A stretch of 64,000 nt of DNA from Bradyrhizobium rifense (GTDB taxonomy: Bacteria; Pseudomonadota; Alphaproteobacteria; Rhizobiales; Xanthobacteraceae): NCBI RefSeq assembly GCF_008123425.1, contig NZ_VSSS01000024.1:259374-323373 (forward strand), written 5' to 3'. Every line of letters begins with the position of its first letter. Within the stretch, counting starts at the first letter, position 1. Shown in pieces: positions 1 to 64,000 of this stretch. The notes beneath the pieces were generated by a model. It was given only the letters and a program-made list of their open reading frames with translations. It was not told where the DNA came from and did no database searches. The translations under genes were made by a program, and so were the position numbers.

Positions 1-481
1 TCGACGGCGAGGCCTGCAGCGCCATCTGATTGACGTTGACGACCTGCAAGCCGCCGAAGCCGTTGGCGGCGACGTTGGGCGCAGCACCATTCTGGATGTT
101 GTAGCCCATCAGCTGGAAGCCGGCTGTGTTGACGAGGTTGCCCGTGCTGTCGGGCACGAACGAGCCGGCGCGGGTGAGGAAGTTGTTTCCGTTGGTGTCC
201 TGCACGACGAAGAAGCCGTTGCCCTGGACCGCGAGGTCCGTCGTCGAAGTCGTGAACTGGAGGTTGCCGGGATCGGTGATGGCGTAGCGGACCGTGGTCT
301 CGACCGCGCCGGAATCGTAATTACCGGAGCCGCTCTTCAGGATCAGCGAGGAGAATTCCGTCGAAGCCCGCTTGTAGCCGACCGTATTGACGTTCGCGAT
401 GTTGTCCGAGACCGTCGACAGCTTGTTGGACTGCGCGTTCATACCGGAAACGCCGGTGCGCATAACACCATACAGGCTCAT
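1..481 (-). CDS. flgE: Flagellar hook protein FlgE (N-terminal part, cut by window edge)
   Basis: Hook subunit of the flagellum, exported through the flagellar type III apparatus and polymerised on the distal rod. About 160 N-terminal residues are present and the rest lies beyond position 1. The start MSLYGVMRTGVSGMNAQSNK leads into the rod/hook motif DNIANVNTVGYKRA, which forms the conserved N-terminal coiled-coil segment of FlgE, FlgF and FlgG. A strong ribosome binding site, AAAGGAG, sits 8 bases before the ATG. FlgE is preferred over FlgF or FlgG because both of those are encoded elsewhere in the window. The 115-bp gap before it, with a 9-bp inverted repeat, suggests its own promoter. Confidence 0.9.
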   Translation of the reverse strand, partial: MSLYGVMRTGVSGMNAQSNKLSTVSDNIANVNTVGYKRASTEFSSLILKSGSGNYDSGAVETTVRYAITDPGNLQFTTSTTDLAVQGNGFFVVQDTNGNNFLTRAGSFVPDSTGNLVNTAGFQLMGYNIQNGAAPNVAANGFGGLQVVNVNQMALQASPS

Positions 482-549
482 AGATTGGGCTCCTTTGACA
501 GATTGTCGTTACAATGGGGGATCTTGCTTGCGCGGGGCTGATGATTGGA

Positions 550-580
550 GACGATGCACAACTTCATGCGATGCATCGTC
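550..580 (-). promoter_or_regulatory. Inverted repeat between transglycosylase gene and flgE
   Basis: GACGATGCA (550-558) is perfectly repeated in inverse orientation as TGCATCGTC (572-580), with a 13-nt loop. It lies 16 bases after the stop codon of the upstream gene and about 70 bases before the flgE start. No T-run follows on the minus strand, so it is either a weak terminator, a leader hairpin or an operator. Confidence 0.35.
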
Positions 581-596
581 ATTTCACGTCGTTGAT

Positions 597-1175
597 TCAC
601 GTTGTCTTGGGTTGGCAGAATGAGCGCGCCTTGTCGGTCCACGCGCCGAAGCCGCTGGAGACGAGATGCGCGACGATGTGGCAAACGTAGCGTTTCTGCG
701 CCGGTTGATTGTTGGGGCCGGCATTGTAGCGGGCGACCGCCATGGTCCAGCTTCCCTCGCGTTGCTTCAGCTCCTTGAGGAAGCGCGCGGCGTAGTCGAC
801 GTTCCTGGCCGGATCGAACATCGCCCGCACCGACGTGAACTTGTCGCCGTGAAAATAATGGTTGATCTGCATGCAGCCGAGATCGATCAGCTTGATGCCC
901 TTGGCTCGCATCGCTTCGAAATTCGCCATCGCATCATTCATGTCCCTGGCGAACACGGTCTGCCCTTCCGCACCGAGCGCGTAGGGATAGAGTGCGCCAC
1001 GCCGGCCGGTCTCGGTGAGGCCGACGGCATAGAGAATGCCGAGCGGAATCCCGTGCTGCTGCGATGCGCGCGCCATCTCGCGCTCGCAGGGGCGCGCAGT
1101 GTCGGTCGCCGCCGCCTCGGCGGCGCTACAGATAAACAGGGCCGCGACGAGTGTGCGGCGCCACGTCCTGGTCAT
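597..1175 (-). CDS. Lytic transglycosylase SLT domain protein (flagellar locus)
   Basis: Periplasmic muramidase-type enzyme expected to cleave peptidoglycan glycan strands, here probably making room for the rod. 192 aa. A signal peptide (RRTLVAALFICSAAEAAA) is followed by the SLT fold: probable catalytic Glu55 in GLTETGRRG, then LGCMQINHYF, equivalent to the GLMQIN motif, then AVARYNAGPNNQP. Its first 50 bases overlap the end of fliK in another frame; no other ATG would keep the signal peptide, so this start is favoured. It sits between fliK and flgE, as similar genes do in rhizobial flagellar clusters. Gene name not certain. Confidence 0.85.
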   Translation of the reverse strand: MTRTWRRTLVAALFICSAAEAAATDTARPCEREMARASQQHGIPLGILYAVGLTETGRRGALYPYALGAEGQTVFARDMNDAMANFEAMRAKGIKLIDLGCMQINHYFHGDKFTSVRAMFDPARNVDYAARFLKELKQREGSWTMAVARYNAGPNNQPAQKRYVCHIVAHLVSSGFGAWTDKARSFCQPKTT

Positions 1176-2481
1176 GGCGTGCCTCCTGGTTGGGCTGCTG
1201 ATCCTGCCGGGCTTGCTTGGCTCCGCCGTCCGATTGACCGGACGACGTGCCCGCGCCGCTGAACGCGCCTTGCGACTGGGATGATTGCTGTTGCTGGCTC
1301 GCGAGTTGCGACTGCGACTGGCCGGATCCGGCCTGGAATCCGTCGAGCGAGCCGTGCTGTACGGGCGCGACGTCGGCCACGTAGCCCGCCGACTGCATCA
1401 GGTCACGGATTTGGTCGCGCTGCTGATCCAGCATCGTGCTGGTGTCCTTGCGTTGCGCGGCAAGCTGAACCGACACCTCGGTGCCGACGAGACGAAGGCG
1501 CACGGTGACATTGCCGAGATCCGGCGGCTCGAGATTGACGGTGAGGATCTTGACCGGCTGATCCGGTGCATTGCCCTGGGCGCCCACGAGATCGGCACCG
1601 GCGGATGCGGCCGGCGCGGCCGAGCTCTTCAGATCCGACACCACCGCGTTCGCGACCTGCTGGCTCGCGCTGAACTGCGCAACGGGAGGCAGATGGGTCT
1701 CCTGCTGAACCACCGTGACCTTGGTCGTTTCCGGCAAGGCGTCGCGGCTCGCGGACTTGGCGGCGCGCTCGACATTCGCCGTGACGGCTTCGAACCCGGA
1801 TGTGGCGCCCGGCATCGCTTTCGGTTGAACGTCGCTTTCCTCCGGAAACGCCTGCAGCGTCGCAGCGGCCGGCTGCGCGCGCGGCCCGGAAGCATCGGCC
1901 GTGGAACGCGCGGCAGTCGACGGCGCGACGGTCGATGAGGTTGCGGAGGACCGCGCGACATTTTCCGTCGCCACCTTCGCGTCGGTCACGCTCTGAACTT
2001 CGCGCTTCGCAGTCGAGGTTCGTTCGTCGCGGGTCGAGGTGTCGTTCTTGTCGCTCGACGGCTGCGGCGTCTGCATCGTCACGGCCTGAGCTGCTGCGAG
2101 TTCCTGCCCCACGACCGTCGGAGCGCTCAATCTGGCCGGGACGTCCGCCTTCGCCGTTTGATCGACCGGCTCTTTCTTGGTCGACGATTTAGGCTCCTCG
2201 GTGCGCTCGTGCACCGGCTCGTCCTTCGACGTGTCGGGCTCGGTCAGCTGGGCCAGGCGCGGGCGTACCGAAGCAGTTTTTGCAGTCGTGTCACCGCCCT
2301 GATCGTTCAGCGCCCGCTTGGCCATGTTCGAGACCGTGTGGAGCAGATCGTGAAACGATGAATCGTCCGCGGTTTTCGCACCCGTCGTCGCCGTGCCCTT
2401 CGCCGAGCGGGACACCCCGCGCGTAAGAGTTTCGGCGAGGCCTGCGAAAAGCTGTCCGGAAGTTCCGCTAAGCTTGGTCAT
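1126..2481 (-). CDS. fliK: Flagellar hook-length control protein FliK (MotD)
   Basis: Secreted ruler protein that sets hook length and switches export specificity through FlhB. 451 aa. Residues 1-300 are low-complexity, rich in Thr, Ser, Ala and charged residues, as usual for FliK. The conserved C-terminal Flg_hook domain (about residues 310-375) contains LTVNLEPPDLGNVTVRLRL and a following amphipathic helix; the tail is Gln/Ser-rich. In Sinorhizobium the gene in this place was first named motD. Its ATG overlaps the motC stop by 4 bases (ATGA), so translation is probably coupled. Identity rests on the C-terminal domain and on position. Confidence 0.88.
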   Translation of the reverse strand: MTKLSGTSGQLFAGLAETLTRGVSRSAKGTATTGAKTADDSSFHDLLHTVSNMAKRALNDQGGDTTAKTASVRPRLAQLTEPDTSKDEPVHERTEEPKSSTKKEPVDQTAKADVPARLSAPTVVGQELAAAQAVTMQTPQPSSDKNDTSTRDERTSTAKREVQSVTDAKVATENVARSSATSSTVAPSTAARSTADASGPRAQPAAATLQAFPEESDVQPKAMPGATSGFEAVTANVERAAKSASRDALPETTKVTVVQQETHLPPVAQFSASQQVANAVVSDLKSSAAPAASAGADLVGAQGNAPDQPVKILTVNLEPPDLGNVTVRLRLVGTEVSVQLAAQRKDTSTMLDQQRDQIRDLMQSAGYVADVAPVQHGSLDGFQAGSGQSQSQLASQQQQSSQSQGAFSGAGTSSGQSDGGAKQARQDQQPNQEARHDQDVAPHTRRGPVYL

Positions 2482-3662
2482 GGACGGCGATCCTTGGTGA
2501 GAAGCTCCAGTTCGCCGAGCTGCGTCTGGGCACGCGCGAGCATTGCGTTCGACGACGCCAGATCGATCCGCGCCGGCGTGGGCGGCGGCTTGTCCGCCGA
2601 GATGACAGCGGTCGGACCTGCAATCGGCTTACGGACGTCGAGCGCGAGCTGGAGGGTTGCATTGAGAAGAAGGACGTCGCGCTCCACCAGCTTCGTCCGG
2701 TCGAGCGCCTTCAGCTCGGCAAAGCCGCCGTCATATTCGTCAGTGAGCGCGCGGGATGCGCCGCGGTAGAAATGGGCGCGCTCGCGATCGGGCGTGGCAT
2801 CGGCGCTGAGCGTCAGCGCCCGCTCGCCTGCGAGCCGGGTCACGGTGAGCTTGCCGCGAACCAGCGCGCCGCGCGCGATCACCAGATAGAGCTTGAGGCG
2901 GCTGGCGCGGTCGACCTGCTCCAGCAGCGCCGCGACCCGCGCAAAGCGGCGATCATCCAGCGCGAGACCAGATTGCGTCAGGCCCGTGGAAAAGCGCTGC
3001 CAGAAATCGCCGGCGTAGACCGAGTTGCGGTAGTGGCGGATATAGGCCAGCGTCAGGAACTCGAACTTGTCGAAATCCTCCGCCTGCCCGACCAGCAGGA
3101 TCTCGCGCCGCAACGCCGCCTCTTCGACCAGCGTGCCGGGCAGCAGAAGGCGCGCGTCATCGAGACGCTCGATCGCCAGCGAGGCCTCGGAACGTGCGAA
3201 CAGCGCGCCCTGGACCAGCGCCACCTGCCCGCCCATGCCGGACGGGATCGTGCGCGGCTTGACGTCCTTGAGCAGGTCCCTCGCCTCGTCCTGCCGGCCT
3301 TCGACGTAAGCGAGCGCGCCGTCGAACAGCCGCGAATCCACATTGATCTTGTCGCGCGGCAGCTTGCGGACGATCTGCGGGGCGCCGCCGCTGAGCAGAT
3401 AGATCACGACCGCCTGGCCGTTCTGCGGATTGCTCCACACGCTCGCGTCGGCAGCGAGAAATTTTTCGCCGATCTGCCGGATCAGCGCGATGTGGCTGGC
3501 ATGCGCCGCGGTGTCGCCATTGGCGATGCCGTCCTGCACCGCCTGCAGCGCGCGGACGAGCTCAAACGGCTCTCCGGACGGCGCTGTCGGTTCGGCAGAT
3601 GCGCGCGTCGCCACAAGCGACAGCACCATCAGCATCACGGCGCGGAGCAGCGGCCTGGTCAA
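2478..3662 (-). CDS. motC: Periplasmic motility protein MotC
   Basis: Rhizobial accessory motor protein; in Sinorhizobium MotC is periplasmic and is thought to act on the MotB stator. The TTG start at 3662 overlaps the motB stop, giving 394 aa with signal peptide LTRPLLRAVMLMVLSLVATR then ASA. An ATG nine codons further in (3635) is possible. Upstream in-frame sequence lies inside motB and does not look like protein. The mature part is helical with several PLRxE/ALxG-like repeats and mentions of LVQGALFARSEASLA, consistent with tetratricopeptide-like helices. Order motB-motC-fliK matches Sinorhizobium. MotE, its reported chaperone, is also encoded in the window. Confidence 0.85.
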   Translation of the reverse strand: MTRPLLRAVMLMVLSLVATRASAEPTAPSGEPFELVRALQAVQDGIANGDTAAHASHIALIRQIGEKFLAADASVWSNPQNGQAVVIYLLSGGAPQIVRKLPRDKINVDSRLFDGALAYVEGRQDEARDLLKDVKPRTIPSGMGGQVALVQGALFARSEASLAIERLDDARLLLPGTLVEEAALRREILLVGQAEDFDKFEFLTLAYIRHYRNSVYAGDFWQRFSTGLTQSGLALDDRRFARVAALLEQVDRASRLKLYLVIARGALVRGKLTVTRLAGERALTLSADATPDRERAHFYRGASRALTDEYDGGFAELKALDRTKLVERDVLLLNATLQLALDVRKPIAGPTAVISADKPPPTPARIDLASSNAMLARAQTQLGELELLTKDRRP

Positions 3663-4978
3663 GGGCGCTTCTCCCGGATCAGGATTTCGATACGACGGTT
3701 TTGCGCGGCGGCCGGATCGTTCTGAAGCTTTGGCCGGCGGTCGGCATAGCCTTCGACATGCTCGATCCGCTGCGCATCGACGCCGGAGCGAACCAGCATG
3801 TAGTAGGCCATCTGCGCGCGCGCCGTGGACAGCCGCCAATTGTCATAGTTATCCGACTTGTAGGGCCGATTGTCGGTATGACCGCGGACGATGATCATGC
3901 CGCGGCGCTTGGCGATCAGCGGGCCGATCTTGTCGATGACGCGCACGAGTTCCGGCCTCGGCTCGGCCGAGCCGACCGCGAACATGCCGAAGGTCGCATC
4001 GTCGGTCAGGCTGACCAGCAGACCGTCCTCGACCTGACGGACCTCGGCCACCGGCCCGGCGCCGGCCTTGATATCCGACAGGGCATCGGCGATCGCAGAC
4101 TGAAGCTGCTTGACGGTCGGCTGCTGGGTCTGGGCCGCGTCACGTGGCTCGGATTCCTTCGGAGCATCGGTGGGACGGGCCTGCGGCCCGACGTTGGCCT
4201 GGAGGTTGGCCTGCGCATTCGGTTGAACGGTGCCGTCGCGCGCAGACGATGATGGCGCCGGTCCCGGCGGCAGCAATGGCGACTGGCTCGTGGACGACGC
4301 TTGCGCGTCGGGGGCCAAGCTGCCGCCGGCATCATCGGTCCTGCCGCGACGCGGCTCGCCCTGATTTGTGCCGGCCGGATTGTCGCGCGCGGAAGCATTC
4401 GGCTTCGGCTCGCCGTCCATGATCCTGTCAGCTTCCTTCGAAGCCTCGGGCGCGAGCTTCCAATAGCCGGGATCGAACGGGTCGCGATAGGCGTCGCCGC
4501 CCTTGAGGCCATCCTCTTCGGCCGACGTCAGCGCACCGGCACGCCGCTGGCCCGAGGCCTGGTTCGAGCTCGCCGCGATTTCGGCAAGCGTTGCGTAGGG
4601 ATCGCGGAACAGGACCTTCTCTTCGTAGAAGGGCGGCTTCTCGGCCGTCGGCGAGTCGCCGCGGCGCTCCTCGTTCGGCCCGGACGGCTGGCGCTTGCCA
4701 TCCTGTCCCTCGAACGTCGTCGGCTCCTTCTTGGTGAGGTCCTTCAGGCCCTTCGGCGCGGGCGCGTTCTCCGCGAGCTTGATCGGATTGAAGTAGCTCG
4801 CAACCACCTGTTTCTGGTCCTGGTTGAGCGCATTGAGCAGCCACATCACCAGGAAGAACGCCATCATCGCGGTCATGAAGTCCGCGTAGGCAATCTTCCA
4901 AACGCCACCGTGCGGCTTCTCGTCTTCGAAAGCGCTCCGCCGACGGATAATGACGAGCTCGTGCTTGACCTCCTCCAT
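3659..4978 (-). CDS. motB: Flagellar motor stator protein MotB
   Basis: Stator subunit that anchors the proton channel to peptidoglycan. 439 aa. One membrane segment near residues 29-50 carries the proton-binding Asp33 in IAYADFMTAMMAFFLVMW. Residues 90-290 form a long proline-, serine- and glutamate-rich linker, longer than in E. coli MotB. The C-terminal OmpA-like peptidoglycan-binding domain (about 300-438) contains GHTDNRPYKSDNYDNWRLS and ends RRIEILIREKRP. The gene is separated from motA, as in Sinorhizobium. It follows the fliH-like gene by 7 bases. Confidence 0.95.
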   Translation of the reverse strand: MEEVKHELVIIRRRSAFEDEKPHGGVWKIAYADFMTAMMAFFLVMWLLNALNQDQKQVVASYFNPIKLAENAPAPKGLKDLTKKEPTTFEGQDGKRQPSGPNEERRGDSPTAEKPPFYEEKVLFRDPYATLAEIAASSNQASGQRRAGALTSAEEDGLKGGDAYRDPFDPGYWKLAPEASKEADRIMDGEPKPNASARDNPAGTNQGEPRRGRTDDAGGSLAPDAQASSTSQSPLLPPGPAPSSSARDGTVQPNAQANLQANVGPQARPTDAPKESEPRDAAQTQQPTVKQLQSAIADALSDIKAGAGPVAEVRQVEDGLLVSLTDDATFGMFAVGSAEPRPELVRVIDKIGPLIAKRRGMIIVRGHTDNRPYKSDNYDNWRLSTARAQMAYYMLVRSGVDAQRIEHVEGYADRRPKLQNDPAAAQNRRIEILIREKRP

Positions 4979-4985
4979 GGTGAAA

Positions 4986-5687
4986 CTACCGGCGCGCCTC
5001 TTTCAGCCGATCCATCCACGTCGAGATCTGCGTCTCGATCGTGGTCTGATCGGCGAGGACACGAACCTCGACGGTGTCGGCGGACTGATATTCGACGCCA
5101 GAGCGGCCGGCCAGATTGAGTTGCGCCCTGACGAGGTCGATGAGCTCGCTGGGGCCGGTGACGCGGAACGCCGGCACCGGGGATTTCGACGTCAGCGCCG
5201 AGATCTGCTCGACCAGGGATCCGATCGCCTTGTCGCGGACCGCATCGGCGAGGAACGGCAGCAATATCCGGGCGACCGAGCTTGCAATGTTGCTCTCGAT
5301 CTCGCGGCAGGCAGAGTCGAATCCGTTGACGATCGCGACCGCCTGCTGGTCGGACCATTTGGCCCGCTCCTCGCCGAGCCGGATCGCGCTGCGGACGCGC
5401 TCTTCGGCGAGCTTGGATTCGCCTTCCGCTAGGCCTGCGGTATGGCCGCGTCGATAGGCATCTTCGAGCAGATTGACCGGCGCGGCTTCGGGCGTGGGCG
5501 CCGGAGGCGGCTGAAGTTGCGGCTGGGCCTGCGCCTGGCGTTGCGCTTGAGGCTGCGATTGAGGCTCGCGCCGAATCTCCTTTCTCGTCAGGACGTCCTG
5601 GATCTTGGGCGGCGGAGGCGGCGGCGGCGACTTGGCCCGGCCGTTCGCGTCGAATTGGGTCAGGAGCTTTCCGATTGCCGCGTTCAT
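4986..5687 (-). CDS. fliH: FliH-like flagellar export ATPase regulator
   Basis: Probable cytoplasmic partner of the FliI export ATPase. 233 aa. Residues 20-75 are proline- and glutamine-rich (PPPPPPP and QPQAQRQAQAQPQLQ). Then comes the helical segment AYRRGHTAGLAEGESKLAEE, a GxxxG-type pattern as in FliH, and a C-terminal domain with VARILLPFLADAVRD and VRAQLNLAG. FliH is poorly conserved, so the assignment depends on this architecture and on the place between fliF and motB. It overlaps the fliF stop by 4 bases. fliI itself is about 18 kb away. Confidence 0.7.
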   Translation of the reverse strand: MNAAIGKLLTQFDANGRAKSPPPPPPPKIQDVLTRKEIRREPQSQPQAQRQAQAQPQLQPPPAPTPEAAPVNLLEDAYRRGHTAGLAEGESKLAEERVRSAIRLGEERAKWSDQQAVAIVNGFDSACREIESNIASSVARILLPFLADAVRDKAIGSLVEQISALTSKSPVPAFRVTGPSELIDLVRAQLNLAGRSGVEYQSADTVEVRVLADQTTIETQISTWMDRLKEARR

Positions 5688-7309
5688 GCCGGCTCCTCGC
5701 GTCGCATCCAGTCTTTAAGGATTGCTGCCGCCTGCATCTGATCGAGGCGGACGATCTGCTCCAGCCGCTTCTGCGGCGTACGCTGCATCTTGCCTTCGAG
5801 GTCCTCGACGAGGTTGAGCTCGGGATCCTGGCTATCGGCCAATGCAAGGGCCGTAGCAGCCTCGAGCTCGGCGGCCTCGGCAGCCTCGGTCTGCTCCTGC
5901 GCGGCGCGATGGGCCAGGATGCCGTTGACCGCGGGCCGAAGCCCGAACCAGACCAGCATCGAAGCGACGGCCAGGATCGTCACCGCATTGATGACGCTGC
6001 CGAGCTGCTTGTTCATCATCTCGACGAAGCTGATCGGCGGTACCGGCGCGAGCTCGCGCGAGCCCTCCACGAAGTCGACCGCAGTCACCTGGATCTGGTC
6101 GCCGCGCGCCTTGTCCAGTCCGCCGGCGGTCGCTGCGAGCTGGCTGATTTCGGCGAGCTTGCTGTCGACGATGGCCTGATTGGTCTTGTCGCCGAGGTCG
6201 GCGACGAGCCGCGCGCGATTGACCAGGACCGCGATGAAGAGTTTCTTGACCAAGTAACCGTCGCTGACCGTCGTCGTGGTCTTGGACGAGACCTCGAAAT
6301 TGGTAACGTCCTCGCGGCGCGTCTTGTCCTCGCTGGAGTTCTTGGTGCCGCCGGCGTTGACCTGCTGATCCGGAAGGTTCTGCTGGACCGTCGTCGGCGT
6401 CGATCGGTCGGCGTTCGACGACTTTTCGTTTTCGCGGACGTTGCGGACCGAACGCTCGGCGCGGGTCTCGGGATCGTAGACCGTCTCGTTGACCTGGCGC
6501 TTGTCGGTGGAGAGCTGCGGCGCGACGCTGACCTCGAAATTGTCCAGGCCGAGATAGGGCGTCAGCGCCTTGCGGATGTTTTCCTGCACCATTCCGCCGA
6601 CGGTCTTCTGGAGGCTCGCCATCTTGGTCGGCGCGGCGCTGGCCTCGTCCTCTTCGGCCAGCAGCATCGAGCCGTCGGCGTCGAGCACGGTGACCTTGTC
6701 GCGCGTCATGCCGGGAATGGCAGCCGCGACGAGGTGGCGGATCGATTGCGCCGTGCGCGCCTCGATCGCGCCGTCGGTGCGCAGCACGACCGATGCGGAC
6801 GGCGGCTGCTGCGTCGCGCGGAACGAGCCGCGCACCGGCATCACGATGTGCACCCGCGCCGCCTTGACGCCCTTCATCAGCTGAACGGTGCGCGCAATCT
6901 CACCCTCGAGCGCGCGAAGCTTCGTGACTTCCTGCATGAAGGAGGTCAGTCCGAGCGATCCGATCTTGTCGAACAGCTCGTAACCGGCATTGGCGCTGGT
7001 CGGCAGCCCCTTCTCGGCCAGCAGCATTCGCGCCTGCGCGGTCTGACTCGGCCGCACCGAGACGGCATCGCCGGCTGCGCTGATATCGAAGGTAATGTTC
7101 TGCTCGCGCAGGGCGGCGCCGATACGCGTCACGTCTTCGCGGGACAGGCCGGTATAGAGGGATTCGAATTCCGGCCGGCTCAAGTAATAAGCACCCCCGA
7201 CCACGGTGACGAGGACGGCGAAGCCGATCAGTCCCAAGGCCATCAGACGTCGCGGCCCAAGTTCCAGCAGATTGTTGAGCAGCTGCTGTAGCTGCGCGCG
7301 ACTGAGCAT
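5684..7309 (-). CDS. fliF: Flagellar MS-ring protein FliF
   Basis: Inner-membrane ring on which the basal body is built. 541 aa from the ATG at 7309, which has GAGG four bases upstream; an ATG five codons earlier (7324) lacks a ribosome binding site. First membrane segment at about 22-43 (MALGLIGFAVLVTVVGGAYY), then the periplasmic ring-building motifs (YLSRPEFESLYTGLSREDV, ALEGEIARTVQLMKGVKAAR, VHIVMP), a charged linker rich in Ser and Asn (about 290-340), a second membrane segment near 435 (VINAVTILAVASMLVWFGLR), and a C-terminal FliG-binding tail. First gene of a unit running to the transglycosylase gene. Confidence 0.95.
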   Translation of the reverse strand: MLSRAQLQQLLNNLLELGPRRLMALGLIGFAVLVTVVGGAYYLSRPEFESLYTGLSREDVTRIGAALREQNITFDISAAGDAVSVRPSQTAQARMLLAEKGLPTSANAGYELFDKIGSLGLTSFMQEVTKLRALEGEIARTVQLMKGVKAARVHIVMPVRGSFRATQQPPSASVVLRTDGAIEARTAQSIRHLVAAAIPGMTRDKVTVLDADGSMLLAEEDEASAAPTKMASLQKTVGGMVQENIRKALTPYLGLDNFEVSVAPQLSTDKRQVNETVYDPETRAERSVRNVRENEKSSNADRSTPTTVQQNLPDQQVNAGGTKNSSEDKTRREDVTNFEVSSKTTTTVSDGYLVKKLFIAVLVNRARLVADLGDKTNQAIVDSKLAEISQLAATAGGLDKARGDQIQVTAVDFVEGSRELAPVPPISFVEMMNKQLGSVINAVTILAVASMLVWFGLRPAVNGILAHRAAQEQTEAAEAAELEAATALALADSQDPELNLVEDLEGKMQRTPQKRLEQIVRLDQMQAAAILKDWMRREEPA

Positions 7310-7613
7310 ATGACCTCGTACCATGCGATTGGTAAGGACACTCCGCTGTCAACCTTGTCTGAAGGTTGCGCGCAAACGCGAATGTGTCGCTTCGCAGGCG
7401 AGGCGTTGCAATTTTACAAGAAGTTTGAGCGACGCAGGCAGGTCGACGGCAACGGGCCGACGATCGAACGCGTTACCGCGCGATCGGCTGCAGCGTGTTG
7501 CATCAGGTCTGGCGTCGGGAGGTCGACTACGGGCACATCATGTGCCGTCACTTCCGCCGGTCACGGCGGGGACCGTGCTCCCGAGGGAGCACGGTCGTCT
7601 TGGAAGCTAGTGC
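7310..7613. promoter_or_regulatory. Intergenic region with fliF promoter and fliC1 3' end
   Basis: Gap of 304 bp between flagellin 1 and fliF, both on the minus strand. It must hold the fliF promoter. A palindrome AACCTT-N5-AAGGTT at 7351-7367 lies 42-58 bases upstream of the likely fliF start. No clear sigma-54, sigma-28 or CtrA consensus was found. No convincing ORF. Confidence 0.4.
7571..7596 (-). terminator. Hairpin after flagellin 1
   Basis: GACCGTGCTC on the plus strand pairs with GAGCACGGTC (an 11-12 bp stem, very short loop) 18 bases beyond the fliC1 stop codon. There is no T-run on the minus strand, so it may stabilise the 3' end rather than act as a simple intrinsic terminator. Confidence 0.6.
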
Positions 7614-8522
7614 TTACTTGAACAGCGAGAGGATGCTCTGGCTGTTCTGGTTGGCGATCGAGAGCGCCTGAACGCCGAGCTGCTGCTGGGTCTGGAGCGC
7701 CTGCAGGCGGGTGGATTCCGCGTTCATGTCGGCGTCGACGAGCTGACCGACACCGCGCGTCACCGAGTCCATCAAGGTCTTGACGAAGTCCGTGTTGGTC
7801 GCGATGCGGTTCTTGACGGCGCCAAGGTCGGCAGCGGCCGAAGCCACCGAGTTGAGCGCAGCAGTCACCTGCGTGATGTAGGTGCTGAGCGTGGCCTGGT
7901 CAGTCGCCGCGTCAGTCAGCGAGGTGATGTCGATCGTGTTGACCGACGCACCGCCGCTCACCGTGTCCAGGATGCCGGTGGTGGACGTGCTATAGAGCGA
8001 GTAGTTGGAGATCGTCAGGGTGATCGAGCCGATCGTCGGCGTGCCACCAACGCGAGAGAACGACGACACGAGGTCGAAGGTCGCTGGCGTTGCCGTCGTC
8101 ACGCTCAGCCAGTTCACGCCGTTGAAGGTCGCCGCATCGGCGGTACCCTTCATCTGCTGCTGGATCTGGGTGATGTCAGCCTGGATCTTGGTGCGGTCGA
8201 TGCCGGCGGTCTTGGCTTCGACCAGCAGCGCCTGGAGCTTGGTCAGGCCGCCGGTGCTGTCACCGACAACCGCGGTCAGAGCGGTATACTCGGTGTCGAC
8301 GGTCGCGGCCGACAGACCGAGCGAGTCGGAGACGGCGGAGAGCGCGGCGTTGTCGGCGCGCATCGAGGTCGCGATCGACCAATAGGCGGCGTTGTCCGAA
8401 GCCGTGGCCACGCGCTGACCGGTGGAGATCCGGTTTTCGGTAGTCTGGAGGCTGGAGCTGACGTTGCGCAGCGTCTGCAGCGCGGTCATTGCTGCGGAGT
8501 TGGTGAGCAGGCTAGAACTCAT
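7614..8522 (-). CDS. fliC: Flagellin 1 (lateral-type)
   Basis: Filament subunit, 302 aa. Conserved N-terminal D0/D1 segment (SSLLTNSAAMTALQTLRNVS, then TENRISTGQRV and ASDNAAYWSIATSMR) and C-terminal D1/D0 segment (AVKNRIATNTDFVKTLMDSV, QQLGVQALSIANQNSQSIL). The central variable region is very short. Start ATG at 8522 preceded by AAGGGGAC; an upstream in-frame ATG (8564) lies inside the leader and is rejected. It differs from flagellin 2 at only about six residues. Short flagellins of this size belong to the thin lateral flagella in Bradyrhizobium, whereas the thick subpolar flagellins are much longer. Confidence 0.95.
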   Translation of the reverse strand: MSSSLLTNSAAMTALQTLRNVSSSLQTTENRISTGQRVATASDNAAYWSIATSMRADNAALSAVSDSLGLSAATVDTEYTALTAVVGDSTGGLTKLQALLVEAKTAGIDRTKIQADITQIQQQMKGTADAATFNGVNWLSVTTATPATFDLVSSFSRVGGTPTIGSITLTISNYSLYSTSTTGILDTVSGGASVNTIDITSLTDAATDQATLSTYITQVTAALNSVASAAADLGAVKNRIATNTDFVKTLMDSVTRGVGQLVDADMNAESTRLQALQTQQQLGVQALSIANQNSQSILSLFK

Positions 8523-8527
8523 TTTTG

Positions 8528-8610
8528 ACGTCCCCTTGAAAACGATTTGAAATTTTTGGGACATACCGGGCTTGCACCGGTACGAGAGGGCGGCATCATG
8601 CCTTTGAGCT
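8528..8610 (-). promoter_or_regulatory. Structured 5' leader of flagellin 1 mRNA
   Basis: In RNA sense: a small hairpin GGCA-UGA-UGCC (8592-8602), then hairpin UACCGG-loop-CCGGUA (8564-8582, loop UGCAAGC), then AUGUCCC (8558-8564), which can pair with GGGACGU (8528-8534) covering the Shine-Dalgarno site, with one G-U pair. The same elements occur before flagellins 2 and 3. It resembles the described flg-Rhizobiales RNA motif, found before flagellar genes in Rhizobiales; this match is from memory and unchecked. Confidence 0.75.
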
Positions 8611-8625
8611 GCGAAAAAGCGCGCT

Positions 8626-8663
8626 CAACCTGTCGTAATGGCGGCGATAGCACGCGAAGTTTG
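8626..8663 (-). promoter_or_regulatory. Conserved 38-bp block upstream of flagellin 1 (probable promoter)
   Basis: On the minus strand the block starts CAAACTTCGCGTGCTA and ends ACGACAGGTTG. The same block, with exactly the same length between its ends, precedes flagellins 2 (9812-9849) and 3 (10992-11029). Constant spacing of TTCGCGYGCTA and ACGRCRGGTTG is what a promoter or activator site would show. No known sigma consensus was recognised. Confidence 0.55.
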
Positions 8664-8747
8664 CGCGAGGCTTGTGGCTCTGTGACCGGACCGCAATTCG
8701 AGACACGAAATCGCGCCTCTGACACCCGAACAGCGCACGCCAAAATG

Positions 8748-8779
8748 AAAAGGGCCGCGCTTCTCACGAAGCGCGGCCC
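8748..8779 (-). terminator. Intrinsic terminator of flagellin 2
   Basis: Perfect 12-bp stem: GGGCCGCGCTTC (8752-8763) and GAAGCGCGGCCC (8768-8779) with a 4-base loop, followed on the minus strand by TTTT. It is 20 bases beyond the fliC2 stop. A nearly identical hairpin follows flagellin 3. Confidence 0.9.
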
Positions 8780-8798
8780 CCTTAGATGGTTTTCAGGC

Positions 8799-9707
8799 TT
8801 AGCGGAACAGCGAGAGGATGCTCTGGCTGTTCTGGTTGGCGATCGAGAGCGCCTGAACGCCGAGTTGCTGCTGGGTCTGGAGCGCCTGAAGGCGGGTGGA
8901 TTCCGCGTTCATGTCGGCGTCGACAAGCTGACCGACACCACGATTCACCGAGTCCATCAAGGTCTTGACGAAGTCCGTGTTGGTCGCAATGCGGTTCTTG
9001 ACGGCACCGAGGTCGGCGGCGGCCGAAGCCACCGAGTTGATCGCAGCAGTCACCTGCGTGATGTAGGTGCTGAGCGTGGCCTGGTCGGTCGCCGCGTCGG
9101 TCAGCGAGGTGATGTCGATCGTGTCGACCGACGCGCCGCCGCTCACCGTGTCCAGGATGCCGGTGGTGGACGTGCTGTAGAGCGAGTAGTTGGAGATCGT
9201 CAGGGTGATCGAGCCGATGGTCGGCGTGCCACCAACGCGGGAGAACGACGACACGAGGTCGAAGGTCGCTGGCGTTGCCGTCGTCACGCTCAGCCAGTTC
9301 ACGCCGTTGAAGGTTGCCGCATTGGCGGTGCCCTTCATCTGCTGCTGGATCTGGGTGATGTCAGCCTGGATCTTGGTGCGGTCGATGCCGGCGGTCTTGG
9401 CTTCGACCAGCAGCGCCTGGAGCTTGGTCAGGCCGCCGGTGCTGTCGCCGACAACCGCGGTCAGAGCGGTATACTCGGTGTCGACGGTCGCAGCCGACAG
9501 ACCGAGCGAGTCGGAGACCGCGGAGAGCGCGGCGTTGTCGGCGCGCATCGAGGTCGCGATCGACCAATAGGCGGCGTTGTCCGAAGCCGTGGCCACCCGC
9601 TGACCGGTGGAGATCCGGTTCTCGGTGGTCTGGAGGCTGGAGCTGACGTTGCGGAGGGTCTGCAGCGCGGTCATTGCTGCGGAGTTGGTGAGAAGGCTAG
9701 AACCCAT
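8799..9707 (-). CDS. fliC: Flagellin 2 (lateral-type, near-identical to flagellin 1)
   Basis: Filament subunit, 302 aa, starting MGSSLLTNSAAM at 9707 behind AAAGGGAC. It has the same terminal D0/D1 helices as flagellin 1 and differs at about six positions (Ser2Gly; Asp/Asn in MKGTANAATF; Asn/Asp in GGASVDTID; Leu/Ile; Thr/Asn; final Lys/Arg). Such similarity across 900 bases points to recent duplication or gene conversion. It has its own leader, upstream block and terminator, so it is probably a single-gene transcript. Confidence 0.95.
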   Translation of the reverse strand: MGSSLLTNSAAMTALQTLRNVSSSLQTTENRISTGQRVATASDNAAYWSIATSMRADNAALSAVSDSLGLSAATVDTEYTALTAVVGDSTGGLTKLQALLVEAKTAGIDRTKIQADITQIQQQMKGTANAATFNGVNWLSVTTATPATFDLVSSFSRVGGTPTIGSITLTISNYSLYSTSTTGILDTVSGGASVDTIDITSLTDAATDQATLSTYITQVTAAINSVASAAADLGAVKNRIATNTDFVKTLMDSVNRGVGQLVDADMNAESTRLQALQTQQQLGVQALSIANQNSQSILSLFR

Positions 9708-9711
9708 TTTG

Positions 9712-9793
9712 ATGTCCCTTTGAAGATTGAGTTGATTTGGGGACATACCGGACTTGCACCGGTACGACAGGGCGGCGTCATGCCTTTGGGCTG
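9712..9793 (-). promoter_or_regulatory. Structured 5' leader of flagellin 2 mRNA
   Basis: Hairpin UACCGG/CCGGUA (9746-9764, loop UGCAAGU) is followed by AUGUCCC (9740-9746), perfectly complementary over 7 bases to GGGACAU (9712-9718), which overlaps the Shine-Dalgarno site just before the ATG. A small third stem starts GGCAUGACGCC. The anti-Shine-Dalgarno strand and the hairpin share one nucleotide, so the two helices may stack or compete. Confidence 0.75.
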
Positions 9794-9811
9794 CGGAAAA
9801 GCGGTTAGGCC

Positions 9812-9849
9812 CAACCCGTCGTAGCGGTGACCGTAGCGCGCGAAGCTTG
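9812..9849 (-). promoter_or_regulatory. Conserved 38-bp block upstream of flagellin 2 (probable promoter)
   Basis: Minus-strand ends CAAGCTTCGCGCGCTA and CTACGACGGGTTG, aligned without gaps to the blocks before flagellins 1 and 3. It lies 105 bases upstream of the start codon, leaving room for the structured leader between transcription start and gene. Confidence 0.55.
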
Positions 9850-9927
9850 TGCGGGGCTTGTGGGTCTGTGTCCCGGCCGCAACAGCGCAGCCGAAATCGC
9901 GGCGTGAGCGGGACGTCACGTCAAACG

Positions 9928-9958
9928 AAAGGGCCGCGCTTCGCGAGAAGCGCGGCCC
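9928..9958 (-). terminator. Terminator hairpin of flagellin 3
   Basis: Perfect 12-bp stem GGGCCGCGCTTC (9931-9942) and GAAGCGCGGCCC (9947-9958), loop of 4, then TTT on the minus strand. The stem sequence is identical to that after flagellin 2; only the loop differs. Confidence 0.85.
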
Positions 9959-9980
9959 TCCCCCAGATGGTTTTTCAGGC

Positions 9981-10886
9981 TTAGCGGAACAGCGAGAGGA
10001 TGCTCTGGCTGCTGCTGTTGGCGATCGAGAGCGCCTGAACACCGAGCTGCTGCTGGACCTGGAGAGCCGACAGACGGGTGGACTCCTGGTTCATGTCGGC
10101 GTCGACGAGCTGGCCGATACCGCGAGACACCGAGTCCATCAGCGACTTCACGAAGTCCGTATTGGTCGAGATACGGTTCTTGACGGCGCCGAGGTTGGCG
10201 GCGGCCGAAGCCACCGAGTTGATCGCAGCAGTGACCTGCGAGATGTAGGTATCGAGCGTGGCCTGGTCGGTTGCCGCGTCAGTCAGCGTGGAGATGTCGA
10301 TCGTGTTGACCGACACGCCGCTGCTCACCGTGTCCAGGATGCCGTTGGTGGACGAGCTGTAGAGCGCATAGTTGGCAGTGGTCAGCTGGATGGAGCCGGT
10401 GGTCGGCGTGCTGCCGACGCGGGAGTACGACGACACCAGATCAACCGTCGCCGGCGTGGCCGTCGTCGTGCTCAGCCAGTTGACGCCGTTGAAGGTCGCC
10501 GCATCCGCGGTGCTCTTCATCTGTTGCTGGATCTGGGTGACGTCCGCCTGGATCTTGGTGCGGTCGATACCCGCCGTCTTGGCTTCGACCAGCAACGACT
10601 GCAGCTTGGTCAGGCCGCCGGTGCTGTCGCCGACAACCGAGGTCAGAGCGGTATATTCGGTGTCGACGGTCGCGGCCGACAGACCGAGCGAGTCGGAGAC
10701 GGCGGAGAGCGCGGCGTTGTCGGCGCGCATCGAGGTCGCGATCGACCAGTAGGCAGCGTTGTCCGAAGCAGTCGAGACGCGCTGGCCGGTGGAGATGCGG
10801 GTCTGCGTGGTGGCGAGTTGGGAGCTCACAGACCGCAGGGTCTGGAGGGCGGTCATAGCGGTCGAGTTCGTAAGCAGGCTTGACAT
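9981..10886 (-). CDS. fliC: Flagellin 3 (lateral-type, diverged copy)
   Basis: Filament subunit, 301 aa, starting MSSLLTNSTAMTALQTLRSV at 10886 behind AAAGGGACAT. It shares the terminal helices with flagellins 1 and 2 but differs more in the middle (TLVSSYSRVGSTPTTGSIQL region; SSSTNGILDTVSSGVSVN) and ends SIANSSSQSILSLFR. First in transcription order of the three flagellin genes. The divergence suggests an older duplication than that of flagellins 1 and 2. Own leader, upstream block and terminator are present. Confidence 0.95.
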   Translation of the reverse strand: MSSLLTNSTAMTALQTLRSVSSQLATTQTRISTGQRVSTASDNAAYWSIATSMRADNAALSAVSDSLGLSAATVDTEYTALTSVVGDSTGGLTKLQSLLVEAKTAGIDRTKIQADVTQIQQQMKSTADAATFNGVNWLSTTTATPATVDLVSSYSRVGSTPTTGSIQLTTANYALYSSSTNGILDTVSSGVSVNTIDISTLTDAATDQATLDTYISQVTAAINSVASAAANLGAVKNRISTNTDFVKSLMDSVSRGIGQLVDADMNQESTRLSALQVQQQLGVQALSIANSSSQSILSLFR

Positions 10887-10891
10887 TGCGA

Positions 10892-10980
10892 ATGTCCCTT
10901 TGATGTACGCGTTACATTTTCACGAGGGGACATACCGGGCTTTCACCGGTACGGAGGGGCGGCATCATGCCTTTGGACTG
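10892..10980 (-). promoter_or_regulatory. Structured 5' leader of flagellin 3 mRNA
   Basis: Hairpin UACCGG/CCGGUA (10933-10951, loop UGAAAGC), then AUGUCCC (10927-10933), perfectly complementary to GGGACAU (10892-10898) over the Shine-Dalgarno region. The small stem GGCAUGAUGCC (10961-10971) is also kept. The linker between the pairing segments is longer (28 nt) and unrelated in sequence to the other two leaders, so the complementarity is conserved where the linker is not. Confidence 0.75.
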
Positions 10981-10991
10981 TGGGTGGGGTC

Positions 10992-11029
10992 CAACCCGCC
11001 GTGCCGCATAGCTAGCACGCCGAATCTTG
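10992..11029 (-). promoter_or_regulatory. Conserved 38-bp block upstream of flagellin 3 (probable promoter)
   Basis: Minus-strand ends CAAGATTCGGCGTGCTA and CACGGCGGGTTG match the blocks before flagellins 1 and 2, while sequences further upstream do not align. Confidence 0.5.
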
Positions 11030-11096
11030 CTTCCGAATTAAGACGGGCCTGAATTCTTCAGCAAAATCATATGATTAATGTTACTCTTCGCTAACC

Positions 11097-11111
11097 TTAA
11101 CCAACCGTTAG
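11097..11111. promoter_or_regulatory. CtrA-like site TTAA-N7-TTAG
   Basis: TTAACCAACCGTTAG lies just beyond the fliP stop and about 210 bases upstream of flagellin 3. It matches the CtrA consensus TTAA-N7-TTAA at seven of eight bases. CtrA controls flagellar genes in many alphaproteobacteria, but a single near match in an AT-richer gap is weak evidence. Confidence 0.3.
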
Positions 11112-11124
11112 GTCGAGGCCGCTG

Positions 11125-11865
11125 TTACGAGAACGACCGCACCAGTCCGGAGGCGAGCAGGTTCCAGCCGTCGATCAGCACGAAGAACAGCACCTTGAAC
11201 GGCAGCGCGAGGATCGACGGCGGCATCATCATCATGCCCATCGACATCGTCAGCGTCGCCACGATCATGTCGATGACGAGGAATGGCAGAATGATGAGGA
11301 AGCCGATCTCGAACGAACGCCGGAGCTCGGAGATCATGAAGGCCGGGATGATGACGCGCATGTCGATGCGCTTGTCGTCGAACTTCCTGCGAAAGCTTTC
11401 CGCGGCGAGCGACTCGAACGTCTGCAGGTCCTTGTCGCGGACATGGGCCAGCATGAATTCACGGAACGGATCGCTGATCTTCAGATAGGCCTCCTCCTCC
11501 GAGATCTCGTTCTTCATCAGCGGCTGCACGCCGGTTTCCCAGGCGCGATCGAAGGTCGGCGCCATGACGTAGAAGGTCATGAACATGGCGAGGCTGATCA
11601 GCACGAGATTCGGAGGCGTCGTCTGAAGGCCGAGGCCGGCGCGCAGGAACGAGAGCGCGACGGCGAAGCGCGTGAAGCTCGTCACCATGATGAGCAGCCC
11701 CGGTGCGACGGACAGCACCGTCAGCAGCGCCATGAGCTGGATGATCCGGCCGCTGGTCGAGCCGTTGCCGGGCGGCAGCAGCGAATTGAGGTCCGGGATC
11801 TGGGCGAACGCTACCTCGGGCAGCACGACCAGCAGCAACGCAAGCGGCAAGACTCTCAATTTCAC
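11125..11865 (-). CDS. fliP: Flagellar export gate protein FliP
   Basis: Core membrane subunit of the flagellar type III export gate. 246 aa. Cleavable signal peptide MKLRVLPLALLLVVLPEVAF at the N terminus, then the family signature around TSFTRFAVALSFLRAGLGLQ and the conserved GWNLL near the C terminus, with about four membrane segments. The 4-base overlap with fliL points to coupled translation. It is the last gene of the long basal-body unit; the next gene downstream is flagellin 3 with its own promoter region. Its usual partners fliQ and fliR are not in the window. Confidence 0.96.
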   Translation of the reverse strand: MKLRVLPLALLLVVLPEVAFAQIPDLNSLLPPGNGSTSGRIIQLMALLTVLSVAPGLLIMVTSFTRFAVALSFLRAGLGLQTTPPNLVLISLAMFMTFYVMAPTFDRAWETGVQPLMKNEISEEEAYLKISDPFREFMLAHVRDKDLQTFESLAAESFRRKFDDKRIDMRVIIPAFMISELRRSFEIGFLIILPFLVIDMIVATLTMSMGMMMMPPSILALPFKVLFFVLIDGWNLLASGLVRSFS

Positions 11866-12305
11866 TGGATCACCAACGTCTCAATGATCAATTCGCGGAC
11901 TTTGCCGGACGAGCGGATGCTGGCGCGTTCGGACAGGTCGTCACGCAGATGCTGGAGCCCGCGCGTGCCTTCGAACTGCGTGACCGACGCGGACCGCAAA
12001 TAAGTGACGATGTCTTCGCTGATATGAGCGGCCAGGATGCCGGCATCCTCGTCGCTCATGCTGTCGGTCACCATGGAGGCTTCGACCCGGGCCCAGTTGT
12101 TGGCCGGCGCCGCGAGGTTGGTCACGATCGGAGACAGCTTCCTGAGCCGCGCGCTGCCGGCGTAGCTCGACGCGATCGGCGGCGGGGTGGCACCCTTCTT
12201 GGCGTCGGCGACGCGTTCGGCTGCGGCGAACAGGTGCAAGCCCGCCAGCGCGCCCGCGCCGATCGCGACCAGGGTCAGCACGAGGATGGCTGCAATCAGG
12301 CGCAT
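11862..12305 (-). CDS. fliL: Flagellar basal body-associated protein FliL
   Basis: Single-pass inner-membrane protein that supports stator function. 147 aa from the ATG at 12305 (MRLIAAILVLTLVAIGAGAL), which has AGGGGG in front; a GTG six codons earlier lacks one. One N-terminal membrane segment (about 3-24) and a periplasmic domain with ARVEASMVTDS, DIVTYLRSASVTQFEGTRGL and the terminal VRELIIETLVIQ typical of FliL. Lies between flgH and fliP, as in Sinorhizobium. Confidence 0.88.
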   Translation of the reverse strand: MRLIAAILVLTLVAIGAGALAGLHLFAAAERVADAKKGATPPPIASSYAGSARLRKLSPIVTNLAAPANNWARVEASMVTDSMSDEDAGILAAHISEDIVTYLRSASVTQFEGTRGLQHLRDDLSERASIRSSGKVRELIIETLVIQ

Positions 12306-12335
12306 GACGCCCCCTGCTCCCACGACGCGCGAGCC

Positions 12336-13031
12336 TCAGAACGGTGCGACGGCGTCATAGATCCGGTGCCCCCATCCAGGTTGCTGCACGTCAGACAGAT
12401 TTCCGCGACCGCCATAGGACACGCGCGCCTCGGCGATCTTCTCGTAGGAGATCGTGTTGGTTCGCGAAATATCGCGTGGACGCACGATGCCGCCGACGTT
12501 GAGCACGCGCATCTCCGTGTTGATACCGAACTCCTGCGACCCGCTGATCATCATATTTCCGTTCGGCAACACGTCGGTGACGACGGCCGCAATGGAAAGC
12601 TTGATGTCCTCGGAGCGGTCGATCTGGCCGTTGCCCTTGATCTGGGTATTGGTGTTGAGGTTGGCGTTGGTCTGGCCCTTGTCCTGCCATCCAGCGACGT
12701 CCATCAGCCAGTTCAGCCCGAACTGGATCTGCGAATCGCGCGAACGGTCGGTCTTGTTGTCGAGCTTGGCCTTGTCCTGCATCGAGATGATCACCGTCAC
12801 GACATCGCCAATGCGCCGGGCACGGGGATCGCGGTAGAGATCGGTGCCGTCATCCCAGGTCGAGCGATAGCTGACGGGCGTGCGCATGCGGGGCGTCACC
12901 GGGATCGGATCGGCCGGCGCCCTCAGACCGCTGCCGACGGGCGACAGTTTCGGGCCGGTCAGGAGTTCCGCCGGATCATGGGAGCATCCGGCGAGAAGCA
13001 CGAGCGACAGGATGAGGATCAGCGTCTTCAT
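12336..13031 (-). CDS. flgH: Flagellar L-ring lipoprotein FlgH
   Basis: Outer-membrane ring lipoprotein, 231 aa. Lipoprotein signal MKTLILILSLVLLAGC with lipobox LAGC (Cys16). Family motifs include SLYRDPRARRIGDVVTVII-type sequence (here DLYRDPRARRIGDVVTV), NLNTNTQIKGNGQIDR and VVTDVLPNGNMMISGSQE. The ATG directly abuts the motE stop (TAAATG), so the two are co-translated. Confidence 0.96.
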   Translation of the reverse strand: MKTLILILSLVLLAGCSHDPAELLTGPKLSPVGSGLRAPADPIPVTPRMRTPVSYRSTWDDGTDLYRDPRARRIGDVVTVIISMQDKAKLDNKTDRSRDSQIQFGLNWLMDVAGWQDKGQTNANLNTNTQIKGNGQIDRSEDIKLSIAAVVTDVLPNGNMMISGSQEFGINTEMRVLNVGGIVRPRDISRTNTISYEKIAEARVSYGGRGNLSDVQQPGWGHRIYDAVAPF

Positions 13032-13787
13032 TTACTTGGTCTTCCCGTCATCCACGCGACGCATTCCACCGAGCAGGTCGGCGAGATGTGCTGCGCGCCC
13101 GGTCTCCATCTCGTTGAAAATTGCGCTCGAGCTCCTCGGGCTGAGCTTTGCGAGCACCGCGGCGGCCGTCTCGTCCGCCATGCCGGCGATCTGGGTGGCG
13201 GCGGCGTCCGGCTTCATGCGCGAATAGATCTCGACGACGCTCGCTTCCGCCTTCTTCAGGAAGTCGTCGCGCAGCGCCATCCACTTCTCGTATTCTGCGC
13301 GCTTGGCCTCGACTTCGGCGATCCGCTCCCGCAGCAGGCTCTCGGCCTTCTCCAGCTCTTTCAGCTGCCAGGCGAGCCTGGCGTCGACGGCGGGATCGGC
13401 CACGTTGCTGCAGAACAGCGCAACTTCATTGTCCCCAGGCGCGGCAGCTTGAGCCGGCGCCGGCTTCGGCGGCGCCGTGACACTGCCGGACTTCGCCGGA
13501 CGGGGCACGGGTGCGGGGGCCGGCGCCGGCGGAGGAGCCTCCGTCGGAACCGCCCCCGTGATTGCGGGACCCGAATCTTCGGCCGCCCAGGCTGTTGCCC
13601 GTGAATTATCGCTCGGGGCCGGCGCGTGCGGCTTCTGCGGCCCGGGCGCGCGAGCGCGTGCGAAGGAGAGCAGATTGAGCGGCTTCGACGACTTCGGCTC
13701 GTCCAGCGCCAGCGCGGGCGACGCGCCCGCGAGCGCCAACATCGCGGCCAGGAGAAGAAGTTGCGCTATGTGATCCAGCTTCAGCAT
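13032..13787 (-). CDS. motE: MotE, chaperone-like flagellar protein (MgtE N-domain)
   Basis: Probably exported, 251 aa from the ATG at 13787; an upstream ATG (13823) would add 12 residues that hide the signal peptide. Signal sequence HIAQLLLLAAMLALAGASPA, a long Pro/Ala-rich segment (about 55-130), a coiled coil (WQLKELEKAESLLRERIAEV), and a C-terminal MgtE-like helical domain (AQIAG/AAVLAKLSPRSSSAIF). In Sinorhizobium MotE is reported as a specific chaperone for MotC, and motC is encoded here too. Position between flgI and flgH is the same in both. Confidence 0.82.
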   Translation of the reverse strand: MLKLDHIAQLLLLAAMLALAGASPALALDEPKSSKPLNLLSFARARAPGPQKPHAPAPSDNSRATAWAAEDSGPAITGAVPTEAPPPAPAPAPVPRPAKSGSVTAPPKPAPAQAAAPGDNEVALFCSNVADPAVDARLAWQLKELEKAESLLRERIAEVEAKRAEYEKWMALRDDFLKKAEASVVEIYSRMKPDAAATQIAGMADETAAAVLAKLSPRSSSAIFNEMETGRAAHLADLLGGMRRVDDGKTK

Positions 13788-13854
13788 CGGGTCGCGTGCG
13801 ATTCTCGGTCGAGACCAGAGCATTGAGCGACCAAGCTTGCACGACGCTTATGCA

Positions 13855-14985
13855 TCATTGCACGATGACTTCGGCCTGCAGCGCACCGGCCGTCTTGATC
13901 GCCTGGAGGATCGCGATGATGCCGGACGGCTTCAGTCCGATCTGGTTCAGCCCGCGCACGAGGCGCTGGAGGTCGACACCGCTCAGGATCGCCACCTGCG
14001 ATCCGGCCTCGTTGGCCTCGACGATGGTCTGTGGCACCACGACCGTCTGGCCTTGCGAGAACGGCGCCGGCTGCGACACCACGGGCATCTCGGTGACACG
14101 GACCGTCAAATTGCCATGGGTGACGGCGACGGTGGAGATTCGCACGTCGCGTCCGATCACCACCGTGCCGGTGCGCTCGTTGATCACCACCCGCGCCGGC
14201 GTGTCGGGCTCGACGGTGAGCTCACCGATCTCGGCGAGAAAGCGGACCGGGCCGACGTAGCGTGGCTTGGACAGCACGATGGTCCGGTAGTCGCGCTCGA
14301 AGGCGATCTGGGCGCGATAGCGGCCGCCGGCATAGCGATTGACGGCGTCGAGGATTCGCGTCGCGGTGACGAAGTCGGGGTTCTTCAGCTCCAGCACCAG
14401 GTATTCCATCTCGTGAAGGCTACCCTGCACCTCCCGCTCGACCAGCGCGCCGTTCGGAATACGGCCCGACGTCGGCGTGCCCTGGCTGACGTTCTGGGCC
14501 TGGCCTCCGACGCTGTAACCGGCGACCATGACCGCACCTTGCGCCACCGCGTAGACCGCACCGTCGGCCGCGCGCAGCGACGTCATCACCAGCGTGCCGC
14601 CGAGCAGCGACGTCGCATCCCCCAGCGACGACACCGTTACGTCCATCCGTTCGCCTGGGCCGATCGACGGCATCAGATCCGCGGTCACCATCACGGCGGC
14701 GACGTTGCGCGTGCGTAGCGTCGTCGGCCGCGCCGAGTTGTTCGTGCTGGTCGTCTCGTTCCGGACGTTGATGCCCATGTTTTCGAGCATCGACTGCAGC
14801 GACTGTTCCGTGAATGGCGCGTTGCGCAGGGTGTCGCCGGTGCCGTTGAGGCCGATGACGAGGCCATAGCCGACGATCTGGTTTTCGCGCAGACCCTTGA
14901 TGTCCGCGATGTCCTTGATGCGGACGGCGGCCTGGGCGCTGGCGGCGGAAACGATAAGGAGAAGCGCGATCAGGAATCTGGTCAT
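13855..14985 (-). CDS. flgI: Flagellar P-ring protein FlgI
   Basis: Periplasmic ring around the rod, 376 aa. Signal peptide MTRFLIALLLIVSAASAQA, then RIKDIADIKGLRENQIVGYG and LVIGLNGTGDTLRNAPFTEQ, both diagnostic of FlgI, and a C-terminal LVRGLNQIGLKPSGIIAILQ ending. Overlaps the flgA stop by 4 bases. Length is normal for the family. Confidence 0.97.
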   Translation of the reverse strand: MTRFLIALLLIVSAASAQAAVRIKDIADIKGLRENQIVGYGLVIGLNGTGDTLRNAPFTEQSLQSMLENMGINVRNETTSTNNSARPTTLRTRNVAAVMVTADLMPSIGPGERMDVTVSSLGDATSLLGGTLVMTSLRAADGAVYAVAQGAVMVAGYSVGGQAQNVSQGTPTSGRIPNGALVEREVQGSLHEMEYLVLELKNPDFVTATRILDAVNRYAGGRYRAQIAFERDYRTIVLSKPRYVGPVRFLAEIGELTVEPDTPARVVINERTGTVVIGRDVRISTVAVTHGNLTVRVTEMPVVSQPAPFSQGQTVVVPQTIVEANEAGSQVAILSGVDLQRLVRGLNQIGLKPSGIIAILQAIKTAGALQAEVIVQ

Positions 14986-15458
14986 GACCCGTCCGCAACC
15001 CTGACGGTGCCGTCCGGCTGAACGATGGCCCTGATCATCACGCCCGTGTCGGTGTTCCGCACGGTAATGAGCGAGCCCGGTGCACCGGATTGCATAGCCG
15101 CACCGTAGGTCACGATCGACAGACCGGAGTCTTCGACCACGACCTTGACCATGGCGCCACGGGCGATGGTCCAGGGATCCTCGACCGAATTGGTGGGAAT
15201 CGGCTGGCCCGGCAGCAACGCCCGCCGCGCCATGCGGCCGACGAGGACCTGACGCCCTTCGATGAACATGGCGACACCGAGCACGTTCGGCGCAAAGGTG
15301 CGCTCGGTGATCATGTCGTCCCTGATCAGCTCTCCGGCGCGGATCGCTACAGCCGGCACCGGAAGCCGCTTCTCGTCTGCGGCGGCGAGCCGCGCGGAGA
15401 CGAGAACCAGCAGCGCGGCGGCCAACCCGCGCGCGATCAGGCCCACCCTGTTCAACAT
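14982..15458 (-). CDS. flgA: P-ring assembly chaperone FlgA
   Basis: Periplasmic chaperone for FlgI, 158 aa from the ATG at 15458, with signal peptide LIARGLAAALLVLVSARLAA. SAF-like domain: VPAVAIRAGELIRDDMITER, LLPGQPIPTNSVEDPWTI, then the C-terminal MVKVVVEDSGLSIVTYGAAM and IRAIVQPDGTVRV. An in-frame extension to 15536 is rejected because it is Arg-rich and overlaps flgG. Confidence 0.93.
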   Translation of the reverse strand: MLNRVGLIARGLAAALLVLVSARLAAADEKRLPVPAVAIRAGELIRDDMITERTFAPNVLGVAMFIEGRQVLVGRMARRALLPGQPIPTNSVEDPWTIARGAMVKVVVEDSGLSIVTYGAAMQSGAPGSLITVRNTDTGVMIRAIVQPDGTVRVADGS

Positions 15459-15471
15459 GGACACACCGGAA

Positions 15472-16263
15472 CTAGCGACTGAGATTCTTCGATACCGTCT
15501 GCGCCATCTCATCCGACGCCTGGATGACCTTGGCATTCATCTCGTAAGCGCGCTGCGCCGAGATCAACTCGGTGATTTCCTTGACGGGATCGACGTTCGA
15601 GGCTTCGAGATATTGCTGGTTGATCTTGCCGTAGCCGGCATCGCCGGGGAGACCAACGACCGGGGCGCCCGACGCCGTGGTCTCGCGATAGAGATTGCTG
15701 CCCAGCGGCTCGAGGCCCGCTTCGTTGGCGAAATTGGCAAGGTTGAGCTGGCCGATCTGCTGCGGGTTCACTACCGTGTCCAGCTTGGCGAACACCTGCC
15801 CGGTCTGGTTGACGGTGACCTGCACCGTTCCCTGCGGCACCGTGATGTTGGGATCCAGCAGGTATCCGTCCATCGTCACCAGCTGGCCGGTGGCGTTGGT
15901 GTTGAACGAGCCCGCGCGGGTGTACTGCACCTCGTTGTTCGGGCCGAGCACCTGAAACCAGCCGCGACCGTTGATCGCGAGGTCATAAGGGTTGCCGGTC
16001 TGCGTCAGCGCGCCCTGGATGTGCAGCTTGCGGATCGCGGCCGACTTGACGCCGAGGCCGAGATTGGCGCCTTCCGGGATCGGCGAGGCGCCGTTGACGT
16101 TCGCAACACCCTGCATGCGGTCCATCTGGTAGAACAGATCGGTGAATTCCGCACGTGCACGCTTGAACGACGTCGTGTTGATGTTGGCGATGTTGTTCGC
16201 GATGACTTCGATATTGGTCTGCTGGGCATTCATGCCCGTGGCCGCGATGGCAAGCGATTTCAC
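15472..16263 (-). CDS. flgG: Flagellar distal rod protein FlgG
   Basis: Distal rod subunit, 263 aa. N-terminal [20 protein letters not shown] followed by [20 protein letters not shown], then [20 protein letters not shown] and [18 protein letters not shown]-terminal [20 protein letters not shown] and [12 protein letters not shown]. These place it as FlgG rather than FlgF or FlgE. Downstream of fliE with a 17-base gap. Confidence 0.97.
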
Positions 16264-16280
16264 AGCGTCATTCCTTCAGA

Positions 16281-16613
16281 TCAAATCGACATACGAACGA
16301 CTTCTTGGTAGGCTTGCACGACCTTGTCGCGGACGGCGACCGCGGTCTGCAAGGCCTGCTCGGCCGACATCAGCGCTTCGACGACTTTCCGCGTCGATTC
16401 CTTGCCCTGCATCGCCGAGATCGACGCGCTCTCGCCGGCCTTCAGCGTACCGATCGCGTCCGTGGTCACCTGCTTCATCACCGAATCGAAGCCAACGTCG
16501 TCGCCGGCCTGAACCGGGGACGTCGCGCTGGGCGCAATGGTCTGCGTTTCGGTGATGCGGGACGCCGCCGCCTGCCCTGCGGTGATCGCAGTGGATGAAA
16601 TCGCTTCTAGCAT
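16281..16613 (-). CDS. fliE: Hook-basal body adaptor protein FliE
   Basis: Rod adaptor between MS-ring and rod, 110 aa, helical. C-terminal signature ESTRKVVEALMSAEQALQTA and VRDKVVQAYQEVVRMSI is diagnostic. N-terminal part is Ala/Thr-rich. Two bases separate it from flgC, so it is in the flgBC-fliE-flgG unit. Confidence 0.95.
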   Translation of the reverse strand: MLEAISSTAITAGQAAASRITETQTIAPSATSPVQAGDDVGFDSVMKQVTTDAIGTLKAGESASISAMQGKESTRKVVEALMSAEQALQTAVAVRDKVVQAYQEVVRMSI

Positions 16614-16615
16614 TT

Positions 16616-17032
16616 TCAGCTCCTCAAAAGATCGATGGTCATGCCGAGCATCGATCTCACCTGCTTCACCACCTGGAGATTGGCTTCATAGGACCGGTTG
16701 ACTTCCCGCATATCCGCCATCTCGATCATCATGTTGACGTTGGGCATCTTGACGTAGCCGGCCTTGTCGGCCGCGGGATGTCCTGGATCGTACTCGACAC
16801 GATAGGGCGTGGTGTCGACCCCGATCTCCTTGACCTTCGCCAGCTGCGAGCCCGAGGCACGATCCATCGCGGCATCGAAAGTGATGGTCTTGCGCTGATA
16901 TGGGTCTGCGCCGGCGGTGCGCCCGGTCGAGCTCGCATTCGCGAGGTTTTCCGAGACGACGCGCATGCGGGTCGACTGCGCTTCGAGCCCGGAGCTCGCG
17001 ACCGTCAATGAAGCCGATAGAGCGTCAAGCAT
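16616..17032 (-). CDS. flgC: Flagellar proximal rod protein FlgC
   Basis: Rod subunit, 138 aa. Family motifs SGLEAQSTRMRVVSENLANA, then GADPYQRKTITF and the conserved YDPGHPAADKAGYVKMPNVN; C-terminal EMADMREVNRSYEANLQVVK. Length normal. Confidence 0.97.
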   Translation of the reverse strand: MLDALSASLTVASSGLEAQSTRMRVVSENLANASSTGRTAGADPYQRKTITFDAAMDRASGSQLAKVKEIGVDTTPYRVEYDPGHPAADKAGYVKMPNVNMMIEMADMREVNRSYEANLQVVKQVRSMLGMTIDLLRS

Positions 17033-17043
17033 GTCGGTTCGCC

Positions 17044-17445
17044 TCAGGTCTTCGCGCTGGTCAGGATCATGCGATTGAACGAACGCACGATCGCAGAGTT
17101 CATCGAATAGTCGCGATTGACGTCACTGCCCTTGATCATTTCCTGTTCAAGGCTGACCGAGTTGCCGGAGTGGACGACATCCCAGCTATCCTTCTTCGCG
17201 GTTGCCCGCGTATCGGTCTCGGCCGGGGAAAGCTGCATATGCGTGGGCGACGTCGTCGCAAGCCTGACCGGCATTCCGTCGAGCACCTTGTTGAACGGCT
17301 CGACGTCGCGCGCCTTGAAACCCGGCGTATTGGCGTTGGCGACGTTGGTGGCGATGGTCGACTGACGAAGCTCGAGCCAGCGTGCCTGCGACGATGCGAG
17401 TTCGAAGAGATAAAGCGGTCCCACGACGGCCCCATTATGATTCAT
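17044..17445 (-). CDS. flgB: Flagellar proximal rod protein FlgB
   Basis: Rod subunit, 133 aa. LFELASSQARWLELRQSTIA and TNVANANTPGFKARDVEPF mark the N-terminal rod motif; C-terminal SVSLEQEMIKGSDVNRDYSM and SFNRMILTSAKT complete it. First gene of the flgBC-fliE block and separated from flhB by 64 bases. Confidence 0.95.
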   Translation of the reverse strand: MNHNGAVVGPLYLFELASSQARWLELRQSTIATNVANANTPGFKARDVEPFNKVLDGMPVRLATTSPTHMQLSPAETDTRATAKKDSWDVVHSGNSVSLEQEMIKGSDVNRDYSMNSAIVRSFNRMILTSAKT

Positions 17446-17509
17446 TGGAGAGAACCCTAGGGCGTTAAGCTTTCGTCAAGCTGTTGGGCGACGCACCATC
17501 CTCGTAAAT

Positions 17510-18595
17510 CTACTGAACCTTCTCGGGTCGCGGCGTTTGCTTCGACTGCAAGAAGTAGATGATCTCGGCAACCGGGCGGAAAAATTCGGCAGGGATGACC
17601 TGATCAACCTGCACCGCCTCGTAGAGCGCGCGCGCGAGAGCCTTGTTCTCGATCACCGGGATCTTGTTCTGCTCGGCGGCCTCGCGGATCTTCAGCGCGA
17701 TCACGTCCATGCCCTTCGCGACCACCAGCGGCGCCGGGTTTTCGTCGCGGTTGTAGCGCAATGCGATCGCAAAGTGCGTCGGGTTCGCGATCACCAGCGT
17801 CGCGCGCGGCACCGAGGCGATCATGCGCTGGCGCGAGCGGTCGCGCGCGAGCGAACGCAGGCGCGCCTTGATCAGCGGATCGCCCTCGGACTGCTTGTGC
17901 TCGTCCTTGATCTCCTGCTTGGTCATGCGCAGCTCACGCCGCCAGCGGAAGCGCGCCCAGGCGAGATCGATCGCGACCAGAACGATCGTCGCAATGCAGA
18001 TCGCCGACACGATCCGCATCGCGATGGTGAGGATCATCTCCGGCAACGCGACAGGATCGGTGTACATCGCCTCGAACGCTCTCGCCTCCGACGATCGCAG
18101 CACGAAGCAGACGACGATGCTCACCGAGGCGAGCTTGAACATCGACTTGGCGAACTCGACGAGGCCCTGCGCTCCGAAAATGCGGCTCCAACCGCTGGTC
18201 GGCGAGATTCGGGAGACGTCGGGCAGGATGCGCTGCAGCGCCAGCCGCGGCGCGTTTTGCAGCAGCGACGCGGCAAGCCCGAACACCGCAATGATCACGA
18301 CCAGCGGCACCAGGAATCGCAGTGCCTCGAGACCCACCACGGTGAGAAGATTCTGTGCGTCCGCCGAGGTGCTGAGCGGGAAGCCGTCGGGTTCGTCGAT
18401 AAAGCTCTTCAAGGTCGGCGTCAGTCGCTGCACGCCCTGGCCGATCAGGAACGCCTGGATCACCATCAGCGCCGCCATGGTCGCGAGCATGGATGCCTCC
18501 CGAGAGACCGGAATATTGCCCTGCTCGAGCGCATCGCGGACTTTCTTCTCGGTCGGCTCTTCTGTTTTGCTCTCCTGATCGGATGACTCTGCCAT
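17510..18595 (-). CDS. flhB: Flagellar export switch protein FlhB
   Basis: Export-gate protein controlling substrate switching, 361 aa. Starts SSDQESKTEEPTEKKVRDAL, the conserved cytoplasmic N-terminus, then four membrane segments (about 30-210). The autocleavage site NPTH is present in VIANPTHFAIALRYNRDE, followed by the GMDVIALKIREAAEQNKIPV signature. Thirteen bases downstream of fliG. Confidence 0.97.
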   Translation of the reverse strand: MAESSDQESKTEEPTEKKVRDALEQGNIPVSREASMLATMAALMVIQAFLIGQGVQRLTPTLKSFIDEPDGFPLSTSADAQNLLTVVGLEALRFLVPLVVIIAVFGLAASLLQNAPRLALQRILPDVSRISPTSGWSRIFGAQGLVEFAKSMFKLASVSIVVCFVLRSSEARAFEAMYTDPVALPEMILTIAMRIVSAICIATIVLVAIDLAWARFRWRRELRMTKQEIKDEHKQSEGDPLIKARLRSLARDRSRQRMIASVPRATLVIANPTHFAIALRYNRDENPAPLVVAKGMDVIALKIREAAEQNKIPVIENKALARALYEAVQVDQVIPAEFFRPVAEIIYFLQSKQTPRPEKVQ

Positions 18596-18608
18596 GCCTG
18601 CTCAGCGG

Positions 18609-19649
18609 TCAGCGGAAGACCAGCTCATCCTCCTGGTCGGGATTGAGCTCGATTTCGCCCTTCTCGGCGAGGTCGAGGGCGAGGTCGGTAATGACGCGGC
18701 GCGCCTCCAGCACGTCGCGCTGGTTCGACGGCTCGCCGATCGCGAGTTCGTGCTCGACGACGCGGCGGACGCGCGAGGCGACCGCGGACAGGATCAGCTC
18801 GCGGAAGTGCTTGTCGGTGCCCTTCAGCGCGACGACGATACGATCGGTCGGCACCTGGTCGAAGATCATGGTGCGCGCCTTCGGTGCCAGGTTGATGACG
18901 TCGTCGAAGGTGAACAGCAGCTCCTTCAACACTTCGGCGGATTTCGGTCGCTTCTCGGACAAGCTCTTGAGCATGTCCTCGATATGGCCGCGCTCCATCT
19001 TGTTGATGATGTCGGCGACGCGGGCGTAGGTGTCGGCGCCGAGGTTGCGGGCGAAATTGAGCGTCAGATCTTCGTGCAGCGTCTTCTCGAGGACCTTCAG
19101 CGCGTCGTCGACGATCGGCTTGAGGCTGAGCACGCGCCGCATCAGCTCGTTGCGCAGGCTCGACGGCAATTGGCTCATCACCTTGGCCGCGCAGGACGGC
19201 TTGACCTTGGACAGGATCAACGCCGCGGTCTGCGGATGCTCCTTGGAGAGGTAGGTCGCCAGCGAGTTTTCCGAGACCGACGAGACGCGGTCCCACACCG
19301 ACCGGCTCGAATTGCCGAGCAGGTCCGACATGATCGCTGAGACCTGGTCGGCGGGAAGCACGTCGCCGAGCACCGCTTCGAGGCCGCCGAGGGTGCCGAG
19401 AATGTTCGCGCCCATCGAGAACTGCTGGGCGAACTCCTCGACGATCTGCTCGAGTTCCTGCGCCGTGATCGGCCGCAGCTCAGCCGCGGCCTTGGTGACG
19501 ATGCGGATGTCCTGCGGCTCGAACTGCGCAAGCACGCTCGCGGCCGCCTGCCGGCCCATGGCCAGCAGGAGCGCCGCGACCTTTTCCGTTCCACCCAGCG
19601 TGGCAACGCCTCGCTGCTTGATGGGAGCGATGCCGACCTGTGCCGCCAT
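18609..19649 (-). CDS. fliG: Flagellar motor switch protein FliG
   Basis: Rotor protein, 346 aa. N-terminal FliF-binding domain (GGTEKVAALLLAMGRQAAAS), middle domain with the EHPQT motif (LSKEHPQTAALILSKVKPSC), and C-terminal torque domain with charged residues in KGTDKHFRELILSAVASRVR. The last residues DQEDELVFR are acidic. Two bases from fliN, so co-translated. Confidence 0.97.
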   Translation of the reverse strand: MAAQVGIAPIKQRGVATLGGTEKVAALLLAMGRQAAASVLAQFEPQDIRIVTKAAAELRPITAQELEQIVEEFAQQFSMGANILGTLGGLEAVLGDVLPADQVSAIMSDLLGNSSRSVWDRVSSVSENSLATYLSKEHPQTAALILSKVKPSCAAKVMSQLPSSLRNELMRRVLSLKPIVDDALKVLEKTLHEDLTLNFARNLGADTYARVADIINKMERGHIEDMLKSLSEKRPKSAEVLKELLFTFDDVINLAPKARTMIFDQVPTDRIVVALKGTDKHFRELILSAVASRVRRVVEHELAIGEPSNQRDVLEARRVITDLALDLAEKGEIELNPDQEDELVFR

Positions 19650-19651
19650 GG

Positions 19652-20026
19652 TCAGGAATCACCCTGCCCCAGAGGTCCGACGATCTCGGTCAGCGAGACA
19701 CCGAAGCGCGAATTGTCCTCCTCGACGACGACCACCTCGCCGCGGGCAACGACGCGGCCGTTGACTACGACGTCGACGGGCTCGCCGACGCGGTGATCCA
19801 GCGGAACCACGGCACCGCGGCCGAGCTTCATCAGGTTCGCCACCGGGATGGTCGCCGATCCCAGCACCACCTGCATGGTGACGGGAATGCGCAGGATGGC
19901 GTCGACATTGGCGAACTTGCCGGTCTCCTCCGCGGTGCGCGCGGCGATCTCCGCGAGCCGCTCCAGCGGAGACGTCTCGGCATCATCGGATGCGGTTGCT
20001 GACTCGTAGTCGAAGGATTGCGCCAT
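19652..20026 (-). CDS. fliN: Flagellar motor switch protein FliN
   Basis: C-ring protein, 124 aa. C-terminal SpoA domain (about 43-118): ILRIPVTMQVVLGSATIPVA, LMKLGRGAVVPLDHRVGEPV and VVNGRVVARGEVVVVEE. The N-terminal 40 residues are acidic and variable. Follows the small membrane-protein gene by a 75-base gap without clear signals. Confidence 0.96.
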   Translation of the reverse strand: MAQSFDYESATASDDAETSPLERLAEIAARTAEETGKFANVDAILRIPVTMQVVLGSATIPVANLMKLGRGAVVPLDHRVGEPVDVVVNGRVVARGEVVVVEEDNSRFGVSLTEIVGPLGQGDS

Positions 20027-20101
20027 TTGGTATCGCCTCTTGGTATTTCCGCTCCCGGAGCGCCGCGACGTTCCGATCTATCCGTTCAGCCGGTCCCGGC
20101 C

Positions 20102-20416
20102 TCAATGCTTGTTGGCCTCAGCGCCGCTCGCGGTCGCCGCGGGCTCGAGCCCGATCCGCGCATCGAGCGCCGCGATCGCGTCGTGGGCCTGGTCGATCTT
20201 CGTGCTCAGCACGTTGGCCAGCCGGCCGAGATTTGCCGTGGAATCATGCGCCGCGGTGATCACCGTATCGAAGGCGCCCGCGGTCTCGTGGACGATGGTC
20301 GAGAACTCACCCTGGTAGCTGCGCAGCCGTGCCAGTTCGCGGTGCATCCGGGTCACCCGCATGCTGGTGAAGGCCAGCGCAATCAGCAGCACGGCATCAA
20401 CGAGATAGGATATCAT
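20102..20416 (-). CDS. Small membrane protein between fliM and fliN
   Basis: 104 aa, function unknown. Start MISYLVDAVLLIALAFTSMR gives one N-terminal membrane segment (about 4-20), then a long helical, probably coiled-coil region (about 25-90: RELARLRSYQGEF, LGRLANVLSTKIDQAHDAIA). It resembles uncharacterised alphaproteobacterial proteins found in flagellar operons, possibly the DUF6468 family; that is recollection. It overlaps the end of fliM by 20 bases and so belongs to the switch operon. Confidence 0.8.
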   Translation of the reverse strand: MISYLVDAVLLIALAFTSMRVTRMHRELARLRSYQGEFSTIVHETAGAFDTVITAAHDSTANLGRLANVLSTKIDQAHDAIAALDARIGLEPAATASGAEANKH

Positions 20417-21338
20417 CGACGAACTCCCGCTTCTGATCGACGGGATCTGCCACCTGCATGGCGTAGTAGCCATCAAGCTGGCCGATCTGGCACCAGAACA
20501 GCACCTGGTTGTTGCTCTCGAGCCGCGCCAGCGTGCGCGGCGTGGCTTCGAGCTCGAGCACCTGTCCGACCTTGAACTTCACGACGTCGTCGAGGATTAT
20601 CATCTTCTCGTCGAGCACTGCGCTCAGCGTCACCTCGGTGCGGTGAACCTCGCTCTCCATCTGCTCGCGCCAGCGCGGATCGGCCGCGCGACCGTCGCTG
20701 ACGACGACGTGAGCGAGCTTCTGCCGCAGCGGATTGAGCGCGGAGTGCGGAATGATCAAGAACATCTGGCCGCCGCGATAGAGTGCCTGCACCATGATGT
20801 TCGCGCAGATCGACATGTTGCTGCTGCGCCCGATCGCCAGCGACGCCATGGCGGTCTCGACCCGCTCGACGCGGAAGGTGACGTTGGACGTGCCAGCGAA
20901 GGCGGCCTGTAGCGCTTTGGCGAACCGTTCGAACAGCGCCTGGACCAGGCGGATCTCGATGTTCGAGAACGAACGCTCGACGTCGAGCGGCGGCTCGGCG
21001 CCGTCGGAGCCGAACATCGCCTCCACCATGGTGAAAACGAAGTCGCGGTCGAGCACGATAATGACGCGGGAGTCCCACTGTTCCGCATAGAGCACGGCGG
21101 CGACCGCGTTGCCCTCGTAGTCCTTGATGATGTCGCCGAGAGGATCGCTGGTGATGCCGTTGACCGAGAAGTAGCAGGGTGTACCCGCCATCGGCTGCAG
21201 GCTGTCCGTGCACGATGCCGCCATGCGATCGAAGATCACATTGAGCATCGGCATGCGTTCGATCGAGATGCCGGCCGCGTCCAGCAGGTAGTTCGGCAGC
21301 TGCTTCCGCTGATCGATCTCGACGTCTTCCATCGTCAT
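20397..21338 (-). CDS. fliM: Flagellar motor switch protein FliM
   Basis: C-ring protein, 313 aa. Middle CheC-like domain includes GNAVAAVLYAEQWDSRVIIV and EAMFGSDGAEPPLDVERSFS, with NIEIRLVQALFERFAKALQ; C-terminal SpoA domain ILDDVVKFKVGQVLELEATP. The N-terminus (MTMEDVEIDQRKQLPNYLL) has EID but not the full LSQxEIDALL motif that binds CheY-P in enterobacteria. Overlaps the motA stop by 4 bases. Confidence 0.9.
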   Translation of the reverse strand: MTMEDVEIDQRKQLPNYLLDAAGISIERMPMLNVIFDRMAASCTDSLQPMAGTPCYFSVNGITSDPLGDIIKDYEGNAVAAVLYAEQWDSRVIIVLDRDFVFTMVEAMFGSDGAEPPLDVERSFSNIEIRLVQALFERFAKALQAAFAGTSNVTFRVERVETAMASLAIGRSSNMSICANIMVQALYRGGQMFLIIPHSALNPLRQKLAHVVVSDGRAADPRWREQMESEVHRTEVTLSAVLDEKMIILDDVVKFKVGQVLELEATPRTLARLESNNQVLFWCQIGQLDGYYAMQVADPVDQKREFVDDILSR

Positions 21339-22231
21339 GCGCGTGCAGCCTTGGGTTCAGCCTCGGTCACGACGGCCTTGGGACCTGCGATCGTCTCGTT
21401 CTCGACGACGTCGATCGACGGCCGCTCACCGCTCGCGATCATCTTGCGGCCGTGCTCGACGGCGATCTGCGGCATGGCGCCGTTCATGAACGCCAGCAGC
21501 GTCTGCTTGACGATAATGTAGGGCCGGCACTTCTTCTCGCGCGTCATCTTGATCTTCAACGCGAAGGGCGAAATGATGCCGTAGGACAGGAAGATGCCGG
21601 CGAAGGTGCCGACCAGCGCGGCGCCGATGAAGCCGCCGAGCAGCTTCGGCGACTGATCGAGCGCGCCCATGGCCTTGATGACGCCGAGCACGGCGGCGAC
21701 GATACCGAGTGCCGGCAGCGCCTCTGACACCGTCACCAGCGCATGATAGGGCGTCAGCTTGCTCTTCACGATGGTGTGGATCTCCTCATCCATGAGCGCT
21801 TCGATCTCGTGCGTGCGCGCATTGCCCATGATGATGAGGCGGACATAATCGCAGATGAACTGGAGCAGCGCCGGGTCCCCGAGCACGCTCGGAAACGCCT
21901 TGAAAATCTCCGAGGACGAGGGATCGTCGATATGCGCCTCGACCTCGTTGCGGCCCTTCCCGCGCAGTTCGCGCATCAGGGCATGAAGCGCTCCGAGCAG
22001 ATCGAGATAATAGCGCTCACCCGGCACCGCGCCGGTGATGGCCTGCATGCAGGCAACCCCGGAGTCCACGACCGTCTTCCACGGGTTGGCCACGAGGAAG
22101 GTGCCGACCGCGGTGCCGATGATGATCACGAATTCCCACGGCTGCATGAGCACGGCCAAATGCCCGCCCATGGCGGCAAATCCGCCGAGCAGTGCCGCCA
22201 CCGTGATGAAAATCCCCACGAAACTGAGCAA
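21335..22231 (-). CDS. motA: Flagellar motor stator protein MotA
   Basis: Proton-channel subunit of the stator, 298 aa. The start is most likely TTG at 22231 (LLSFVGIFITVAALLGGFAA), with GGAG seven bases upstream; an in-frame ATG further up (22384) would add a non-membrane extension and run into the divergent gene. Four membrane segments: about 1-22, 32-50, 170-190 and 200-222, the last two containing LPALGIVAAVLGVIKAMGAL and GTFAGIFLSYGIISPFA. The cytoplasmic loop has the charged residues that contact FliG. First gene of the minus-strand unit. Confidence 0.93.
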   Translation of the reverse strand: MLSFVGIFITVAALLGGFAAMGGHLAVLMQPWEFVIIIGTAVGTFLVANPWKTVVDSGVACMQAITGAVPGERYYLDLLGALHALMRELRGKGRNEVEAHIDDPSSSEIFKAFPSVLGDPALLQFICDYVRLIIMGNARTHEIEALMDEEIHTIVKSKLTPYHALVTVSEALPALGIVAAVLGVIKAMGALDQSPKLLGGFIGAALVGTFAGIFLSYGIISPFALKIKMTREKKCRPYIIVKQTLLAFMNGAMPQIAVEHGRKMIASGERPSIDVVENETIAGPKAVVTEAEPKAARA

Positions 22232-22373
22232 CCCGCCACTCCATCGCCGATCCCATCGGGAATATCTAGTCGGCGACGCTTGCGCGAAGCTGGCTTCCGC
22301 ATGGCCAGCCCCGCGCAAGCAATTCACGGCAGCCTGAGACGACGTCGCAATAGCGGCCAAAGGGGCGCGTGCC
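22232..22373. promoter_or_regulatory. Divergent promoter region motA / DUF1217 gene
   Basis: 142-bp gap from which the two flagellar transcription units diverge. Both promoters must be here or just inside the genes. No sigma-54, sigma-28 or CtrA consensus was convincing. Confidence 0.4.
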
Positions 22374-23165
22374 ATGCTATCCACGATCGCGGATTACACC
22401 AGACTGACCACCGACATGAGCAAGTCGCTGACTCAGGTTGAGCAGCAACCTGATGTCAGCCGCGATACCGCCTACTACCTGGCCAACATCGGCAACGTGA
22501 AGAGCATCGACGATTTCCTGAACAACTATAAGCTCTACTCCTATGCCATGAAGGCCTTCGGCCTCGACGACATGATCTACGCCAAGGCGTTCATGCGGAA
22601 GGTGCTGACCGAGGGCATCGCGACCTCTGACACCTTCGCCAACAAGCTGAGCGACAGCCGCTACCGGGACTTCGCCGCCACTTTCAATTTCGCCGCCAAC
22701 GGCGCCAATGCGACCCAGAGCACCGCGGCCACGACCGGCACGACCAGCCAATATGCCACCCAGACCTTGGAGCAGGATGCCGGCGACCAGAACGAGGGCC
22801 TGCGGCTTGCGCTCTACTTCACGCGCAAGGCCTCCTCCGTCACGAGCCCCTACCAGATCCTTGCCGACAAGGCGCTGACCCAGGTGGTACAGACCGCGGA
22901 AGGCTGGTCGTCGATGATCTCTTCGTCCGACATCGACATGCAGGCCAAGATGATCACGGACAAGATCAATCTCACCGATTTCCAGGACCCGACCAAGGTC
23001 ACCAAATTCGTGCAGCGTTTCGCCGCGATGTGGGACGCGACCCAAGCCCAGAGCGACACCTCGACCAACCCCGCGCTGGTCCTGATCACCGGCGCGTCGG
23101 CGTCGTCGACCAGCATGGACACCGACTTGCTCACGACACTTCAGAACATCAAGTTCAACAGGTAA
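22374..23165 (+). CDS. DUF1217 flagellar protein
   Basis: 263 aa, soluble and mostly helical. The region YLANIGNVKSIDDFLNNYKL and YSYAMKAFGLDDMIYAKAFM identifies the DUF1217 family, whose members usually lie in alphaproteobacterial flagellar clusters. Its exact role is unknown. No signal peptide or membrane segment. The stop is 3 bases from the flgF start, so it is the first gene of a DUF1217-flgF-fliI operon. Export through the flagellar system is possible but not shown. Confidence 0.85.
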   Translation: MLSTIADYTRLTTDMSKSLTQVEQQPDVSRDTAYYLANIGNVKSIDDFLNNYKLYSYAMKAFGLDDMIYAKAFMRKVLTEGIATSDTFANKLSDSRYRDFAATFNFAANGANATQSTAATTGTTSQYATQTLEQDAGDQNEGLRLALYFTRKASSVTSPYQILADKALTQVVQTAEGWSSMISSSDIDMQAKMITDKINLTDFQDPTKVTKFVQRFAAMWDATQAQSDTSTNPALVLITGASASSTSMDTDLLTTLQNIKFNR

Positions 23166-23168
23166 CCC

Positions 23169-23897
23169 ATGCAATCGGCTCTTTATGTGGGATTGTCGGC
23201 GCAGGTCGCGCTCGAAAAGCGCCTCCAGACGATCGCCAACAACGTCGCCAACGTCAACACCTCCGGCTTTCGCACCGACGTGGTGAAATTCGAGACGGTG
23301 TTGTCCAAGGCCGCCGCGAACCCGGTCGCGTTCTCCTCGCCCGGCGAGAACATCATCTCGCGCGAGGCCGGCAGCATCACCGAGACCGGCAATCCGCTCG
23401 ACGTCGCCGTGGTCGGACAGGGCTGGATCGCCTTCGCCGGCCCCAACGGCACGGTCTATACCCGCGACGGCCGGCTCCAGATCGCCGCCAACGGCGACCT
23501 TCAGACGGTGTCGGGCTTCCCCGTCATCGATTCCGGCGGTGCGCAGATCTCGCTCGACCCGAACGGCGGGCCGGTCTCGATCTCGCGCAGCGGCGCGATC
23601 ACCCAGGACAACAACGAGATCGGCACCATCGGCCTGTTCAACATTCCGGCCGATGCCGATCTCGACCGCTACGGCAATTCCGGCGTCACGCCCGACCGTC
23701 CCGCGACCGCCATCGGCGATTTCAGCCGGGACGGCTTCAAGCAGGGCTATGTCGAAGGCTCCAGCGCCAATCCGATGATGGAATTGACCAAGCTGATGTC
23801 GGCCTCGCGCGCCTTCGACAGCACCAATTCGCTGATCGAGGGCACCGAGAGCACGCTCAGCAATGCAATCCGGACGCTGGGCGATCCGAGCAAGTAG
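23169..23897 (+). CDS. flgF: Flagellar proximal rod protein FlgF
   Basis: Rod subunit, 242 aa. N-terminal LQTIANNVANVNTSGFRTDV and the FlgF-type VVGQGWIAFAGPNGTVYTRD; C-terminal YVEGSSANPMMELTKLMSA and SRAFDSTNSLIEGTESTLS. Distinguished from FlgG by its shorter length and the central sequence. Second gene of the plus-strand unit. Confidence 0.95.
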   Translation: MQSALYVGLSAQVALEKRLQTIANNVANVNTSGFRTDVVKFETVLSKAAANPVAFSSPGENIISREAGSITETGNPLDVAVVGQGWIAFAGPNGTVYTRDGRLQIAANGDLQTVSGFPVIDSGGAQISLDPNGGPVSISRSGAITQDNNEIGTIGLFNIPADADLDRYGNSGVTPDRPATAIGDFSRDGFKQGYVEGSSANPMMELTKLMSASRAFDSTNSLIEGTESTLSNAIRTLGDPSK

Positions 23898-23933
23898 GCT
23901 GCGCGTCGCGCGTAATTGGGGTGGACGGTTTCC

Positions 23934-25259
23934 TTGAACGCTCTTCGTCAACTTGAGTGGGCGCTGCTCGAACTCCAGCAGAGTACGCCGCTGGCAAGCA
24001 TCAGCGGCGCGATCTCCGAGATCGCGCCGACGCATTTCCGCGTCTCCGGCCTGTCGCGCGCCGTCAAGCTCGGCGAGCTGATCGGTGTCAATTCCGGCGG
24101 TAAGCCCCAGATCGGCGAGGTGGTGCGGATCGACAGCGACGGCATCGTCGCAAAGCCGTTCGACCGGCAATTCGCCGGCGGACTCGGCTCGGTCGCCTAC
24201 CGCATGCCGGCATTGTCGTTCGCGCCGGATCCGAGCTGGAAGGGCCGCGTCATCAACGCGCTCGGCGCCCCGCTGGACGGAATGGGCCCGCTCACCCCGG
24301 GATCGCGTGCGGTCTCGGCAGAGACGGACGCGCCGCCCGCGATGAAGCGGGCGCGCGTCCACAAGCCGTTGCGCACCGGCGTCCGCGTCATCGACCTGTT
24401 TGCGCCGATCTGCGCCGGCCAGCGCGTCGGCATCTTTGCCGGCTCCGGCGTCGGCAAATCGACGCTGCTCGCGATGCTCGCCCGCAGCCAGGGTTTTGAC
24501 ACCGTCGTGCTGGCGCTGGTCGGCGAGCGCGGCCGCGAGGTGCGCGAATTCATCGAGGACGTGCTCGGCAACGACCGCAACCGCTCCGTCACCATCGTAT
24601 CGACCGGTGATGAAAGCCCGATGATGCGGCGGCTGGCGCCGAAGACGGCAATGGCCGTGGCCGAATATTTCCGCGACCGCGGCGAATCGGTGCTGCTCGT
24701 GGTCGATTCGATCACCCGATTCGCCCATGCTTCCCGCGAAGTCGCGCTTGCGGCCGGCGAGCCCGCGGTGGCCCGCGGCTATGCCCCGACGGTCTTCACC
24801 GACCTGCCGCGCCTGCTCGAGCGCGCCGGACCCGGCGAGGAGGGCTCCGGAACCATCACCGGCATCTTTTCCGTGCTGGTCGACGGCGACGACCATAACG
24901 AGCCTATCGCAGACACCATCCGCAGCACATTAGACGGGCACATCGTGCTCTCCAGGCACATTGCCGACCAGGCGCGCTATCCCGCAGTCGACGTGCTGGC
25001 CTCGGTTTCCCGCCTCGCCCACAACGTCTGGGACCCCGAGGAGCGCGAATTGGTGAGCAAATTGCGCACCCTGATCGCCAAATACGAGGACACCCGCGAC
25101 CTTCGCCTGATGGGCGGATACCAATCGGGACGTGATTCGGGGCTCGACCAGGCGGTCGACATGGTTCCGCGAATCTACGACGCCATGCGACAAGACGTCT
25201 CTGCTGCGCCGAGCGCCGATCCGTTCCGCGAGCTCAGGGACATGCTCAAGGGCGACTAG
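23934..25259 (+). CDS. fliI: Flagellar export ATPase FliI
   Basis: Hexameric ATPase that powers flagellar export, 441 aa. TTG at 23934 (NALRQLEWALLELQQSTPLA) is favoured, with GGGGTGG upstream; an in-frame TTG at 23916 lacks a ribosome binding site. Walker A GSGVGKST in IFAGSGVGKSTLLAMLARS, Walker B LLVVDSITRF, and the F1-beta-like PTVFTDLPRLLERAGPGEEG. C-terminal helical domain with LMGGYQSGRDSGLDQAV. Its regulator FliH is encoded far away near fliF. Confidence 0.96.
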   Translation: MNALRQLEWALLELQQSTPLASISGAISEIAPTHFRVSGLSRAVKLGELIGVNSGGKPQIGEVVRIDSDGIVAKPFDRQFAGGLGSVAYRMPALSFAPDPSWKGRVINALGAPLDGMGPLTPGSRAVSAETDAPPAMKRARVHKPLRTGVRVIDLFAPICAGQRVGIFAGSGVGKSTLLAMLARSQGFDTVVLALVGERGREVREFIEDVLGNDRNRSVTIVSTGDESPMMRRLAPKTAMAVAEYFRDRGESVLLVVDSITRFAHASREVALAAGEPAVARGYAPTVFTDLPRLLERAGPGEEGSGTITGIFSVLVDGDDHNEPIADTIRSTLDGHIVLSRHIADQARYPAVDVLASVSRLAHNVWDPEERELVSKLRTLIAKYEDTRDLRLMGGYQSGRDSGLDQAVDMVPRIYDAMRQDVSAAPSADPFRELRDMLKGD

Positions 25260-26115
25260 CGGCGCAGGCCGTTAGCCGGCCGCGCGACCCGCGCCCTCGC
25301 ATCTTGCCCTCGATACGCGCATGTCGTGGCACAAACTGCATAGGCGCTTGTTCGCCAGCAATGTTCGCCGCGCGAATCTCAACCATTTGGATGAGACCAT
25401 CAGCATGGTCGTGGAAAACGACACGCGGATGATACTCCAGGTAGAACATCATAACAACCGCCACGTGTAATCCCAACGAGTTCCCCTGATGCCGTCATGG
25501 CGATTCCAGAAGCAGATCGCGGAAGTTGTGGATGATTTTCGTGGCGCACAGTGCCTGTCGTGCACAAGCATCGATCATCTTGCATCAACGACGGACAGCA
25601 ATATCCGTGCAATCAAACGGGCGTAGAACTATGTGCATCTAGCCGGCTAGACTGCGCATGCGTTCACCATCATGTGTCCTGAAGAGCGAGATTGTCTTGA
25701 ACGTTACATTCGTCTGCAACGACATCCGATCTCCACGAGTGTCTCTACTTGATTTTGTTGAGAAGCTCATTCATCGTTTCGGTCGAACATAAGAAACGTC
25801 TGCGTGTGACTTGAACTCAGGGGCTTCGGTTGTACAACTCCGATCCATCGTCCGGCAGTGACGGCAGCTCGGGCTTGCGTTCGACGAATCTGCGGTTGGC
25901 ATGCCATCGGCAGCAGCGTTTCTCGCGCAGTATCTTGCGACGCTCATCAGTCCAAGTCATGTGCCGTGCAGTCCAGGGCTTCGCGCTGAAGCCCGGCACG
26001 ACGCACGTATCGGACATTGGCGGGCATCAGGATTCCCGCGAGACATTCGTGCGCCATGGTGGAAAGTGGCTTCGGGGCGCCGCACACGCGATTCCCGGGG
26101 CGAGGTAGGAATTTT
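25260..26115. other. Gene-poor, lower-GC interval
   Basis: About 855 bp between fliI and a MarR gene, with visibly lower GC, especially 25400-25830. It contains a perfect 14-bp palindrome TCTAGCCGGCTAGA (25638-25651). Candidate small ORFs are weak: plus 25321-25470 (49 aa, MSWHKLHRRLFASNVRR...) and minus 25817-26017 (66 aa, with a CCRWHANRRFVERKPELPSL segment); neither has a good ribosome binding site. No RNA gene recognised. It may be a transfer scar or a regulatory region. Confidence 0.5.
25817..26017 (-). CDS. Possible small hypothetical protein
   Basis: 66 aa, basic, ending LPDDGSELYNRSP. An internal start at MTWTDERRKILREKR is also possible. Third-position GC is fair but no ribosome binding site is clear and no family is recognised. 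Could be a remnant or a chance ORF. Confidence 0.25.
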   Translation of the reverse strand: MSDTCVVPGFSAKPWTARHMTWTDERRKILREKRCCRWHANRRFVERKPELPSLPDDGSELYNRSP

Positions 26116-26751
26116 ATGCCGTTGGCACGCGAAGCAGTCGAGCTGCTGGTTCAGGCGGCCAGAGCCTGGTATTTCGAAGGCAATCAACACGGGTTACGCG
26201 ATCGGGAATGGATGGCGCTGCGCTTTCTCGGCCGCGCCAATCGCTTCTCGCGCACACCATCCGCGCTCGCCGGCTTCATCGGCGCGACCAGGGCGACCGC
26301 ATCGCAGATCGTGAAGACGCTGGAGAGCAAATCCTTCCTGGTGCGAAAACCGTCGCAGGAAGACAAGCGTTCTGTCGTGCTCCACGTCACTGCGCAGGGC
26401 GAGAAATGCCTGAGCCAGCACGATCCGATCAATCACGTCGTCAATGCCGTCAGGGCACTCGAGACCGACGAGCGTCTCCGGCTGCGCGACTCGCTGCGCG
26501 AGGTTCTCAATCATCTCGACGCCGCCCATCAGCGGCTCGATGCCAGCGTCTGCCGCGATTGCATGTTCCTGGCCGAGCGCAGCCCCGGCACGGGCAAGGG
26601 GCGCGCCACCGCCGAGTTCATGTGCCGGCTGTATCGCGCGCCCGTCTCGCTCGAGGAGACGGAGCTGCTCTGCACCAGCTTCGAGCGCACCCGTGACCGC
26701 CCCAAGATCGAGGAGCATCTCGATCGCGCGCGCGTAGCAAACCAGAGTTGA
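26116..26751 (+). CDS. MarR family transcriptional regulator
   Basis: 211 aa from the ATG at 26116, with AGGTAGGA six bases upstream; a longer in-frame reading from 26017 is rejected. Winged-helix domain about residues 25-120: LIGATRATASQIVKTLESKS-like recognition helix (here FIGATRATASQIVKTLESKS) and wing LVRKPSQEDKRSVVLHVTAQ. The C-terminal extension has several cysteines (CRDCMFLAERS, EFMCRLYRAP, LLCTSFE), unusual for a simple MarR and perhaps metal-binding or redox-sensing. No obvious target next to it. Confidence 0.82.
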   Translation: MPLAREAVELLVQAARAWYFEGNQHGLRDREWMALRFLGRANRFSRTPSALAGFIGATRATASQIVKTLESKSFLVRKPSQEDKRSVVLHVTAQGEKCLSQHDPINHVVNAVRALETDERLRLRDSLREVLNHLDAAHQRLDASVCRDCMFLAERSPGTGKGRATAEFMCRLYRAPVSLEETELLCTSFERTRDRPKIEEHLDRARVANQS

Positions 26752-26798
26752 GGCAGCCGCGCGCCGCGTGAGCGGCCGGCGAGAGGTTACGAGGCGCA

Positions 26799-26839
26799 GT
26801 GCCCACCATTCCGATCACGGTACGCATTGTGGTGGGCAC
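26799..26839. repeat. Short inverted repeat GTGCCCACCA / TGGTGGGCAC
   Basis: Perfect 10-bp arms at 26799-26808 and 26830-26839, beginning a stretch whose sequence (GGTGGGCACGCTTCCGCC...) is of a kind scattered through Bradyrhizobium intergenic regions. Non-coding. Confidence 0.5.
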
Positions 26840-26926
26840 GCTTCCGCCTTCGCTCTTCGAGCTACGGCGGACAAGTCGCTTTGCCCACCCTGCGATGTCC
26901 GAGATCTTGGCTCGCTCCCTCCCCGT

Positions 26927-27006
26927 CGTCATTGCGAGCGCAGCGAAGCAATCCAGAATCCCTCTGCGGAAAGACTCTGGATTGCTTCGCTGCGCTCGCA
27001 ATGACG
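26927..27006. repeat. REP-like long palindrome
   Basis: Two 34-bp arms (26927-26960 and 26973-27006) that are inverted copies with one mismatch, around a 12-base loop. Arms begin CGTCATTGCGAGCGCAGCGA. Translated in some frames it gives RAQRSNPE/DCFAALAMT, a well-known sign of this dispersed element in Bradyrhizobium and relatives. It may fold into a strong hairpin at the 3' ends of the two flanking convergent genes. Confidence 0.85.
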
Positions 27007-27047
27007 GAGTATGAGTCGGTATCGCGTTTGCCCGCACCTCGGCGCCG

Positions 27048-28112
27048 TTACTGCGCGCCCGATCCGCCCTGCACGATCTTTTCGTTCAGCTTCTGATCGA
27101 CGGTATCGACCGTGCGATCGATCTCGGCATTGGGCGCGCCGATCTGATGCGAGATCAGCTTCACCAGAAGATCGACGCGCTCGATGAACGGCGCGCCGCT
27201 GGCCACGGCCCGCGCCGCTGACGAGGGCTTGAGCAGGCTTTCGGCGGCCTTGGCATATTTCGCAAACGGCACCTGATCCTGCGGATCGGCGCCGAGGCGG
27301 CGGGCGATGGCGTCGACATGGTCGTAGATCGTCTGCGAGCGCGCGAGGTCGCCGTGCACGGCGTCGCGGATCGACTGCGGCTCATGCGGCGTGATGCAAC
27401 GGTAATTGCCGGTGAGCAACATCGACCATTTCGCCAGCGGCACGAACAACGAGTCGAACACTTTCAGCTTCACCGGCACGTCCTGGCCCGCCAGCGTCAC
27501 CGCGTCGATATCGGCCTCGAGCTCGCGCAGCACCCTGTTGTGCTTCTCGTCGGCGAAGGCCGAGGCCTTGAAATTCGTGGGCAGGCCGACATGCAGCACG
27601 TTCGCCGCCTCTTCCGGCGGACGGAAGGCCTGCGGATCGGGCGAACACAGCGTCACCAGCCCCGGCTCGAACCGCTCCCACACCTGCGCATTGGTGTAGG
27701 CCTCCTCGAGGTCCATGTCGGCGAGCGCCGGAATGCGCTTGAGATAAGGCAGCGGCGGCATGTTCATGATCGAGAGGCACGGCAGCTTCGCCGCGGCGAT
27801 CTTGATCATGAGCATGCGGACCGTATGGTTGGTGTATTGCGGCTCCTGCATCGCAAGGCCGACCAGATCGTAGCGGGAGACGTCGACATTCTGCGGCGTT
27901 ATCGCGTCGAGCTTGCCGGGCAGGTCGCGCGAGAAGATCGCGCGGTGCACCGCCTCGTCGCGCAGCTTGATGCGCACCTCGGTACCGTCGCGGTTGATCA
28001 GCTCCGCGGTCTTGGACCGGCAGACCAGGGTCACGTTGTGCCCGGCCATCAGCAGCTTCGTGCCCAGCAGGGAGCCGTAAGAAGCTCCCAGAATCAGAAC
28101 GTTACGCGCCAT
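27048..28112 (-). CDS. Ketopantoate reductase-like NAD(P)-binding protein
   Basis: 354 aa from the ATG at 28112 (GAGGGGAC upstream). Rossmann fold at the N-terminus: NVLILGASYGSLLGTKLLMA, GHNVTLVCRS, typical of the 2-dehydropantoate 2-reductase (ApbA/PanE) superfamily. The C-terminal half is helical with KVFDSLFVPLAKWSMLLTGN and LARSQTIYDHVDAIARRLG. It lacks easily recognised PanE catalytic context, so the true substrate is unknown. Single gene, divergent from the HerA-like ATPase. Confidence 0.7.
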   Translation of the reverse strand: MARNVLILGASYGSLLGTKLLMAGHNVTLVCRSKTAELINRDGTEVRIKLRDEAVHRAIFSRDLPGKLDAITPQNVDVSRYDLVGLAMQEPQYTNHTVRMLMIKIAAAKLPCLSIMNMPPLPYLKRIPALADMDLEEAYTNAQVWERFEPGLVTLCSPDPQAFRPPEEAANVLHVGLPTNFKASAFADEKHNRVLRELEADIDAVTLAGQDVPVKLKVFDSLFVPLAKWSMLLTGNYRCITPHEPQSIRDAVHGDLARSQTIYDHVDAIARRLGADPQDQVPFAKYAKAAESLLKPSSAARAVASGAPFIERVDLLVKLISHQIGAPNAEIDRTVDTVDQKLNEKIVQGGSGAQ

Positions 28113-28472
28113 GTTCGTCCCCTCGACAATGTGTGTGATTTTTGAGCCCCGGGGCGTTATCCGCGGGTGCGTTGGCGGCATCTAAGGCAAACCTGCCGGG
28201 GATGGCAACTGGGATAATGCATACAAGGCGCCACCGGATATTCCACGGTGCGGGCGAAACCGACAGCGGGGTTCCCTCGAAGTAGTTGCGATTTTACCGA
28301 ATCCTGGCTTCGTCGGGTCATCCGCCTCTCATCCCGGCCCGCACTTTCTACGGCTTTCGAATCTCGACTGAAATCCGCCGTGGGCAACGCGGCGTGATTC
28401 GTCCTGTTTCGCTCGACGCATCCCGCTTCGATTGATAAGCCCCTGTCCGCGAATGGAAGGGCCTGAGTCGGG
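28113..28472. other. Divergent intergenic region
   Basis: 360 bp between the reductase-like gene and the HerA-like ATPase, both reading outward. It must carry two promoters. I see no gene, no strong palindrome and no recognised operator. Confidence 0.4.
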
Positions 28473-29984
28473 ATGACGGTTGCAATCGAGATGGGGTTGA
28501 CCACGGCGGGCGCCGCGGCGGCCATGGACCTCGAGGAACTCCTGGCGACCCGCCTCCTGGTGCAGGGCAATTCCGGCTCCGGCAAGTCGCATCTGTTGCG
28601 GCGCCTCTTGGAGCAGAGCGCGCCCTGGGTGCAGCAGGCCATCATCGACCCCGAGGGCGATTTCGTCACGCTGGCCGAGCGCTTCGGCCATCTCGTGATC
28701 GAGGCCGAGGATCACACCGAGCGCGGCCTTCAGGTCGCCGGTGAACGCGCGCGGCTGCACCGGGTCTCCACCGTGCTCAATCTCGAAGGGCTGGATGCCG
28801 AGAACCAGATGCGGCGCGCGGCCGCCTTCCTCGGCGGCCTGTTCGACGTGGAGCGCGACCATTGGTACCCGATGCTGGTGGTCGTCGACGAGGCGCAGCT
28901 GTTTGCGCCCGCGGTCGCCGGCGAAGTGTCCGACGAGGCACGAAAACTCTCGCTCAGCGCCATGACCAACCTGATGTGCCGCGGCCGCAAGCGCGGGCTC
29001 GCCGGCATCATCGCGACGCAGCGGCTGGCAAAGCTCGCCAAGAACGTCGCCGCCGAAGCCTCGAACTTCCTGATGGGCCGGACATTCCTCGACATCGACA
29101 TGGCGCGCGCCGCCGATTTGCTCGGCATGGAGCGGCGGCAGGCGGAAGCCTTTCGCGATCTCGAACGCGGGCAATTCATGGCGCTTGGACCTGCGCTGTC
29201 GCGTCGTCCGCTGCGGCTGAACATCGGCCCCACCGACACCAGTCCGCGCAATTCCACGCCACGGTTGATGCCGATGCCGGGAGCGGCGCTGGAGGACGCG
29301 CGCGCCGTGATCCTGGCCGCGCCGCCGCCGGATGCCAGCCGGCCGCAGCGTCGCCCTGCGCCTGACCTGCTCGAGCAGCTCCGTGCGGCCAAGGCGGCAA
29401 CGCCCGAGGTCAGCCCCGAAGTGGTCGAGACCCCCGTCAGTGCCGAAGAACTCGCGGAACGGCGCGAGCGCGTGGATCGGACGTTGCACGCCGTGATGGC
29501 CGCGCCCGATGCCGGCTTCCGCGCCATCGGCGTGCTCTATCAGGAATTCGTGGTCCGCTGCCGCATCGAAGGCCTTGGCGCGGCCGTACCTGACCTCGGC
29601 GAATTCCGCCGCATGTTGACGCATGCGCGTGCCGGGCTCGGCACTGATATCGCCGAGGACGATGCCTGGCAGGAGGTGACGCTGCGCGCCTCGATCCTGC
29701 CCGACGACATGCAGGGCGTGTTCATGATGATCGCGCGCGCTGCCAAGGAAGGCTGGCCTTGCCCCGGCGATGCCGCGATCGCCCGCGCCTACGGCTCGCA
29801 CTCGCTGCGCCGGGCGCAACGGCTGCTCGGCTATATGGAGGAGCAGGGCCTGATCGTCGTCCAGCTCGACGGCGGCGGACGCAGGTTCGTGACGCTGGTG
29901 GAGCTCGCGTGGGCAACCGCTCCGGGCGACCCCAATGGCGACGACCAGCCGACCGAGCCGATGCCGAGCGCAGCTTCGGCCTGA
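28473..29984 (+). CDS. HerA-like (DUF87) ATP-binding protein
   Basis: 503 aa. N-terminal ATPase domain (about 15-250): Walker A GNSGSGKSH (LLVQGNSGSGKSHLLRRLLE), Walker B MLVVVDEAQLF, a possible sensor region in GIIATQRLAKLAKNVAAEAS, and DLERGQFMAL. This is the HerA/FtsK-related DNA-translocase superfamily; no HAS barrel is seen. Residues 300-503 form a helical, partly winged-helix-like region (AIARAYGSHSLRRAQRLLGY, LIVVQLDGGGRRFV). No nuclease partner (NurA) is nearby. Function unknown; could be DNA repair, replication or defence. Confidence 0.8.
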   Translation: MTVAIEMGLTTAGAAAAMDLEELLATRLLVQGNSGSGKSHLLRRLLEQSAPWVQQAIIDPEGDFVTLAERFGHLVIEAEDHTERGLQVAGERARLHRVSTVLNLEGLDAENQMRRAAAFLGGLFDVERDHWYPMLVVVDEAQLFAPAVAGEVSDEARKLSLSAMTNLMCRGRKRGLAGIIATQRLAKLAKNVAAEASNFLMGRTFLDIDMARAADLLGMERRQAEAFRDLERGQFMALGPALSRRPLRLNIGPTDTSPRNSTPRLMPMPGAALEDARAVILAAPPPDASRPQRRPAPDLLEQLRAAKAATPEVSPEVVETPVSAEELAERRERVDRTLHAVMAAPDAGFRAIGVLYQEFVVRCRIEGLGAAVPDLGEFRRMLTHARAGLGTDIAEDDAWQEVTLRASILPDDMQGVFMMIARAAKEGWPCPGDAAIARAYGSHSLRRAQRLLGYMEEQGLIVVQLDGGGRRFVTLVELAWATAPGDPNGDDQPTEPMPSAASA

Positions 29985-30008
29985 TTGCTACCACGAAGAT
30001 GGTGCGCG

Positions 30009-30124
30009 CCCTCTCCCCCTTGCGGGAGAGGGTTGGGGAGAGGGTCTCTCGACACTGGGATTCCCCAAGAGGAGAAAACCCTCACCCGCGCCTGCGGCGC
30101 GACCTCTCCCGCTTGCGGGAGAGG
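30009..30124. repeat. Dispersed palindromic repeat pair
   Basis: Two hairpins: CCCTCTCCC (30009-30017) with GGGAGAGGG (30024-30032), and CCTCTCCC (30103-30110) with GGGAGAGG (30117-30124), joined by a spacer with AGGAGAAAACCCTCACCCG. This layout recurs in many alphaproteobacterial intergenic regions. It lies between convergent genes and may serve as a bidirectional terminator. Confidence 0.75.
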
Positions 30125-30141
30125 TTATGGAGCCCGCGGCA

Positions 30142-32445
30142 CTAGAATGCCCCAGCCAAAGTAACGCGAAACGTCAGCGGCTCGACCGGGTGCAGCACGT
30201 AGTCCATCACGCCGTTCTGGCAGACCGCGGTCGGCGCGACGCCGCCGGTGCAGAGATTATAGAGCGTGTCGGTCTTGAGCAGCGAACCATAGGCATAGGT
30301 GATCTGGTTTGCCCGTGTGTCGAACAGATTGAGCACGTCGAGCTGGATGCGCCAGCCATTGTCCGCGCGATAGCCGAGGCGGCCGTTGAAGATACTGGTC
30401 GCTGACGAGCGGAACGCATTGTCCTCCGTCAGCGGGCTCGCCGCCAGACAGCGCCAGCGCGCGCCGCCGAACCAGCCGGTCTTCTCGCCGAGCGTGATGC
30501 CGGCCGAGGCCACCATCGGCGGCGCATTCGGAATATAATTGCCGGGCGCGTTGCCGATCTGCGCCTCCGGATAGCCGGCCAGCGAAGCGTAGACCGCCGC
30601 CTGCTCTCTGTCGGTGCCGCGAAAGCGCGCATGCGTCATCGCGAGATCGGCGTCGATGTCGATCCAGGAGCGCGGGCGGTAGTGGTTAGTCCACTCGAAA
30701 CCGTAGCGGCGGCTGGCGCGCGTCGCCTCGGTGTCGCCGGCATCGCCCGAGAACAGGATCTCGGAATCCTGGTCGAGGATGAAAACGCTGAATGACGAAT
30801 CGAGACCGGGAATGATTTTGCTGCGAACGCCGACCTCGGCGCCGCGCGTGCGCACCAGCAGCGGCGACGGCGAGAGTTTTGTGGCGGGATCGCTGGGGTC
30901 CTCCGTCGTGGTCGCACCACGGGCGTCGTTCGAATGCATGCCATAACCGGCGCCGAGGAAGAATTCAGTCTGGTTGAACGGGCCGAGCACCATCCTGAAT
31001 TTGGGGCTGCCGAGCGAGGCATCGACGTGCCCGGAATTACTCGCGTTGAACAGCGAAGTGACGTCGGCAGCATAATAATCGCCGCGCCAGCCGACCGTGG
31101 TCCGGAGCCAGTTGGTCCAGCGCACGGTGTTTTCGGCAAAGATTCCGACGCTGCCCTCGCCGACCTTGTCGCTGCGGACGCTGGAGAGGAAGCTGCGCTG
31201 GAAAGTGTTGGAGAGCGCCAGATCGATCGCATCATAGCGCGATTGCAGGCCGAAATTGGTCTGCATCGGCAGACCCGCGAACGAGCCGTTCAGCGTGCGC
31301 GAGATATTCGCGCCGGCCATCAGGCGATCGTCGTGCTGGTGAAACTGGTCGCCGAGCACGGGATCGTTCAGGAAGTAAGTGAAGTTGTTGAAGAGATCGA
31401 GCTGGCTCTTCACGACATAGGCGTTGGCTTTCCAAGAGCCGAGATCGTCGCTCTGCGCCACGCGGCCCGATAGCGCGAAGCGATTGGTGTTGCCGCCGTC
31501 GCTCGGATCCTCCGAGCCGAAGCGGTCGAGAAATCCGCTGGTGATCGCGCGCTGCGGCACCTGGTCGGTCGAATTCCACTTGTTCGTATAGGCCATCCCG
31601 GTGACGGAGACGCCGTCGGTCGCGGTGCCCTGGCTGTAGCGCAGGAGGCCGTTGAGCTTGCGCACAATGTCAGGATTATCCCACGGGCCGTTATAGGTGC
31701 CGAGCTCGCCGGCCACGAGCAGCGAACCGTCGTCTACCTTCGCCGAGTCCATGCCGAGCAGGCGGCGATAGCCAAAACTGCCGGCGGTGATTTGCGCGAG
31801 GCCCTTTTCGGTGCGGTCGATCAGGCCGGTATGGACGCTGCCGACGGAGGCGAAATCGCCTTCGTCGGCGAAATACGGACCCTTGCGCACATCCATCGTG
31901 CCGATGGTCTCGGGGATCAGCCAATTCAGGTCCGCATAACCCTGGCCATGCGCGTGAGTGCGCATATTGACGGGAACGTCGTCGACGGTGATGGCGAGAT
32001 CGGTGCCGTGGTCGAGATTGTAGCCGCGCAGAAAATACTGGTTGGCTTTGCCTTCGCCGGAATGCTGGGTGACGATCAACCCCGGCACGGCCTCAAGCGC
32101 CTCACCCAGCCGCGTGAAGGTGCGCGCATTGAGCGCCTCGCCGGAGATGGTGAGCTCGCTCGCCATGCTCGGTGGGCTGTGCACGCCGGAGGCGGCGCCT
32201 GACGGAGCAGGCGTCGGCTGGGCGACATGACGCGGCGCCGCGGCCGGTCTAGCAGTACGCCGTGGCGTGGGCGGCTTCTTGCGATGCGGCGCCTCGCCGC
32301 CGGTGATTTGTATCGGCGGCAGTTCGCTCTGCGCAAACGCCTTGCCGTCATCTGCGACAAGGACGAAAGCCGGAAGCGCCGCGAGAACGATGCAACGAGG
32401 GCCGGGCTCAGGCCGTCTCGGTCGCATCGAGACCATCCGGCGCAT
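30142..32445 (-). CDS. TonB-dependent outer-membrane receptor, probably for nickel
   Basis: 767 aa. Signal peptide in CIVLAALPAFVLVADDGKAF, Pro-rich N-terminal extension, plug domain (about 95-220: ALEAVPGLIVTQHSGEGKAN, YFLRGYNLDHGTDLAITVDD) and a 22-strand-type barrel ending in Phe (RVTLAGAF), the signal for outer-membrane insertion. Starts at 32445, 32436 or 32427 are possible. It overlaps the NiCoT permease by 38 bases and shares its NikR-like operator, so it probably takes up nickel (or a nickel complex). Specificity is inferred from this context. Confidence 0.88.
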   Translation of the reverse strand: MRRMVSMRPRRPEPGPRCIVLAALPAFVLVADDGKAFAQSELPPIQITGGEAPHRKKPPTPRRTARPAAAPRHVAQPTPAPSGAASGVHSPPSMASELTISGEALNARTFTRLGEALEAVPGLIVTQHSGEGKANQYFLRGYNLDHGTDLAITVDDVPVNMRTHAHGQGYADLNWLIPETIGTMDVRKGPYFADEGDFASVGSVHTGLIDRTEKGLAQITAGSFGYRRLLGMDSAKVDDGSLLVAGELGTYNGPWDNPDIVRKLNGLLRYSQGTATDGVSVTGMAYTNKWNSTDQVPQRAITSGFLDRFGSEDPSDGGNTNRFALSGRVAQSDDLGSWKANAYVVKSQLDLFNNFTYFLNDPVLGDQFHQHDDRLMAGANISRTLNGSFAGLPMQTNFGLQSRYDAIDLALSNTFQRSFLSSVRSDKVGEGSVGIFAENTVRWTNWLRTTVGWRGDYYAADVTSLFNASNSGHVDASLGSPKFRMVLGPFNQTEFFLGAGYGMHSNDARGATTTEDPSDPATKLSPSPLLVRTRGAEVGVRSKIIPGLDSSFSVFILDQDSEILFSGDAGDTEATRASRRYGFEWTNHYRPRSWIDIDADLAMTHARFRGTDREQAAVYASLAGYPEAQIGNAPGNYIPNAPPMVASAGITLGEKTGWFGGARWRCLAASPLTEDNAFRSSATSIFNGRLGYRADNGWRIQLDVLNLFDTRANQITYAYGSLLKTDTLYNLCTGGVAPTAVCQNGVMDYVLHPVEPLTFRVTLAGAF

Positions 32446-33472
32446 CGCCGCGCGCGTCTGTGAACATGCGGCGGTAGAACAGGCTTGAGACGAGCCAGGC
32501 GATCATGAACAGCGCGATCACGGCGAAGCCGACATTGGCGAGCGAGTCGTTGAGGGCATCGACCAGCGTCCACACGCCGCCGGAAAGCCCTAGCCGGTCG
32601 GCGATCAGGCCAAGCGCCTCGATGCCGCCGATGAACAGCGCAACCGCAACGGACGCACCGGTGATGGTCAGGTTGTACCAGAGCTTTCGCATGGGATCGA
32701 CGAATGCCCAGCGATAGGCACTCACCATCAGTGCGGAGTCGGCGGTGTCGACCAGCGCCATGCCCGATGCGAACAAAGCGGGGAAGACCGGGATATCGGC
32801 TAACGACGCGCCGCGCGCGGCTTCGGTGGCGGAGAGGCTGAGCAGGCCGATCTCGGTTGCGGTGTCGAAGCCAAGACCGAACAAGAGGCCGAGCGGAAAC
32901 ATGTGCCAGGACTTTGTCACCAGGCGGAACATCGGGCCGAGCAGGCGTGCGAGAAAGCCGCGATGGGCGAGCAGTGCGTCGAGCCCGGCGGCGTCTTGAA
33001 CACCCTGCTCACGCGCCACGCGAAACGTCCGCCACAGGCCTGCGAAGATGGCGAGGTTGATTACCGCGATCGCCAGCAGGAACAACGCCGACACCGAGGT
33101 ACCGATCAGGCCACCAATGTCCCTCAGAAAACTGTCGCCGCCAAGGCTGACCACGCCGAGCGCGAGCAGCATGGTTGCGACTACGACCACGCTGGAATGG
33201 CCGAGCGCGAAATAGAGGCCGACGCTGCGCGGCGTATCGCCCGCCTGCATCAGCTTGCGCACGACATTGTCGATGGCGGCGATGTGGTCGGCGTCGACCG
33301 CGTGACGCAGGCCGAACACCCAGGCGAGCAGCGCGGTTGCCATCACTGCGGGCCGGTCGCCGAACGCCGCAAAAGCCCAGGCCCATGCGGCGACATTGGC
33401 GGCGACGAGCCCGCCGAACAGCAGCACCATTCCGGGCTCGGCCGCCCGCAAAGACCTCGTCACGAAACTCAT
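32408..33472 (-). CDS. Nickel/cobalt permease of the NiCoT family (HoxN/HupN/NixA)
   Basis: Inner-membrane secondary transporter, 354 aa from the ATG at 33472. About eight membrane segments. The family signature RHAVDADHI is at residues 56-64 (metal-binding His57, Asp60, Asp62, His63), followed by the second signature LGHSSVVVV and the third LFGLGFDTATEI. First gene of an operon with the TonB-dependent receptor. The NikR-type operator directly upstream favours nickel over cobalt; nickel is needed for hydrogenase and urease in these bacteria. Confidence 0.93.
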   Translation of the reverse strand: MSFVTRSLRAAEPGMVLLFGGLVAANVAAWAWAFAAFGDRPAVMATALLAWVFGLRHAVDADHIAAIDNVVRKLMQAGDTPRSVGLYFALGHSSVVVVATMLLALGVVSLGGDSFLRDIGGLIGTSVSALFLLAIAVINLAIFAGLWRTFRVAREQGVQDAAGLDALLAHRGFLARLLGPMFRLVTKSWHMFPLGLLFGLGFDTATEIGLLSLSATEAARGASLADIPVFPALFASGMALVDTADSALMVSAYRWAFVDPMRKLWYNLTITGASVAVALFIGGIEALGLIADRLGLSGGVWTLVDALNDSLANVGFAVIALFMIAWLVSSLFYRRMFTDARGDAPDGLDATETA

Positions 33473-33499
33473 CACGCCGCGCGCCTCGTTGCGTCAACG

Positions 33500-33527
33500 G
33501 TATGATCTTTTCATAGAATGATCATAC
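33500..33527 (-). promoter_or_regulatory. NikR-type operator GTATGA-N16-TCATAC
   Basis: Perfect match, including the 16-base spacer, to the operator bound by NikR at the nik promoter of E. coli. It is also a longer palindrome, GTATGATC with GATCATAC. It ends 27 bases upstream of the permease start, where a repressor would block transcription. No nikR gene is in the window. Confidence 0.85.
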
Positions 33528-33576
33528 GGGCCAGTGCAATCCCGCGCGACCGGGACGATTTTCGTGCATGCCCGCC

Positions 33577-34317
33577 TTACGCCGCCTCGGAGCCACCGAG
33601 ATAGGCGTCGCGCACGCGGGGATCGTCCTTCAGCGTGCGCGCGGAGCCGGAGAGCACGATCTTGCCGGTCTGGAGCACATAGGCCTCGTGTGCGATCTCG
33701 AGCGCGAGGCTGGCGTTCTGCTCGACCATGAAGACCGAGACGCCTTCCTGGTTGATGGTGCGGATCAGCTCCAGCACGCGGTCGACATAGAGCGGCGACA
33801 GGCCCATGGTCGGCTCGTCCATCACGATCATCCTGGGCCGGCTCATCAGCGCGCGCGCCATCGCGACCATCTGCTGCTCGCCTCCGGACAGCGAGCCCGC
33901 GCGCTGCGACAGGCGCTGGCCGAGCTTTGGAAACAGCGTCAGCATCTTGTCGAGATCCCGCGCGATCGCCTCGCGGTCGTTGCGCACGAAGGCGCCCATC
34001 AGAATGTTCTCGCGAACGCTCATGTCCGCGAACAGACGGCGCGCCTCCGGCACCGAAGCGATGCCGCGACGAACGATCTGCGGCGTGGTGAGCCCGATCA
34101 GCGAGGCGCCGTCAAACGTCACCTCGCCGGAGCGCGGCTTCACCAGGCCCAATATGATCTTCATCGTCGTCGATTTGCCACTGGCATTGCCGCCGAGCAG
34201 GCAGACGATGTGGCCGCGGCCGACGGTGATCGACAGGTCAAAATGCACCTGGGCCTGGCCGTAGAACGTGTTGACGTTCGTCAGCGCCAGCAACGGTTCG
34301 GGGGCGCCCGTGGTCAT
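33577..34317 (-). CDS. livF: LIV-type ABC transporter ATP-binding protein LivF
   Basis: Cytoplasmic ATPase of a high-affinity branched-chain amino acid type importer, 246 aa. Walker A GNASGKST, signature LSGGEQQ, Walker B RMIVMDEP, switch His replaced in MVEQNASLALEIAHEAYVLQ, normal for LivF. Overlaps livG by 4 bases. Last gene of a unit with binding protein, fused permease and LivG. Substrate not deducible. Confidence 0.92.
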   Translation of the reverse strand: MTTGAPEPLLALTNVNTFYGQAQVHFDLSITVGRGHIVCLLGGNASGKSTTMKIILGLVKPRSGEVTFDGASLIGLTTPQIVRRGIASVPEARRLFADMSVRENILMGAFVRNDREAIARDLDKMLTLFPKLGQRLSQRAGSLSGGEQQMVAMARALMSRPRMIVMDEPTMGLSPLYVDRVLELIRTINQEGVSVFMVEQNASLALEIAHEAYVLQTGKIVLSGSARTLKDDPRVRDAYLGGSEAA

Positions 34318-35162
34318 GCCGCGCTCTCCTGCTCCGCCGTCCCCGACAGGCCGTGACCGAGATAGGCCTCGATCACCTTGGGATCGTTGCGCACCTGTTC
34401 GCCCGGCCCTTCCGCGATCTTCTGGCCCTCGTCCATGACGATGACGCGGTCGGAGAGACGCATCACCATCTCCAGCTTGTGCTCGATCAGAAGGATGGTC
34501 AGCCCCTCCGCCTTCAGCTCGGCGACGAGGCCCTGCATCTCCGCGGTCTCACTCGGATTCATGCCGGCCGTGGGCTCATCGAGCAGCAAGAGGCGCGGCT
34601 TCAACGCGAGCGCGCGGGCAATCTCGACGCGGCGGCGATTGGCGTAGGACAGGCTGTAGGCGGGCTGGTCGATCCGCGGCAGCAGCCGCTCGCCGAAACG
34701 GGCGAGAATGGTTTTGACCTCCTCGCGCAGCCGTTCTTCCTCAGCCTTGACGCTGGAAGGGCGCAGCAGCGCGAGCCCCAATTCCAGGAGCGGGCCGATG
34801 ATCGGCACCGCCGGCTTCACGGCGCGTAACCGCGTGTGAGCGCCGATCAGAACGTTGTCCATCACGCTGAGATTGCCGAAGACGCGGCCCAGCTGGAACG
34901 TGCGCGCGATGGCTTGGGCGGCGAGCCGCTCCGGCGAGAGCCCGGTGATGTCCTGCCCCTCGAAGCGAACCTCGCCCGCATCCGGCCGGTCGAGCCCGGT
35001 GACGAGATTGAACAGCGTGGTCTTGCCGGCGCCGTTCGGGCCGATGATGCTGACGAGCCCGCCCTTGGCGAGATCGAGATCGATGCTGTCGACGGCCGTC
35101 AGCCCGCCGAAGCGGCGGGTCAAGCCGCGCAGGGACAACAGCGGTGCATGCGCCTCCGCCAT
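34314..35162 (-). CDS. livG: LIV-type ABC transporter ATP-binding protein LivG
   Basis: 282 aa ATPase. Walker A GPNGAGKTT, the LivG-type long insert between Walker A and signature (AIARTFQLGRVFGNLSVMDN), signature region reading LSYANRRRVEIARALALKPR, Walker B LLLLDEPTAGMNP, and switch LLIEHKLEMVM. The signature is a YANRR variant of LSYGQRR. Stop and start overlap by one base with the permease gene. Confidence 0.93.
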   Translation of the reverse strand: MAEAHAPLLSLRGLTRRFGGLTAVDSIDLDLAKGGLVSIIGPNGAGKTTLFNLVTGLDRPDAGEVRFEGQDITGLSPERLAAQAIARTFQLGRVFGNLSVMDNVLIGAHTRLRAVKPAVPIIGPLLELGLALLRPSSVKAEEERLREEVKTILARFGERLLPRIDQPAYSLSYANRRRVEIARALALKPRLLLLDEPTAGMNPSETAEMQGLVAELKAEGLTILLIEHKLEMVMRLSDRVIVMDEGQKIAEGPGEQVRNDPKVIEAYLGHGLSGTAEQESAA

Positions 35163-36985
35163 CAGATCGTCCCCAACAGGCCCTGCGGCCTGAACCGCAC
35201 GAGCAGCAGCAGCACGATGCCGTAGATCAGGATGCGGTATTCGGCGGCGATCCGGAACACTTCCGGCAGACCGACCAGCGCCACCGCCCCGACGACCGCG
35301 CCGACGACGTTGCCGAGACCGCCGAGGATGACGACGGTCAGCGCCAGGATGGATTGCTGCGTGTTGAAGGTCTCGTGGTTGATGTAGGAATAGAGATGCG
35401 CCGCGATGCCGCCGCTGACGCCAGCGGCGAATCCGCCGAAGATGAAGGCGAGCGACTTGTAGCGGTTTAGGCTGAGGCCATAGGCGCGCGCGGCGATATC
35501 GTCGTCGCGGATGGCGCGGAAGCTGCGGCCGAGATGCGATGAGAGCAGGCGCGCCTGGAGCAGCGCAAGCACGACCATCACGGTGAAGCTGAACCAGTAC
35601 ACCGATTTCGGGTCGATCAGATCGTAGCCGAACAGCGACAGCGGCGGGATACCGGAGATACCGATCGGACCACGCGTGACGCTTTCCCAGTTCAAAATCA
35701 CCAGCGACACGATCTCGCCGATCGCGAGCGTCGCGATCGAGACGTAATGCCCGCGCAGGCGGAACGACGGCGAGATCAGGATCGTGCCGAGCGCGGCACT
35801 CATCAAGCCGCCGGCGATGATGGCGAGACCGACCGGAACGGAGAGCGTCAGCGACAGCAGCGCGGACGTATAAGCGCCGATCGCGAGCAGCGCGGCGTGC
35901 CCGAGCGAGACCTGGCCGATCGTGCCGGCAACCAGCGTGAGGCTCAGCGCAAGCATGCCAAGCAGCCAGGCGTTGATCAGGGTCTGGAGCACGTAGAACG
36001 ACACCGGCAACAGCGGCAGGATCGCGAATACGGCGACCGCGACCAGCAAGGCCCAGCGCGGAATGCGCACCGGCCGGCTCGGCGCAATAAAAGTGCCGGT
36101 GAGCGGTTCGGGCGGCGCCTGCCGGGCGCTTGCGAACAGGCCGTTCGGCCGCAGCACCAGCACGACCACCAGCAGCAGGAAGGCGAACAGATTGCGATAG
36201 CTGGTGCCGAATACGGCAACGCCGTAGCTCTCGACCAATCCGAGCAGCAGACTGCCGACCACGGCGCCGGGCACATTGCCGGCGCCGCCGACGACTTCCG
36301 CGACGACGCCCTTGAGCGTCGCCTGCAGGCTCATCGCGGTGTCGATCTGGTTGTAATACATGCCGACCAGCAGGCCGGAGACGCCGCCGAGCGCAGCCGC
36401 AATGCCGAACACCGCTTGATTGACGCGGTTGACGTCGACGCCCATCTGCATCGCGGCGTCGCGGTCCTGCGAGGCTGCGCGCACCGCCCAGCCGAGCTTG
36501 CTGTAGCGCAGGAACACGAACAGCAGCAGCGCGCTGGAGATGCCGACACCGGCGATCAGGAGATCAAGCGGCCCGATCGTGCCGCCGCCGACCTGGAAGC
36601 GCACGTCCGGCAACTGGCTCGGCAGCGCGCGCGGATTCGGTGAGAACGTCAGCATCACCAGCTGGTCGAGCACGAAGCTGATGCCGATCGTCGCCAGCAA
36701 GGGCGCGATGCGCACCGAGTTCTGCAGCGGCCGCAGGCCAAACCGCTCGATGATCAGCCCGACCAGCGCCGCAACCACCGCGACAAAGATGATGGTGAGT
36801 GGCAACGGCGTGTGCAGCTGCACCACCGCGACCCAGCCGATATAGGCGCCGACGAGATAGATCGACCCCTGCGCAAAGTTGATCAGCCGGCTGACGCCGA
36901 AGATCAGCGCGAGCCCGACTGCAACGAGGGCGTAGACATTGCCGACGATCAGCCCGTTGATGGTGTAGTCGAGCCAGGAAGACAC
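35162..36985 (-). CDS. Fused LivH-LivM ABC permease
   Basis: 607 aa inner-membrane protein. Residues 1-285 are a LivH-type permease ([20 protein letters not shown], then [20 protein letters not shown]); residues about 310-607 are LivM-type ([40 protein letters not shown]). The join at about 285-310 is a Pro-rich linker. Normally two genes; the fusion removes the need for balanced expression of the two subunits. About 12-14 membrane segments in all. Confidence 0.93.
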
Positions 36986-37038
36986 GCGATGGTCCCAATC
37001 AGAGAAAAGCGGCCGAGGCTGGCGCCCCGGCCATCATG

Positions 37039-38196
37039 TCAGGTCGGCTTGCCGTCCCAAAGCGCGAACTGGCCCTTGCGCACGACGAGCTCGGCATTCA
37101 TCGCGCCTTTGACGCGGCGGCTGGCAACGTCGAACGTCGCGGTGCCGAAGATGACGCTGGGGACGTCCTTGACCTTGGTGAAGGCGTCGCGGATCGCCTT
37201 GCGGTCGGTGCCGCCGATCCTCACCACGGCGGCCGCCATGTTCATCGCGTCATAGGCGTAGGCGTTGAAGGCATCAGGCTCGAGCCCATTGTACTTCTTC
37301 TTGAAGCCGGCGATGAATTTCTGCACCTCGGGACGCGGATCCTCCGGGAAGTAGCGCGTACCGACATGAACGTCCTCGACAGCGTCGCCGCCAAGTTCGA
37401 GGAATTTCGGCGAATAGACCGAGCTCGCGGCGCAGATCACCTGCTTCAGCCCGACCTGCCGCGCCTGGCGCGCGATCAGCGCACCGTCGGAATAATAGGA
37501 GATCAGGACCAGCCCGTCGGGATTGGCGTCGCGCACGCGCACCAGCGTCGAGCGGAAGTCGCGCTCTTCGGCGATATAGCCTTCGGTGATGGCGATCTCC
37601 GCGCCATATTCCTTGGCGGCATTGTTGAAGTAGTCGCGGCTGGTGCGGCCCCAATCGGTGTTGAGGTGCAGCACCGCAAGCTTCTTCAGGCCAAGCTTCT
37701 TCACGGCATAGGCCGCCAGCAGCGGCTGCTCGTCGGCCTGGCTCACCGAGGTGCTCCACATGAAGTCACCGCCCTTGGTGAAGTCAGGGTGCGAATTGGT
37801 GAAGCCGAACTGCACGAGGCCGCCGCGCTGATAGATCGGCGAGGCCGCCATCGAGGCGGGGCTCGAGAAATCGCCGAGCTCCAGGACAATCTTGGGATCA
37901 GAGACGAACTTCTGCGCGATCGCGACCGATTGCCGCGGATCGCTCTGGCTATCCTCGAATTGATAGGCGAGCTTGCGGCCGTTGATCCCGCCGCCGGCCA
38001 GGATATCGTCGAGCGCGAGATCGAAGCCCTGCTTCCATTGCGTGCCATATTGCGCGTTCGGTCCTGTGAGGGGACCGCTGACGCCGAGCAGGATCGGCTC
38101 TGCGGTATCAGCGAACGCAGCACGCGAGAGCGCTGTTCCGGCGATTGCGGCGGCGAGCGAGCCCTTGACTAGGGTTCTACGATTGATGTTGCTCAT
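37039..38196 (-). CDS. ABC transporter substrate-binding protein (LIV family, Tat-like signal)
   Basis: 385 aa from the ATG at 38196 with GGAG upstream. A twin-arginine signal NRRTLVKGSLAAAIAGTALS is visible, suggesting Tat export. Periplasmic binding fold: LLGVSGPLTGPNAQYGTQWK, QGFDLALDDILAGGGINGRK and LVQFGFTNSHPDFTKGGDFM. Belongs to the leucine-binding protein family (Peripla_BP_6), but similar proteins bind urea, amides and aromatic acids, so the ligand is open. First gene of the transporter unit. Confidence 0.9.
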   Translation of the reverse strand: MSNINRRTLVKGSLAAAIAGTALSRAAFADTAEPILLGVSGPLTGPNAQYGTQWKQGFDLALDDILAGGGINGRKLAYQFEDSQSDPRQSVAIAQKFVSDPKIVLELGDFSSPASMAASPIYQRGGLVQFGFTNSHPDFTKGGDFMWSTSVSQADEQPLLAAYAVKKLGLKKLAVLHLNTDWGRTSRDYFNNAAKEYGAEIAITEGYIAEERDFRSTLVRVRDANPDGLVLISYYSDGALIARQARQVGLKQVICAASSVYSPKFLELGGDAVEDVHVGTRYFPEDPRPEVQKFIAGFKKKYNGLEPDAFNAYAYDAMNMAAAVVRIGGTDRKAIRDAFTKVKDVPSVIFGTATFDVASRRVKGAMNAELVVRKGQFALWDGKPT

Positions 38197-38258
38197 GCAC
38201 GGCTCCATCCAGTCAGGTGTTACAAACAAAGCAGCAATTCTTGTGCCGGTGAGATTAC

Positions 38259-38837
38259 CTATTTCGAGGGCTCGCCAAGCGACAGCATCAGCCGGTTCGC
38301 CCAGTTGAAGAACGAGGCGCCGTTGATGACGTCGACGATCTCCGCGTCGTCGAGGCCCGCACTGCGCAGCTCCGCTATATTGTCGGGACCGAACGCGATC
38401 GGCGTCGATGCCAGCGCCACCGAGGCCTTGACCACGGCGTTCCAGCGCTCGCCGAGATCGGCGCTGACGCCTTCGTCGAGCAGCCTCTGCACGTCCTCAC
38501 GGCGCTTGGAATAGGTGCTGGCGAAGCGCGCATGCACCGAGGCGCAATAGATGCAGCCGTTGTAGCGCGAGGTTGCCGCCGCTGCGAGCTCACGCTCGGC
38601 GCGCGGCAGACCGTCGGCAACGTTGTAGAAGATGTCCTTGTCGGTCTTGGTGCGGGCTTCCAGCACCTCGGGATCGCGCACCAGCAGCCGGAAATATTCC
38701 GACTTGGCGCGGGCGCGATCGACGAGACCAGCGTAATGCCGCTCGGTCAGCTCGGCCTCAGGCAGCGGCTCGATCCAGGAGACCCAACCGAGCTCATCCT
38801 GGGTGAAGACGACGGGCGGATTGACGGTGGCGCTCAT
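38259..38837 (-). CDS. Alkylhydroperoxidase-domain protein (CMD/AhpD-like)
   Basis: 192 aa. AhpD-type helix with the redox pair CIYC and a following His in YNGCIYCASVHARF, the signature of peroxidase-like carboxymuconolactone decarboxylase-fold proteins. Resembles the family often called alkylhydroperoxidase domain protein, Avi_7169 type (name from memory). Lies between the binding-protein gene and the partner CMD gene, all in the same direction, with gaps of 62 and 14 bases. Confidence 0.85.
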   Translation of the reverse strand: MSATVNPPVVFTQDELGWVSWIEPLPEAELTERHYAGLVDRARAKSEYFRLLVRDPEVLEARTKTDKDIFYNVADGLPRAERELAAAATSRYNGCIYCASVHARFASTYSKRREDVQRLLDEGVSADLGERWNAVVKASVALASTPIAFGPDNIAELRSAGLDDAEIVDVINGASFFNWANRLMLSLGEPSK

Positions 38838-38851
38838 GATGCAGCCTCCTC

Positions 38852-39454
38852 TTATGCGTTCGCCGCGGCGAGCGTGCGCAAGCCGCTGACGACCCGCACC
38901 TGAAACGACAGGAACGCGACGAGTTGGGAGAAGGTGACAATGCCGGTGTTCGACCAGCCGGCGGCAAGCAACGCCTTCATATCGGTGGACGCCGCGTCGC
39001 GCGGCCGGAACACCAGGAGATGCGCATGCTCGAGCGCCGCAATGAGCCTGGTGCCGAGTGCCGGCTTGCTCGCCGCGCTCACGCGATAGATCAAGCCGGC
39101 AGTGTTCTCGATCGACAGCGGGCCGGCCGGAAAGGAGCCATACGGACCCGACGTCTTGCCCCGCGCGATCTCGGCCTCGATCACCTCGACCAGGCGCGCG
39201 CCATCCGCGCTCGCGGCAAGCTTCTCGCGGTAGAAGGTGGCAACGGGAGACTCGCCATGGAGCCCGGTCACGAAGGCCGCAACCGCGGCGCGTTCGAGCA
39301 GCAAGAAATCGCCGGCGTCAATCGGCTGGAACAGGCTGAGGTAGCTCTTCTGCGCATTGTCGCGCGCCTGCACGCGCTTCGCGCGGATGGCGTCCAGCTC
39401 CGATCCTGGCTTGATCCCGGCGAGCGTATCGATGATATCCGGCGTACTCATCAT
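38852..39454 (-). CDS. CMD-domain protein lacking cysteine (Avi_7170-like)
   Basis: 200 aa, helical. It looks like the partner of the preceding AhpD-like protein (VAAFVTGLHGE, TFYREKLAASAD, LLAAGWSNTGIVTFSQLVAF) but contains no cysteine at all, so it cannot perform AhpD-type disulfide chemistry and probably has a structural or accessory role. Similar proteins are filed as CMD domain protein, Avi_7170 family (recollection). Adjacent to the luciferase-like monooxygenase gene. Confidence 0.75.
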   Translation of the reverse strand: MMSTPDIIDTLAGIKPGSELDAIRAKRVQARDNAQKSYLSLFQPIDAGDFLLLERAAVAAFVTGLHGESPVATFYREKLAASADGARLVEVIEAEIARGKTSGPYGSFPAGPLSIENTAGLIYRVSAASKPALGTRLIAALEHAHLLVFRPRDAASTDMKALLAAGWSNTGIVTFSQLVAFLSFQVRVVSGLRTLAAANA

Positions 39455-39481
39455 AGGGCCTCTTGCAATCCATAAATCCGA

Positions 39482-40516
39482 CTAGCCCGCCAGGGCCACT
39501 TCGGGTGCCGTCCTGGTCCAACCCAGTGCCGGTGCGACCTTCTCGGCCACCAGCTCGATCGAGCGCAGAACGTGGGGGTGCGGCGCATCGACCGAGTGAA
39601 CCTGGAACACCAGATCGGTCACCCGCTCCAGCGTCGCATCCGTGCGCAGCGAGGCAATGACCTCGTCGGCGCCGCCGACATGGGTGTCGAACGCCGTGAT
39701 CATCTCCTCCAGCGTCTCGCCCGGGGGAAGGTGGCCGCTCTTCATGAACTGCGGCAATGCACGCCGCAACCCAATATCTGCCAGCCGCAGCGCCTCGCGA
39801 TGATCGTCGGCGACGAACACGCTGCGCGACGCCATGATCCGCGGCTCCACGCCCGGCGGCAGTACCGCAAGATAGGCATCGATGATCGGGTTCTGGATCT
39901 CGGCGAGCGTCGCCTTTGGCGCGTCCTTGGCCCGCGGCTGGGTGCGCGAGAGCAGCAGGCCGTCGCCAGCCTTGCCGGCGCGCGCGCCGCCCGCCACCGA
40001 GAATGTCGCCTGCCAGATGCGCTTGTCCAATTGCGGCCGCTGCGGATAGAGCGTGTCGCCGCCGTCGAGCTGCTTGCCGGTCAGCGCCTTGCGGACCACC
40101 TCGAGATTGCGCGCGAATATCTCATTGCGCTGGGTGCCGTCGAGGCCAAAGGCGGCGAAGGCGGACGGGTTGCCACCGGTGCCGACGCCGAGCTCGAACC
40201 TGCCGTTGCAGAGCAGATCGAGCACCGCGGCGTCCTCCGCCACCCGCACCGCGCTCTCCAGCGGCAGGGTGACGATGCCGGTGCCGAGGCGAATGCGCGA
40301 GGTCTGGGCTGCGGCATAGCCGAGAAAGGTGAAGGGTGACGGCAGTCCGCCCTCGCGCTCGTGAAAATGATGCTGGGCGATCCACGCGGAATCGAGACCG
40401 GCCTTCTCGGCCCGCACGATCTGCTCGGCGGCGAAGCGATACCGCTCCGCCGGCGGCGCCTCATCGAGCAGCCGCGTGAAGAAGCCCAGGCGTTTCAGGT
40501 TTGCAAAGCGTTTCAT
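39482..40516 (-). CDS. Luciferase-like FMN-dependent monooxygenase (KPN_01858-like)
   Basis: 344 aa from the ATG at 40516; an in-frame extension to 40588 is unlikely. TIM-barrel LLM fold: KRLGFFTRLLDEAPPAERYR, AQHHFHEREGGLPSPFTFLG, IRLGTGIVTLPLESAVRVAE and the FMN-binding RFELGVGTGGNPSAFAAFG. Grouping with two CMD-fold proteins and a transporter is a known conserved neighbourhood of unknown substrate. Uses reduced flavin supplied by a separate reductase not found here. Confidence 0.85.
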   Translation of the reverse strand: MKRFANLKRLGFFTRLLDEAPPAERYRFAAEQIVRAEKAGLDSAWIAQHHFHEREGGLPSPFTFLGYAAAQTSRIRLGTGIVTLPLESAVRVAEDAAVLDLLCNGRFELGVGTGGNPSAFAAFGLDGTQRNEIFARNLEVVRKALTGKQLDGGDTLYPQRPQLDKRIWQATFSVAGGARAGKAGDGLLLSRTQPRAKDAPKATLAEIQNPIIDAYLAVLPPGVEPRIMASRSVFVADDHREALRLADIGLRRALPQFMKSGHLPPGETLEEMITAFDTHVGGADEVIASLRTDATLERVTDLVFQVHSVDAPHPHVLRSIELVAEKVAPALGWTRTAPEVALAG

Positions 40517-40580
40517 ACGACCCCTGTCGGGCGAGGATAGCCACAGCCCCGATGATGTCGGTTGCCGCGGCCCGAGACAA

Positions 40581-40605
40581 GCGGGCAATGTGCAAGGCTG
40601 CCCGC
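40581..40605 (-). terminator. Possible hairpin after metQ-like gene
   Basis: GCGGGCA (40581-40587) and TGCCCGC (40599-40605) form a 7-bp stem 37 bases beyond the gene's stop on the minus strand. The T-run is poor (TTGTC), so termination would be partial. Confidence 0.35.
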
Positions 40606-40641
40606 CGGGATCGGCCCTCGCGCTGGACCTAGGCAGACTGC

Positions 40642-41424
40642 CTACCAGCTCGGCAGCACCGCGCCCTTGAACTTGGTGAGGACGAACTCCTTCACCTCAG
40701 GCGTGTGATAGCTGTCGACCAGAATCTTGACCCAGGGCTTGTCCTTGTCGGCCGTGCGCACCGCGATCAGGTTGACATAGGGACCCTTGGGGTCCTCGCG
40801 CAGGATCGGATCCTTGACCGGATCGAGGCCCGCCTGGGTTGCATAATTGGTGTTGATCGCGGCGGCGTCGACGTCGTCGAGCGCGCGCAGCGCCTGGGCC
40901 GCATCGACCTCGATAAACTTCAGCTTCTTGGGATTCTCGGTGACGTCGAGCACGGTCGGCTTGAAGCCTGTACCGTCCTTCAGCTTGATCACGCCCTTGT
41001 CGCGCAACAGCAGCAACACGCGGCCGCCATTGGTCGGATCGTTGGGGATCGAGATCTTGCCGCCGTCGGGAATGTCGGCGAAAGCCTTGTGCTTCTTCGA
41101 ATAGACGCCGATCGGGAAATTCACGGTGAGGCCGACCGACTCGATCTTGTAGCCACGGTCGGCCTTCTGGTTGTCGAGATAAGGCTGGTTCTGGAACGAA
41201 TTGGCCTGGATGTCGCCGGCATCGAGCGCCGCGTTCGGCACCACATAGTCGGAGAACTCGATGAGCTGGATGTCAAGCCCCTGCTTGGCGGCGACCGGCT
41301 TCACCGCCTCGAAGATCTGTGCATGCGGGCCCGGCGTCACGCCGATCTTGATGGTCTCGGCTCCAGCTGCCGCCGACCACGCTGCGAGCACGGTTGCGAG
41401 GATCAGGGCGGGACGAAACGACAT
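40642..41424 (-). CDS. MetQ/NlpA-family substrate-binding protein
   Basis: 260 aa from the ATG at 41424 with GGAG eight bases upstream. Signal peptide ALILATVLAAWSAAAGAETI; then the MetQ family pattern KIGVTPGPHAQIFEAVKPVA, DIQANSFQNQPYLDNQKADR, IPNDPTNGGRVLLLLRDKGV. No lipobox Cys, so it is a soluble periplasmic form. MetN and MetI are absent, so it may serve a distant transporter or a sulfur compound related to the flavin monooxygenase downstream. A long in-frame upstream extension is rejected. Confidence 0.87.
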   Translation of the reverse strand: MSFRPALILATVLAAWSAAAGAETIKIGVTPGPHAQIFEAVKPVAAKQGLDIQLIEFSDYVVPNAALDAGDIQANSFQNQPYLDNQKADRGYKIESVGLTVNFPIGVYSKKHKAFADIPDGGKISIPNDPTNGGRVLLLLRDKGVIKLKDGTGFKPTVLDVTENPKKLKFIEVDAAQALRALDDVDAAAINTNYATQAGLDPVKDPILREDPKGPYVNLIAVRTADKDKPWVKILVDSYHTPEVKEFVLTKFKGAVLPSW

Positions 41425-41578
41425 TGATGGTCTCCAGAACTCAGCGACAATGATTGGAGCCGTATTCGCTTCTCCGCCAGGCGAAATCAATGAAATGGAA
41501 ATCCATATTTCCCGCCTGCGGCGGACAACGCTTCTCCATTTCGGCGGCAAATAGAAACGAACGGCCGCGGCGACAAGC

Positions 41579-42034
41579 GTGAGGTGTATCACGGCGGGCT
41601 CACGCCGAGAACGCGAGATTAGCGGCACGATAGCTAGGGAATCCAGCCATGACCGCCCCGCCACCCCGAAGCTCACCAACCGGAACCACCTCGAATGTTT
41701 TGCGCTCTATGCCTTGCTCCAAGGCGTGCCGTTTGATTCCGCCGTCGCATTGACGATGAGGCTGATCAACGGGTCCGAGTTCATCGGCGAGCCCTTTGGC
41801 GCCGCGAATTTCATTGCGATGGCGTCAACCCTTCACGCGCTGGCGACGCCGTGGCTCGGCCCGAAGTTTCCGCATTTCTTCAGACACTGTTTTGAGCCGT
41901 TGTTCGCCGATCCGGCGCTGTCGTTCTCCGACAAGGTCACGCGCTGGCTGGCGCAGCCAAACACGCCGCTCAAGTTGCTGAGCAATTTGCTGCTGCTGTC
42001 GGCGCTGGCCGTCGGCGTTGCCGGCATGCAGTGA
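41579..42034 (+). CDS. Hypothetical protein, possible start-region frameshift
   Basis: Open frame of 151 aa from a GTG. The conserved-looking part begins about residue 33 (NRNHLECFALYALLQGVPFD, SAVALTMRLINGSEFIGEPF) and ends in a membrane segment (LLSNLLLLSALAVGVAG). The ATG at 41649 has a good site AGGGA eight bases upstream but is in another frame; one extra base in the C-rich run 41655-41666 would join it to the main frame. So the true start is uncertain and a frameshift or sequence error is possible. No family recognised. Confidence 0.55.
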   Translation: MRCITAGSRREREISGTIARESSHDRPATPKLTNRNHLECFALYALLQGVPFDSAVALTMRLINGSEFIGEPFGAANFIAMASTLHALATPWLGPKFPHFFRHCFEPLFADPALSFSDKVTRWLAQPNTPLKLLSNLLLLSALAVGVAGMQ

Positions 42035-42040
42035 GCCTGC

Positions 42041-43468
42041 TTACTCGGCACGCCAGGTCGATGGCGACAGCATGATCAGCACGCAGATCACGGCATAGGC
42101 GGCGAGCGATACCGTGACCATGGCGGCGAGCCCGGTCATTCCCGCGCCGAAATACGCAACCGCAATCCAGCCGCCGCCGGCCGCAATCAGGATGCGCGCG
42201 ACAGCGGACAGCAGAGGGCCCATCGCCCGCCCCGTGCCTTGCGCGGCGAACGACGTGACGAAGCCGAAGCCCAGCGCGGCATAGGCGGGAGCCACGATGC
42301 GTAAATAGGTCATGCCCTCGCTCACCACGTCTGCGTCGTGGCTGAAAAGATGCAGCCACGCCGTCGGAAAGACCGCAACCAGCAGTCCGATCGAGCCGGT
42401 CATGATCAGGCCGGCGGCGCCGCTGACCCAGCCGATCCTTTGCGCCCGCGCGGTCTGGCCTGCGCCCATGTTGACGCCGACCATGGTCAGCGTCGCCGTG
42501 CTGATGCCGAACAGCAGCGGGATCATGATGTAGTCGAGCCGCGAAGCGATGCCGTAGCCGGCCAGCGCCGATGTTCCGAACAGGCCGACCGCTCCGGTGA
42601 CGAGGATGACGGTGAGATTGGTCAGCACGGCATTGAACGCGGTCGGGATGCCGACCTTCAACATGTCGCCGAAAATCTTTGCACGGAGCGGTACGATGTG
42701 CAGCCTCAGGCCGGATGCGCCCGAGGACATGTAGCGCAGCAGGAACAGCATGGCCGCGCCGTAATAGAGGCCGAAGGCAATGCCGGCGCCGCCGATGCCG
42801 AGGCTTGGGACGGGCCCGAAGCCGAAGATCAGCAGCGGCGACACCGGGATCGTCACGATCGCGCCGATCAGCGTCACCAGCGCCGGCACCTTGACGTTGC
42901 CGGAGCCGCGTAGCGCGGCCGCCTGGAGGTTAACGATCCACACGGGAATCGCGCCCGCGAACAGATAACTCGAATAGGTGATGGCCGCGTCGAGCGCGCC
43001 GTCGCGGCCGCCAAGGGCGCGGAACAACGCCGGGCCGCCGAAGTGCACCCCCAGCGTGAACAGCGCGCCCGCGATGATGGCAAGCACGATGGCGTGGAAC
43101 AGTGCCGCATCCGCATCGTCGCGGCGGCCGGCGCCGACCGCGCGCGCCACCGACGAGGCCACGCCGGAGCCGAACCCGCCGTTCGACATCATGGTCATCA
43201 GCATGAAGATCGGGAACACCAGCGCAGCACCGGCCAGCGCATCGGTACCGAGATAGCCGACATAATAGGCCTCCGCGATGTTGACCGCGGTCTGCGCCAC
43301 CAGAACGGTCACGGTCGGCAGCGCGAGCTTGAGCAAGGTCGGCAGGATCGGTGCCGTCAGAAGCGCGGCGCGCCGCTGATCGGCCGAAGTCGGCGCGGTG
43401 CGAGGCGCGCTGCGAGCCGGCGCCTCCATTGCTGACAAGGGCGGTGCGGCGACGTCCTCGACTGACAT
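42041..43468 (-). CDS. MATE family efflux transporter
   Basis: 475 aa, twelve membrane segments in two MatE repeats. N-terminal repeat has LKLALPTVTVLVAQTAVNIA, YVGYLGTDALAGAALVFPIF; second repeat LKVGIPTAFNAVLTNLTVIL. A proline- and alanine-rich cytoplasmic N-terminus precedes. Exports cationic drugs or metabolites with Na+ or H+. Divergent from tetR across a palindromic operator, so it is probably under that repressor. Confidence 0.92.
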   Translation of the reverse strand: MSVEDVAAPPLSAMEAPARSAPRTAPTSADQRRAALLTAPILPTLLKLALPTVTVLVAQTAVNIAEAYYVGYLGTDALAGAALVFPIFMLMTMMSNGGFGSGVASSVARAVGAGRRDDADAALFHAIVLAIIAGALFTLGVHFGGPALFRALGGRDGALDAAITYSSYLFAGAIPVWIVNLQAAALRGSGNVKVPALVTLIGAIVTIPVSPLLIFGFGPVPSLGIGGAGIAFGLYYGAAMLFLLRYMSSGASGLRLHIVPLRAKIFGDMLKVGIPTAFNAVLTNLTVILVTGAVGLFGTSALAGYGIASRLDYIMIPLLFGISTATLTMVGVNMGAGQTARAQRIGWVSGAAGLIMTGSIGLLVAVFPTAWLHLFSHDADVVSEGMTYLRIVAPAYAALGFGFVTSFAAQGTGRAMGPLLSAVARILIAAGGGWIAVAYFGAGMTGLAAMVTVSLAAYAVICVLIMLSPSTWRAE

Positions 43469-43513
43469 TCCTGAGGTCCTGTTGCTCTTCGGGCTGTCGC
43501 CGGTGCGTCAACC

Positions 43514-43556
43514 ATTGCATTACGTCCATAATGCTTTATTATGATCGTAATGCAAT
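43514..43556. promoter_or_regulatory. Nested palindromic operator between MATE gene and tetR
   Basis: ATTGCATTACG (43514-43524) repeats inversely as CGTAATGCAAT (43546-43556); inside it CATAAT (43527-43532) pairs with ATTATG (43538-43543). It can also be read as two overlapping-oriented TetR-type sites, GCATTACG-N2-CATAATGC and its inverted relative. It lies 46 bases upstream of the MATE start and 66 upstream of tetR, a typical autoregulatory site. Confidence 0.8.
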
Positions 43557-43621
43557 AGAAAATCGCTCACGATCCTGTGGCCAGCACTTCCAGGGCGGAC
43601 GACAGGAGGGAGTTAGGGCCC

Positions 43622-44197
43622 ATGCGCTACGACAAGGGACACAAGGACGAAACCCGCCGGCATATCCTCGATGTCGCCTCCGCGCAGTTCCGCGAGAGCG
43701 GCATCGCCGCGGTTGGCCTTGCCGGCATCATGTCGGAGGCGGGCCTCACCAACGGCGCCTTCTACTCGCACTTCGCCTCCAAGGAGGATCTGGTCCGGGA
43801 GGTGCTCACCGATGCACTCACCCGGCGCGAGGAGCGGCACAAAGCCAATCTGGAAAACGGCGTCGCGCTCGAGACCACAATCCGCGACTATCTTTCGACG
43901 CGGCATCGCGACCGCGCCGGGACAGGCTGCCCGACCGCCGCGCTCGTCGCCGAGATCGCGCGGCATCCGAAAGCGACGCGTGACGCTTTCACCGGCAAGG
44001 TCTCCGACATCCTCACGCTGGTGGCGGAGCAGATCCGGCAGGGCTCCGCGGACGACCGGCGGCGCAAGGCGATCACGATCTACGCGACCATGGTCGGCGC
44101 ATTGCAATTGTCACGCGCGGTCAATGACAAGCCATTGTCCGATGAGATCCTGGAGAATGCGGTGGAAGCGGCGGTCGCCATGGCGAACGAGCAATAG
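43622..44197 (+). CDS. TetR family repressor
   Basis: 191 aa from the ATG at 43622 behind AGGAGGGAGTTAGGG; an upstream GTG/ATG extension is rejected. Helix-turn-helix at about 12-60: ETRRHILDVASAQFRESGIA, AVGLAGIMSEAGLTNGAFYS, HFASKEDLVREVL. The C-terminal ligand domain ends ILENAVEAAVAMANEQ. It stops 13 bases from the convergent RND gene. Expected to bind the palindrome in front of it and to control itself, the MATE gene and perhaps the RND pump. Confidence 0.9.
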   Translation: MRYDKGHKDETRRHILDVASAQFRESGIAAVGLAGIMSEAGLTNGAFYSHFASKEDLVREVLTDALTRREERHKANLENGVALETTIRDYLSTRHRDRAGTGCPTAALVAEIARHPKATRDAFTGKVSDILTLVAEQIRQGSADDRRRKAITIYATMVGALQLSRAVNDKPLSDEILENAVEAAVAMANEQ

Positions 44198-44210
44198 TTC
44201 GGACTGATTC

Positions 44211-47200
44211 CTAGGGCTTTTCCGACGATTGTTTCTTGCTCGACAGCCGCTTTATGGCTTCTCGCCAGTTCTGGAATGTCACGTAGAGCATCGGCACCAG
44301 AAAAATGCCGATCGAACTCGCCGCGAGCATGCCCCCGAACACCGCCGTGCCGACGGCCCTGCGGCTAATCTCGGCGGCGCCGGTCGCGACCACCAACGGC
44401 ACCAGACCGAGGATGAAGGCGATCGAAGTCATCATGACGGCACGAAAGCGCATCTGCGATCCCAAGACCGCCGCGTCCACCACCGACTGACCCGCTTCGC
44501 GCTGCTCCTTGGCGAACTCGACGATCAGGATGCCGTTCTTGGCCGCGAGCGCGATCAGCACCACGAGGCCGATCTGGCCGTAGAGATCGAGATTGAGGCC
44601 GGCAATCTTGATGGCGAGATAGGAGCCGAGCACGCCGACCGTAACCGCCAGCAGCACCGGCACCGGAATGGTCCAACTCTCGTACAGCGCAACCAGGAAG
44701 AGATAGGCGAACAGCACCGCGAGACCGAGGATGATCCCGGTCTGCCCGGAGGCAGCCTGCTCCTGATAGGCCGTCCCGGTCCATTCATAGGAGTAGCCGG
44801 CCGGTAGGGTCGATTTCGACAACTCCTCCATGGCCGCAATCGCCGTTCCTGAGGAGACGCCGGCCGCTGGCCCGCCATTGATCGTCACCGAGCGGTAGTT
44901 ATTGTAGCGGGTGATGACCTGCGGTCCGGTAACGATCCTCAGGCTCGCGATCGAACGGATCGGCACCATCTCGCCGGTCGCATTGCGCACATAGATCTGC
45001 CAGATATCAGGAATGTCGCCGCGATTGGCGGCCTCGCCCTGCACGTTGACCTGCCAGGTGCGGCCAAACAAATTGAAGTTGTTGACGTAGATGCCGCCGA
45101 GCGTGGCCTGAAGCGCTGTGAAAACGTCGCTCATGTTGAGGCCGAGGGCCTGGGCCTTGGCCCGATCGATGTCGAGATAGATCGACGGATTGGTCGCGGT
45201 GAAAGTCGAGAACACACGGGTCAGCCGCGGATCGCGGTTGGCGGCGCCGACCAGCCCGCCCATCACACTGCCGAGCGCGGCCGGATCCTGACCTTCGAGC
45301 GCGTCGAGCTGATACTCGAATCCGCCCGAGGTCGACAGCCCGATGATCGGAGGCAGGTTGAACGGCAGGATGTTGGCCTGACGAATTTGCGCGCCCTCAC
45401 CGAATGTCCGCCGGATCGTTGCCTGCACCGTATCGGTTGCCGCCTGACGATCCGCGAACGGCTTCATACGCGCGACGATGAAGGCTGCGTTCGGCTCGTT
45501 GCCGCCGTCGAGCAACGAGAAGCCGATGATCGCGAGCACGTGGTCGATCTGGGGCATCTTCTTCAGCAGGGCCTCGACCTGCTTGGCGACCTGGCTGGTG
45601 CGTGCCACCGAGGCGCCGTCGGGCAATTGCACGGCGATGAAGAACGCTCCCTGATCTTCCTCGGGCAGGAATCCCGTCGGCGTGATCTTCGCTACGCCGA
45701 AAATGCCGCCGGCGAACACCAGCACCGCAACCAGTGACAACACGGACACCCGCAGCAGCCGGCCCACGACGCCGGCATAGCGGTCGCGAACCCAGTCGAT
45801 GCCGCCAAGCACGCGGCCCATGATGCCGTGGCGTGGCCCGGTATGGCGCAGGAACACCGCGCACAGCGCCGGCGACAAGGTCAATGCGTTCAGGGCGGAG
45901 ATGACCATGGCCGCGCTGATCGTCACCGCGAACTGCCGGAACAGCGTTCCGGAGATGCCGGGAATGAAGGCGATCGGGACGAACACCGACAGCAGCACCA
46001 GCGAGATCGCGATGATCGGAGCCGTGATCTGGCTCATCGCCTTCTTGGTTGCGTCCGCGGGAGAGAGATCGGGCTCTTCCTCCATCACCCGTTCGACGTT
46101 CTCGACCACGACGATGGCATCGTCGACCACGATGCCGATCGCAAGCACCATCGCGAGCAGAGATACGGTATTGGCGGAGTAACCGAGCGCAAGCAGCACG
46201 GCAAAGGCGCCAATCAGGCTGACGGGCACGGCAACCGCCGGAATGATCGTCGCGCGCAAATTCCCGAGAAACAGGAACACGACGATCACAACGAGAACGA
46301 AGGCCTCGCCGAGCGTCTTCAGCACCTCCTTGATCGTGTCGGACACGAAGGTCGTGGAATCGTACTGGACGAGATAGCTCAGGCCCGGCGGAAAGCGGGC
46401 CGACGCCTTGGTCAAGGTATCCTGCACCGCTTTCGCCGTCGTCACCGCGTTGGCGCCCGGCGCCAGATAAATACCGATTGGCACGCCGGGATTGCCGTCG
46501 ATGCGGGACTCGCTGTCCATGTTCTGGGCGCCGATCTCGACCCGGGCAACATCCTTGATGCGCAGCACCGATCCGTCCGTGTTGGCCCGCAGCACGATGT
46601 TGCCGAACTGGGTCGAGGTCGTGAGGCGCCCCTGCGTCTGAACGTTGAACTGGAATTGCTGCTCGTCGCTGATCGGGCGCGCGCCAATGCGGCCGACTGG
46701 AGCCTGGACGCTCTGCGCGCGGATTGCCGCAATGACGTCGGAGGGTGCGAGATTGAGGCTGGTCAAGCGCTGCGTATCGAACCAGATCCGCATCGAATAG
46801 TTCAGCTTGGCAAACAGCGTCGCCTGGCCGACGCCGGGCGTCCGGGAGATCGCGTCCAGAACGTTGATGATGGCATAATTGGTGATGAACAGCGGATCCT
46901 GCGCACCGTTGTTGCTGTAGAGCACGATGAACTGCAGCACGGCGGAGGATTTTTTCTGCACGGTCAGGCCTTGTGCCTGGACCTCCGTCGGAAGCTGTGC
47001 AAGCGCGCTCTGCACCCGGTTGTTGACGTTGACCGTATTGATGTCGGGATTGCTGCCGAGCGCAAACGACACGGTCAGCGTATAGCTGCCGTCGTTGCCG
47101 CTGGTCGACTTCATATAGAGCATCTTGTCGACGCCGACGACTTGCGCCTCGAGCGGCTGCGCGACACTGGACTCCACGACCTCGGCCGACGCGCCGGGGA

Positions 47201-47348
47201 AATTGGCGCTGACGGTCACCTGCGGCGGCACGATATCGGGGAATTGCGCCACTGGAATCTGCAACAGCGCGAGCGCGCCCGCAATCGTGATGACGAACGC
47301 GATGACGATCGCAAGCCGCGGGCGGTCGACGAAGACGGACGAGATCAT
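44211..47348 (-). CDS. RND multidrug efflux transporter (AcrB/MexB type)
   Basis: 1045 aa trimeric inner-membrane antiporter. Starts [20 protein letters not shown]; twelve membrane segments with two large periplasmic loops. Proton-relay segment [20 protein letters not shown] carries the paired Asp in membrane segment 4. Other motifs: [20 protein letters not shown] and [20 protein letters not shown]. Length is normal. Overlaps the fusion-protein gene by 4 bases. No outer-membrane channel gene is adjacent. Confidence 0.95.
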
Positions 47349-48595
47349 GGGGCGTTGCCCACCGGCTTCGGCCCGATGCCGTTGCTGGCCTTTTGGCCGC
47401 CGGCATCGTCCGCAGTCGCCTTCATGCTGGATTGCAACAATGCGCTCGCCGGGCCGGGCGATACAGGCTGTCCCACCCGCACCCGCTGGAGACCTTCGAC
47501 GATGACTTTTTCGCCAAGCTTGAGACCAGACGTAATCGAGGCGACGGTTGAGGTGGACTGCCCAAGCTGAATACGCCGCTGCTCGGCCTTGTTGTCGTCA
47601 CCTACCACGTAGACGTAATCACCCTGCTGGTCCGAGAGCACCGCCGCGCGGGGAATCGCCAAAACCTCGACCGGCTCTACGCCTTCCAGAAGGACCGTAA
47701 CAAACTCGTTATCGGTCAGCTCGCGCACGGATCCCTGGGTCGCAGACCGCTCATAGAGTGGAGGATTTGGAATCGTGCCACGCAGCGTGATTGTATCGGT
47801 ATTCTGGGCGATGGTGTTGTTGACGAAATTGAGCTGGCCGGCCTGCTCGTAAAGGCGACCGTCCGACAATCGGATTCGGATCACGACCGCCTTGAACCCG
47901 CCGCGCGTCACATAGCGCTCGCGCAAGATCAAAGCCTCGCGCACAGACACTGGGAAGACCACGTACATCGGGTCCTGGCTGACGATTGTGGTCAGCACGC
48001 CCGAACTCGGCGAAACGACGTTGCCCTGCGTCACCGCCGTGCGACCGATCATGCCGTCAACCGGCGAACGGATCTGGGTGTAATCGAGGTTGATTTGCGA
48101 CAGGTCGACCTGCGCCTGAGCACCCTGGACCTGGGCTTCGAGGCTTTGCTGATTGGCGACCGCGGCATCGTAAGTTGACTGCTGGCCGGCCGGACCGCCC
48201 AGCAACGTCCTTGCACGGTCCGTCGTCAGCTTGGCGTTGGCGAGCGTCGCCTGCAACTGGGCGACTTGGGCCTTCTTGGCGGCAAGGTCCGCCTCGAAGG
48301 GGCCACGCTCAAGTTCGTAGAGCAAATCGCCGGTCTTCACCTCGGCGCCCTCGACAAAATTGCGCTTCTCCAGGAAGGCGGTCACGCGGGCAACCACGCT
48401 GACACGGTCTGGAGATTCGATGCGCCCCAAAAACTCGTTCGATTGGGTAACGGGCCGATTGACCGTTTCCATCACGCCCACCGCCGGCGGGGCGGCTTGG
48501 CCCGTCTGCGCCTTCGCGGGGCTGAGCACACCGAGCGAGGCCATTCCCATCACGACAGCACCGGCAACCCGATTGATCGTCATCTTCGTGCTCAT
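47345..48595 (-). CDS. RND efflux membrane fusion protein (AcrA type)
   Basis: 416 aa from the ATG at 48595. Signal region [20 protein letters not shown] and AQ. Lipoyl/barrel-sandwich halves [20 protein letters not shown] and [20 protein letters not shown], a helical hairpin between them ([20 protein letters not shown]), then beta-barrel and membrane-proximal domains. No lipobox Cys. First gene of the pump operon. Upstream lies the relic of a tetR-like gene. Confidence 0.93.
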
Positions 48596-48881
48596 GCCGC
48601 CGTGACTCCCGGTCCAACCGGGAGACATGCTCGCAAACCACCGGCAGAGACGCAATAGTCGGAAACGGGCTCGCGTAGGCTCTCATTTCAAGGGTCAATT
48701 CACTTTATCGGGAACCAATCCGGCGCGGCCCAATTCACGGTTGGCGCGCATCCGCGCGCCTCGGCCGATGAGGCTTTCCCGCGAGATAACAATTTGTCAG
48801 ATTTCGTTGACTTCATTAGTCGCAGAAGCGCGGCGAAGCACCTGAATCTCAGGCAGCATTTTGCACAGGAGCTTCGTGACC

Positions 48882-48917
48882 GCAGCAATGAATCTCTGGC
48901 CGTTGCAACACAGCGAA
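48882..48917. repeat. 36-bp direct repeat, copy 1
   Basis: GCAGCAATGAATCTCTGGCC... ending ACACAGCGAA; matches the copy at 49023 with a single mismatch (C/T). It directly adjoins the tetR remnant. Confidence 0.8.
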
Positions 48918-48978
48918 GTCCGGCGAACTCCTGGAGAATGCGGTGGAAGCGGCGGTTGCCATTGCCAACGAACGCTGA
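48918..48978 (+). pseudogene. 3' remnant of a second tetR gene
   Basis: The frame SGELLENAVEAAVAIANER ending in TGA mirrors the C-terminus SDEILENAVEAAVAMANEQ of the TetR at 43622. Twenty-six bases are identical (48931-48956 against 44150-44175). No upstream part of a TetR gene is present, so it is a deletion or recombination scar. A lost divergent repressor of the RND operon is the simplest explanation. Confidence 0.7.
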
Positions 48979-49022
48979 TGCGTTCGAATTACCCGGCCGC
49001 CATCTGTGGCGGTTTGGAGGCA

Positions 49023-49058
49023 GCAGTAATGAATCTCTGGCCGTTGCAACACAGCGAA
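49023..49058. repeat. 36-bp direct repeat, copy 2
   Basis: GCAGTAATGAATCTCTGGCC... ending ACACAGCGAA. Lies 141 bases from copy 1. The two copies bracket the tetR remnant. Confidence 0.8.
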
Positions 49059-49133
49059 ACTTGAAGTGCCCTCGGCGGCCGGGTTAGCGTCTGCACGCGG
49101 CCTTACAACTTCCCCAAGTTCGCTGAGTTCGCA

Positions 49134-49174
49134 CTGGACCCGTCGCCTGAACCTGTTGTCAGGCGACGGTCCAG
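49134..49174 (-). terminator. Hairpin after DUF1330 gene
   Basis: A 16-bp stem with one bulged C: CTGGACC(C)GTCGCCTGA (49134-49150) and TCAGGCGACGGTCCAG (49159-49174). It is 16 bases beyond the DUF1330 stop on the minus strand. On the plus strand it is followed by TTTCCTT. Confidence 0.65.
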
Positions 49175-49190
49175 TTTCCTTCAAGACGGT

Positions 49191-49478
49191 CTAATCAAGC
49201 CCCTCGACCGCCACCATGTGGCGCTCGGACGTGCCAATGGTGTATTTGAGCGCCTCCGAATATTCGGGCGAGTTGTAGCATTTCACTGCGGCATCGAGGC
49301 TCGGGAAGCGCGCAACGATGCTGCGTTCGTAATTGCCGCCCTCGAGGATCACCTGCTTGCCGCCGCGCGCGAGAAACACGCCGCCATGCTTCTCGATGGC
49401 AGGCCCGGCGAGAGCGGCGTACTTCCCGTAGGTCTCGGGATCGATCACGTGAACGCGTGCGCACCAATAGGTAGACAT
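49191..49478 (-). CDS. DUF1330 domain protein
   Basis: 95 aa, small alpha/beta protein of the dimeric ferredoxin-like DUF1330 family. YWCARVHVIDPETYGKYAAL, then GGVFLARGGKQVILEGGNYE, RSIVARFPSLDAAVKCYNSP and SPEYSEALKYTIGTSERHMV are typical. Function unknown; often next to oxidoreductases. Ten bases downstream of the dehydrogenase gene. Confidence 0.9.
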   Translation of the reverse strand: MSTYWCARVHVIDPETYGKYAALAGPAIEKHGGVFLARGGKQVILEGGNYERSIVARFPSLDAAVKCYNSPEYSEALKYTIGTSERHMVAVEGLD

Positions 49479-49488
49479 GGGTTTTCCT

Positions 49489-50409
49489 TCATGATTGGGA
49501 GGACGAAACGGGTGACGCGCCTGCGCCGCTGTGACGGTCGAAACCGTTCATGTGCTCCAGCACCGCGCAGACCGACGCGGTATCGCGCGCCGCAAAGCCG
49601 AGCGCCTCGCCGGCGTGATAGAGCTGCTCGGCCGCTGAGTAGACCGGCAGTGCGCAGCCAAGCTCGGCGGCGAAGGCCGAGATGATCGAGAGATCCTTCA
49701 GATGCGTCCGGATGGTCGCGGTCGGATTGTCGTAATTTGCGTCACGCATCAGCGGCCCGCGCATCTGGAACATGCGCGATGTCCCTGCGCTGTCGGCAAG
49801 GGTATCGTAAACGAGGCCAGGATCGATCCCCGCTTTCATACCGAGCAGCATCGCTTCGGCTGCTGCGGCGTTGTGGATCGTCACCAGATGATTGGCGATG
49901 TATTTCATGATGCTGCCGGTGCCGAACCGGCCGAGATAGACCTGCCGCCGCGACATCCCGGCGAAGGCCGGCCCGCAACGCTTGAACGCCTGCTCGTCGC
50001 CGCTGCCGAGGATCACGAGATCACCGGTTGCGGCCTGCGCACCGGTGCCGCTGACGGGGCAATCGAGCAAGATCTTGCCGGCGCTCTCCATCACGGCGAA
50101 CGCCTCACGCTTGGCGGAGAGCGGCAGCGTCGAGCACTCGATCAGAATCTGTCCGGAGCCACTCGCGCCGGCAACGCTGGCTGCGGCCTCCGCGAGCGCG
50201 GCGCTACCAGGCAGCGAGGCAAAGCTGATCGCGGCGGCCTCGGCGACATCCTTCGGCGACGACAGCGCCTTGCCGCCCATATCGGAAAGACGATCCCGTG
50301 CCGCCGGCACGGGATCGTAGCCAACCACGGCAAAGCCGGCCTTGATCAAATTCCCCGCCATGGCGGAGCCCATGATCCCGATGCCGAGCATGCCGATCGT
50401 TTCAGTCAT
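49489..50409 (-). CDS. Beta-hydroxyacid dehydrogenase (3-hydroxyisobutyrate dehydrogenase family)
   Basis: 306 aa from the ATG at 50409. Nucleotide-binding GIGIMGSAMAGNLIKAGFAV, substrate motif LDCPVSGTGAQAATGDL, and catalytic-lysine region GSIMKYIANHLVTIHNAAAA (Lys in MKYIANH). C-terminal helical domain follows the family. NAD(P)-dependent oxidation of a beta-hydroxyacid or the reverse; exact substrate unknown. Upstream in-frame reading to 50607 lies in the next gene and is rejected. Confidence 0.88.
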   Translation of the reverse strand: MTETIGMLGIGIMGSAMAGNLIKAGFAVVGYDPVPAARDRLSDMGGKALSSPKDVAEAAAISFASLPGSAALAEAAASVAGASGSGQILIECSTLPLSAKREAFAVMESAGKILLDCPVSGTGAQAATGDLVILGSGDEQAFKRCGPAFAGMSRRQVYLGRFGTGSIMKYIANHLVTIHNAAAAEAMLLGMKAGIDPGLVYDTLADSAGTSRMFQMRGPLMRDANYDNPTATIRTHLKDLSIISAFAAELGCALPVYSAAEQLYHAGEALGFAARDTASVCAVLEHMNGFDRHSGAGASPVSSSQS

Positions 50410-50441
50410 GACGTCTCGTTTCTTCTTTTTGAACGGTCTGG

Positions 50442-51722
50442 TCAGTTCTGCGCGGCCTTCTGGGCGCTGGCGAAGGGATAGACCAGGTCGCCGGACTTGT
50501 ACTTCGGCGGGAAGATGATCACTTCCTTGCCGGCCTGGGTGAACTGCTGGATGTCGTTGCCCTTGATGTTGCGGAATTGCACCGCAAACATCCGTGGCTC
50601 GACCCACTCGCCATCGGGACCGAAGGTGATGTCGCCCACCACGGTCTGGAACGTGTTGCCATGGATGTAATTGATCAGCTTCTGCTGATCGACGCCGCCG
50701 GTCTTGGTCACCGCTTCGCCGAGAACCTGGAGCGCCGAGTAGACGAACGCTGGCACGTAATAGCCGAGCGCGTCGACACCGACCTCCGCCGCCTTGGCCT
50801 GGTACTTCTTCAGCATGTCCTCGATACCGGGGAATTTGACGGTCGGCTCGGGGATGTACTGCTCGAAGGAGACGACGCCATTCAGCGCCTCGCCGAGCTG
50901 CTGCTTGATCGCGGCATATTGGGTGCCGACCATGGCACCGCCGAACACCTTCGGCTCGAGATTGATCTCGTGCGCGGTCCGGATGATGCCAACCGTGTCC
51001 GACGGATAGGAGGCGACGAACACCAGGTCCGGCGACGTCGCCTGGAGGGCCTTCAGCACCGGCGTGAAGTTCACCGTCGTCGGCGGATAGACCTTGTCAT
51101 AGACGATGGTGAGACCGAGCCGCTTGGCCTGCGCGCGGGCGCCTTCGAGCGCATTCTTGGCGAATTCCGCATCCGCGCCGACCAGCGCCACAGTGGTCGG
51201 CTTCGGGTCCATCGCGATCGCGTTGTCGAAGAAACCGCGGGTCAGCGAATCCTTGCCGTTCGGTCCATAGGGCTGGATCTGGAAATAGCCGGGATATTTG
51301 AACTGCTCGTTGATGGCGAGCGCGAACATGCCCATGATCAGCCGCTTGTGCTGGATGATCGTCGGCATCGCCGGCGCGGTCTGGTTGGTGTTGTTCGACA
51401 GCAGCAGATCGACCTTGTCGACGTCAAGCAGCTTGGAATAGATGCCGGGCACGAGACCGGGATTGCTCTGGTCGTCATAGGGCACGAGCTCGACCTGCCG
51501 GCCGATCAGGCCGCCGGCCTTGTTGACCTCGTCGGCCCAGATCTGCGCACCGAGCAGCGCCGCCTTGCCGTTGCCGGCGAGCGGCCCGGTCAATTGGATG
51601 CCGAAGCCAATCTTGATCGGATCCGCCGCGCGCGCCGCGCCCGTGAACACATAGAGCGCGGCAATCATTGTCGAGAGCGCCAGTGCGACGCCCCTCAAGC
51701 CAGTCAGCCGAAACATCCTCAC
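50442..51722 (-). CDS. ABC transporter substrate-binding protein (LIV family)
   Basis: 426 aa. GTG at 51722 has GGAGG five bases upstream; an ATG two codons on (51716) is also possible. Signal peptide GVALALSTMIAALYVFTGAA. Periplasmic binding fold of the Peripla_BP_6 family: KIGFGIQLTGPLAGNGKAAL, LVPYDDQSNPGLVPGIYSKL, and LVFVASYPSDTVGIIRTAHE. The C-terminal GPDGEWVEPRMFAVQF is common in this group. Ligand unknown; it is co-encoded with the beta-hydroxyacid dehydrogenase and LIV genes. Confidence 0.9.
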   Translation of the reverse strand: MRMFRLTGLRGVALALSTMIAALYVFTGAARAADPIKIGFGIQLTGPLAGNGKAALLGAQIWADEVNKAGGLIGRQVELVPYDDQSNPGLVPGIYSKLLDVDKVDLLLSNNTNQTAPAMPTIIQHKRLIMGMFALAINEQFKYPGYFQIQPYGPNGKDSLTRGFFDNAIAMDPKPTTVALVGADAEFAKNALEGARAQAKRLGLTIVYDKVYPPTTVNFTPVLKALQATSPDLVFVASYPSDTVGIIRTAHEINLEPKVFGGAMVGTQYAAIKQQLGEALNGVVSFEQYIPEPTVKFPGIEDMLKKYQAKAAEVGVDALGYYVPAFVYSALQVLGEAVTKTGGVDQQKLINYIHGNTFQTVVGDITFGPDGEWVEPRMFAVQFRNIKGNDIQQFTQAGKEVIIFPPKYKSGDLVYPFASAQKAAQN

Positions 51723-51751
51723 GTCGTCCTCCCTGTTTTCTATTTTGAGTT

Positions 51752-52483
51752 CTACATGCCGAGATAATGCTGTCGTATCAGGTCGCTCCGCCGCATCTCC
51801 CCCGGGCTCTCGCCGCGGAATGCGATCTCGCCGTGGACGATCACATAGCCCTTGTCGGCGATCCGCATCGCTTGCGTGAAATTCTGCTCCGCCATCAGCA
51901 CGGTCAGATGATAACGCTCCTTCAGCTGCGCGATCATGTCGATGGTGCGGCTGACGAACAGCGGCGCCAGCCCGACCGACGGCTCGTCGACGATCAAAAT
52001 GCTCGGCGCCGACATCAGCGCGCGCGCCAGCGCCAGCATCTGCTGCTCGCCGCCGCTCATGGTGCCGGCAAGCTGGGCGCGGCGTTCCGCAAGCCGCGGA
52101 AATGCCTCGTAGCAGTAAGCCATGTTGTCCTTCAGCCGCGCCCGCGCCGTCGGACGATAGGCGCCGAGCAGAAGGTTCTCTTCGACCGTCAGGCGCGGAA
52201 ACAGCCGCCGTCCTTCGGGCACCAGCGCGACGCCGAGGTCGACAATCTCCTCGGTCTCCTTGCCGATGAGATCGTGGTCCCTGCCGTCGATGGTCGCGAC
52301 GATGCGTCCCGAGCTCGGCCGCACCACGCCCATGATGGTCTTGATCAGCGTGCTTTTGCCGTTGCCGTTGGTGCCGAGCAGCGTCACCGTCTCGCGGGCG
52401 CCGACGTTCAATGACACGTTGTGGAGAACGCGGACCGCCCCGTAGCCGGCATTGATGTTGTCGATGCGGATGCTACTGGCCAA
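51752..52483 (-). CDS. livF: LIV-type ABC transporter ATP-binding protein LivF
   Basis: 243 aa. Walker A GTNGNGKST (a variant with Thr-Asn-Gly-Asn), signature MSGGEQQM, Walker B ILIVDEP, and LMAEQNFTQAMRIADKGYVI. Overlaps livG by 11 bases, which is common in LIV operons. Second such transporter in the window, with subunits diverged from the first. Confidence 0.93.
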   Translation of the reverse strand: MASSIRIDNINAGYGAVRVLHNVSLNVGARETVTLLGTNGNGKSTLIKTIMGVVRPSSGRIVATIDGRDHDLIGKETEEIVDLGVALVPEGRRLFPRLTVEENLLLGAYRPTARARLKDNMAYCYEAFPRLAERRAQLAGTMSGGEQQMLALARALMSAPSILIVDEPSVGLAPLFVSRTIDMIAQLKERYHLTVLMAEQNFTQAMRIADKGYVIVHGEIAFRGESPGEMRRSDLIRQHYLGM

Positions 52484-53237
52484 GATACGCCCCTATCACC
52501 CGCTCGTCGGCGATCACGTCCTTCGGCGCACCGTCCGCGATCTTTTCGCCGGCGACGAGCACCACGAGCCGCTCCGAAAACGCCATCACCGCGCGCATGA
52601 TGTGCTCGATGAAGATCACGGCAACGCCGCGCTTATTGAGCGCGAGCAGCAGCGCCAGGATCTCGTTCACCTCGGAATGCGACAGGCCGGCGAGCGCCTC
52701 GTCCGAGACCAGCAACGTCGGGTCCGTCGCCATGGCGCGCGCGAGCTCGAGCTTGCGCATCTCGACCTGGGTCAGATCGCCCGGCAGGCGATGCAGCTTG
52801 CCGCCGAGGCCGAACTCGCCGAGCAGCTCCGTGCTGCGCGCCCGGATCTGCTGCTCGGTCAGATGCGTGCCGCCCCGCGCATTGACGGCATAGACCAGCG
52901 GGATGCGAAGATTGTCGAGCAGCGACAGGCTGTGAAACGGCCGCGGCAGCTGGAAGCTGCGGCCAAGCCCGAGCCGCGCGCGCTGATAGGACGAGAGATT
53001 GTCGATCGCCCTGCCCGCGAACGAAATCGAGCCGCCGTCCGTCTTGAGCGCCCCGCACAGGCAGTTGGTCAGCGTGCTCTTGCCCGAGCCGTTGGGGCCG
53101 ATCAGGCCAAGCCGCTCGCCTGGCCGCACCGCGAGGTCGACATTGTTCAACGCGACAAAGCCACCGAAACGCTTGGTGATACCACGGGCATCGAGGATCA
53201 GATCGCTTCCCGTCGCAGCGCTCGCCTCGATCGTCAT
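52473..53237 (-). CDS. livG: LIV-type ABC transporter ATP-binding protein LivG
   Basis: 254 aa. Walker A GPNGSGKST, long insert (ARLGLGRSFQLPRPFHSLSL), signature-like LTQVEMRKLELARAMATDPT (variant in place of LSGGQ), Walker B LLVSDEALAGL in which the usual DEP is DEA, and switch IEHIMRAVM. The Pro-to-Ala change after Walker B is unusual. Overlaps the LivM-type permease by 4 bases. Confidence 0.91.
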   Translation of the reverse strand: MTIEASAATGSDLILDARGITKRFGGFVALNNVDLAVRPGERLGLIGPNGSGKSTLTNCLCGALKTDGGSISFAGRAIDNLSSYQRARLGLGRSFQLPRPFHSLSLLDNLRIPLVYAVNARGGTHLTEQQIRARSTELLGEFGLGGKLHRLPGDLTQVEMRKLELARAMATDPTLLVSDEALAGLSHSEVNEILALLLALNKRGVAVIFIEHIMRAVMAFSERLVVLVAGEKIADGAPKDVIADERVIGAYLGQ

Positions 53238-54232
53238 TGGCTGCTCCGCTTCTCGGTCACGAGCATCGCGGCGAGCGGGTTGGTCTCGGGGTCTGGCTTC
53301 TTGCCGCCCATGGAGCGGATCAATCCCAAAATTCCGTTCGGCGCGGCGATCACGAAGATCACGAGCAGCACGCCGACCACGAGCAGATTGACCGACGACG
53401 AAATCAAGACCGTCATGGCCTGCTGCATGGTGCCGAGCAGGACAGCGCCGATCACCGGCCCGAGCCAGCTCGTGGTGCCCCCGACCAGCGGCATCGCGAC
53501 GCTGTTAACGGTGTAGGCCAGGCTAAACGAGGAGGTCGGCTCGACATAGGTCAAATAGAACGGCAGCGGCGCGCCGGCCATTCCCATCAAGGCGCCGCTG
53601 ATGGCCGCGGCGACCAGCTTCAACCGCAGTACCGGAACGCCGGATGCGGCGGCCGCCGTCTCGTCGTCGCGGATGGCGGCAAGGCCGAAGCCAAAGGTCG
53701 AACGCTCGATGACGCGCGCGATGACAACGGAAGCAACCGCAAGCACCGTCATCAGGAAGAAGAGATAGGCGACATAACTGCCGAACACCGGAACATCGGT
53801 CGGCCGCATGATGTAGATGCCGCGCGAGCCGCCGACATAATCCCAGTTGGTGATGAAGGTCTGGACGACGACGGAGAGCGCCAGCGTTGCGATGGTAAAG
53901 TAGACACCGCGCAGGCGGATCGTCAGGTAGCCCATGGCGAGGCCCACGGCGCCGCAGAGCACACCAGCGATGGGGATGAGTACCGGAATCGGCAGATCAA
54001 GCCATTTGTTCAAAGCGGCTGCGCTGTAGAGCCCGATGGCGAGAAACGCGGTCGTTCCGAAATTGACGTAACCGACATAGCCGCCGAGAATGTTCCAGGC
54101 TGTGGCCAGCACGACGTATTGAAGAACGAAATACGCCGCGAACACATAATATTCGTTGGTCACGAACAGGCTGGCCGCGACCAGCGCGACGCCGACCAGG
54201 CAGGCGAGCAAGATGAAGCGCCCGTTCGACAT
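53234..54232 (-). CDS. livM: LIV-type ABC permease LivM
   Basis: 332 aa from the ATG at 54232, with stop of livH overlapping by one base (TGATG). About nine membrane segments. LivM motifs: FGTTAFLAIGLYSAAALNKW, RLRGVYFTIATLALSVVVQT, GFGLAAIRDDETAAAASGVP. An extension to 54310 is rejected. Confidence 0.92.
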   Translation of the reverse strand: MSNGRFILLACLVGVALVAASLFVTNEYYVFAAYFVLQYVVLATAWNILGGYVGYVNFGTTAFLAIGLYSAAALNKWLDLPIPVLIPIAGVLCGAVGLAMGYLTIRLRGVYFTIATLALSVVVQTFITNWDYVGGSRGIYIMRPTDVPVFGSYVAYLFFLMTVLAVASVVIARVIERSTFGFGLAAIRDDETAAAASGVPVLRLKLVAAAISGALMGMAGAPLPFYLTYVEPTSSFSLAYTVNSVAMPLVGGTTSWLGPVIGAVLLGTMQQAMTVLISSSVNLLVVGVLLVIFVIAAPNGILGLIRSMGGKKPDPETNPLAAMLVTEKRSSQ

Positions 54233-55110
54233 CAAGCTCTCCCGAACAGGCCGGCGGGCCTGACCACCAGTGCGATCAGCAGGAAGCCGAATGCTATCGC
54301 AGGCGACCATGACGGACCGTAGAAGGTTGCCGTGATGCTTTCCGCGACGCCCACGATCACGGCCGCGATGAAGGTGCCCGGCAGCGAGCCGATGCCGCCG
54401 AGCACGCAGATCGCAAATATTCTGCCGATATAGTCGCGGCCCATCGAAGGCTCGACCGGCTGGAGAATGATCAGGAACGCGCCGGCCAGCGACGCGGTCG
54501 CAGTGGACAAACCGAAGGCGATTCGCTTGATGCGAACGGGTGCCGCGCCCATCAGTTGAAGCGCGAACTTGTCCTGTGCCACCGCCATGATGGCACGCCC
54601 GGTGAAGGTGCGCGTGAAGAACAGTTGCAGGCCGATCAGGAGCAGGACGGAGGCCAGGAACGGAATCAGCATCCGGACCGGCAGCGAGACCGGTCCGAAA
54701 TTGTAGGACGGCCCGATATAGGGCGCCTCGACCAGGCGGTAGTCGACGCCGAAGATCAGTTGAAGCCCCACCTCGGTGATGAAGAGCAGGCCGAAGAAGA
54801 ACGCGAGCCCGCGGATCAGCTGCGTGCCGCGCCGCTCGAAGGCGAATTCATAGGCGGTGTAGAGCAGCGTCCCGAGAAAGTAGAACGGGACGGTCGCGAG
54901 CACGCCGACCAGGATCGGATCCAGTCCAAACTGGGCGTTCAGCACATAGGCAATGAACGAGCCGAGCAGAATGAGCGCGGGATGGGCGATATTGCTGATG
55001 CCGAGCATGCCGAACGCGATCGAGATACCGACCGCCATGGCGGCGTAGAAGCCTCCGACGAGAATGCCTGAGACGATGGCATCGAGCAATAATCCTGCGA
55101 CTTGACCCAT
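54232..55110 (-). CDS. livH: LIV-type ABC permease LivH
   Basis: 292 aa with about eight membrane segments. LivH motifs: VSGILVGGFYAAMAVGISIA, FGMLGISNIAHPALILLGSF, GRAIMAVAQDKFALQLMGAA. First gene of the permease pair; the gap of about 100 bases before it suggests a promoter between it and the quinone oxidoreductase gene. Here H and M are separate, unlike the fused permease in the first transporter. Confidence 0.93.
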   Translation of the reverse strand: MGQVAGLLLDAIVSGILVGGFYAAMAVGISIAFGMLGISNIAHPALILLGSFIAYVLNAQFGLDPILVGVLATVPFYFLGTLLYTAYEFAFERRGTQLIRGLAFFFGLLFITEVGLQLIFGVDYRLVEAPYIGPSYNFGPVSLPVRMLIPFLASVLLLIGLQLFFTRTFTGRAIMAVAQDKFALQLMGAAPVRIKRIAFGLSTATASLAGAFLIILQPVEPSMGRDYIGRIFAICVLGGIGSLPGTFIAAVIVGVAESITATFYGPSWSPAIAFGFLLIALVVRPAGLFGRA

Positions 55111-55212
55111 CCGCTGCCGGCCTCCTCCTGTTCACGCACGCAACCGAGATTCTTGTTGTCGTTTTTTCGCGGGTCGCATGGAGGCGGCAGCTGTCCGCCT
55201 CCATCAGAAAAG

Positions 55213-56196
55213 TCAGGGTATCAGCAGCGACGATCCCCGGGTCGATCCGGCCTCGAGATCACGGTGCGCGGCCGCTGCCTCGGACAGTGCGTAGCGATGC
55301 CCGATCATCGGCTTGATGACGCCCTTGCCGACCAGGTCGAACACGGCGGCAGCCGATGCTACCAGATCGTCGCGCGCCGCGATGTAGGTCGCAAGCGTCG
55401 GCCGCGTATAATAGAGAGATCCGTTCTTCTGGAGCAATGCCGCCTCGAGCGGCGGCGGCGCGCCGGTGGTCGCGCCGAAGGTGACGAAGTAGCCGCGCGG
55501 AGCAAGCGAGGCGAGCGTGGCCTCAAAACTGTCCTTGCCGACGGAATCATAGGCAATCGCGACACCCTTGCCGCCGGTCAGCGCCTTCACGCGCTCAGGG
55601 ATGCGTTCCGTCTTGCGGTCGATCACGGCATCGTAGCCGTGCGCGAGCGCGAGCTCAGCCTTCTTCCCACCGCTGGTGACGCCGATCATGCGGGCGCCGA
55701 GATGCTTGCCCCATTGGCCGGCGATCAGGCCGACGCCGCCCGAGGCAGCGTAAAACAGCACCTGCTGCCCCGGCTTGACCGCAACGCAGCGGTTCAAGAG
55801 GTACTCCGCCGTCATACCTTTCATCAGCACGGCCGCTGCGGCTTCGTCACTCACGGATTGCGGAACGGGAACGAGGCGTGCGGCCGGCATCAGCCGATGC
55901 GTCGCATAGGCGCCCGGCGCCGAGCCGCCATAGGCGACGCGGTCACCCACCTTGAAATCGGTCACGCCCTCGCCGACGGCCTCGACCACACCAGCGGCTT
56001 CCGCGCCGAGGCCGGCCGGCAGATCCAGCGCATAGGAGCCGTCGCGGAAATAGACATCGATGAAATTGAGGCCGATCGCGGTCTGCCGCATCAGCACCTC
56101 GCCCTTGCCGGGCGCGGCCAGCTCGACCGTCTCCAGCTTCAGGACATCAGGGCCGCCCTGCGCGGCCATGCGAATTGCCTTGGCTTTCGTACCCAT
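55213..56196 (-). CDS. Quinone oxidoreductase-like MDR protein
   Basis: 327 aa zinc-free medium-chain reductase of the QOR type. N-terminal GroES-like domain with IGLNFIDVYFRDGSYALDLP, then Rossmann fold with VLFYAASGGVGLIAGQWGKH and DAVIDRKTERIPERVKALTG, GVAIAYDSVGKDSFEATLAS. Usually NADPH-dependent reduction of quinones or activated alkenes. C-terminal ALSEAAAAHRDLEAGSTRGS is typical of QOR1. Sits between LIV transporter and cupin genes. Confidence 0.91.
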   Translation of the reverse strand: MGTKAKAIRMAAQGGPDVLKLETVELAAPGKGEVLMRQTAIGLNFIDVYFRDGSYALDLPAGLGAEAAGVVEAVGEGVTDFKVGDRVAYGGSAPGAYATHRLMPAARLVPVPQSVSDEAAAAVLMKGMTAEYLLNRCVAVKPGQQVLFYAASGGVGLIAGQWGKHLGARMIGVTSGGKKAELALAHGYDAVIDRKTERIPERVKALTGGKGVAIAYDSVGKDSFEATLASLAPRGYFVTFGATTGAPPPLEAALLQKNGSLYYTRPTLATYIAARDDLVASAAAVFDLVGKGVIKPMIGHRYALSEAAAAHRDLEAGSTRGSSLLIP

Positions 56197-56227
56197 ACCG
56201 AAATTCCCGTCTGCCGATCCTGCCCGG

Positions 56228-56671
56228 CTATGATGCCATCTTGATGTCAGCGCCCTGCGGAATTTTCAGCCGCACATGGTCGGGCACCGCGAGAGGTTTG
56301 TTGGCGCTGTCGAGGAACTCGACCGTCGTGAACAGCAGATCCGTGGTGCCGATGTTTTCGACCGCATGCACCATGTACTCGCCGGCACCGAAGGCGAGAT
56401 GCCTGGTCTCGCCCTTGTAGTGCTCGACATCGACGATGCGGCCATCCTCGAAATAGCCGCGCGCCTTGCCCGGATTATGCGCGGTCCAGAAATAAGTCAG
56501 CACGTGGCGATGGAAGCCGCAGCGCTTGCCCGGCGCAATCGACAGGTGCCAGACGCGCACGCTATCGGTCTCCGACACCAGCACGCTGCCGACGCAGCCG
56601 CTGTTGCGCCCCTCTTCGTATTCGCGCTGCACTTCGACGGGCCAATGAGCGCGGGGATTCGAGTCCGACAT
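56228..56671 (-). CDS. Cupin-domain protein
   Basis: 147 aa from the ATG at 56671. A single cupin barrel: SIAPGKRCGFHRHVLTYFWT (metal-ligand HRH pair and Thr/Tyr region) and a later MVHAVENIGTTDLLFTTVEF. Likely metal-binding, enzymatic or sensory; the substrate is not deducible. Lies between QOR and alcohol dehydrogenase genes. Confidence 0.83.
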   Translation of the reverse strand: MSDSNPRAHWPVEVQREYEEGRNSGCVGSVLVSETDSVRVWHLSIAPGKRCGFHRHVLTYFWTAHNPGKARGYFEDGRIVDVEHYKGETRHLAFGAGEYMVHAVENIGTTDLLFTTVEFLDSANKPLAVPDHVRLKIPQGADIKMAS

Positions 56672-56717
56672 GAGCCGTTTCCTTCCAGATGCTAGCAATT
56701 GTCGAGGGGCGGCGTCC

Positions 56718-57881
56718 TCACGCCACTTCCTTCCTGGTCTGGGTGACCACGCCGCGGGTCTTGATCACGACCTTGATGGCGTCGTCGATGCGATTGCGCG
56801 CGTAGTGCAGCGCCATGGGCAGATCCGCGAGCGGGAATGTGTGGGTGTGGATCAGCGTGGCGTCGAAACGCTTCTCCGCCATCAGCGCCATGGCGCGGTG
56901 CGTCGCGCTCTTGCCTTCGCCGCGAATGCCGTAGACGTAGATGTTGTTCTTCACGAGCGCGCCGATGTCGGCGAGCACCGGCTCGTGCGGAAACGCGGCG
57001 AGGCAAATCTTGCCGCCGCGATTGACCATCTTGGCGGCTTCGTTGATCGCCGTGTCGGTGCCGGCGCATTCGACGACATAATCAGCGCCGCGGCCGGTCA
57101 TCTCCTTGACGACCGTGACGAGATCCTCGTTGCGCACGTTGACGACGCGATCGGCACCGAGCTTGGTGCCGATGGCAAGGCGGGCGTCACGGGTACCCGA
57201 CAGGATCACCGGGCTCGCGCCGAGCGCTTTCGCAACCGCCACCGCGAGAAGGCCGATCGGACCTGGGCCGGTGACGACCACGCTCTCGCCGGCAACGAGG
57301 CCGCCGAGCTCAGTGAGGCCGTACATCGAGGTGCCGGCGGTGACGACCAGCGTCGCCTCCTCGTCGCTCATGTCGTCGGGCACGCGCGACAGCGTGTTGA
57401 TGTGGTTGACGGCATATTCGGCGAAGCCGCCATCGGTGGTGAACCCGTTGGCGCGATGGCCCTTGTCGACATCGCCGTAGTTCAGGCCGTAGTTGTGGCA
57501 GGACGTATACATGCCCTGCCGGCAGCGCTTGCACTGTCCGCAGCCCGCATGAATCTCGACCGTGACGCGCTCGCCGATCCTGTATTCGTCGACGCCGGGA
57601 CCAAGCGCTGCGACCGTGCCCATATATTCGTGGCCGGGCGTAAAATTCTTGTTGAAGGGCGGGCCGCCCTGGATCAGTGCCGGCGTTCCTTGTTCGATGA
57701 TCTCCAGATCCGTTGCGCAGATCGCAACTGCATCGATGCGTACGAGCACCTCCGCGCGCTTCGGCATCTGCACCGGCTTTTCGCTGAGACGCAGCTGGCC
57801 GGGGTCGCCCAGCACCCAGGCCTTCATCGTGTCAGGAATCGGCATGTCGGTTGACGTGCGAACGCCAGCAACCTCGACCAT
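56718..57881 (-). CDS. Zinc-dependent alcohol dehydrogenase
   Basis: 387 aa from the ATG at 57881. Catalytic zinc ligands: Cys in AICATDLEI and His-Glu in PGHEYMG. Structural zinc lobe CGQCKRCRQGMYTSC (four Cys). NAD-binding GPGPIGLLAVAVAKALGASP. MDR family of threonine/sorbitol-type dehydrogenases. Divergent from the GntR-family gene; the intervening ATTGGT sites make it the likely target. GTG five codons upstream is possible. Confidence 0.91.
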   Translation of the reverse strand: MVEVAGVRTSTDMPIPDTMKAWVLGDPGQLRLSEKPVQMPKRAEVLVRIDAVAICATDLEIIEQGTPALIQGGPPFNKNFTPGHEYMGTVAALGPGVDEYRIGERVTVEIHAGCGQCKRCRQGMYTSCHNYGLNYGDVDKGHRANGFTTDGGFAEYAVNHINTLSRVPDDMSDEEATLVVTAGTSMYGLTELGGLVAGESVVVTGPGPIGLLAVAVAKALGASPVILSGTRDARLAIGTKLGADRVVNVRNEDLVTVVKEMTGRGADYVVECAGTDTAINEAAKMVNRGGKICLAAFPHEPVLADIGALVKNNIYVYGIRGEGKSATHRAMALMAEKRFDATLIHTHTFPLADLPMALHYARNRIDDAIKVVIKTRGVVTQTRKEVA

Positions 57882-57898
57882 CACAACGATCCTCACCT

Positions 57899-57938
57899 AT
57901 TGGTCAACCAATTTTACAATTGGCTTTTTGATTGGTTG
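57899..57938. promoter_or_regulatory. ATTGGT/ACCAAT operator cluster upstream of alcohol dehydrogenase
   Basis: Palindrome ATTGGTCAACCAAT (57899-57912), overlapping CCAAT-N6-ATTGG (57908-57923) and a further half-site ATTGGTTG (57931-57938). The pattern resembles sites of FCD-type GntR regulators such as VanR (ATTGG...CCAAT). It is 18-57 bases from the dehydrogenase start. Confidence 0.75.
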
Positions 57939-58032
57939 AAGCCTCGCTTTCAAATCCGCCGAAGTCAACGCCTAACTTTCATGCCCATCGTTTTGGTCTT
58001 GCATTTGTGAACGCCGCGCGCGTTAAATACGG

Positions 58033-58050
58033 ATTGGTTGATATTGGTTG
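58033..58050 (+). promoter_or_regulatory. Tandem ATTGGTTG half-sites before the GntR gene
   Basis: Two direct copies ATTGGTTG at 58033-58040 and 58043-58050, exactly 10 bp apart, 15-32 bases upstream of the GTG start. Probable autoregulatory site. Confidence 0.65.
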
Positions 58051-58064
58051 CGAGGATTGGACCG

Positions 58065-58709
58065 GTGTTCGATTTGTTGGCCCGATTGACTGAGAGCGGT
58101 CCCGGCACGCGCCTTCCTCCCGAGCGACAACTCGCGGCGCAGTTCGGCGTTTCGCGCAACGAGATCCGCAAGGCGCTCGCACGCCTCGAACTCGACGGCC
58201 GCCTCTCGCGCGAGGTCGGCCGCGGCACATTCATTCGCGCGCCCGCGGACAACGGCAGCGCCAATCTCGCCGCGCTACGCGACAGCACCAGCCCGCGCAA
58301 TGCGATGGAGGCAAGGCTCGTGCTGGAGCCGGAGATCGCCAGCCTCGCCGCGGTCAACGCCACCTTCAAGCAGATCGAAGGCATGCGTGTGCTGGCGCAG
58401 CAGATGCGCGAGGCCGAAACGTGGAAGGACTACGAGACGCTGGACGGGCGGCTGCACCGCCTGATCGCGGAGGCGACCGGAAATCCGCTGCTGTCGGCGA
58501 TCCATCAGACGGTCGACGACGTCCGGCGCGCGGTGGTGTGGCGATGGCTCGATACCAGGCCGGAGCGTCCGCCGGAAGACTACTCCTCCTTTGCCGAGCA
58601 CGACGCGCTGATCGATGCGATCGAGCAGCGCGATCGCATGCGCGCAATGGAGGCGATGCGCCGGCATTTGCGAACCACCGTCGACAAGCTGATGGGAACG
58701 CAGGCCTGA
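58065..58709 (+). CDS. GntR family regulator, FCD type (FadR/VanR-like)
   Basis: 214 aa from GTG at 58065 (FDLLARLTESGPGTRLPPER), behind GCGAGG; earlier TTG codons would add 9 residues. Winged helix: RLPPERQLAAQFGVSRNEIR, KALARLELDGRLSREVGRGT. FCD domain at about 95-205 with the pattern EARLVLEPEIASLAAVNATF and DGRLHRLIAEATGNPLLSAI (probable metal-binding His and Asp). Expected to sense a carboxylate metabolite and repress the adjacent catabolic genes. Confidence 0.9.
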   Translation: MFDLLARLTESGPGTRLPPERQLAAQFGVSRNEIRKALARLELDGRLSREVGRGTFIRAPADNGSANLAALRDSTSPRNAMEARLVLEPEIASLAAVNATFKQIEGMRVLAQQMREAETWKDYETLDGRLHRLIAEATGNPLLSAIHQTVDDVRRAVVWRWLDTRPERPPEDYSSFAEHDALIDAIEQRDRMRAMEAMRRHLRTTVDKLMGTQA

Positions 58710-58740
58710 CGTCCCACATAAAAACAACAAGGTGCCGGCC

Positions 58741-59826
58741 ATGAAACTGGGTTTCTTCACGATGCCGATCCATCCGCTGGAGAAGGACTGGCGACAGTCC
58801 CTGCAGGAGGATCGCGAGGCGTTCCTGCTGGCCGACGAGCTCGGCTTCAGCGAGGCCTATGTCGGCGAGCACGTCACCGACCGCGCCGAGAACATCACCT
58901 CATGCATCGCCTTCCTGGCCTGGATCGCGGCTGCCACAAAGCAGATCAAGCTCGGCACCGGCACTGTCAACATGCCGAACGTTCACCCGGCCACCGTCGC
59001 CGCCACCGTCGCGATGCTGGACCACATGCTCGACGGTCGCCTGATCTTCGGGATCAGCCCGGGCGGCCTGCTCTCGGATGCCGAGCTGTTCGGCACGCTC
59101 GAACGCGATCGCAACGCCATGTTCCTCGAGGCGATCAACCAGGTGCTGCAAATCTGGGCGAGCGAGCCGCCCTACAATATCAAGGGCCAGTTCTGGAACA
59201 TCACGACGGAGAAGACGCTGATGGCCGACATCGGCCAGGGTTTTATCGCGCAGCCCTTGCAGCGGCCGCATCCGCCGATCGTCGTCACCGCCGTCGCGCC
59301 ATTCTCCAAAGGCGTCACCGAGGCCGCCGCGCGCGGCTGGGACCCGATCTCCGCCAACTTCCTGATGCCGATGTGGGTCAAGAGCCACTGGCCGAAATAT
59401 GTCGAGGGCTGCGAGCGCGTCGGCAGGACGGTCGATTCCGGCAACTGGCGCGTGGCCAAGAGCGTGTTCGTCGCCGAGGACATGGCGACCGCCAAGGCCT
59501 ACGCCACCGATCCGGATAGTCCTTACGTTTATTACTACCGCTCCCTCTTCACCAAGCTGAAGCGCAACGGGCGCATCGAGCTGTTCAAGACCCGCCGCGA
59601 CCAGCCGGATGACGAGGTCACACTCGAATCCGTCTGCGAGAAGCTGATCATCTATGGCACGCCCGACAGCGTCGCCGACCGGATCCTGGCGCTTCAGGAG
59701 GAGGTCGGCGAGTTCGGCACTCTGCTCTATGCCGGCAAGGATTGGCGCGATCGCGAGCTCGGGCGCCGCTCGATGATCCTGATGGCCGAGCAGGTGATGC
59801 CGCGCGTCACCGCCGGCAGAAAATAG
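58741..59826 (+). CDS. LLM-class flavin-dependent monooxygenase
   Basis: 361 aa. KLGFFTMPIHPLEKDWRQSL, FSEAYVGEHVTDRAENITSC, IKLGTGTVNMPNVHPATVAA, LIFGISPGGLLSDAELFGT: typical TIM-barrel luciferase-like oxidoreductase, similar to limonene- or RutA-like groups. Uses FMNH2 and oxygen. Thirty-one bases downstream of the GntR gene and 28 before the deacetylase gene, so the three are probably co-transcribed. Confidence 0.9.
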   Translation: MKLGFFTMPIHPLEKDWRQSLQEDREAFLLADELGFSEAYVGEHVTDRAENITSCIAFLAWIAAATKQIKLGTGTVNMPNVHPATVAATVAMLDHMLDGRLIFGISPGGLLSDAELFGTLERDRNAMFLEAINQVLQIWASEPPYNIKGQFWNITTEKTLMADIGQGFIAQPLQRPHPPIVVTAVAPFSKGVTEAAARGWDPISANFLMPMWVKSHWPKYVEGCERVGRTVDSGNWRVAKSVFVAEDMATAKAYATDPDSPYVYYYRSLFTKLKRNGRIELFKTRRDQPDDEVTLESVCEKLIIYGTPDSVADRILALQEEVGEFGTLLYAGKDWRDRELGRRSMILMAEQVMPRVTAGRK

Positions 59827-59854
59827 TTCCAGCTTTTGAGGCAGGAGGCTCACG

Positions 59855-60730
59855 ATGGCCCTCAGTGATCGCATTCCCTATCAGGCCCTGATCGACCGGC
59901 CGAAGCTGAAGCTGCCGAACGGCAAGCGGCTCGCGGTCTGGGTGATCCTCAATGTCGAGGAGTGGCGGATCGAGAACGCAATGCCGCGCGTCGTGCTGAG
60001 CCCGCCGATGGGACAGCCGCTGCTGCCTGACGTGCCGAACTGGTCGTGGCACGAATACGGCATGCGTGCGGGTTTTTGGCGGCAATTCAAGGCGCTAACA
60101 GATCGCAACATGAAGGTGACGCTGGCCGCGAATGCCGATGTCTGCAACGCCTATCCGCGCGTTGCCTCCGCCGCGCGCGAGGCCGGCTTCGAATTCATGG
60201 GCCACGGCTTCATGCAGGGCCCGATGCATAGGCTTCCCGACCAGGCCGATGCAATCAAGCGCTCAGTCGAGACCATTGCAAACTTCACCGGGCGCGCGCC
60301 GCGCTCATGGGAGTCTCCGGGCCTGACCGAGACCGAGGAGACGCTCGACCTGCTGCGCCTCCACGGCATCGAATATGTCGCGGACTGGGTGATCGACGAT
60401 CTGCCGCAGGACATCGCGACGCCGCACGGCACCATCACGACCATCCCCTATACGGTCGAGACCAACGACATCGTCGTCCACGCGCTCCAGCATCTGCCGT
60501 CCGACCAGTTTTTGAAGCGCGGCATCGACCAGTTCGACCGGCTGTATCTCGAAGGCGCAGACAACGCGCGGGTGATGGCGATCTCGATCCATCCCTACAT
60601 CACCGGCGTGCCGCACCGGATCAAATATCTCGAACAGCTGCTCGACTACGTCATCGGCCACGACGGCGTCGCGCTGATGACGGCGAGCGAGATCGGCGAC
60701 TGGTATCGCGCGGAGATGGCGCGGGTCTGA
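59855..60730 (+). CDS. Polysaccharide deacetylase/PuuE-like hydrolase
   Basis: 291 aa, NodB-fold. WVILNVEEWRIENAMPRVVL, then VTLAANADVCNAYPRVASAA, GFEFMGHGFMQGPMHRLPDQ and SWESPGLTETEETLDLLRLH. The metal-binding pattern (Asn/Asp, His-x3-His equivalent) is partly altered: HGF...H. Similar proteins in the PuuE branch hydrolyse cyclic amides such as allantoin. Pairing with the flavin monooxygenase hints at ring cleavage of a nitrogen heterocycle; this is inference. Confidence 0.85.
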   Translation: MALSDRIPYQALIDRPKLKLPNGKRLAVWVILNVEEWRIENAMPRVVLSPPMGQPLLPDVPNWSWHEYGMRAGFWRQFKALTDRNMKVTLAANADVCNAYPRVASAAREAGFEFMGHGFMQGPMHRLPDQADAIKRSVETIANFTGRAPRSWESPGLTETEETLDLLRLHGIEYVADWVIDDLPQDIATPHGTITTIPYTVETNDIVVHALQHLPSDQFLKRGIDQFDRLYLEGADNARVMAISIHPYITGVPHRIKYLEQLLDYVIGHDGVALMTASEIGDWYRAEMARV

Positions 60731-60783
60731 CGCAATCGGACCGCGCCTGCCGGCAGCAGGCTCCTCCTTTGCGCGTTCGCGGC

Positions 60784-60978
60784 CTATTTCCGGCGCATCT
60801 CGCCGGATCGCGCATCGAATCGGGCGACCGGCCGATCCATCTGCCAAAGCTCGATATCGTGGCCGTCGACGAGCTTTTGGGCACGGGTGATAGCGGCGTC
60901 ATCATCGCTGCAATCCAGTTGGATCACGCCGATCGCTCGGTCGTGTCGCCCGACGATCAATGCACGGTAAGCGGACAT
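60784..60978 (-). CDS. Small hypothetical protein
   Basis: 64 aa from the ATG at 60978 with an excellent site GGAGG seven bases upstream. Sequence MSAYRALIVGRHDRAIGVIQ and AITRAQKLVDGHDIELWQMD resembles small alpha-beta proteins common in Bradyrhizobium genomes that pair a beta strand with an ELWQ...R ending. Function unknown. The long upstream in-frame extension is rejected. Confidence 0.72.
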   Translation of the reverse strand: MSAYRALIVGRHDRAIGVIQLDCSDDDAAITRAQKLVDGHDIELWQMDRPVARFDARSGEMRRK

Positions 60979-61254
60979 TTTGACCTCCAGGTCATGTGTC
61001 AAAGCCAGCGTTCGTCCCGGAAGATGACGCTGACGGCATTTGAATTCGATGGGGATCGCACCCTTCAATTTTAGGCGCGGCATAAGTTTTTGCCTGTCGG
61101 CGAGATCGCATCCTATGCCGCGCCTATACGGCGAGGGCCGGCGCAATCTCGAAATCATACTGCATCCGGCACCATATCGGCGGCGTCACGCACATTCGCG
61201 TGACGCCTGGCGGGATCTCTCCTGCCGGGCAGCAACGAACGTTCCGGTGAACTC
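60979..61254. other. Divergent gap with 13-bp inverted repeat
   Basis: 276 bp between the small minus-strand gene and the plus-strand gene at 61255. It contains TAGGCGCGGCATA (61072-61084) and its perfect inverse TATGCCGCGCCTA (61114-61126), spaced by 29 bases. Otherwise nothing is recognised. Confidence 0.5.
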
Positions 61255-61692
61255 ATGTCTACCCCTCTTGTCGGCGACAGGATCCTCGATCCGATGATCG
61301 CGATCACGGGCTGCACGGCGCGCCAGCGCATCGTCGTGATCGGCACGAAAAGCATGGAATTGATGATGGCGCTGCACCGCCGTGGGTACCTGCAGGCGGC
61401 TGCGGCAGGCAATTGCGGCGTTCCGGCCGGCCAGTATGAGGTCGCGCTGGTCGATTGGCGACGGCGCACGCTGAATGCGCTGGATACGACGATGGACTGG
61501 CTCGACAATTTCCTCAGCCCGCGTGCCGTGCTCGCGATCTGGGTCAATGCACAGAAGCCGGCCGCGAAGGACAATCTCCGCGCCGCCGTGAGCAGGCACG
61601 GCTTTGTCGTCCTGCAAGGCGCCGAGCATCCGTGTGGCAGCATGCTGTTGGCGCGACGTTCGCAGGCCTATCCCATGCAGAAGGCGGCGTAA
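61255..61692 (+). CDS. Hypothetical protein (methyltransferase-like fold possible)
   Basis: 145 aa. IVVIGTKSMELMMALHRRGY, then VALVDWRRRTLNALDTTMDW, LDNFLSPRAVLAIWVNAQKP. The alternation of beta strands and helices and the LDNFLSPRAVLAIWV segment recall SAM-dependent methyltransferase cores, but no SAM glycine motif is present. No family assigned. Followed by a small gene 16 bases on. Confidence 0.6.
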   Translation: MSTPLVGDRILDPMIAITGCTARQRIVVIGTKSMELMMALHRRGYLQAAAAGNCGVPAGQYEVALVDWRRRTLNALDTTMDWLDNFLSPRAVLAIWVNAQKPAAKDNLRAAVSRHGFVVLQGAEHPCGSMLLARRSQAYPMQKAA

Positions 61693-61707
61693 ACGGGAGA
61701 CCAGCAG

Positions 61708-61899
61708 ATGTTGAGATCCAGGATACGACGCGCCGTCATTCGCGAGTGGATGGCCCTTCCGCCGGCTCAGCGACGCTCCGGCGAGCAGGCCACAGCCTTT
61801 GCAAACGGCGCAATCGTACGACACGCGCTGCCCCGCAGCCGGCTGACGCCGCAGAGCATGGTCATGGCCTGGCTGAGGCCACGCACCGGGCGCGCGTAG
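61708..61899 (+). CDS. Small basic hypothetical protein
   Basis: 63 aa, Arg-rich (LRSRIRRAVIREWMALPPAQ). GGGAG site ten bases upstream. No domain recognised. It probably follows the gene at 61255 in one transcript. It ends 9 bases from the stop of the convergent reductase gene. Confidence 0.5.
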   Translation: MLRSRIRRAVIREWMALPPAQRRSGEQATAFANGAIVRHALPRSRLTPQSMVMAWLRPRTGRA

Positions 61900-61908
61900 C
61901 AAGCGCTC

Positions 61909-64000
61909 TTACACCGGATCGAACGCCCGGATCGGCGGCAGATTGCCGGTGAACTTCTCCACCTCCACCGTGGTGAGCTGGCCGGTGCAGCCTTGCGCGA
62001 AGGATGAGGTGCCGATGTCGCGCGTCAGCACGTTCGGATTGCCGTGCACGCAGAGCGGCGCCTCGTCTTCCGGGTCCATCGGATCATACCAGGCGCCGGT
62101 CGGCAGTTGCACGACACCGGGCGCGATGCCATCGGTGACGTTCACCGCGGCGAGGCAGGCGCCGCGTTCGTTGAAGAGGCGGATGATGTCGCCATCAACG
62201 ATACCGCGCGCATTCGCATCACGCGGATTCATGCGCGCTACCTCGCGGCCGCGATGTTTTGCGGCAAGCGAATGCCCGCCGAAATCGAGCTGGCTATGCA
62301 GCCGCGTTACCGGCTGGTTGGCGACGAGGAAGCAGGGCGCGCCAGGCTTCGGCATGTCGCTCTTCTCGAGCCAGACCGGATGTCCCGGACAATCCGCATC
62401 GTTATGCGCAGCGATCTTCGCGGAATAGATCTCGATGCGTCCGCTCGGTGTCGGCAGGGGATGAGCGACGGGGTCATCGCGGAAGGAACGCAGCCGGCCG
62501 CCATCGTCCGGCTGCTGCGGCACGACCAGACTACCGCGCTGCCAGAATTCGTCGAAGCTCGGGGCTTCGAGGCCACGCTTGGCGAGTGAGGCGCGGGTCG
62601 GCTCGTAGAGATGTTCCAGCCACTCTCGCGACGTGCGCCCCTCGGTGAAGGGCTCGCGTGCGCCGAGGCGATCGGCGATATCGGCAAAGATATCGTAGTC
62701 GTCGCGCGCGAGGCCAAACGGCTCGGCGATGCGGTGCATCGCGACCATCAGCGGATCGTTGGTGGAATAGCCGATGTCTTCGCGCTCAAGCGTCATGGTC
62801 GAGGGCAGCACGATGTCGGCGTGGCGCGCGGTCGCGGTCCAGGCGAGCTCGTGCACGACCAGCGTGTCGACTTTCGCAAACGCCTTGCGCAGGCGGTTGA
62901 TGTCCTGGTGATGATGGAACGGATTGCCGCCGGCCCAATAGACCATGCGAATATCCGGATAGGTGCGCGTCTCGCCATTGTAGCGATAGGTGCTGCCGGG
63001 ATTGAGCAGCATGTCGGCAATGCGCGCCACCGGAATGAAATCCCTAACGCCGTTGCGGCCCTGCCCGAGCGTCGGCCCCGGCACGTCGTTGACGCGGCGG
63101 CCGTAATAGCCGATCGCGCCCAGCGAATAGGCGTAGCCGCCGCCGGGAAGACCGATCTGGCCGAGAGCGGCCGCCAGCACCATGCCCATCCACACCGGCT
63201 GCTCGCCATGTTCGGCGCGCTGCAGTGAGTGCGAGACGGTGATGAGCGCGCGCTTGCCGGCCAGACGACGCGCCAGCGTCCGAATCGTATTCGCATCGAC
63301 GCCACAGATCGCGGCAGCCCAGGCAGCATCCTTGGCCTGCCCGTCGCTCTCGCCGGTGAGATAGCGCAGGAAGACCGGCCAGCCTTCGGTGTAGCGATCG
63401 AGGAAGGCCTGGTCGTGCAGGCCCCCCTCGACCAATGTGTGGACGATACCGAGCATCAGCGCGGTATCGGTGCCGGGGATGCATGTCATCCATTCCGCGC
63501 CGGCCTCGACCGGCAGATCCTCGCGCAGCGGGCTCATCAGGATGAACTCGCAGCCGCGCTCGCGCGCCGCTTCCATCGCACCGCGCTCGACATGCTTGCT
63601 GATCGAGCCGCCGGCGACCATCGAGTTCTTCAGCGCCATGCCGCCAAACGCGAGCACGATCTCCGTTTCGGTTGCGATCTGCTCCCAGGTAACGTTGCGC
63701 TTGGTGATGTCTTCGTAGCCGGCGAGAATCTGCGGCAGCAGCACCGAGGACGCGCCCGACGAATAGGAATTCACCGAGCGCACATAGCCGCCCATCGCGA
63801 TGTTGAGGAAGCGGTGCACCTGGCTCTGGGCGTGGTGGAGACGGCCCGCGCTCGACCAGCCATAGGAGCCGCCAAACACGGCGCCGGGCCCGCGCGTATC
63901 GCGGATGCGCGCCAGCTCGTCGCCGAGCAAATCGAGCGCCTTCTCCCAGCTGACCGAGACGAATTCATCGCGGCCGCGCCGGTCGTCGGGGCCGGGCCCA
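61909..64000 (-). CDS. Molybdopterin-dependent S/N-oxide reductase (BisC/TorA-like, 3' part)
   Basis: Catalytic subunit of the DMSO reductase family, at least 697 aa present; the N-terminus lies beyond 64000, and no in-window ATG is convincing as the true start. Cofactor-binding motifs: GGSYGWSSAGRLHHAQSQVH, NSYSSGASS (probable Ser ligand to Mo), EIVLAFGGMALKNSMVAGG, PGTDTALMLGIVHTLVEGGL, and the C-terminal molydopterin dinucleotide-binding domain from about LVANQPVTRLHSQLDFGGHS. Closest in type to biotin-sulfoxide or TMAO reductase. Periplasmic or cytoplasmic location cannot be judged without the N-terminus. Confidence 0.9.
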   Translation of the reverse strand, partial: GPGPDDRRGRDEFVSVSWEKALDLLGDELARIRDTRGPGAVFGGSYGWSSAGRLHHAQSQVHRFLNIAMGGYVRSVNSYSSGASSVLLPQILAGYEDITKRNVTWEQIATETEIVLAFGGMALKNSMVAGGSISKHVERGAMEAARERGCEFILMSPLREDLPVEAGAEWMTCIPGTDTALMLGIVHTLVEGGLHDQAFLDRYTEGWPVFLRYLTGESDGQAKDAAWAAAICGVDANTIRTLARRLAGKRALITVSHSLQRAEHGEQPVWMGMVLAAALGQIGLPGGGYAYSLGAIGYYGRRVNDVPGPTLGQGRNGVRDFIPVARIADMLLNPGSTYRYNGETRTYPDIRMVYWAGGNPFHHHQDINRLRKAFAKVDTLVVHELAWTATARHADIVLPSTMTLEREDIGYSTNDPLMVAMHRIAEPFGLARDDYDIFADIADRLGAREPFTEGRTSREWLEHLYEPTRASLAKRGLEAPSFDEFWQRGSLVVPQQPDDGGRLRSFRDDPVAHPLPTPSGRIEIYSAKIAAHNDADCPGHPVWLEKSDMPKPGAPCFLVANQPVTRLHSQLDFGGHSLAAKHRGREVARMNPRDANARGIVDGDIIRLFNERGACLAAVNVTDGIAPGVVQLPTGAWYDPMDPEDEAPLCVHGNPNVLTRDIGTSSFAQGCTGQLTTVEVEKFTGNLPPIRAFDPV

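Follow-up and report, generated by a model that had tools for sequence, protein, structure and literature searches.

A conserved four-hairpin leader covers the Shine-Dalgarno segment of three flagellin mRNAs in Bradyrhizobium rifense

Three flagellin genes and their leaders

The window analysed here, a stretch of 64,000 nucleotides of the B. rifense genome, holds three flagellin genes, all on the minus strand, with starts at 8522, 9707 and 10886. Each of their mRNAs has a leader of about 120 nucleotides with four hairpins in the order H0, H1, H2 and H3: H1 has the consensus NGC-AUGAN-GCN, H2 is a CCGG hairpin, and H3, the last element of the leader, consists of AUGUCCC paired with the Shine-Dalgarno (SD) segment. 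The features are as follows, with the evidence for each in brackets.

7614..8522, minus strand: flagellin 1, 302 aa (PF00669 and PF00700)
8528..8534, minus strand: H3 3′ arm GGGACGU over the SD, flagellin 1 (pairing, shuffle test)
8558..8564, minus strand: H3 5′ arm (anti-SD) AUGUCCC, flagellin 1 (pairing, shuffle test)
8565..8581, minus strand: H2, flagellin 1 leader, ACCGG-loop-CCGGU (folding, alignment pair counts)
8592..8602, minus strand: H1, flagellin 1 leader, pentaloop GGC-AUGAU-GCC (RNAalifold, alignment pair counts)
8604..8628, minus strand: H0, flagellin 1 leader, UUGAGC/GCUCAA (covariation in paralogues and relatives)
8799..9707, minus strand: flagellin 2, 302 aa (PF00669 and PF00700)
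9712..9718, minus strand: H3 3′ arm GGGACAU over the SD, flagellin 2 (pairing, shuffle test)
9740..9746, minus strand: H3 5′ arm AUGUCCC, flagellin 2 (pairing, shuffle test)
9747..9763, minus strand: H2, flagellin 2 leader (folding, alignment pair counts)
9774..9784, minus strand: H1, flagellin 2 leader, GGC-AUGAC-GCC (RNAalifold, alignment pair counts)
9786..9814, minus strand: H0, flagellin 2 leader, UUGGGC/GCCCAA (covariation in paralogues and relatives)
9981..10886, minus strand: flagellin 3, 301 aa (PF00669 and PF00700)
10892..10898, minus strand: H3 3′ arm GGGACAU over the SD, flagellin 3 (pairing, shuffle test)
10927..10933, minus strand: H3 5′ arm AUGUCCC, flagellin 3 (pairing, shuffle test)
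10934..10950, minus strand: H2, flagellin 3 leader (folding, alignment pair counts)
10961..10971, minus strand: H1, flagellin 3 leader, GGC-AUGAU-GCC (RNAalifold, alignment pair counts)
10973..10994, minus strand: H0, flagellin 3 leader, UUGGAC/GUCCAA (covariation in paralogues and relatives)

The pairing of AUGUCCC with the SD before all three genes had been noted in a preliminary description, whose coordinates are correct when read on the minus strand; it is 7 bp long in flagellins 2 and 3, and 7 bp with one G-U, owing to GGGACGU, in flagellin 1. The linkers between the arms measure 23, 21 and 28 nucleotides in flagellins 1, 2 and 3. In silico, the inner five pairs of H3 form with a probability of about 0.8–0.9, and barring the 5′ arm from pairing raises the minimum free energy by 5.7–7.7 kcal/mol. 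The SD is predicted to be mostly paired even with the 5′ arm blocked, the mean unpaired value being 0.23–0.26 in the native and 0.26–0.39 in the blocked leaders, and the folding of single leaders is unremarkable (z of −0.9 to −1.9).

Rfam 15 gave no match at gathering score in the window and, on related loci, only a tRNA in 11 of them; all matches up to E 10 within 8400–11200 were far below their gathering scores. RF01736 (flg-Rhizobiales) resembles the leader in being a structured RNA of the same order with a flagellar tie by name, and is described with three stem-loops in parts of PMC3765529 and in a table row of PMC2864571. It is, however, a separate element on another contig: no match over 55 bits occurs at the three leaders, and the only match over the cut-off in the home genome lies at C123:15046-15193 (E 8.6e-23).

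Conservation of the pairing over the SD

Taken alone, the pairing is weak evidence, because a 7-bp complement with at most one G-U arises in 679, 366 and 345 of 20000 upstream shuffles for leaders 1, 2 and 3, and because the genes are paralogues. It is the leaders of relatives that show H3 to be more than chance. Filtering of 174 flagellin-like frames left 146 distinct leaders; 7 frames were dropped because no ATG lay near, and others failed score, start or duplicate filters. Alignment A1 holds 62 leaders picked by hand from 93 thinned ones, after exclusion of near-duplicates and of roughly a dozen in which H2 or H3 was not clear, and these 62, with the three of the window among the training rows, were used to build the covariance model R1. 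On A1, RNAalifold predicts H1 and H3 unprompted, and the pair counts exceed those of both shuffles and slid structures, results that lean, as does R1, on the hand-picking. The RNAalifold covariation term is small (−0.51), and only 3 of the 20 two-sided cells of A1 fall in H3. The outermost A-U pair, scorable in 61 rows of A1, forms in just 18 of them, which makes the H3 helix about 6 bp long across the order rather than 7.

Two of the 79 newly fetched leaders that were flagellin-linked were dropped for not ending in ATG or GTG, and after dereplication H3 of at least 5 bp was present in 55 of 57 (shuffled mean 25.0, maximum 39). One of the 57 was identical to a row of A1 and 10 were more than 0.86 alike; in the repeat without them, 45 of the 47 leaders not close to a training leader kept at least 5 bp (shuffled mean 20.9, maximum 29). 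Two-sided changes are seen in relatives (UCUUU/AAAGA, GUUCC/GGAAC, UGCCC/GGGCA), and each native arm matches the SD of its own leader better than an arm swapped in from another does (0/20000), a test in which some arms of older loci mispicked by the simple rule (e.g. L065:2582, L066:7280) were retained. With one leader per arm the swap tests are weaker, giving 67/20000 by helix and 447/20000 by energy for 36 arms, and 44/20000 and 258/20000 for 22 new arms; kinship is handled in all permutation tests by dereplication only. Arm-anchored scripts were used because a MAFFT alignment of 58 distant leaders (A3) put the 3′ arms in the wrong place for one family. The H3 arm is lost in four genomes, all of one genus. 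The H3 pairing is thus selected, as the preliminary description had supposed; it covaries across homologous flagellin leaders, the check which that description had proposed; and by sequence comparison and in silico folding it covers the SD. The conserved leader is a real RNA element.

In flagellins 1 and 2, the AUG of AUGUCCC shares an open reading frame with the gene and could in principle be an alternative start yielding N-terminally extended flagellins, but it is out of frame in flagellin 3. Its frames, in frame first, number 12, 14 and 27 within Bradyrhizobium and 26, 28 and 25 outside it, and 15, 20 and 22 in the 57 new leaders; stops are found in each frame, and L140 has CUG in place of AUG. 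On the frame counts we reject such a start, giving it almost no credence.

The upstream hairpins and their distribution

In the home genome, R1 finds nothing else significant beyond the three leaders (next E 0.5). Among 199 genomes from the order, 48 have a flagellin-linked match; leaders without H3 are under-represented in this sample because R1 contains H3. At new loci, 69 of 76 matches of at least 28 bits lie at a flagellin start. Outside the order, 288 class-sample genomes gave 7 weak matches, with a flagellin at none.

The strongest covariation in the leader is that of H0 (swap test 0/20000 with 117 distinct arms), which has two-sided changes even among the three paralogues of the window and is 7 bp or longer in 54 of 131 leaders (shuffled mean 6.2, maximum 12). 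The preliminary account of the leader, sound on H3, had missed H0 and had left out that H1-H2 is, judging by its occurrence in sequence, separable from the SD lock. H1-H2 lacking a complete AUGUCCC arm precedes similar chemoreceptor-like frames in all 8 Rhizobiaceae genomes searched, 2 of the 8 frames having been tested by Pfam. Model R2 found no chemoreceptor copy of H1-H2 in the home genome, only the three leaders and one match at E 0.048.

These observations bear on whether a protein is needed at all. H3 is short and closed at the base by A-U and G-U pairs, and it encloses a loop of 21–28 nucleotides in the window, so that it might melt unaided, as a thermosensor or a kinetic lock. Against this, the H1 AUGA loop is conserved in 53 of the 57 new leaders and lock-free H1-H2 stands before chemoreceptor-like genes, both of which suggest a bound factor, and no thermosensor family (ROSE or fourU) in Rfam matches the leaders; we consider an RNA-only switch improbable.

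A proposed lock on translation and FlbT as candidate factor

We favour, with moderate confidence in the explanation as a whole, a leader in which H3 would be the lock, the C-rich segment directly after H2 pairing with the SD and keeping initiation low by default, and in which H0, H1 with its AUGAN pentaloop, and H2 would form an upstream platform for a trans-acting factor. That the leader represses translation is the likely part of this proposal. CsrA-FliW provides a familiar case of protein-gated SD access of a flagellin mRNA, and the leader would be alike in this respect; it differs in that the home genome has no detectable CsrA (no match at E 1).

The likeliest factor would be FlbT, although we place its identification at somewhat below an even chance. 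Its gene (G000:C59:255250-255621) adjoins flaF, 3.8 kb beyond the edge of the window, and belongs to one flagellar cluster with the three flagellin genes. FlbT is present in all 48 genomes of the order with a flagellin-linked match, and also in 101 of the 151 others, so the association may only reflect having flagella; the motif is missing from all 6 genomes that, according to the lists, have a flagellin but no FlbT. Among solved structures, FlbT has no credible match. Anderson and Gober reportedly described, in 2000, an FlbT-controlled flagellin 5′ UTR in Caulobacter crescentus. Like the leaders here, that one is a flagellin mRNA leader of an alphaproteobacterium with flbT-flaF, and post-transcriptional control is suspected in both; the Caulobacter leader is FlbT-controlled, whereas in the window FlbT is a candidate only. 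By eye, the flagellin leaders of other orders have no H1-H2-H3 sequence and often GC-AAAAN-GC hairpins, in a comparison whose closest fetched flagellin was 63% identical to a typed FljK stretch and which did not include C. crescentus itself. In those orders an A-N-R-A-N pentaloop with 4 bp or more in its stem occurs in 33 of 79 leaders from FlbT-positive genomes (shuffled mean 3.3, maximum 9) and in 2 of 12 from FlbT-negative ones (shuffled mean 0.33, maximum 2); we claim no link between pentaloop and FlbT, since the consensus was picked after inspection of the leaders, a small number of the 91 starts are wrong (internal ones in L223 and L231, for example) and the 12 leaders from FlbT-negative genomes are too few.

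The direction of action is the most tentative part. Portions of PMC7591256 and PMC9812332 describe FlbT as a repressor in Caulobacter, and the SD is hidden by H3 in silico, which would fit a repressor at the leader here. In Brucella, reviews describe it as an activator, and in Agrobacterium fabrum its gene was a hit in a screen for motility-essential genes; because the sign differs between Caulobacter and Brucella, it is not transferable from Caulobacter. An already closed helix also has less need of a repressor, and repression by FlbT seems to us rather unlikely. In this order, FlbT may be likelier to open the lock after hook completion than to close it, a preference that we hold only tentatively.

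A section of one review states that FlbT binding promotes mRNA decay in Caulobacter, and calls the mode of its action on flagellin mRNA unresolved (PMC4347634). The leader might accordingly serve decay, as a platform for a nuclease or stabiliser, with SD masking a by-product; H3, however, tracks the SD itself through changes in both arms, and we think this reading quite unlikely. Caulobacter FlbT is also said, in part of PMC9812332, to act on flagellin and Che genes, and H1-H2 before chemoreceptor frames would suit a factor of that kind. One could go further and regard H0-H1-H2 as the RNA target of FlbT throughout Hyphomicrobiales, with an SD lock for flagellins and lock-free tuning of chemoreceptor genes, the A-N-R-A-N pentaloop hairpin (GC-AAAAN-GC in other alphaproteobacterial orders) being an ancestral recognition element to which the SD lock was fitted order by order; this is speculative, and we doubt it more than we believe it.

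For the bacterium, a locked leader would probably be an off-switch against filament protein made before it is usable. The platform and SD lock of this covarying RNA define exact sites to mutate, and the covariance model yields a list of candidate targets. With a defined RNA in hand whose H1-H2 also precedes chemoreceptor genes of relatives, the hook-filament checkpoint of the order becomes directly testable.

Flagellin leaders of the window and their relatives

The three flagellin genes of the window each match PF00669 and PF00700:

7614-8522, minus strand, flagellin 1
8799-9707, minus strand, flagellin 2
9981-10886, minus strand, flagellin 3

We divide the predicted leader of their mRNAs, 5' to 3', into hairpins H0, H1 (NGC-AUGAN-GCN), H2 (a CCGG hairpin) and H3, the "lock", in which an anti-Shine-Dalgarno arm, AUGUCCC, pairs with the Shine-Dalgarno (SD) segment. 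Read on the minus strand, the sequence agrees with the preliminary description: the partner of AUGUCCC is GGGACAU in flagellins 2 and 3 and GGGACGU, with one G-U, in flagellin 1, across linkers of unequal length (23, 21 and 28 nt in flagellins 1, 2 and 3, respectively). The SD-side arm begins 11-12 nt before the start codon. Since, for any one leader, 1.7 to 3.4% of shuffles of the upstream stretch hold a 7-bp complement by chance, and the three genes are paralogous, relatives are needed to decide on the pairing. G+C-rich inverted repeats with T-rich sequence behind them, by eye resembling intrinsic terminators, follow flagellins 3 and 2 on the minus strand (9930-9959 and about 8750-8785), so there may be one transcript per flagellin.

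With flagellin 3 as query against genome contigs, the best 78 loci of a longer list, together with the home genome, gave 146 distinct flagellin leaders; genera among the loci include Bradyrhizobium, Roseibium, Pannonibacter, Mesorhizobium, Hyphomicrobium, Ensifer, Shinella, Agrobacterium and Rhizobium. By simple patterns, among the matches listed, 128 of the 146 combine a GCAU-type H1 with an AUG[UC][CU]C arm, 8 have H1 alone, 6 the arm alone and 4 neither. A MAFFT alignment, A1, was made of 62 leaders picked from 93 thinned ones, excluding near-duplicates and about a dozen lacking a clear motif. With no structure supplied, RNAalifold returns H1 and H3 (9 pairs, 3 with two-sided changes), with a covariation term of only -0.51. 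Over H1, H2 and H3, 91.2% of cells are paired, versus 88.8% shuffled and 30-46% with slid partners, and two-sided changes occur in 20 cells (3 of them in H3) versus 6.0 shuffled. The helix of 7 bp claimed earlier holds in the window, with one G-U in flagellin 1, and not order-wide: the outermost A-U is found in 18 of 61 scorable rows of A1.

Covariation of H3 and H0

The H3 arm tracks the SD side in new leaders from relatives, 55 of 57 dereplicated ones keeping at least 5 bp (mean 25.0, maximum 39, with the SD-side region shuffled) and 49 at least 6 bp (mean 9.4, maximum 18). Ten of the 57 closely resemble a row of the training set, and one of these is identical to its row; with these removed (n=47), the counts are 45 (shuffled 20.9, maximum 29) and 40 (shuffled 8.4, maximum 15). 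SD-side GAAAGAC is matched by the arm AUGUCUUUC in L177, L179, L180, L181 and L183, and GGAAAC by AUGUUUCC in L181; the first leader set already held AUGUUCC/GGAACA (L044) and AUGCCC/GGGGCA (L071, L079, L082). When arms were swapped between leaders, native partners were equalled in 0/20000 permutations for all 77 new leaders, likewise for the 37 with an arm other than AUGUCCC, and by helix score for the 47 unlike training rows. Taking one leader per distinct arm gave 447/20000 by energy and 67/20000 by helix score for 36 arms, and 258/20000 and 44/20000 for the 22 new arms; all shuffles and swaps, those for H0 below included, are permutations without a phylogeny model. The arm is lost in one genus, four genomes of which lack H3 and have AUGUCAAAA or AUGUAAAAA instead (L165:2185-2267, L167:1410-1493, L168:1393-1473 and L172:1382-1465); in L165 and L168 we read the SD as lying within a local GGUA/UACC hairpin.

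Immediately 5' of H1 lies H0, missed in the preliminary description, with UUGAGC/GCUCAA, UUGGGC/GCCCAA and UUGGAC/GUCCAA in leaders 1, 2 and 3, two-sided changes between paralogues. Among 131 dereplicated leaders, H0 has at least 7 bp in 54 (shuffled mean 6.2, maximum 12), at least 6 bp in 79 (21.9, maximum 31) and at least 5 bp in 107 (60.7, maximum 74), and over 117 distinct arms the swap test gave 14.24 native versus 10.92 (sd 0.21; 0/20000). No other result points as strongly to the leader acting as RNA as this covariation. The AUGA beginning the H1 loop is kept in 53/57 new leaders.

Specificity of the leader and the H1-H2 module

The covariance model built from A1, R1, whose training rows include the window's three leaders, gives 13 matches in the home genome up to E 10: the leaders (2.8e-16 to 1.6e-14), then 0.5. 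At E 0.01, under the stricter filters for large samples, it matches 52 of 199 genomes evenly sampled from the order; a flagellin follows in 47, or 48 with the home genome, and G414, G416, G462 and G490 have weak matches only, without flagellin. In a sample of the class, 8/289 genomes match, namely the home genome and seven weak ones with no flagellin at the match. Because R1 itself includes H3, leaders lacking H3 are probably under-counted. Newly fetched loci contain 76 matches scoring 28 bits or more; a flagellin begins at the predicted start in 69 and slightly further downstream in two (L174, L182). The matches in L151 and L154 lie before MCP genes identified by Pfam, and those in L158 and L160 before frames resembling protoglobin-MCPs. 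The last of the 76, L153:2115-2191 (58.3 bits), lies inside a flagellin cluster, upstream of a 274-aa frame that matches nothing in Pfam. A further flagellin-type gene on the window's contig (C59:153866-154276; MPAISTNTAANSAV...) has no R1 match, and another Flagellin_N match lies about 8 kb from it.

No Rfam 15 family matches the leader, and a literature search, comparing mostly titles and the beginnings of abstracts, found no published description. The home genome has a strong match to RF01736 (flg-Rhizobiales) at C123:15046-15193, distinct from the window leaders, with a large flagellin-type frame about 15 kb away on the same contig. In other alphaproteobacterial orders (L219-L248, L249-L288), pentaloop hairpins of the form GC-AAAAN-GC or AGAAN are frequent in flagellin leaders, in some of them in tandem, as are sequences such as CCAGAAYGGAG or CCUUAGAAAAAGG around the SD.

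A second model, R2, of H1-H2 with the AUGUCCC segment, was run over 14 genomes and recovers flagellin leaders. In all eight Rhizobiaceae among the 14 it also finds an extra site without the full AUGUCCC arm (L319-L326), with similar-looking open frames within about 200 nt downstream; the two frames tested (L319, L320) have Protoglobin and MCPsignal domains by Pfam. Sites in L327 (Mesorhizobium) and L328 (Hyphomicrobium facile) precede a protoglobin-MCP and a HAMP-MCP, respectively, by Pfam; the match in L330 is a flagellin, and weak ones in L329, L331 and L332 look like chance. H1-H2 is a module separable from the SD lock. The R2 search of the home genome gives the three flagellin leaders and a single match at E 0.048, and so no visible chemoreceptor copy. 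For Caulobacter, a passage of PMC9812332 extends FlbT control to the class III transcripts that encode flagellins and Che proteins.

The proposed lock and FlbT

Folding of single leaders is unexceptional (z -0.9 to -1.9). H3 is predicted in silico to be closed by default, its inner five pairs having probabilities of about 0.8-0.9; if the 5' arm is kept from pairing, the minimum free energy rises by 5.7-7.7 kcal/mol. The mean unpaired probability of the SD is 0.23-0.26 native and 0.26-0.39 with the arm blocked, other segments then pairing most of it.

FlbT had been proposed as a possible factor. The home genome carries flgK-flgL-flaF-flbT in order at about 255-259 kb of C59, a short way before the window, which starts at 259374; FlaF and FlbT are identified by Pfam, and the first two genes we take to be flgK and flgL. 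FlbT is present in 48/48 genomes with a flagellin-linked R1 match and also in 101/151 other genomes of the order sample; the motif is absent from all six flagellin-positive, FlbT-negative genomes, as read off the lists. CsrA was not found in the home genome. Brucella belongs to the same order as Bradyrhizobium.

Passages of PMC4347634 and PMC3930126 have FlbT acting at flagellin 5' UTRs, by a mechanism they call unresolved, and flbT is among the genes that an Agrobacterium fabrum motility screen, mentioned in PMC9812332, picked out. A strong rival reading has the opposite sign, FlbT closing the lock, in line with repression by FlbT together with the flagellin FljJ in Caulobacter, as outlined in PMC7591256; in Brucella, FlbT is presented as an activator in portions of PMC8781033, PMC4347634 and PMC9812332. 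Given that FlbT is described as an activator in a member of the order and that the lock is predicted to be closed by default, we lean toward FlbT helping to open the H3 lock.
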